Part shown: in pieces, positions 1 to 22,393 of the stretch
Numbering within the stretch: position 1 is the stretch's first letter
Layout: the number at the start of each line of letters is the position of its first letter
From: a virus
Virus record (IMG/VR): IMGVR_UViG_3300042896_001175
Coordinates: 1 to 22,393 of that record
Length of the DNA stretch: 22,393 bases
Direction: 5' to 3' (one strand)
Notes under the pieces: generated by a model
The model's database searches: none
Seen by the model: the letters and a program-made list of their open reading frames with translations, nothing else
Told to the model about the DNA's origin: nothing
Made by a program: the position numbers and the translations under genes

Positions 1-2
1 CG

Positions 3-302
3 ATGGATATACGCTATATTGAATTAGCAAACTATATTCAAACAATACCATACGATAACAAACACCAACTATACCAAATTTATCGAGAAATGATCCCTAA
101 ATCCAAAGTGTTTTTGAAATATCTCAAATCAAAAACAAAGAAAAAACCTGCTACATTGATAGAATATGTATCAAAATATTTTGAATGCAGTTTAGGGGAA
201 GCAGAAGAATATATTGACATATTGCGTGACCATGGTACCAGAAAGGTACTTTACGATATGGGAATGGATGAAAAAGAAGTAGAAAAATTATTGAAAAAAT
301 GA
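3..302 (+). CDS. Clamp loader small subunit (T4 gp62-like), probably 5'-partial
   Basis: In T4-like phages gp62 joins gp44 to form the ATPase complex that loads the sliding clamp (gp45) onto primer-template DNA. The 99 visible residues resemble the C-terminal half of that family. A hydrophobic-basic helix (IPKSKVFLKYLK, about residues 31-42) sits where family members have an RKRFSKW-like segment. It is followed by a short helical domain with the pattern YFECSLGEAEEYIDIL (about 59-74). The family usually has about 120-190 residues and an N-terminal NRxLS-type segment, which is missing here. The frame is open at the window edge, so the ATG at 3 is probably an internal Met. The stop overlaps the next start as ATGA. 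The assignment is from remembered family patterns, not a search. An unrelated small helical phage protein remains possible. Confidence 0.5.
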   Translation: MDIRYIELANYIQTIPYDNKHQLYQIYREMIPKSKVFLKYLKSKTKKKPATLIEYVSKYFECSLGEAEEYIDILRDHGTRKVLYDMGMDEKEVEKLLKK

Positions 303-517
303 ATAGAGAAATTAAGGTTACAGACTCAATTGTAGACTCCATTATAGACAAATTTGTTGCTAGAGCCACCATTGGAAAACAAAAGTATGGAACAGATTTA
401 GACCGCAACGACCTAGAACTAGAAGAATGGCTAGAACACAGTATCCAAGAAAAAATGGATGACATATTATATATCCAGAAAGCTTTAATAGTATTGCGCG
501 AAGCAAAAAATATATAA
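299..517 (+). CDS. Small MazG-like helical phage protein
   Basis: This 72-residue protein starts inside the previous stop codon (ATGA), which implies translational coupling. Its core reads KQKYGTDLDRNDLELEEW (about 28-45), then HSIQEKMDDILY (about 47-58). The second part resembles the ExxD/E-rich metal-binding helices of the all-alpha NTP pyrophosphohydrolase (MazG/dUTPase-like) fold. Many phages carry short proteins with the KYG-DLDR pattern, often annotated as MazG-like or hypothetical. A nucleotide-pool role would suit the adjacent replication gene, but catalysis is not proven. The chain is shorter than classic MazG proteins (about 90-110 residues per domain), so it would probably need to oligomerise. 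The coding call is strong; the function is tentative. Confidence 0.6.
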   Translation: MNREIKVTDSIVDSIIDKFVARATIGKQKYGTDLDRNDLELEEWLEHSIQEKMDDILYIQKALIVLREAKNI

Positions 518-539
518 TATTTATAATAAAATATATAAA

Positions 540-1346
540 ATGGAAAAAGATACATTACGCATGCAATTCCTTTCAGGTGTAATCACAGAAAGTGAATATA
601 AAGTAAAATTAAATGAAAATGTAGCTGTTGCTGAGGTAAGAAGGGCTATGGAGGCTGCTATTGCTAAAATTAAAAATCCCGCTGATATAGAACGACGAAT
701 AAACAATGTAAAATTTGTTGTTTATAACTCGCTAGACCCTAATACAAATGGAGGAGAAAGACCCCCATCTGATTTTCAATTTGATGATGCTTGGTGGGAT
801 AGCACACATAGTCAAGCTACCGATTCTGTTATTGCTTCAATTTATGGAGAGCTTGATGCCGCAGTTAAAGGAAAGAGTTTTGGTGAAGACCCAATGAATG
901 AAAATAAATCACTTAACGAATCCATGATTGGAGGAATTGTTGGAATTGGAGCAATTAACCAAATCCCACCACGTGCTAAAGCAGATTATGAAACAGCGTT
1001 TGAACATTTCTTAGGTGGAAAATATGGTTTAAATGAAGAAATGGAAGTAATGGTAGATTCTAATATGTTAAAGTCATATATTGATGAACTTATTGAACTA
1101 AAAGATGATATGGAATACTCCCCAGAGATGGTAGATGAATTAAAAAATCTTAAAAATACTTTAGAGGTTGATAAAATAAGTGTAGAAAATGCTCTTGATT
1201 TAATGCAACAAACGGTTGATATTACAGAAGATGACATTGATGCTGTTGAAGCTTTAAGTCAAGCTGTTGATAATAATGATGCTATTATAGATAAAGCAAG
1301 AGAAATCTATGGTTTAGATGAAGTAGAAGAACCAACTAACTATTAA
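540..1346 (+). CDS. Phage hypothetical protein with N-terminal LRMQFLSGVITESEY motif
   Basis: This is a 268-residue acidic protein of unknown function. The N-terminus (about residues 6-26) has an LRMQFLSGVITESEYK-type peptide followed by LNEN. I recall similar peptides at the ends of several proteins in marine T4-like phages, but I cannot confirm this by search. A glycine-rich hydrophobic stretch (GGIVGIGAINQIPP, about 130-143) and an AFEHFLGG segment (about 152-159) form the middle. The C-terminal 100 residues are strongly acidic and look helical or coiled-coil. There is no signal peptide or convincing membrane segment. The next gene starts one base after the stop, so the two are probably co-expressed. 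A virion or scaffold role is possible but unsupported. Confidence 0.7.
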   Translation: MEKDTLRMQFLSGVITESEYKVKLNENVAVAEVRRAMEAAIAKIKNPADIERRINNVKFVVYNSLDPNTNGGERPPSDFQFDDAWWDSTHSQATDSVIASIYGELDAAVKGKSFGEDPMNENKSLNESMIGGIVGIGAINQIPPRAKADYETAFEHFLGGKYGLNEEMEVMVDSNMLKSYIDELIELKDDMEYSPEMVDELKNLKNTLEVDKISVENALDLMQQTVDITEDDIDAVEALSQAVDNNDAIIDKAREIYGLDEVEEPTNY

Positions 1347-1347
1347 G

Positions 1348-1581
1348 ATGAACCCAAGAGATATAATTACAGTAGACGTTCCTCTATTTATTCGTTTACT
1401 CGAATACGCTAGAGAAGATGCTCAAACAGACATGGATTTACATGATGTAGCAGAAAACATTATATCATTGGCTGCTTCCGGTAAAACACTATCAATGGAG
1501 GATTACAGTACAATAATTGGATCTCAAGAAGATATTAATGAACGTAGAATGCTTCAAGTAAGAGCAGGAATTATTAGATAA
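1348..1581 (+). CDS. Conserved small phage protein, function unknown
   Basis: This 77-residue protein contains DVPLFIRLLEYAREDAQTD (about 10-28), then MDLHDVAENIISL and a C-terminal MEDYSTIIG. The pattern is familiar from marine phage genomes, where it is annotated as hypothetical; no catalytic motif is visible. It starts one base after the previous stop and is the last gene before the hairpin-rich terminator region, so it probably ends that transcription unit. It has no signal peptide or membrane segment. Confidence 0.7.
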   Translation: MNPRDIITVDVPLFIRLLEYAREDAQTDMDLHDVAENIISLAASGKTLSMEDYSTIIGSQEDINERRMLQVRAGIIR

Positions 1582-1602
1582 AATTAAACTCACGGCTTAG
1601 GA

Positions 1603-1650
1603 CCGTATAGCTACGGCTATAAAAATTATCCTAGTATCGCTACAGGGATA
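1603..1650 (+). other. Two hairpins in the non-coding island 1582-1707
   Basis: Just after the stop at 1581 there are two inverted repeats. The first has two mutually exclusive forms: CCGTA(1603-1607)/TACGG(1612-1616), and TATAGC(1606-1611)/GCTATA(1616-1621). The second pairs TATCCTAGTA (1627-1636) with TACAGGGATA (1641-1650) around a TCGC loop, with one A-A mismatch and one G-U pair. A T-run (1651-1655) follows it, so it could be a weak upstream terminator. No ORF or tRNA-like pattern is visible here. It may be an mRNA 3' end structure, a processing site or a small RNA; which one cannot be told from sequence. Confidence 0.5.
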
Positions 1651-1662
1651 TTTTTGAAAACT

Positions 1663-1694
1663 AAAAGAAAGCTTGCCTATGGCAGGCTTTTTTT
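1663..1694 (+). terminator. Rho-independent terminator, possibly bidirectional
   Basis: AAGCTTGCC (1669-1677) pairs with GGCAGGCTT (1681-1689) around a TAT loop, with one G-U wobble. A T-run to 1694 follows and an A-rich run (1663-1670) precedes it, so the structure could also stop transcription from the other strand. It closes the unit ending at 1581 and lies immediately before the next promoter. Confidence 0.85.
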
Positions 1695-1703
1695 GTATCT
1701 TTG
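1673..1703 (+). promoter_or_regulatory. Bacteroidota-type promoter (-33 TTG, -7 TATCTTTG)
   Basis: TATCTTTG at 1696-1703 matches the Bacteroidota primary-sigma -7 consensus TAnnTTTG exactly. A TTG at 1673-1675, 20 bases upstream, fits the -33 element, and it lies in the left arm of the terminator hairpin. The expected transcription start, a few bases past 1703, falls at or next to the ATG at 1708, so the mRNA may be leaderless. It is the only clear promoter before the nuclease and glycan genes. Confidence 0.6.
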
Positions 1704-1707
1704 TGTA

Positions 1708-2643
1708 ATGAAAAAAAAGTTACCTTTACTATTAAAAGAGATTAAGAGTAAACAATTACCAACAATAGATTATGCAACTCAAAAATCTATTTCATATTCT
1801 CAATTATCCATGTTCAATGAGTGTCCTAAAAAATGGTCACTCCAATACAAAGAAGGATATAAACAATTTACTTCCTCTATCCACACTGTTTTTGGAACAG
1901 CATTACACGAAGTACTCCAATCATATTTAACTACAATGTATGGAAAAAGTGGAGCAGAAGCAGATAAACTAAACACATACGAAATGCTTGAAGATGCATT
2001 ACGTGAAGAATATAAAAAGCAATACAAATCAAACAATAATCAACACTTTACCTCCCCTGAAGAACTTAGGGAATTTTTTGAAGATGGGGTAGAAATCATA
2101 AGAGAATTTGCTAAAAACAGAAACAAATATTTTTCTAAACGTGGTTGGCATTTAGTAGGATGTGAGTTACCTCTTATACTCCACCCCTCTCCAAAATTAT
2201 ACAATGTAATGTTCCAAGGTTACCTTGACATTGTAATGTACCACGAGCCAACAAACACAATCAAGATCATAGATATCAAAACCAGTAAGCAAGGTTGGAG
2301 CAAGAAAGAAAAATCAGACGAAAATAAACAATTTCAACTTATACTATATAAAAAATATTTTTCTGAAACATACAATTTACCATTAGAGAATATAGAAATA
2401 GAATTCATGATCGTAAAACGCAAACCCTTTGAAAGCGATAAATTCTTAATCAAACGTGTACAACTATTTAAACCTGCATCAGGTAAAGTAAAATTAAATA
2501 AAGTATCCAAATCAATTGAGGAATTTATAGAACAAGCATTTGATCGAAATGGATACAAAGATGTTGAACATCAACCAACCCCACATAAAAATTGTAATTG
2601 GTGTTCATTTCATAAGACTCACTTATGTTCTGCGACCTACTAA
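1708..2643 (+). CDS. PD-(D/E)XK nuclease, RecB/Cas4-like, with four-Cys Fe-S signature
   Basis: This is a predicted DNA exonuclease or endonuclease of 311 residues. Visible motifs in order: SYSQLSMFNECPKKW (about 30-43) with Cys39; FGTALHE with His67; GYLDIV with Asp174; the catalytic IIDIKTS (Asp189-x-Lys191); QLILY (210-214) as the QxxxY motif; and a C-terminal C-x2-C-x7-C (Cys296, 299, 307). One N-terminal Cys plus three C-terminal Cys is the arrangement that binds a 4Fe-4S cluster in Cas4 and AddB. The frame stays open upstream to 1654, but that stretch is the terminator and promoter, so I chose the ATG at 1708. Related proteins are common in T4-like marine phages, where a recombination or DNA-processing role is usually assumed. 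No cas genes are nearby. Confidence 0.85.
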   Translation: MKKKLPLLLKEIKSKQLPTIDYATQKSISYSQLSMFNECPKKWSLQYKEGYKQFTSSIHTVFGTALHEVLQSYLTTMYGKSGAEADKLNTYEMLEDALREEYKKQYKSNNNQHFTSPEELREFFEDGVEIIREFAKNRNKYFSKRGWHLVGCELPLILHPSPKLYNVMFQGYLDIVMYHEPTNTIKIIDIKTSKQGWSKKEKSDENKQFQLILYKKYFSETYNLPLENIEIEFMIVKRKPFESDKFLIKRVQLFKPASGKVKLNKVSKSIEEFIEQAFDRNGYKDVEHQPTPHKNCNWCSFHKTHLCSATY

Positions 2644-2686
2644 TATACTACCATATGTATATACAATAAACATAAAAGTAAATACT

Positions 2687-2884
2687 ATGAGTGAAAAAAA
2701 CCAACAATTAACAAGTGTCAAATTAGATAAAGATCTATTTGAGCAATTTAGAGTAGAATGCATTAAACGTAAATTCTCTTTTCAAAAACTATCGGAACGA
2801 GCAATTCACCTTTACTTAACAGATGATGAATTTAAAAGACAAATTCACAATCATAACGATTTAAGTTTGGAAGAACAAAATTAA
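2687..2884 (+). CDS. Ribbon-helix-helix-like small DNA-binding protein
   Basis: This 65-residue protein has the plan of a ribbon-helix-helix (Arc/MetJ-like) repressor. A short strand TSVKLDKDL (about 9-17) is followed by helix FEQFRVECIKRK and a second helix FQKLSERAIHLYL (about 31-43), then a polar tail containing HNHND. A longer reading in the same frame would start at 2540 and overlap most of the nuclease C-terminus. I reject it because those extra residues do not resemble the family. The protein lies between the nuclease and the first glycosyltransferase and may regulate this unit, but no operator is identified. The fold is moderately supported; the target is unknown. Confidence 0.65.
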   Translation: MSEKNQQLTSVKLDKDLFEQFRVECIKRKFSFQKLSERAIHLYLTDDEFKRQIHNHNDLSLEEQN

Positions 2885-2919
2885 GTTATTACATTTAAAT
2901 AAAAACAAAATAAAGTTAT

Positions 2920-4359
2920 ATGAATTCAAGTTTCAATTATCTTCCTCAAAACGAGAGGAAAAAAATCATGCTAATTTGTGACGACATTAGAGTACACTCT
3001 GGAGTAGCAACTATAGCAAAAGAGCTAGTATTAAATACAGCTCAACATTTTAATTGGGTAAATATTGCAGGTGCAATTAACCATCCTGAAAAAGGAAAAC
3101 GTTTTGACTTATCTCAAGACACAAACACAAACACAAAATTAACAGATGCTTCTGTTTTTCTGTACCCTGTAGATAACTATGGAGATGCTGATTTGATCAG
3201 ACATATGATTGAGGTTGAAAAACCAGATGCAATTATGTTAATTACTGATCCAAGATATTTTGAATGGCTGTTTGCAATCGAAAATGAGATTAGAAAACAC
3301 ATGCCAATCATTTATCTAAACATTTGGGATGACTATCCAGCACCGCTATATAATAAAGCATTTTATGAATCGTGTGATGCATTGTTAGCTATTTCAAAAC
3401 AAACTAAATTAATTAATGAGCTTGTTTTAGATGAAAAAAGAGGTAAAAAAATAATTGAGTATGTTCCTCACGGTTTAAATCACGATGTATATTATCCAAT
3501 TGTAAAAGAGAATGAGCTAAAAGAATTAGAGACATTAAAATCTACTATATTTGGTGGTAAAGAAAAAGATTTTGTTGTATTTTTTAATTCAAGAAACATT
3601 AGAAGAAAACAAATTCCGGACACAATGCTTGCTTTTAAAATATTTTTAGATACTTTACCTAAAGAAAAAGCAGCTAAATGTGCTTTATTAATGCATACTG
3701 AAATAGTAAGTGATCATGGAACAGATTTAAATGCAGTACGTGAAATATTATTCAATGATTATCCAGATGCAATATATTTTTCAACTAATCCACTTTCACC
3801 ACAACAATTAAACATGATGTATAATATTGCGGATGCACAAATTCTATTAACTTCAAATGAAGGATGGGGTTTATCATTAACGGAAGCAATTTTAGCAGGA
3901 ACTGTAATCATAGCTAATGTAACAGGTGGCATGCAAGATCAAATGGGATTTGAAGATGAATTTGGAAAATGGTATACACCTTCATCCGAAGTACCTTCAA
4001 ACCATACTGGAAGATATAAAAACCATGGCTGCTGGGCATTCCCAGTATACCCAACTAACCGTTCAATCCAAGGTTCACCTCAAACACCATATATTTGGGA
4101 TGATAGATGCACAGCAGAGGATGCAGCCGCTCGAATATCTGAAGTATATGCTTTAGGTAGACCAATGAGAAAAGAACTTGGAGCTACAGGCAGATATTGG
4201 GCTGTAAATGATGTAGGTTTCACAGGAGAGGATATGGGAGTTAAAGCAATAAACGCGATAGATAAATTATTTAACACGTGGACTCCGCGAGAAAAATATG
4301 AGTTAATCAATTGCAATGAAGTAAAAGAAAACACAATTAATCACAAATTTGTATATTAA
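2920..4359 (+). CDS. GT-B glycosyltransferase, GT4-like
   Basis: A 479-residue glycosyltransferase that would transfer a sugar from a nucleotide-sugar donor in the cytoplasm. The N-terminal Rossmann domain contains HSGVATIAKEL (about 26-36), typical of GT4 enzymes. The C-terminal domain has SNEGWGLSLTEAILAGT (about 312-328), an E-x7-E donor-binding motif with Glu314 and Glu322. The region about 353-400 (TGRYKNHGCWAFPVYP) is rich in aromatics and is less typical of GT4. No membrane segment is visible. It is the first gene of the glycan region, and the 13-base sequence AAAATAAAGTTAT lies just before this start and again across the start of the next gene. The donor and acceptor cannot be told. 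Confidence 0.85.
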   Translation: MNSSFNYLPQNERKKIMLICDDIRVHSGVATIAKELVLNTAQHFNWVNIAGAINHPEKGKRFDLSQDTNTNTKLTDASVFLYPVDNYGDADLIRHMIEVEKPDAIMLITDPRYFEWLFAIENEIRKHMPIIYLNIWDDYPAPLYNKAFYESCDALLAISKQTKLINELVLDEKRGKKIIEYVPHGLNHDVYYPIVKENELKELETLKSTIFGGKEKDFVVFFNSRNIRRKQIPDTMLAFKIFLDTLPKEKAAKCALLMHTEIVSDHGTDLNAVREILFNDYPDAIYFSTNPLSPQQLNMMYNIADAQILLTSNEGWGLSLTEAILAGTVIIANVTGGMQDQMGFEDEFGKWYTPSSEVPSNHTGRYKNHGCWAFPVYPTNRSIQGSPQTPYIWDDRCTAEDAAARISEVYALGRPMRKELGATGRYWAVNDVGFTGEDMGVKAINAIDKLFNTWTPREKYELINCNEVKENTINHKFVY

Positions 4360-4368
4360 AATAAAGTT

Positions 4369-5679
4369 ATGAGTAAACCAACATTTTTAATTTCGTGCCC
4401 AATTGATACTTACAGTGGATATGGATCACGTTCACGAGATATCGTTAAAGCGATAATTGAATTAGATAAATATGAAGTAAAAATATTACCTCAAAGATGG
4501 GGACAAACACCAAAAGGATTCATTCAAAACAATCCTGAATGGGGATTTTTATCTAAACATATTTTAAACGTTCAACCCCCTAATCAACCTGAAATTTGGA
4601 TGCAAATTACAGTTCCAAATGAATTTCAACCTGTTGGAAAATATAACATTGGATGTACCGCAGGAATTGAATCAACTATTGCCCCTGGTGATTGGATTGA
4701 AGGTTGCAATCGTATGAACTTGATTTTAGGATCATCAAAACACACAATTGATGTGTTAAAAAATAGTAAATGGGAGAAACGAGACAAACAAACAAACCAA
4801 TCTCAAGGAACGCTTGAATGGAATGGAGAAAATGAAATCATATTTGAGGGTGTAAATACAGATGTATATAAACCAGTAAAATCTACATTTGATTTATCTA
4901 ATATTAAAGAGGACTTTGCTTATTTATTTGTAGGCCATTGGATGGAAGGTCATATGGGAGAAGATAGAAAAAATGTAGGATTGCTTATTAAAGCATTCTA
5001 TGAAACATTTAAAAATAAATCTAAAAAACCTGCACTTATATTAAAAACATCAACAGTAGGTTCTTCTTATTTAGATAGAGATAGAATATTAAAAAGAGTT
5101 AAACAAATTAAAGATTCTTGTAAATCAAATAATTTACCTAATGTATATTTACTACATGGTGAATTTTCGGATGAAGAAATAAATGAAATCTATAACCATT
5201 CAAAAGTTAAAGCAATGGTTAATCTAACTAAAGGAGAAGGATTTGGTCGTCCATTACTTGAATTTTCTTTAGTAAACAAACCAATTATCACTACAAATTG
5301 GAGTGGACATATCGATTATTTAAACCCTGAATTTACAACATTGCTTCAAGGCACAATGACTAAAATCCACCCATCAGCTGCAAATCATATGTTGTTAGCG
5401 GATGCAGAATGGTTTTCGGTAGATACAGGACACGTAGGACATTATTTAAAAGATGTATTTGAAAATTATAAAGGATATGCTGAAAATGCAAAGCGCCAAG
5501 GTTTCCAATCTCGCTCTAAATTTTCATTTGATTCAATGAAAGAAAAAATAGGTAAACTATTTGAAGAAAAAATCCCTGAATTTCCAAAACAGGTACAATT
5601 ACAATTACCTAAATTGAAGAAAATTGAATTACCAAAATTAAATAAAATAGAGTTACCAAAATTAAAACCCGTAGAATAA
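4369..5679 (+). CDS. GT-B glycosyltransferase with C-terminal LPKL repeats
   Basis: A 436-residue GT4-like enzyme. The N-terminus has DTYSGYGSRSRDIVKA (about 13-28), the acceptor-side glycine loop. Residues about 183-196 (AYLFVGHWMEGHMG) begin the donor domain, and KGEGFGRPLLEFSLVNKP (about 288-305) supplies the E-x7-E pair Glu290/Glu298. The tail is unusual: three consecutive 8-residue repeats of the form LPKL(K/N)(K/P)(I/V)E, about residues 413-436. The tail is highly charged and could bind a partner, membrane or nucleic acid. The gene follows the first GT4-like gene with a 9-base gap, and its stop overlaps the next start as TAATG. Sugar specificity is unknown. Confidence 0.85.
   Translation: MSKPTFLISCPIDTYSGYGSRSRDIVKAIIELDKYEVKILPQRWGQTPKGFIQNNPEWGFLSKHILNVQPPNQPEIWMQITVPNEFQPVGKYNIGCTAGIESTIAPGDWIEGCNRMNLILGSSKHTIDVLKNSKWEKRDKQTNQSQGTLEWNGENEIIFEGVNTDVYKPVKSTFDLSNIKEDFAYLFVGHWMEGHMGEDRKNVGLLIKAFYETFKNKSKKPALILKTSTVGSSYLDRDRILKRVKQIKDSCKSNNLPNVYLLHGEFSDEEINEIYNHSKVKAMVNLTKGEGFGRPLLEFSLVNKPIITTNWSGHIDYLNPEFTTLLQGTMTKIHPSAANHMLLADAEWFSVDTGHVGHYLKDVFENYKGYAENAKRQGFQSRSKFSFDSMKEKIGKLFEEKIPEFPKQVQLQLPKLKKIELPKLNKIELPKLKPVE
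5605..5676 (+). repeat. Three tandem 24-bp in-frame repeats
   Basis: Units 5605-5628, 5629-5652 and 5653-5676 encode LPKLKKIE, LPKLNKIE and LPKLKPVE at the end of the GT-B gene. Synonymous bases differ between units (for example TTACCTAAATTG against TTACCAAAATTA). The array is therefore not a fresh duplication, although it could still change copy number by slippage. Confidence 0.8.
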
Positions 5680-6143
5680 TGCAAAAAGAAGAAATAATTG
5701 ACTGCCCTAAATCAGGAGGAAATTTATGTTATAAAATCCAAGTAACACCAGAAATACAAAATTTTCAAAGTTTATCATGTGGATTTTGGACTAATTCATT
5801 TATGAAAGAAGGACATGAATTTTATCAAACTCAAATAGAGACACTACCTGAATTGTATAAAGATTTAGCTTGGACTGATCCTGAAACTGGTTTAATTTGG
5901 TTGCCACAAACACTAAACATTGCTGACAAAGGAATGGTATTTGCCAATGGCACAAATTCCCAAAATTGGGGATGGGCAGCTGTTAAAGCTATAAAAGTAC
6001 CTAAAAAAGATAAAAAGAAATATCCAATCCCTGGCAAACCTGGAGAATTTATGGAATATAGAATGGATATGATAAACATGAAAAAGTTTGAAGAGCGTGA
6101 TTATATGGATGCTCTTTCATATATTGGAATATTACCTGAATAA
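5679..6143 (+). CDS. Conserved phage protein of unknown function
   Basis: A 154-residue protein. The N-terminal third carries CPKSGGNLC (Cys9, Cys17) and a third Cys (34) in SLSCGFWTNSF. The middle is rich in Trp (LAWTDPETGLIWLP, NSQNWGWAAVKAI). The C-terminal half ends in a charged MDMINMKKFEERDYMDALSY segment. I recall closely similar proteins in marine T4-like phages, but no function is known to me. It is not an obvious sugar enzyme although it sits inside the glycan cluster. It overlaps the upstream stop by one base (TAATG) and is followed after 5 bases by a GT2 gene. The few cysteines might bind a metal, but no standard motif is complete. Confidence 0.75.
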   Translation: MQKEEIIDCPKSGGNLCYKIQVTPEIQNFQSLSCGFWTNSFMKEGHEFYQTQIETLPELYKDLAWTDPETGLIWLPQTLNIADKGMVFANGTNSQNWGWAAVKAIKVPKKDKKKYPIPGKPGEFMEYRMDMINMKKFEERDYMDALSYIGILPE

Positions 6144-6148
6144 AATAT

Positions 6149-6772
6149 ATGAGAATAAGTTACGCAATTACCGTTTGTACTGAGTTTTTAGAGATCCAAC
6201 GATTGATAAACTTTTTACTTGAACATAAACGAGCTCAAGATGACATTGTAGTATTATTTGATGAAGCAAATGGAGACAAAGAAATCGAAGCATACCTAAG
6301 ATCCCATTCAGTTAATGGAGAATTTATGTGGCATACAGGAAAATTTGAAAGACATTTTGCAAATTGGAAAAATAAACTAACTAGCTACTGTACTGGAGAT
6401 TATATCTTTCAGATAGATGCAGATGAAATTCCAACTAAAACATTAATAGAGTATTTACCTGATATTATTGAAGGTAACCCAACAGTAGATGTGCTATTAG
6501 TACCTCGAATTAATACAGTAGAGGGATTAACCGATAAACATATTCAACAATGGGGATGGAATGTTAATTCAAATGGATGGGTAAATTTTCCCGACTATCA
6601 ATGGCGCATTTGGCAAAATAAGCCAGAAATCAAATGGAAAAATAAAGTACATGAAGTGCTAGAGGGTTATAAAATAATGTCTACCTTACCTTCAGAAGAA
6701 GAGTATTGCTTATATCACCCAAAAACAATAGAGAAACAAGAAAAACAAAATAGTTATTACAACACAATTTAA
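6149..6772 (+). CDS. GT2-family glycosyltransferase (short GT-A)
   Basis: A 207-residue inverting-type GT-A glycosyltransferase. It opens with a strand (ISYAITVCTEFLEIQRLI) typical of GT2 enzymes. The metal-binding DxD motif is QIDADEI (Asp90-Ala91-Asp92). Later segments YQWRIWQNK and IKWKNKVHEVLEGY resemble the Trp-rich acceptor region of small GT2 proteins. The protein has no membrane helices and is only about the size of the catalytic core. It lies between a phage hypothetical and the PLP dehydratase gene, from which it is separated by 3 bases. Donor and acceptor are unknown. Confidence 0.8.
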   Translation: MRISYAITVCTEFLEIQRLINFLLEHKRAQDDIVVLFDEANGDKEIEAYLRSHSVNGEFMWHTGKFERHFANWKNKLTSYCTGDYIFQIDADEIPTKTLIEYLPDIIEGNPTVDVLLVPRINTVEGLTDKHIQQWGWNVNSNGWVNFPDYQWRIWQNKPEIKWKNKVHEVLEGYKIMSTLPSEEEYCLYHPKTIEKQEKQNSYYNTI

Positions 6773-6775
6773 GTT

Positions 6776-7945
6776 ATGGAAAAAATTTTAAAATCAAACA
6801 TACAAAGAAAAGTATGGTATGCTCCTAATAAGTTTGAGTCTTATGGAGAAGAAGAAATAAAAGCAGTTGAAGCTTGTCTACGTGATGGGTGGTTAGCAGG
6901 ATTTGGTCCTCGTTCAATTGAGTTTGAAAAGAAGATTGCTAAACGATTCGGTAAGAAGTATGGAGTATTTGTTAACTCAGGCTCTTCAGCTTGTTTATTA
7001 GCAATAGCCGCTTTAGGACTTAAAAAAGGATCAAAAATCATTACACCAGCATGTACGTTCTCAACAACATTAGCACCAATTATCCAATTAGGATATGAGC
7101 CAATATTCTGTGATGTAGAGTTGACATCATATGTTCCTTCGGTTCAAAGTATCTTAGATTTGATTACAGAAGACGTTAGAGCAATCATGGTTCCAAACCT
7201 CATTGGTAACAAACCAGACTGGGATTTATTAAAGAGTGAGTTAGTTCGTATTGGTCGTGAAGATATTATCGTAATTGAAGATTCAGCAGATACAATTACA
7301 TACACAGAGAATACTGATGTATCAACTACAAGTTTCTATGCTAGTCATATTATCACAGCAGGTGGTACTGGAGGTATGGTTATGTTTAATGATATTAAGC
7401 ATGTAGAACGAGCATTGCAGTATCGTGATTGGGGTCGTATGGGAGATAACTCAGAGATTATGGATGATCGTTTTAATCATATAGTAGATGGTATTCCTTA
7501 TGATCACAAATTCCTTTATGGAGTATTAGGATATAATATGAAGTGTAGTGAGATGAGTGCTGCTTTTGGTCTAGTTCAATTAGAGCGATTTGAAGACTAC
7601 AAACACAAACGTAGAACAAACTTTGAGCGCTACTTAGAAAACCTTAAAGATATCGAAGAATTAATCCTTCCCGATGATAGCGTTGAACCAAATTGGTTAG
7701 CTATTCCATTACAAACAGAAAGACGCTTAGAATTACTAACTTTCTTAGAAGAGAATAATATTCAAACTCGAGTTACCTTTGCAGGAAACGTAACACGTCA
7801 TCCTATATATAGAGAATATTTACAGGACTTTGAGAATGCAGATGCAATTATGAAGAATGGTTTTCTATTAGGAGCACATCATGGGATGACCGTTGAGGAT
7901 GTAGACTATGTATGTGATAAAATTAAAGAATTTTTTGCAAAGTAA
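6776..7945 (+). CDS. PLP-dependent sugar 3-dehydratase-like enzyme (RfbH/ColD type)
   Basis: A 389-residue fold-type I PLP enzyme of the DegT/DnrJ/StrS superfamily. NSGSSACLLAI (about 67-77) binds the phosphate and EDSADT (Asp169) contacts the pyridine nitrogen. Aminotransferases of this superfamily have FxxxK-x-x-T-x-G; here the segment is SFYASHIITAGGTGG, with His191 at the Lys position. Replacement of Lys by His is the hallmark of the 3-dehydratases ColD (colitose) and RfbH/AscC (3,6-dideoxyhexoses). The C-terminal half also follows RfbH (RDWGR, then PYDHKFLYGVLGYNMK, then TFAGN). The RfbH Cys-rich 2Fe-2S segment after RDWGR is replaced by MGDNSEIMDDRF, with no cysteine. It would act on an NDP-4-keto-6-deoxyhexose; Gmd, four genes downstream, could supply a GDP-linked one. 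The stop overlaps the next start (TAATG). Confidence 0.85.
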   Translation: MEKILKSNIQRKVWYAPNKFESYGEEEIKAVEACLRDGWLAGFGPRSIEFEKKIAKRFGKKYGVFVNSGSSACLLAIAALGLKKGSKIITPACTFSTTLAPIIQLGYEPIFCDVELTSYVPSVQSILDLITEDVRAIMVPNLIGNKPDWDLLKSELVRIGREDIIVIEDSADTITYTENTDVSTTSFYASHIITAGGTGGMVMFNDIKHVERALQYRDWGRMGDNSEIMDDRFNHIVDGIPYDHKFLYGVLGYNMKCSEMSAAFGLVQLERFEDYKHKRRTNFERYLENLKDIEELILPDDSVEPNWLAIPLQTERRLELLTFLEENNIQTRVTFAGNVTRHPIYREYLQDFENADAIMKNGFLLGAHHGMTVEDVDYVCDKIKEFFAK

Positions 7946-8355
7946 TGGAAAAAATATATAGCAAAGTTGATCCTAATAAATTACTACACGTAATTGTTCG
8001 AAAAGAAGATTTAACACCTGGAAGAGTTGAAGTAGTCCCTGAAGATCATTTTATACAATGTGCTCTACTTAACATGGAAAAAGGTAAAACCTTTAAACCA
8101 CACAAACACATATGGAAAGAGCGAACAAGAGATGTAATTGCTCAAGAGAGTTGGATTGTAATTCAAGGGAGCGTGAAATGTATCTTCTACGATACAGATG
8201 ACCAGATCATATCCACCCCAATTTTATATCCAGGGGATGCATCCTTTACTTTAGAGGGTGGTCACAACTACGAAATACAAGAAGACAATACTTTAGTTTA
8301 CGAATATAAGACCGGTCCTTATGAAGGTCAGGCTTTAGATAAAACATTCCTATAA
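7945..8355 (+). CDS. WbuC-like cupin protein
   Basis: A 136-residue single-domain cupin. The metal-site motif is KPHKHIW (His53, His55), then Glu68 in AQESW, an IQGSVKCIFYD strand and His107 in GGHNYEI. The C-terminal KTGPYEGQALDKTF strongly resembles the GPYxxxxDKxF ending of WbuC-family proteins found in O-antigen clusters, whose exact activity is unclear to me. It is unlike the FdtA/WxcM sugar isomerases, which have a different core motif. Its place between a PLP dehydratase and an acyltransferase suggests a role in modifying a nucleotide sugar or finishing a glycan. Both ends overlap neighbours by one base (TAATG), so coupled translation is likely. Confidence 0.75.
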   Translation: MEKIYSKVDPNKLLHVIVRKEDLTPGRVEVVPEDHFIQCALLNMEKGKTFKPHKHIWKERTRDVIAQESWIVIQGSVKCIFYDTDDQIISTPILYPGDASFTLEGGHNYEIQEDNTLVYEYKTGPYEGQALDKTFL

Positions 8356-8864
8356 TGAATGATGTATTCATACATGATGAAGCTGAATTTAAAAGGGGAA
8401 TTGAGTGTGAAGATCATGTAGCTATTGACAAAGGAGTTTATGCTACGGTTCTGTGTAAGATAGGATCATATACACATATTAGCCCATATGTTACCATTAT
8501 CGGAGGGTCTAAGGGTTATTTTGAGTGTAAGGGATTCAACAACATCATGGCTGGAGCTAGAATCATATGCGGCTCAGATAGGTTTGATGGTAGTGGTTTA
8601 TTTGGAGCCCTTATTCCGGATGAATTAAAAGGTAAACAAATTATTGAACCTGTAATAATGGAAGAATTCTCTAATATAGGCACAAACGCTATTGTTCTTC
8701 CGGGTTCTTGTTTACGAAAAGGTGTATTACTAACAGCAGGAAGTTTATTAATAGGTGATACTGAAGAATGGGGAATTTATCAAGGCAACCCAGCAGTGTT
8801 AATGAAAAAAATAGACGGTACTAAAATAATGGAAAATGCTAAAAAATTAGGTTATGAGTTTTAA
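8355..8864 (+). CDS. Left-handed beta-helix (hexapeptide) acyltransferase
   Basis: A 169-residue protein with repeated [LIV]-G-x-x-x-x imperfect hexapeptides. Examples are IGSYTHISPYVTIIGG (about 36-51), NNIMAGARIICGS (about 62-74), NIGTNAIVLPGSCLRKG and LLIGDTEEWGIYQGNPAVLMKK near the end. The YxGNPA ending is characteristic of sugar O- or N-acetyltransferases of the WbbJ/NeuD/FdtC type, which use acetyl-CoA and act as trimers. Given the aminotransferase-like gene directly downstream, N-acylation of an amino sugar is the simplest role; O-acetylation is equally compatible. Its last 11 bases overlap the next gene. Confidence 0.85.
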   Translation: MNDVFIHDEAEFKRGIECEDHVAIDKGVYATVLCKIGSYTHISPYVTIIGGSKGYFECKGFNNIMAGARIICGSDRFDGSGLFGALIPDELKGKQIIEPVIMEEFSNIGTNAIVLPGSCLRKGVLLTAGSLLIGDTEEWGIYQGNPAVLMKKIDGTKIMENAKKLGYEF

Positions 8865-9447
8865 TACAATAACAGAATTTGAAAATAAAATAGCTGAATT
8901 TTTCGGATCACCTTATGCTGTATCTATTGATTGCTGCACTCATGGAGTTGAACTATGTTTACGATACACACATGCTACTAAAATTATTGTTCCAAAACAT
9001 ACCTATTTATCTATTCCAATGTTAGCTAATAAATTAAAAATTGAATTAGAATGGAAGAATGAAAATTGGATAGATTATTATTATGTTACCGATAGTATAA
9101 TTGATGCCGCTGTACTTTGGAAACCAAATAGTTATATTCCTAAAACGTTTATGAATATTTCATTTCAATTTAGGAAACATTTGGCTTTAGGTAGAGGAGG
9201 TATTATATTAACAGATGATAAAAAAGCAGCAGAAATATTAAAGAAAATGTCATATGATGGTAGAGACCCAAATATATTATGGAGAGACCAAAATATTGAC
9301 ACAATGGGATACCATTATTATATGACCCCAGAAACCGCTCAATTAGGTTTAGATAAATTACCTAAAGCAATAGAAACACATCCAATACAATGGACAATAA
9401 ATGATTGGCCAGATTTAACACAAATGAAAATATTTAAACAGTTATAA
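8854..9447 (+). CDS. Miniature DegT/DnrJ-family sugar aminotransferase
   Basis: At 197 residues this is about half the usual 370-390 of the DegT/DnrJ/EryC1/StrS family, yet the key residues are present. FENKIAEFFGSPYAVSIDCC (about 9-28) matches the family N-terminus. IIDAA (Asp84) matches the pyridine-nitrogen Asp motif. SFQFRKHLALGRGG (about 103-116) contains the Schiff-base Lys108 and the glycine loop. YHYYMTPETAQLGLDKLPK matches the family segment after the active site. The loops between the PLP sites and the whole C-terminal small domain are missing or shortened. No frameshift is visible and the frame is intact from start to stop. It may be a real compact enzyme or a partner of the neighbouring dehydratase. 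With Gmd just downstream, a GDP-perosamine-like product is plausible but unproven. Confidence 0.75.
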   Translation: MSFNTITEFENKIAEFFGSPYAVSIDCCTHGVELCLRYTHATKIIVPKHTYLSIPMLANKLKIELEWKNENWIDYYYVTDSIIDAAVLWKPNSYIPKTFMNISFQFRKHLALGRGGIILTDDKKAAEILKKMSYDGRDPNILWRDQNIDTMGYHYYMTPETAQLGLDKLPKAIETHPIQWTINDWPDLTQMKIFKQL

Positions 9448-10418
9448 TGAAAAAAGCATTTATCACAGGAATTGGGGGGCAAGATGGTTCCTACTTAGCA
9501 GAATACTTAGTTGAACAAGGATATGAAGTTCATGGAATTATCCGAAGAAATTCAACCCCAGAACACCAACAAAGTAGAATTGAATCTTTAAGAGATAAAA
9601 TTAATGTGTATTATGGCGATCTCCTAGATCAATCCAGTATTGAGCATTTATTAGATAAAATACAACCAGACGAGATATATAACATTGCTGCACAAAGCCA
9701 CGTACGAATTAGTTATGATATTCCTCAATTTACAGCTCAAACAAATGCTGTTGGAGTATTAAACGTACTAGAAGCATATAGACGCTCATGTCCAAATGCT
9801 AAATTTTATCAAGCTAGTAGCTCAGAAATGTTTGGAAGTAGTGTTGATGAAGATGGATTTCAACGCGAAACAACTCCAATGAACCCAGTTTCACCATATG
9901 GCTGCACTAAGGTATTTGGATACAATATCGTGCGTAATTACCGCAATGCTTACAAGTTACATGCTTCAAATGGGATTTTATTTAACCACGAATCTCCTAG
10001 ACGTGGATCAAACTTTGTAACAAATAAAGTAGTTAAAAGTGCCGTTGAAATTAAATTAGGTATTTTAGATAAATTAGAGCTAGGAAATATGGATGCTTAC
10101 CGTGATTGGGGTCATTCGTATGATTACGTTAGAGCAATGTATTTAATTGTTCAACAAGATAAACCGGGTGATTGGGTTGTATCAACTGGAGAAACTCGTT
10201 CCGTAAGAGATATGTGTGAATATGTATTTAGTAAGTTAGGATTAGATTACAAGCAATATGTAGTGCAAAATGAGAAGTTTTTGCGTCCTGAAGAATTACC
10301 CTACCTTAAAGGAGATTCAACAAAAATCCGTACTGAGTTGGGGTGGACTCCAACATATACATTTGAAAGCATGATGGATGAAATGATTGAATATTGGATG
10401 AAAATTTTAAAAAAATGA
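9447..10418 (+). CDS. gmd: GDP-mannose 4,6-dehydratase
   Basis: Converts GDP-D-mannose to GDP-4-keto-6-deoxy-D-mannose, the branch point to fucose, perosamine, colitose and rhamnose. The 323-residue extended SDR shows the NADP-binding GIGGQDGSYL (about 8-17), IIRRNS (31-36), SSSEMFG (124-130), the catalytic Tyr151-x3-Lys155 in SPYGCTK, and NHESPRRGSNFVT, which is highly specific for Gmd. DAYRDWGHSYDYV and FLRPEELPYLKGD also match the family. It is slightly short at the C-terminus compared with bacterial Gmd (about 340-370). The stop overlaps the next start as ATGA. A fucosyltransferase-like gene follows, but an obvious GDP-fucose synthase does not. Confidence 0.95.
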   Translation: MKKAFITGIGGQDGSYLAEYLVEQGYEVHGIIRRNSTPEHQQSRIESLRDKINVYYGDLLDQSSIEHLLDKIQPDEIYNIAAQSHVRISYDIPQFTAQTNAVGVLNVLEAYRRSCPNAKFYQASSSEMFGSSVDEDGFQRETTPMNPVSPYGCTKVFGYNIVRNYRNAYKLHASNGILFNHESPRRGSNFVTNKVVKSAVEIKLGILDKLELGNMDAYRDWGHSYDYVRAMYLIVQQDKPGDWVVSTGETRSVRDMCEYVFSKLGLDYKQYVVQNEKFLRPEELPYLKGDSTKIRTELGWTPTYTFESMMDEMIEYWMKILKK

Positions 10419-11281
10419 ATTATATTACACTAGCAGAAATGGGATCCTCAGGGGGTCTTTGCTCTCAACTCCAAATTTATTCAGGTTTAATGGCTGTAGC
10501 TAAAGCAAATAATAAAAAGGTTGTATTTTCTAAAGAAATGTTAAGTCATGGAGTAGGGATTAGAGTATTTGATTTATTAGATTTACCTTATGAACTTAAA
10601 CCTCTTGAATTTTTTAATAATTTTCAAATAAAATATATTAATTTTCATACAACTAGATATGATGAAACATTATTTAATTTAGATGATAATATTAATTATA
10701 ATTTAGCTGGAAGATTTGATTTATACACTTATTGGTATGATGATATCGGATATGAAATATCTCAATGGAACTATCAACCTTCCCTACAAACTCTAGCTGA
10801 ATCTAGAATATCTGAAATTAAAACACATTTTGGAAATGATAATCCTATTGTAAGTATTCATATTCGAAGAGGAGATTATTTATTACCCCATCATTCATTT
10901 TGTGAATTAGATGCTGATTATTATACTCAAGCAATAGTAGATCATTTTCTGCCTGTAGAAGATTATAATTTCCTTGTTTTTTCAAATGATATTTCATATG
11001 CTAAAGAATTATTTGAAGGAGACAATATTCACTTTATTGACCCTATAGGAGGAGAAAAAATATGCTCTGATTCAGAAAAAGAAGATTTAGCATTAATGAG
11101 CTTATGTGATCATCATATTACAGCAAATAGTTCGTATTCATGGTGGGGGGCATATCTTTGTAAAAATAAGAATAAAAAAATAATTTGTCCAACTAACTGG
11201 TTAAAATCAAACCATCAATCATCATGGATTAATGGAAATTATTATCCACCTACTTGGATTAACATAGATAATGAATGTTAA
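10415..11281 (+). CDS. GT11-family (alpha-1,2-fucosyltransferase-like) glycosyltransferase
   Basis: A 288-residue enzyme with the GT11 signatures. SIHIRRGDY (about 147-155) is the GDP-fucose binding motif. DLALMSLCDHHITANSSYSW (about 224-243) followed by WGAYL is the second conserved block. The N-terminal family motif GGLGNQLFQ appears as GGLCSQLQIY, a divergent form. I chose the start at 10415, which overlaps the gmd stop as ATGA; the in-frame ATG at 10394 lies inside the end of gmd. Family members use GDP-L-fucose, and Gmd upstream makes its precursor. A related GDP-6-deoxyhexose from this cluster could be the actual donor. Confidence 0.85.
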   Translation: MNYITLAEMGSSGGLCSQLQIYSGLMAVAKANNKKVVFSKEMLSHGVGIRVFDLLDLPYELKPLEFFNNFQIKYINFHTTRYDETLFNLDDNINYNLAGRFDLYTYWYDDIGYEISQWNYQPSLQTLAESRISEIKTHFGNDNPIVSIHIRRGDYLLPHHSFCELDADYYTQAIVDHFLPVEDYNFLVFSNDISYAKELFEGDNIHFIDPIGGEKICSDSEKEDLALMSLCDHHITANSSYSWWGAYLCKNKNKKIICPTNWLKSNHQSSWINGNYYPPTWINIDNEC

Positions 11282-11302
11282 AAATAAATAATATATTTTA
11301 AA

Positions 11303-12271
11303 ATGGAAAAAATAGTTATAGCAAATGTAATGAGATCAAAAAACAAACAATCGTTTTTTGCTTTACATCAAATAAATAAAAAAATTAAAGATTATAATCC
11401 TTTAATTGATGTTGAATTTAACATTATTTGGGACAATAATATTGAAGATCCAACTCCCGAAGAAAAAAAATGGATTGATCTAATAGATTCTAGCTTTAAT
11501 GTAGTTTCATATGATAAACAATTTTTTGTAGACTATTGTATTAAAACATATGGAATGGATATAGAAAAAGTTAATACTGATTTTAACAATTTCTTTGCTA
11601 TTTATGTTATTTTATTATTCCATTATTTAAGACGAGCTAAACTTTATGACTATTGTTTAAGATATGATGATGATATTTTAATCAATTATGATTTTGTTGA
11701 TGTAATTGAACTCATGCTCAATAAAACATCTATTCTAATTTCAGAACCATTTAATTCTAATTGCGATAAAGTTTTACTTCAGAAAATAATTAATGTTTAT
11801 GGGCAAGAAGCAATTGATCTTTACCAATCTCGTAATCCACAAATGTTAGGATTCAACAGTGGATTCCAAGGTATTGATTTATCAATATATGATGATTTTT
11901 TATCACCAGATAGATTTGAATTAATGCTTAGCCTATTTGAATTTAAATCAGTATTTGATGAAAATGGAGAAGAAATATGGGGACCTGAAAGATTTGTTAT
12001 AGACACTCAAGAACAATCATATGCTTCATCAATGAACTTGCTTAAAGCAAAAAACATTCATATATTAAACCCAGAAGAGTATTATGTAGCACCAAATTTT
12101 GGATCTCACCCTCATTTTGGTACATTAGATTCTGAAGATGAATTGAATGGATGGGGATGTTGTTTAAATTCTAAAATATCCCACTTTATAGGTCATACTC
12201 AAGGTAGAGGAAAACCTAAAGTATTTTTAGATAAAATGGATGAATATTTAAAAGAAAATAATTTTTTATAA
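11303..12271 (+). CDS. Putative GT-A-fold glycosyltransferase
   Basis: A 322-residue protein not placed with certainty in one family. A GT-A pattern is visible: an N-terminal strand (KIVIANVMRS), a long helical part, then CLRYDDDILI (Asp122-124) as a DxD-type metal site, and GFNSGFQGID (about 184-193), which resembles the N-x-G-x-x-x-x-D acceptor-side motif of GT8-like enzymes. The C-terminal part ends with ISHFIGHTQGRGKP, where a late His may bind metal. It follows the GT11 gene after 21 AT-rich bases and precedes the 4,6-dehydratase gene by one base. It is probably one of the transferases building the same glycan. A nucleotidyltransferase is less likely because no such signature is present. 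Confidence 0.55.
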   Translation: MEKIVIANVMRSKNKQSFFALHQINKKIKDYNPLIDVEFNIIWDNNIEDPTPEEKKWIDLIDSSFNVVSYDKQFFVDYCIKTYGMDIEKVNTDFNNFFAIYVILLFHYLRRAKLYDYCLRYDDDILINYDFVDVIELMLNKTSILISEPFNSNCDKVLLQKIINVYGQEAIDLYQSRNPQMLGFNSGFQGIDLSIYDDFLSPDRFELMLSLFEFKSVFDENGEEIWGPERFVIDTQEQSYASSMNLLKAKNIHILNPEEYYVAPNFGSHPHFGTLDSEDELNGWGCCLNSKISHFIGHTQGRGKPKVFLDKMDEYLKENNFL

Positions 12272-12272
12272 A

Positions 12273-13241
12273 ATGACAAAAGTAGTATACGTAACAGGTT
12301 GTTTAGGATTTATAGGATCCTATATAACAAGAAAATGTTTAGATAAAGGATGGTATGTGAAAGGAGTTGATAAAATGACTTATGCCGCCAACAAATATTT
12401 ACTAACTGAATTTAAAAAATACCCAAACTTTTCATTTGTTCATTGTGATATTAATGAATTAAAGTTTTTATATGATTGTGATTTTGTAATTAATACAGCA
12501 GCAGAAACACACGTTGGTAATTCAATTGCTAGCAGCACTGAATTTGTTAAATCAAATATTGATGGTGTTCATAATTTACTTGAATTAATCAAAAACCATA
12601 GAGGAGAAAATACTCAAAAACCAATCTTACTTCATTTTAGTACAGATGAAGTATATGGAGATATAGAATCTGGAGCCCATGATGAAGAACATTTACTAAA
12701 ACCATCAAATCCATACTCAGCAACAAAAGCAGCAGCAGATATGTTAGTTATGGCTTGGGGTAGAACCCATAATATACCTTATATGATTATTCGTCCAACA
12801 AATAATTATGGTATTGGACAATATGTAGAAAAATTAATCCCTAAAGCTGTAAAATTATTAAATTTAGGTCGTAAAATTCCACTCCACAATGGTGGTTCAC
12901 CATATAGAAATTGGTTACATGCATCAGACACAGCAGAAGCTGTAATCACATTAGTGGAAAATGGTAAAATAGGAGAAATTTATAATGTAGCAGGTGGTTT
13001 TGAACAACAAAATATAGAAACCGTAAAATCTATTATTACTGAATTTAATCAAGTTAAAAATTGGGAAGATTTTCATGATATAGAACATTATGTTGATTTT
13101 TCTTGTGATAGAAAAGGACAAGATGTTCGTTATGCTTTAGATGATTCTAAAATAAGAAATTTAGGTTGGGAACCAAAAAGCGTGTTTACTGAAGAAATCC
13201 CTCGTATAGTTAACCATTACAAAAATAAATTTATATGGTAA
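12273..13241 (+). CDS. NDP-glucose 4,6-dehydratase (RmlB-like SDR)
   Basis: Converts an NDP-glucose, usually dTDP-glucose, to the 4-keto-6-deoxy sugar. In the 322-residue sequence TGCLGFIGS (about 8-16) binds NAD. VDKMTYAAN (about 32-40) is the RmlB-type D-x-x-TYA motif. AAETHVGNSI, FSTDEVYGDI (Thr124-Asp125-Glu126 catalytic) and NPYSATKAAAD (Tyr148/Lys152) follow. RPTNNYGIGQYVEKLIP and DRKGQDVRYALD are also RmlB features. CDP-glucose dehydratases of the RfbG/DdhB type are an alternative, which matters because the YerE-like gene next door would act on a CDP-sugar in the known yersiniose pathway. Its last 7 bases overlap the TPP enzyme gene, so the two are coupled. Confidence 0.85.
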   Translation: MTKVVYVTGCLGFIGSYITRKCLDKGWYVKGVDKMTYAANKYLLTEFKKYPNFSFVHCDINELKFLYDCDFVINTAAETHVGNSIASSTEFVKSNIDGVHNLLELIKNHRGENTQKPILLHFSTDEVYGDIESGAHDEEHLLKPSNPYSATKAAADMLVMAWGRTHNIPYMIIRPTNNYGIGQYVEKLIPKAVKLLNLGRKIPLHNGGSPYRNWLHASDTAEAVITLVENGKIGEIYNVAGGFEQQNIETVKSIITEFNQVKNWEDFHDIEHYVDFSCDRKGQDVRYALDDSKIRNLGWEPKSVFTEEIPRIVNHYKNKFIW

Positions 13242-14983
13242 AAATTAGTGACGTAATAGCAGATTATTTATTAAAAAATAATATTGATATTGTATTTGGA
13301 ATTATAGGATCTGCAAACTCCCACATTTTCGATTCACTAAATAAACACCCAAACATTAAATTAATTTCAGTTCACCATGAACAAGTAGCTATAATGGCTA
13401 TGGGAGCTTATTATCGCTCAACTGGAAAAATAGCAGCATCATTAGTTACTGCTGGTGGTGGTGCCTCAAATTCATTTACAGGCATTTTATCTAATTGGGC
13501 AGATTCAATCCCCGGACTAATTATTTCAGGACAAGAACAATCATATTACATTGACCAATATTCAGATATGAGAATGTATGGTATTCAAGGATATGATTCA
13601 GTAGACACGTTTTCAAAACACACTAAAATGTCTGTTCGAATCACCAAGGAAAATGTATATAAAGTGTTCAATGATGCTTTCCGAACAACTCAAATCAATA
13701 GACCCGGCCCTGTATTTTTAGAGGTACCATTTGATGTTCAAGGACAGATGATTGAGGAACAACCTATTATTCCTTATAAAAAATCAAGTAATTCAATGTT
13801 AAGTTCAAAAACATTAGACTTGATAGATTTACTTAACCAAAGTAAAAAACCAGTTGTAATTGGAGGACATGGTGTTAAATTATCCCAATCAGAAAAATTA
13901 TTTAAACAATTTATTGAACAACATAATCTACCTACAATACTAACTTGGTCAGCAGTAGATTTACTTGAAGAAACCCACCCCAACAACTATGGCCGCTCAG
14001 GTGTTCAAGGACAACGCTCAGCTAATTTTATTGTTCAAAATTGTGATTTATTGATTGTAATGGGAAGTAGATTATCTTTATTACAAACAGGATATTCTAG
14101 AACAGATTTTGCTCCACATGCAAAAATAGTTCATATTGATATTGATCCAACCGAAACAAATAAATTTGACGGGTTAACAATTAATGAAGATATTGGAAAT
14201 ATATTATATGATTTAGTTTTACTTGATTCAATTAAATTAGATACTACTGAATGGAAATTATATTGTGATAATATTCGAAATGAATACCCTCGAGTAATGC
14301 CTGAACATTTAGCTGATCCTACTAATTCATATACATTTATGGATTGGTTTTCAAATAAGGTACCCGACAATTATACTATTGTTACAGATATGGGAACAGC
14401 ATTATTAAGCGGGTTCTATGGTTTTAATATTAAATCAAACCAAAAAATGTTTACTTCACTTGGTTTAGGTGAAATGGGATATGGTATAGCAGCAGCAGTA
14501 GGAGCAGGATTTGGCCACAACCCCGTAATGTGTTTAAATTGTGATGGGGGTATGATGATGAATTTACAAGAATTACAAACTATTAAAACACATAACTTAC
14601 CTGTTAAAATAGTAATATTCAATAATGATGGTTATTTAATGATTAAACATACTCAAAATATGTTATTTGGAGGAACCAAAACATGTGTTGATAAAAAAAC
14701 AGGAGTTACACTCCCAGATTATAAAAAAGTAGCAAAAGCATTTGAATACGAATATTATACTATAGATCAAGTAGATAAATTTTTATCATCCCCAAATCAA
14801 GGTATTTTAGAAGTATTTATGGATCCAAATCAAGAATTTATACCTAAAGTAAAAGGTATTAAAAATAAAGATAATACAATTCAAGCAGGTCTTTTGGAAG
14901 AAATGTCTCCTTTATTACCTTTAGAAAAAATTGAAAATATAATGATTAAAGTACACGAACGAAGTAAAACAGTATCACGATGA
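13235..14983 (+). CDS. Thiamine-diphosphate enzyme, acetolactate-synthase/YerE-like
   Basis: A 582-residue ThDP enzyme with the full pyruvate-oxidase/acetohydroxyacid-synthase layout. The N-terminal Pyr domain has the catalytic Glu49 (VHHEQVAIMAMGAYYRSTGK). The middle domain holds RPGPVFLEVPFD and HIDIDPTE. The C-terminal PP domain has a CDGG(437-439)...FNN(462-464) ThDP/Mg motif, where Cys436 replaces the first Gly of the usual GDG. A biosynthetic acetolactate synthase would be odd here, since no ilv genes accompany it. In sugar clusters related enzymes such as YerE carry a two-carbon unit from pyruvate to a 4-keto sugar, producing a branched sugar. The dehydratase upstream and the acetaldehyde dehydrogenase/aldolase pair downstream fit a branched-sugar role. 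FAD dependence cannot be told from sequence. Confidence 0.85.
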   Translation: MVKISDVIADYLLKNNIDIVFGIIGSANSHIFDSLNKHPNIKLISVHHEQVAIMAMGAYYRSTGKIAASLVTAGGGASNSFTGILSNWADSIPGLIISGQEQSYYIDQYSDMRMYGIQGYDSVDTFSKHTKMSVRITKENVYKVFNDAFRTTQINRPGPVFLEVPFDVQGQMIEEQPIIPYKKSSNSMLSSKTLDLIDLLNQSKKPVVIGGHGVKLSQSEKLFKQFIEQHNLPTILTWSAVDLLEETHPNNYGRSGVQGQRSANFIVQNCDLLIVMGSRLSLLQTGYSRTDFAPHAKIVHIDIDPTETNKFDGLTINEDIGNILYDLVLLDSIKLDTTEWKLYCDNIRNEYPRVMPEHLADPTNSYTFMDWFSNKVPDNYTIVTDMGTALLSGFYGFNIKSNQKMFTSLGLGEMGYGIAAAVGAGFGHNPVMCLNCDGGMMMNLQELQTIKTHNLPVKIVIFNNDGYLMIKHTQNMLFGGTKTCVDKKTGVTLPDYKKVAKAFEYEYYTIDQVDKFLSSPNQGILEVFMDPNQEFIPKVKGIKNKDNTIQAGLLEEMSPLLPLEKIENIMIKVHERSKTVSR

Positions 14984-15843
14984 AAATAAAAGTAGCAATT
15001 TTAGGTACCGGAAATATAGGTACTGACCTAATGTTAAAATCAATTAAAACCGATTTTATTGATATAGTAGCATTTGTAGGTCGAAGATTAGATTCAGACA
15101 CAATGCAAATTGCTAAATCTAAAGGAATATTAACCTCAGATCAAGGTATTAATTATTTTATAAATAATCCAAAATGTTGTGATGTTGTATATGATTGTAC
15201 TAGTGCAGCAGATGCTAGAGAACATGCTAAAGTATTTAAGGAGCAAGGAGTTAAAGTAATTGATTTAACTCCGGCTAAAGTAGGAGACATGTGTGTACCT
15301 GATATCAATTCTGATTTAATTTTAACAGATGATAATGTGAACATGATTACATGTGGAGGACAGGCTTCAATGCCTATGCTGCATTTAATTTCAAAACATT
15401 GTACTGGGTTAGAATATGTTGAGATTGTATCTCAAATTGCATCTAAAAGTGCAGGTATGGCAACTCGAATTAATGTTGATAATTATATTGCAACTACAAG
15501 AAAGGCAATTACTAAATTCACAGGATGTAAAAATACTAAAGTTATTCTTAACTTAAATCCAGCTGAACCTTGTGTTGATATGCAAACAACTATTTTTATT
15601 AAAACAAAAGATATTAACTTTAATCATTTAACAGAAGAAATTGCTGATAAAATTGAAGAATTAAAAACATATATCCCATACTATGAACTAGTATTACCAC
15701 CAACAATGAATGAAAATGGAGTAGTAGTTTTAAGCATCAGAGTAAAAGGCACTGGCGATTATCTTCCAGAGTACGCAGGTAATTTAGATATTATTAATTG
15801 TGCCGCAATTAAAATCACAGAAAAATTAAGTCAAAACATATGA
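14980..15843 (+). CDS. Acylating acetaldehyde dehydrogenase (DmpF/MhpF-type)
   Basis: Catalyses acetaldehyde + NAD + CoA to acetyl-CoA, normally in a complex that channels acetaldehyde from the partner aldolase. The 287-residue protein has the NAD-binding ILGTGNIGTDLM (about 7-18), DCTSAADAREH (about 72-82), LTPAKVGDMCVPDIN (about 96-110), the catalytic Cys125 in NMITCGGQASMPM, and a C-terminal GTGDYLPEYAGNLDI. Each closely follows the DmpF/MhpF family. It is slightly shorter than catabolic members (about 300-316). It starts as ATGA in the TPP enzyme stop and its own stop overlaps the aldolase start the same way. No other genes of aromatic catabolism are present, so a biosynthetic role in the sugar cluster is more likely. 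Confidence 0.9.
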   Translation: MKIKVAILGTGNIGTDLMLKSIKTDFIDIVAFVGRRLDSDTMQIAKSKGILTSDQGINYFINNPKCCDVVYDCTSAADAREHAKVFKEQGVKVIDLTPAKVGDMCVPDINSDLILTDDNVNMITCGGQASMPMLHLISKHCTGLEYVEIVSQIASKSAGMATRINVDNYIATTRKAITKFTGCKNTKVILNLNPAEPCVDMQTTIFIKTKDINFNHLTEEIADKIEELKTYIPYYELVLPPTMNENGVVVLSIRVKGTGDYLPEYAGNLDIINCAAIKITEKLSQNI

Positions 15844-16841
15844 AAAATATAATCATCACTGATTCAAGTCTTAGAGATGGAAATCACAGTGTTAAACATA
15901 CAATTAGTTTAGATAGCATTGAAAAATATTGTCAATTTGCAGATAAAGCAGGCATTCCAATTGTTGAAGTAGGACATGGTAATGGTTTAGCTGCTTCTTC
16001 TTTATTAATTGGAAAATCCCCCAATACAGATAAAGAAATGCTTACTATAGCAAGGAAAAATCTAAAAACCTCTAAATTAGGCATCCACACTATCCCCGGC
16101 TTATCAACTATTGATGATGCTAAATTAGCTATGGATTATGGAGTAGATGTATTTAGAGTAGCAACGCACTGCACTGAAGCAACGTTATCAAAATCTCATA
16201 TTGAAGCATTAGCCAAAACAAATAAAGAAGTATATGGAGTATTAATGATGTCAGCTTTAATCTCAGCTGAAGAATTAGCTGAGCAAGCTAAAATTATGGA
16301 AGATTATGGTGCTCAAGCTATAATTATTATGGATTCAACAGGTACTTATTTACCTCATGATGTAAAAGAAAGAATTAGTTTACTTAAATCAAAATTAAAT
16401 ATTAAAGTTGGTTTCCATGCCCATAACAATTTAGGGTGTGCTATAGCTAATTCATTAATCGCAGTAGAAAGCGGAGCTGAATTAATTGATGCCTGCATTC
16501 GTGGATTTGGAGCTGGAGCAGGTAACGCACCCTTAGAATTAATTCTTCCTGTACTTGAAAAAACAGGGTACACTACAGGTATTAGCTTTGAAGAAACAAT
16601 CAAAGAAGCAGATCGTGTAATGGATTATTTAGTACCAAGTGCCCCAATTACCACTCCAATCAATGTGCTAACAGGATTAACTCGTTTATTCTCAGGATTT
16701 GAAAAACCAATTGTAAAAGCATCTAAATTGTATGGTATTGAATATTCATCTCTCATTTTTGAATTAGGTAATAGAAAATTAGTTGCAGGGCAAGAAGATT
16801 TAATTTTAGAAGTTGCTCAAAAACTAAAAGAAAATAAATGA
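15840..16841 (+). CDS. 4-hydroxy-2-oxovalerate aldolase (DmpG/MhpE-type)
   Basis: A class II, divalent-metal aldolase that cleaves or forms 4-hydroxy-2-oxoacids from pyruvate and an aldehyde. The 333-residue TIM-barrel protein has the family start DSSLRDGNHSVKH. Arg12 and Asp13 are the catalytic and metal residues, and His16 matches the catalytic base of DmpG. EVGHGNGLAASS (about 43-54) matches the family substrate segment, and GFHAHNNLG supplies the metal ligands His193 and His195. RGFGAGAGNAPLE is also typical. The partner dehydrogenase is directly upstream with an ATGA overlap, as in catabolic operons. In this setting the enzyme may run in the condensing direction, or may supply acetyl units. 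That is inference. Confidence 0.9.
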   Translation: MKNIIITDSSLRDGNHSVKHTISLDSIEKYCQFADKAGIPIVEVGHGNGLAASSLLIGKSPNTDKEMLTIARKNLKTSKLGIHTIPGLSTIDDAKLAMDYGVDVFRVATHCTEATLSKSHIEALAKTNKEVYGVLMMSALISAEELAEQAKIMEDYGAQAIIIMDSTGTYLPHDVKERISLLKSKLNIKVGFHAHNNLGCAIANSLIAVESGAELIDACIRGFGAGAGNAPLELILPVLEKTGYTTGISFEETIKEADRVMDYLVPSAPITTPINVLTGLTRLFSGFEKPIVKASKLYGIEYSSLIFELGNRKLVAGQEDLILEVAQKLKENK

Positions 16842-17749
16842 GAATTTTAATTACAGGTGGTAATGGATTCTTAGGGTCTAATATTGTTAGAAAACTGATT
16901 AAAGAAAATCATAATGTGTATGTTTTTTCTAAATCAACTAATAATATTCAAGATGTTTTAGATAAAATTAAATTTGATTTTAGTTCTAATAATGAATTAA
17001 TTAATTTTGAGAAAGAAATTTTAGAATTTTCTCCTGAAATAGTAATTCATTGTGGTTGGAGTGGGGGTAATAGCTATCAAGATGTAAATGATTTAAACCA
17101 ACTATATGAAAATGTAGTATCTAGTGTCAAGCTAATAGAAATTTTAAATAAACTCAAACTCAAACCTAAATTTATTGGATTTGGTAGCTTTTCAGAATAT
17201 GGAAATTTACCAATACCTATAAATGAAAATGACACAGAGCAGCCAATAAATTTATATGGATTGTCTAAACTAACATTTAAAAATTATAGCAAAATGTTAT
17301 GTGACAATTACGGTATGGAGTGGGTTTGGGTTAGACCATGTTACATATATGGACCAAATGATGTTAAAACTAGATTAATCCCATTATTAATTAATAAATT
17401 ATTAAATGATCAAGAAATCATTTTAGATGATTGCAATAAAATTATAGATTATCTTTATATTGATGATTTTGTAAATTATTTTTATAGCTTAACCCAAATA
17501 CCATCAGAAGGAATTTACAACATTTGTTCAGGAAAACAATATAATTTAAAAGAATTAATTCAAGACATCCATCAACTTTCCCAAAGTAAAAGTAAAATTT
17601 CCTTTGATCCAAAATTAAACCGTAAATTTACTTCATCCCATATATGTGGAGATAATACAAAAATTACTAAACAAAGCAATTATTTCCCTCAATTAGATAT
17701 TAATCAAGGGGTTTTATTAACCATCAATTATTATAAAAAGTTATTATGA
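16838..17749 (+). CDS. NAD(P)-dependent epimerase/reductase (extended SDR)
   Basis: A 303-residue extended SDR acting on a nucleotide sugar. Visible are ITGGNGFLGSN (about 5-15), IVIHCGWSGGNSY, the GFGSFSEYGN segment (about 114-123) with catalytic Ser117, Tyr140-x3-Lys144 in YGLSK, and VRPCYIYGPND. The substrate cannot be named. The closest roles in comparable clusters are 4-ketoreductases of dideoxyhexose pathways (RfbJ/abequose synthase type) and reductases of the branched side chain such as YerF. It follows the aldolase by an ATGA overlap and is itself coupled to the FkbM gene, so it probably acts in the same pathway. Confidence 0.8.
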   Translation: MRILITGGNGFLGSNIVRKLIKENHNVYVFSKSTNNIQDVLDKIKFDFSSNNELINFEKEILEFSPEIVIHCGWSGGNSYQDVNDLNQLYENVVSSVKLIEILNKLKLKPKFIGFGSFSEYGNLPIPINENDTEQPINLYGLSKLTFKNYSKMLCDNYGMEWVWVRPCYIYGPNDVKTRLIPLLINKLLNDQEIILDDCNKIIDYLYIDDFVNYFYSLTQIPSEGIYNICSGKQYNLKELIQDIHQLSQSKSKISFDPKLNRKFTSSHICGDNTKITKQSNYFPQLDINQGVLLTINYYKKLL

Positions 17750-18384
17750 AAAATTTAGTTACGTTAAAAGACAATAAATGGGTATGGCCCATAAGTGATG
17801 AAAATAGTTGGATAGGACAAAATGAATTTCAAGATCTTGCAAAATGGGTTCTTCCCCATGTTAAAGAAAAAAACATCATGATTCAAGCAGGTGGTAATTG
17901 TGGTTTTATGTTAAGCAATTTTGTTGAACATTTTAATACAATATATACATTTGAACCAGATCCAATTAATTTTTATTGTTTAAATCAAAACGTTACCTCC
18001 CAAAATGTTATTAAAATGCAGTGTTGTTTAGGTAATGATCCAAAACCTGTTGCTACTCAACATTTAATTAGACCTGACAGGCCAAATGATATTGGAGGAG
18101 TACATATCTCCGGAACAGGATTTACTCCATCAATAGTAATTGATAACTTATCTCTTCCAGGATGTGATTTAATTCAATTGGATGTTGAAGGATATGAATT
18201 AAATGCTCTTTTAGGAGCTGAAAAAACTATTAAAAAATATAGTCCTGTTTTATGTATAGAATTCTGTGAAAAATGGTTAAATAGATATGACACTTCATCC
18301 GATAAAATATTAGGATTATTGGGAGATTGGGGGTATATTCAAGTAAAAGAATACGGAGTTGATAAAATTTTTATTAAAAAATGA
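17746..18384 (+). CDS. FkbM-family SAM methyltransferase
   Basis: A 212-residue class I methyltransferase. MIQAGGNCGFML (about 45-56) is SAM motif I. TFEPDPINFYCLNQNV (about 68-83) binds the SAM ribose and is characteristic of FkbM. LIQLDVEGYELNALLGAEK (about 142-160) is the diagnostic FkbM block. FkbM enzymes O-methylate sugars, polyketides and similar small molecules. Here methylation of a glycan hydroxyl is the natural reading, giving a capped or masked sugar. ATGA overlaps tie it to the SDR genes on both sides. The exact acceptor is unknown. Confidence 0.9.
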   Translation: MKNLVTLKDNKWVWPISDENSWIGQNEFQDLAKWVLPHVKEKNIMIQAGGNCGFMLSNFVEHFNTIYTFEPDPINFYCLNQNVTSQNVIKMQCCLGNDPKPVATQHLIRPDRPNDIGGVHISGTGFTPSIVIDNLSLPGCDLIQLDVEGYELNALLGAEKTIKKYSPVLCIEFCEKWLNRYDTSSDKILGLLGDWGYIQVKEYGVDKIFIKK

Positions 18385-19157
18385 AAATACTAATTACAGG
18401 AGGAAATGGTTACATTGCAAAAAGCATATATTCTGCTTTATCTTTAAAACATGATATAACTCTAGTAACTAAAAATGATCTTAATCTTACTCTCCGAGAT
18501 AAAGTTAAACATTACTTTGTAAACAACCAATTTGATTTAGTTATCCATACCGCAGTGGTAGGAGGAAACCGACTTTTATCAGATGGACCAGATGTTGCAC
18601 TTTCAAACATATTAATGTATGATAATTTAATGCGTTGCAGAGACAAATTTACTAGATTAATACATTTTGGTTCAGGTGCTGAAGATAAAGCTGATGATCC
18701 TTATGGGTTTAGTAAACACACCATATCCCAGTTGATGAAATTGGATTCTAAAAGCATAAATGTAAAAATATATGCTGTATTTGATGGAAATGAATTAGAT
18801 ACTAGATTTATTAAAAGTAACATTACCCGATACATTAATCGAGAAGATATGATTATCCATCAAGATAAAAAAATGGATTTCTTTTACATGAAAGATTTAA
18901 TTTCATTAATAGAATGGCTTATCAATCAACGTGAAGAAGAATTCCCTATACAAGAAATTAACTGTAGTTATTTAGATAAAACAACCCTTACCCAAATTAC
19001 TGAAATGATTAATTCATTAAGTGATTATAAAGTAAATATTAAAATAGAAAATAAAGGACAAGGTGATGATTATTGTGATGTACATCCAATAATGCCTTTT
19101 AATTTAATAGGATTAGAACAAGGAATTAAAGAAACATATAATAAATTAAACCAATGA
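18381..19157 (+). CDS. Short NAD-dependent epimerase/dehydratase (SDR)
   Basis: A 258-residue SDR, shorter than usual for nucleotide-sugar enzymes (about 300-350). Features are ITGGNGYIAKSI (about 5-16), a DLVIHTAVVGGNR segment (about 52-64), HFGSGAEDKADDPYGFSK (about 95-112) with Tyr108 and Lys112, and FDGNELDTRFI in the substrate domain. The FGSGAE...YGxSK and VVGGN patterns recall GDP-fucose synthase (WcaG/Fcl). That would complete a GDP-fucose route with gmd and the GT11 gene. The similarity is partial and the substrate domain is divergent, so I leave the gene unnamed. The stop overlaps the next start (ATGA). Confidence 0.7.
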   Translation: MKILITGGNGYIAKSIYSALSLKHDITLVTKNDLNLTLRDKVKHYFVNNQFDLVIHTAVVGGNRLLSDGPDVALSNILMYDNLMRCRDKFTRLIHFGSGAEDKADDPYGFSKHTISQLMKLDSKSINVKIYAVFDGNELDTRFIKSNITRYINREDMIIHQDKKMDFFYMKDLISLIEWLINQREEEFPIQEINCSYLDKTTLTQITEMINSLSDYKVNIKIENKGQGDDYCDVHPIMPFNLIGLEQGIKETYNKLNQ

Positions 19158-20452
19158 TAAAACCAATTAGTTTTTGTATAGCAACTGCTAACAATGAAAA
19201 AGAGTACATTAAACTTTTAATCCAATCATTACAAGACCATACCCAATTTGATCTTCATGAAGTAATTATATTTGTGGATACAGATAATCAAGGTACATAT
19301 GAAGAACTTTTAAAACTTCAAAAAAACCACTCCAATATTAAAATATGTAAAAATCCTGATTCATCCCCTGTTTGGGCCCAATTAAATGCCTCATTAATGT
19401 TTCAAGCAGCTACTAAAGAGATATTCTGTTATATCCAATCAGACATGGTTGTTGGGAAAAATTTTGATAAACACATTACCCAAAACCTAATCTCAGAAAA
19501 TACAGTGTTATCTTGTGCTCGAATCGAGCCACCATTACACCCTGCATCCCCAGAAAAGATTGTTAAAAGTTTTGGAACATCTCCAGATGATTTTGATTAT
19601 AAAGGATTTAATAAATTTGTTGATGAATTACAAAAAGAAAATAGACCAAATATTTGGGGCCACTTTGCTCCATTTGCAATGTATAAAAAAACATGGTTTG
19701 ATAAATTAGGGGGATTTGATCAACAATTTAGATCATCACGAGAAGATTCAGATTTAATCATACGAATGGGATTGAATGATCTAGATCTAGTTCAATCATG
19801 GAATGCTTGTGTTTACCATTTTACTTGTGTATCAAGTAGAGGAAAAGATTGGTTTAAATCAACAAAACAAACCGATTATAAAAATTTACTTCAATCACAC
19901 GCTGATGCTCAAGAATTGAAACGATTTGTTCGAAAATGGGGAATGTTTGGTCATCACGCTCAACCCGTATATGATATTGCATTTAATATAGAAATTGATC
20001 GTTTTGTTGATTTTAATTTATTGAAATGGATAGAACCATATTGTAAAACACTTTATCTTTCTGATAAAAGTATTGTTGATCAATTAATATCTCAAATTGA
20101 ATTTGAATCTAATTACTACAATAATTTACGTTGGGGTTATTCAAATGAATATTGGGATAAAGTAAAACATATCTATAATCCAAATACATTTGAAGATAAA
20201 ATTAGTACTGAAGTTAAAGAACATGATGTAGTTATTTCATTTAAGTTATCTGAATTAATGGATTCATTAGATCAAGATCTTCAAAATATAATAGTAAACA
20301 TTCATCCATTAATAGATCAAAATGAAATAGGGGAATTCGGGTATGGCCCATTAACTATTAAAATTAATAATAAAAATAATTTAATGAATACTTATAAAAA
20401 ACATTCCGGAATCCCATCAATATTAGATCAATCCAAATACATATTTAATTAA
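19154..20452 (+). CDS. GT2-family glycosyltransferase with long C-terminal extension
   Basis: A 432-residue protein. The N-terminal 230 residues are a GT-A domain: ISFCIATANNEKEYIKLLIQ (about 5-24), VDTDNQGTYEEL, the metal motif IQSDMVVGKNF (Asp97), and LGGFDQQFRSSREDSDLIIR (about 185-204), with Glu197-Asp198 as the catalytic ED pair of many GT2 enzymes. The last 200 residues (WIEPYCKTLYLSDKSIVDQL onward) are not typical of the family and I do not recognise them. They may be a second domain for acceptor binding. It is the last glycan gene, followed by only 30 bases before a small phage gene. Donor and acceptor are unknown. Confidence 0.8.
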   Translation: MIKPISFCIATANNEKEYIKLLIQSLQDHTQFDLHEVIIFVDTDNQGTYEELLKLQKNHSNIKICKNPDSSPVWAQLNASLMFQAATKEIFCYIQSDMVVGKNFDKHITQNLISENTVLSCARIEPPLHPASPEKIVKSFGTSPDDFDYKGFNKFVDELQKENRPNIWGHFAPFAMYKKTWFDKLGGFDQQFRSSREDSDLIIRMGLNDLDLVQSWNACVYHFTCVSSRGKDWFKSTKQTDYKNLLQSHADAQELKRFVRKWGMFGHHAQPVYDIAFNIEIDRFVDFNLLKWIEPYCKTLYLSDKSIVDQLISQIEFESNYYNNLRWGYSNEYWDKVKHIYNPNTFEDKISTEVKEHDVVISFKLSELMDSLDQDLQNIIVNIHPLIDQNEIGEFGYGPLTIKINNKNNLMNTYKKHSGIPSILDQSKYIFN

Positions 20453-20482
20453 AATATAAAGCTTGCTAACACACCACACTCA

Positions 20483-20659
20483 ATGAGCCTATATATATAC
20501 TATAACAAACACGATAAAACTAAGGAACCACATGGTAAATTTGAGGCTATTGATTTAGAGGATGCTATTTTGGTAGCTTCCCACATTAAAAACATGAATA
20601 TACAAGATTTTTTAACAGTATTTAAAGTAGAAGAATGGAAGAGACGTTCAAAAAACTAA
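20483..20659 (+). CDS. Small phage protein (58 aa), unknown function
   Basis: A short open frame from ATG 20483 to TAA 20659 encodes 58 residues beginning MSLYIYYNKHDKTKEPHGKF. It continues with an EAIDLEDAILVASHIKNM helix and ends FLTVFKVEEWKRRSKN. It fills what would otherwise be a 182-base gap, and its composition (beta strand, acidic helix, basic tail) looks like a folded small protein rather than noise. It overlaps the next gene by 25 bases in another frame. No family is recognised. Confidence 0.6.
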   Translation: MSLYIYYNKHDKTKEPHGKFEAIDLEDAILVASHIKNMNIQDFLTVFKVEEWKRRSKN

Positions 20660-21018
20660 GTGAATTAATTGGAAAAGGCGGTAAAATAATAGAAAGTGAA
20701 AAATCAATTAAACGTAAAAAGGAAAAATTCTTTTTAGATATGATTTCAATTTTATGTGAAATTGAGGCATACCAAAAAATATCTGAAAGTGTAGGAATAA
20801 GCCTGGTTAAATATGAGGATTTACATTTTCAAATAATTGAAGGATTGCTTGAAAAACAATATGGAGAATTAGAGAAAAATATAATTATATGGTGGGTATT
20901 TGAAAGCTTAAAAGAAAATGGTGAAGTTTACCCTTTAGTTTCAGAAGATGGAGTCAGACACATAATTAACACACCTTTACAATTATACAAATTTTTAAAA
21001 AGATACGATGGAAAATAG
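20635..21018 (+). CDS. Conserved phage hypothetical protein
   Basis: A 127-residue protein. A basic helical N-terminus (KSIKRKKEKFFLDMISIL, about 24-41) is followed by YEDLHFQIIEGLLEKQYGEL (about 60-79), IIWWVFES (about 84-91), then a strand-rich GEVYPLVSEDGV and a C-terminal INTPLQLYKFLKR. I recall similar proteins with an E-x-L/I-x-x-x-Y-G...W-x-F pattern in marine T4-like phages, all without function. There is no signal peptide. The next gene overlaps its last 11 bases, so it belongs to the small-gene block that resumes after the glycan region. Confidence 0.7.
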   Translation: MEETFKKLSELIGKGGKIIESEKSIKRKKEKFFLDMISILCEIEAYQKISESVGISLVKYEDLHFQIIEGLLEKQYGELEKNIIIWWVFESLKENGEVYPLVSEDGVRHIINTPLQLYKFLKRYDGK

Positions 21019-21307
21019 AATATGCATTAAATGTCGAGAGACAATAAATCCCTTAAGAATAAAAGCATTACCAACAGCAAAAACATGTGTTGAATGTTCA
21101 ACTACTGGAGCAAAACGAGGAGTACCAATGATGTTTGGTGAAAAAGACCACACGTGGACAGATATTGTTTTAATGGAACCTGAACAATACGATGTGTATG
21201 AAAAGCAACAGCAAAATTACTTTAAGGACTCTAAAGTTGAAATGCTTGATTTTGAAAAAGAAGATGCTAAAAATGAAGAGGATATTGACTTTGACAATAT
21301 AATGTAA
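21008..21307 (+). CDS. DksA/TraR-type C4 zinc-finger protein without coiled coil
   Basis: A 99-residue protein whose N-terminus is a C4 zinc finger of the DksA/TraR type: Cys6-x2-Cys9, then RIKALPTAKTC, with Cys27-x2-Cys30. DksA normally has a long coiled coil before this finger that enters the RNA polymerase secondary channel. Here the finger is at the very N-terminus and no coiled coil precedes it. The middle contains GEKDHTWTDIVLMEPEQYD (about 44-62) and the tail is strongly acidic (DFEKEDAKNEEDIDFDN). A role in host or phage transcription is possible through protein contact, but nothing shows polymerase binding directly. It lies 2 bases before the HTH/zinc-ribbon gene. Confidence 0.75.
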   Translation: MENRICIKCRETINPLRIKALPTAKTCVECSTTGAKRGVPMMFGEKDHTWTDIVLMEPEQYDVYEKQQQNYFKDSKVEMLDFEKEDAKNEEDIDFDNIM

Positions 21308-21309
21308 AA

Positions 21310-21963
21310 ATGGCTCACGCAAAACCTATATCAAAAGAGGATGTACTTCGGGCAATGAAACAAACCCGTTCTGTTTTATCAGCGGCTCGGTATTTAAATT
21401 GTTCTTATCAGCATCTAAAGCCGTTTATGAAGGCATATAAAGATGAGGAAACAGGTTTGTCTTTATTTGATTTACATAAAAACCAATGTGGAAAAGGTAT
21501 TCCAAAATTTATGAGCAATCATCCATTTGGGAGAAAACAACCTGCTATTGAGGATATTGTAAATGGGACAGCAGATGCTTCGTCCTTTTCACCAGATAAA
21601 CTAAAGTTTAGGATGGTGGAGGCCGGATATATGATAGAGGAATGTTATTGGTGTGGGTTCAATGAAAAAAGAGAGGTAGATGGTAAGATTCCTGTAATTA
21701 TGTTTTTTAAAGATGGAAATAAGCATAATTTTAGAGATGGTAATCCACAATTATCGTGTTATAACTGCTATTTTATACGTTTAGGCAACGTTTTTACTGA
21801 GCGAGACATGGAGTCCATGGAAGGCCATCAGACCGTTTATAAAACCACGGAAATGATTGATTTTAAATTAGATGATTACCATATGAGAAAATTGGAGGAA
21901 TTAGGGGGCAATGAAAGTAGAGTTGAAAGTGATCCATATGCTTTAGTTTCAAGGAAAAAGTAA
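21310..21963 (+). CDS. HTH plus degenerate HNH/zinc-ribbon protein
   Basis: A 217-residue protein in two parts. Residues about 7-40 (ISKEDVLRAMKQTRSVLSAA, then RYLNCSYQHLKPFM) look like a helix-turn-helix that recognises DNA. Residues about 108-156 hold two knuckles, ECYWCGF (Cys112, Cys115) and LSCYNCYF (Cys150, Cys153), spaced as in HNH endonucleases of the C-x2-C...C-x2-C type. The histidines expected before the DG turn (here MFFKDGNKHNFRDG) and after the last Cys pair (here Tyr) are missing, so cleavage is doubtful. It may be a DNA-binding regulator derived from an HNH nuclease. The zinc site is well supported; the function is not. Confidence 0.7.
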   Translation: MAHAKPISKEDVLRAMKQTRSVLSAARYLNCSYQHLKPFMKAYKDEETGLSLFDLHKNQCGKGIPKFMSNHPFGRKQPAIEDIVNGTADASSFSPDKLKFRMVEAGYMIEECYWCGFNEKREVDGKIPVIMFFKDGNKHNFRDGNPQLSCYNCYFIRLGNVFTERDMESMEGHQTVYKTTEMIDFKLDDYHMRKLEELGGNESRVESDPYALVSRKK

Positions 21964-21983
21964 TATTTATGATCAAAATATTA
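21961..21983 (+). repeat. AT-rich palindrome at a stop/start junction
   Basis: TAATATTT (21961-21968) and AAATATTA (21976-21983) are perfect inverted copies around ATGATCA, which includes the self-complementary TGATCA. The left arm begins with the stop of the HTH/zinc-ribbon gene and the right arm ends with the A of the next ATG. It may be an operator or a weak hairpin near the start. Chance is not excluded in such AT-rich DNA. Confidence 0.35.
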
Positions 21984-22105
21984 TGTCTAAATCTAAAAAA
22001 GAAGGTAAACCTAAAAGAAACAGTGTAAATCTTGCTAAGAGATTAAAGCACATTGAAAACAACGATGCAATAATAAATAAATTGAAGGAAAATATTCATC
22101 ATTAA
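21983..22105 (+). CDS. Very small basic protein (40 aa), hypothetical
   Basis: ATG 21983 to TAA 22105 encodes 40 residues, beginning MSKSKKEGKPKRNSVNLAKR and ending INKLKENIHH. It is strongly basic, with a short predicted helix. The start codon lies at the edge of an AT-rich palindrome (21961-21983), and the next small frame begins immediately after the stop. Its core (ENNDAIINKLKEN) resembles that of the next protein. A real but unassigned small phage gene is plausible. Confidence 0.45.
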   Translation: MSKSKKEGKPKRNSVNLAKRLKHIENNDAIINKLKENIHH

Positions 22106-22261
22106 GTGAAAAAGAAAAAACATAATAAGTTAATAAAAGACTACGATAAACAAAAGGAGAAACACCTTGAGAAACTAGCATCAAAAATGCTAGAAAACGA
22201 TGAGAAGATTAATAAATTAAAAGGAAAAAATATTAATACGGACTTTTTAAACTTATTTTAA
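22106..22261 (+). CDS. Small lysine-rich protein (51 aa) with GTG start, hypothetical
   Basis: A GTG at 22106 directly follows the preceding TAA, and the frame runs to TAA at 22261, encoding 51 residues rich in Lys and Glu. Its centre (LENDEKINKLKGKN) resembles the previous small protein, so the two may be paralogous. A helical, possibly nucleic-acid-binding peptide is the most that can be said. The GTG start is chosen because no ATG is available before the middle of the frame. Confidence 0.4.
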   Translation: MKKKKHNKLIKDYDKQKEKHLEKLASKMLENDEKINKLKGKNINTDFLNLF

Positions 22262-22262
22262 A

Positions 22263-22393
22263 ATGGTAACAGAAATTAGTGTATTTGATAGTGAGGAATT
22301 TGAGGAATTGATTTCACAACGTGATTTGAGAATATCAAAAGCACTTGTAGAAACTATCTTAAAGAACTTAAAAGGTAGAAAAAGACACCTACA
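22263..22393 (+). CDS. Phage hypothetical protein, 3'-partial
   Basis: The frame opens at ATG 22263, one base after the previous stop, and remains open to the window edge (43 residues visible). It begins MVTEISVFDSEEFEELISQR and continues with a helix (SKALVETILKNLKGRKRHL). The basic end resembles small proteins seen in marine T4-like phages, but nothing specific can be assigned. The true end lies outside the window. Confidence 0.55.
   Translation, partial: MVTEISVFDSEEFEELISQRDLRISKALVETILKNLKGRKRHL

Follow-up and report, generated by a model that had tools for sequence, protein, structure and literature searches.

The stretch of DNA analysed here (the window) is a 22,393-base virus record from a T4-like aquatic virus. 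Three consecutive open reading frames in its second half encode a ThDP-dependent enzyme (582 aa), an acylating acetaldehyde dehydrogenase (287 aa) and a 4-hydroxy-2-oxovalerate aldolase (333 aa), all listed in Table 1. A Pfam search recognized three TPP-enzyme domains in the first, the AcetDehyd-dimer domain in the second, and the HMGL-like and DmpG communication domains in the third. As the first-pass annotation had described, the three genes are coupled by ATGA overlaps and lie between an RmlB-like dehydratase gene and SDR and methyltransferase genes, and none of the ten genes scanned around the trio belongs to aromatic catabolism. An ATGA overlap also joins the aldolase gene to the next gene, and the RmlB-like and ThDP genes overlap by 7 bases (ATGGTAA). 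Downstream of the trio follow, in order, SDR, FkbM methyltransferase, SDR and GT2 genes. The catalytic residues are intact, again as annotated: R12, D13, H16, H193 and H195 of the aldolase and C125 of the dehydrogenase are invariant in nine-sequence alignments, and in the ThDP enzyme the HHEQ-motif glutamate is present as E49. All three genes are under strong purifying selection, the dN/dS values against L002 being 0.11 (ThDP enzyme), 0.02 (dehydrogenase) and 0.06 (aldolase), with a given range of 0.02–0.12. Because of these low values, and because the gene order was found again in dozens of contigs, the arrangement is not due to chance.

Table 1. Genes of the trio and the neighbouring sugar genes in the window
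Feature	Position	Strand	Basis and remarks
RfbH/ColD-type sugar 3-dehydratase	6776..7945	+	PDB 3bcx/3bb8, 197 bits; motif survey
GDP-mannose 4,6-dehydratase-like	9447..10418	+	TIGR01472 385 bits, cut-off 415; possible alternative 4-keto sugar source
RmlB-like NDP-glucose 4,6-dehydratase	12273..13241	+	TIGR01181 295 bits, below cut-off 365; STDEV and YSATK (YxxxK) motifs
JanthE-type ThDP-dependent ligase	13235..14983	+	Pfam domains, 8rph match, CDG motif, tree
Acylating acetaldehyde dehydrogenase, DmpF/BphJ type	14980..15843	+	TIGR03215; PDB 7z3s, 1nvm_B; Cys125
4-Hydroxy-2-oxovalerate aldolase, DmpG/BphI type, His83/Phe284	15840..16841	+	TIGR03217; 1nvm alignment; residue census
SDR-family epimerase/dehydratase-like protein	16838..17749	+	PF01370; in 17/81 viral loci
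FkbM-family methyltransferase	17746..18384	+	PF05050, TIGR01444 above cut-off; candidate for sugar O-methylation
Short-chain reductase	18381..19157	+	GGNGY and YGFSK motifs; candidate for reduction of the grafted acyl ketone (role of YerF)
GT2-family glycosyltransferase	19154..20452	+	PF00535; candidate for transfer of the finished sugar

Judged by its sequence, the ThDP enzyme is a member of the JanthE subgroup of YerE-like sugar-branching ligases and not an acetolactate synthase. Of the earlier description as acetolactate-synthase/YerE-like, the second half stands, with JanthE closer than YerE, and the first half does not. The best PDB match was JanthE (8rph, 458 bits over the full length), the next structure scoring 244 bits and acetolactate synthases lying far behind, and in the tree the two enzymes were placed in a group with 99–100% support, apart from E. 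coli IlvB. Two tree methods placed the window enzyme in one clade with bacterial enzymes, most of which are linked to a dehydrogenase and an aldolase. The ThDP motif reads NCDGG, with CDG instead of GDG, in the window protein and throughout alignment A1, and CDG is present in nearly all trio-linked ThDP proteins. No acetolactate-synthase model of NCBIfam reached its cut-off on this protein (best 313 bits vs 738; TIGR00118, 295 vs 538), and these scores and the tree rule out an acetolactate synthase for amino acids. A superficial annotation of the three genes would fit host carbon metabolism, in which an acetolactate synthase serves branched-chain amino acids and the other two enzymes yield acetyl-CoA from 4-hydroxy-2-oxopentanoate. 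However, this is very improbable, given the model scores, the position apart from IlvB, the lack of catabolic genes upstream, and the sugar-gene neighbours in viruses and bacteria. The ThDP gene occurs together with genes for 4-keto-deoxysugars, namely the RmlB-like and RfbH-like genes in the window and sugar clusters in bacteria.

The dehydrogenase scored above the curated NCBIfam cut-off for acetaldehyde dehydrogenase (acetylating) (TIGR03215, 326 vs 282 bits), and it is predicted to run from acetyl-CoA and NADH to acetaldehyde. The aldolase also exceeded curated cut-offs (TIGR03217, 344 vs 286 bits, and PF07836). At the sites of BphI residues 87 and 290, where catabolic aldolases have Leu/Tyr, the window aldolase has His83 and Phe284. 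His stands at the Leu87 site in every one of the 81 viral aldolases examined, that of the window among them, and in all 72 from the bacterial loci of the ThDP scan; nearly all have Phe at the Tyr290 site, the exceptions being four Met and one gap. Among 26 catabolic-type aldolases (25 gammaproteobacterial enzymes and E. coli MhpE), 24 have Leu or Ile plus Tyr, and two outliers have Phe/His. In BphI, the L87N/Y290F and L87W/Y290F variants give (4R) in place of (4S) products, Leu87-to-His not being among the variants tested (PMC3962088). By analogy, the product of the window aldolase is probably (4R)-4-hydroxy-2-oxopentanoate. A catabolic role of the dehydrogenase–aldolase pair was rejected, since pathway genes are absent nearby and the residues differ. 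The Pectobacterium erw cluster was sought in an order-level sample of 392 genomes, and the single match above threshold (L214/L215) was rejected as an unrelated dehydrogenase–aldolase–aminotransferase set. The aldolase of this set (L215), which adjoins an aminotransferase and no ThDP gene, carries the His/Phe signature, which thus marks more than the branched-sugar pathway.

As for the sugar acceptor, the RmlB-like dehydratase is predicted to make a 4-keto-6-deoxy sugar; its gene exists in 63 of the 81 viral loci, and in most phages it immediately precedes the trio. The RfbH-like protein, encoded outside the coordinates given in the first-pass annotation and predicted to carry out C3 deoxygenation, is probably also required to make the acceptor. 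In this protein a catalytic His replaces the PLP Lys (SFYASHIITAGG, aligned to E1 His220), but the [2Fe-2S] cysteines are absent, with RDWGRMGDNSE where RfbH has RDWGRDCYC; bacterial and most other phage RfbH copies retain them. RfbF, RfbG and RfbH are the genes for CDP-3,6-dideoxy-4-keto-glucose. Neither RfbF nor RfbG was found in any of the 81 viral loci, where the RfbH-like gene is the only one of this set; the phages replace RfbF/RfbG by the RmlB-like dehydratase, and so they may use another acceptor than the erwiniose pathway does. The GDP-mannose 4,6-dehydratase-like gene occurs in only 26 of the viral loci, and a relative of the short-chain reductase in 57, usually directly after the aldolase, or after the ThDP gene if the aldolase is absent.

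In bacterial and phage loci alike, the association of the trio with sugar genes is conserved. Eighty bacterial loci from many phyla, retrieved by ThDP alignment alone, contained the aldolase in 72 cases, the dehydrogenase in 73, RfbH in 65, and RfbG and RfbF in 61 each. In Flavobacterium hercynium, RfbF, RfbG and RfbH all score above their curated cut-offs, and Rugamonas rivuli (L076) has a 98.7% copy of JanthE inside an RfbG–RfbH–ThDP–dehydrogenase–aldolase cluster. The trio had been thought unusual for a virus; this did not hold, for 63 of the 81 viral loci examined have both dehydrogenase and aldolase, and in phages the trio genes frequently overlap by ATGA. The hypothesis that the viral ligases share one origin was rejected (p-AU 1.5e-59, quick LG tree), and viruses acquired the trio at least twice. 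Among 50,697 deposited phage records there was no close relative, the matches listed having 24.7–32.5% (ThDP enzyme) and 23.1–37.4% (aldolase) identity. Several of the deposited phage records with such matches look like bacterial genomes. A literature search found no paper on phage-encoded versions.

Nine phages with 49–50% identical CDG enzymes keep the 3-dehydratase and the reductase, with no aldolase or dehydrogenase within the contig, which indicates that the ligase can do without the aldolase. In these phages, 73–78% relatives of the window's RfbH-like protein adjoin the ThDP gene. Only four alignment columns separate the aldolase-free from the trio-linked CDG ligases (H358, A389, V431 and A502 of the window protein), none of them clearly in the donor pocket. 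Moreover, pyruvate and 2-oxobutyrate both serve as donors for JanthE (PMC12247030), and family membership therefore does not determine the donor. These aldolase-free phages and the donor range of JanthE would suit a two-carbon acetyl graft from pyruvate (yersiniose-type, or JanthE-like as in vitro), with the dehydrogenase–aldolase pair working separately, for example in acetaldehyde/acetyl-CoA recycling. Such recycling, the alternative named in the first-pass annotation, is the less likely one, and we consider the acetyl graft as a whole unlikely: the pair accompanies the CDG ligase in >70 of the 80 bacterial loci although the search used the ligase only, a recycling pair would need neither this linkage nor the frequent ATGA coupling in phages, and the aldolase is unlike catabolic ones at two stereocontrol sites.

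We regard it as likely that with this trio the virus carries a copy of the erwiniose-type branched-sugar pathway, in which, most likely, a four-carbon unit built from pyruvate and acetyl-CoA is placed on a keto sugar to give a rare ten-carbon sugar. The direct basis is sequence membership, conserved catalytic residues and recurrent linkage. The dehydrogenase would convert acetyl-CoA to acetaldehyde and pass it to its partner aldolase, which would join it to pyruvate to form 4-hydroxy-2-oxopentanoate, probably (4R). The RmlB-like dehydratase and the RfbH-like 3-dehydratase would supply an NDP-4-keto-6-deoxy or 3,6-dideoxy hexose. The ThDP enzyme is predicted to decarboxylate 4-hydroxy-2-oxopentanoate and to add the four-carbon acyl anion to the C4 keto group of this NDP-4-keto-deoxysugar, after which the short-chain reductase would reduce the new ketone. 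The ten-carbon sugar may then be methylated, and the glycosyltransferases encoded nearby may attach it to a glycan on the phage or host surface. We infer the reaction direction, the donor, the acceptor nucleotide, the stereochemistry, and which sugar results and where it is placed; reported for relatives are the use of the donor by ErwE and the ligation of ketones by JanthE. The longer-branched sugar foreseen earlier, with a pyruvate aldol product as the ThDP donor, thus appears well supported at the sequence level, because the enzyme belongs to the JanthE clade, its bacterial relatives are linked to sugar clusters, and ErwE uses the aldolase product, this chemistry being reported for erwiniose (PMC12247030).

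ErwE uses 4-hydroxy-2-oxo-butanoate, -pentanoate and -hexanoate, and not pyruvate, with CDP-4-keto-3,6-dideoxyglucose as the acceptor (PMC12247030). This range, together with the acceptance of longer aldehydes by BphI when Leu89 is made smaller (PMC3962088), leaves some room for another aldehyde in the same pathway. Propionaldehyde from propionyl-CoA, or a hydroxylated aldehyde, would give a different branch, as in the six-carbon branch of caryophyllose, 4-C-(1,3,4,5-tetrahydroxyhexyl) (PMC5706390). This seems slightly less probable still than the acetyl graft, since the dehydrogenase passes the curated acetaldehyde dehydrogenase cut-off, the Leu89 site of the window aldolase is Ile, with a side chain of similar size, and a polyhydroxylated aldehyde would not arise from an acyl-CoA. 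With acetaldehyde, as in our reading, the product would agree with erwiniose, whose 10 carbons (PMC8657720) match the predicted six plus four.

The underlying chemistry is known in bacteria, and the viral version is new. Erwiniose-type branched sugars have so far come from bacterial surface polysaccharides. If our reading is true, viruses produce a sugar that ranks among the most elaborate of bacteria, and they do so often, the trio being present in >60 viral contigs and acquired at least twice. The tie of the aldolase–dehydrogenase pair to the JanthE ligase group leads us to propose a physiological donor for that group, and the aldolase would be a natural counterpart to the stereochemical reversal engineered in the laboratory. 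The His/Phe stereocontrol sites, the RmlB-like replacement of RfbF/RfbG and the loss of iron-sulfur cysteines in the RfbH-like protein go beyond the first-pass annotation. More tentatively, it is possible that T4-like phages have a long-branch sugar route of their own, in which an acceptor fed by RmlB (not by CDP-glucose), an iron-sulfur-free RfbH-like 3-deoxygenase, a DmpG aldolase whose stereoselectivity is naturally inverted to (4R) and the coupled CDG ligase would yield an undescribed branched ten-carbon sugar on virions or the infected cell surface.

Among known systems, JanthE of Janthinobacterium sp. HH01 (PDB 8rph/8rpi/8rpj) is the closest solved sequence, and it shares the CDG cofactor motif and the clade with the phage enzyme. 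However, the phage protein has ~40% identity to the nearest bacterial members, and Tyr268 and Pro293 of the JanthE FAD site are aligned with Gln and Leu. ErwE of Pectobacterium atrosepticum resembles the phage system in the predicted donor, 4-hydroxy-2-oxopentanoate, and in the acceptor type, a 4-keto-3,6-dideoxy hexose (PMC12247030), whereas its description, on which rather than on sequence we compared it, has no CDG motif; the erwiniose pathway also differs in that the phage has an RmlB-like dehydratase and no RfbF/RfbG. YerE of the yersiniose A pathway (PpYerE, PDB 5ahk) decarboxylates a 2-oxo acid and adds it to a 4-keto sugar, as predicted for the phage enzyme, but it transfers C2–C3 units only, has a GDG motif and lies outside the trio clade. 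The DmpG–DmpF and BphI–BphJ pairs of aromatic catabolism share folds, catalytic residues and gene pairing with the phage enzymes, which differ in having His/Phe for Leu87/Tyr290, a sugar context and a predicted synthetic direction. Finally, RfbH (E1), the CDP-6-deoxy-4-keto-glucose 3-dehydratase, is the closest relative of the window's 3-dehydratase, which keeps its catalytic His without its iron-sulfur cysteines.

Three consecutive genes of the window, a complete virus record of 22,393 bases, encode a ThDP-dependent ligase, an acylating acetaldehyde dehydrogenase and a DmpG-type aldolase. Both inner junctions of this trio and the exit junction into the next gene are ATGA overlaps, and the junction from the upstream RmlB-like dehydratase gene is ATGGTAA; the positions, families and ATGA coupling described in the first-pass annotation were all recovered. 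The GC contents of the three genes (30–33%) are in line with that of the window (30.6%). They have no inner stops and are under selection, with dN/dS values against locus L002 of 0.11 for the ThDP enzyme, 0.02 for the dehydrogenase and 0.06 for the aldolase.

Genes of the trio in the window and the basis of their assignment
Gene product	Position	Basis
ThDP enzyme	13235-14983	domain/family profile scores
Acylating acetaldehyde dehydrogenase	14980-15843	domain/family profile scores
DmpG-type aldolase	15840-16841	domain/family profile scores

None of the acetolactate-synthase models reached its cut-off with the ThDP enzyme. Its top solved-structure match was 8rph (458 bits), identified in PMC12188165 as the YerE-like enzyme JanthE, whose CDG motif is uncommon; E. 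coli isozyme 1 (244 bits) and PpYerE (238 bits) scored lower. The phage enzyme shares this motif as NCDGG, invariant across twelve viral relatives. Grouping with true acetolactate synthases was not found: JanthE and all trio-linked enzymes formed one group in FastTree (120 rows, 100%) and IQ-TREE (42 rows, 99%), and E. coli IlvB fell outside it in both trees, as did a YerE from Pseudomonas (5ahk match, 870 bits), although the branches of these two outgroup rows are long. A single clade for all viral ligases was rejected by a tree test, a second viral group (L159-L163) being nested beside JanthE.

The proposal that a hydroxylated 2-oxo acid is grafted onto a keto sugar has a precedent. According to passages of PMC12247030, ErwE forms erwiniose from such an acid and CDP-4-keto-3,6-dideoxyglucose, preferring 4-hydroxy-2-oxo-butanoate, -pentanoate or -hexanoate and not using pyruvate; pyruvate is the YerE donor, and JanthE takes short and longer acids. 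Erwiniose is described as a branched ten-carbon monosaccharide (PMC8657720, in part), that is, six plus four carbons. The passages of these two papers do not state the origin of the 4-hydroxy-2-oxo acid. The dehydrogenase-aldolase pair is its obvious source, and would run in the synthetic direction to supply the ligase donor; ErwE donor use, JanthE ligation and BphI stereocontrol are reported for relatives.

His83 and Phe284 of the window aldolase align with DmpG 88 and 291 (1nvm alignment), equivalent to BphI 87 and 290 if the usual one-residue shift in numbering applies. In the residue census, the first site is His in all viral and ThDP-scan aldolases, and the second is Phe in nearly all (four viral Met and one gap excepted), whereas 24 of 26 catabolic-type aldolases (Gammaproteobacteria and E. 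coli MhpE), like DmpG and BphI, have Leu/Ile and Tyr; the two others, which are distant, carry Phe and His. Erwiniose is 3,6,8-trideoxy-D-gulo-octose with a 1-hydroxyethyl branch, and D at its C7 is R; from this name, (4R)-4-hydroxy-2-oxopentanoate would therefore be needed. BphI gives solely the (4S) product, Y290F loses stereocontrol, and L87N/Y290F and L87W/Y290F give (4R) (PMC3962088). Any configuration assigned to the window product would be extrapolated from such variants, which had Asn or Trp, not His, at 87. The His/Phe signature also occurs in L215 (7988-11165), where no ligase accompanies the dehydrogenase and aldolase and the third gene resembles an aminotransferase, a set that might make a 4-hydroxy amino acid; the signature may therefore mark biosynthetic aldolases generally.

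A single scan of bacterial genome contigs with the ligase alignment alone returned at least 80 loci. Among the 80 listed, which come from related genomes and are not independent events, 72 had the aldolase, 73 the dehydrogenase, 65 RfbH, and 61 each RfbG and RfbF. The hosts include Bacteroidota, Pseudomonadota, Verrucomicrobiota, Bdellovibrionota and others. In Flavobacterium hercynium (L050), RfbF, RfbG and RfbH scored 385, 466 and 703 bits (cut-offs 300, 278 and 423). The L076 ligase is 98.7% identical to JanthE, in the order RfbG, RfbH, ligase, dehydrogenase, aldolase. At three Pseudomonas loci (L079, L080, L081), the dehydrogenase and aldolase are accompanied by tandem ligases, one a YerE and the other of JanthE type, so that a single locus encodes two branching enzymes. 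At L018 (5324-7100), the ligase homologue adjoining the dehydrogenase and aldolase is two overlapping ORFs, either a real split or a frameshift.

Two scans of viral contigs gave 19 and 80 loci, with some contigs common to both. With the window added to the second set (81 loci in all), dehydrogenase and aldolase were both present in 63 loci, an RmlB-like gene in 63 and a reductase in 57, so that the expected conservation of the trio with sugar genes holds in viruses as in bacteria. The T4 Gp23 capsid family occurs in nine of 13 large viral contigs, which argues that the carriers are T4-like phages. Because the window exonuclease has its nearest relatives in Flavobacterium myophages (42.6%) and the bacterial ligase closest to the phage clade is from a Flavobacteriaceae bin (L021), the host may plausibly belong to the Bacteroidota.

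In nine phages (L133, L142, L144, L145, L148, L149, L151, L152 and L153), the 3-dehydratase, CDG ligase and reductase are consecutive, with no dehydrogenase or aldolase within the contig; lacking an aldolase, these may graft a shorter unit, giving a shorter branch. In L176-L179, the ligase is more distantly related (34% identity, with GDG in L176, L177 and L179) and adjoins a reductase, with RmlB-like and RfbH genes and without an aldolase. A short DegT-like protein of the window (8854-9447), which at 197 aa is about half as long as usual, adjoins an acetyltransferase and a cupin, and recurs in four related viral contigs.

Phage 3-dehydratases are of two types: standard RfbH with iron-sulfur cysteines, and a shorter RfbH-like protein without them. 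The window protein (6776-7945) is of the latter type and shares the catalytic His with RfbH, but all the iron-sulfur cysteines are missing. About 25 viral loci have this cysteine-free form; bacterial and other viral copies retain the cysteines. Because its 73–78% relatives directly adjoin the ligase in the nine phages, it is suggested to act for the ligase. A Gmd-like gene of the window is a candidate second source of 4-keto sugar. The acceptor would be a keto sugar, for which dTDP, CDP and GDP are the candidate nucleotide carriers, the reductase would act on the branched product, and the final sugar would be used on the virion or host surface. In the bacterial clusters, the CDP-3,6-dideoxy-4-keto-glucose gene set is complete, whereas the phages carry an RmlB-like dehydratase instead, with RfbF or RfbG in none of the 81 viral loci.
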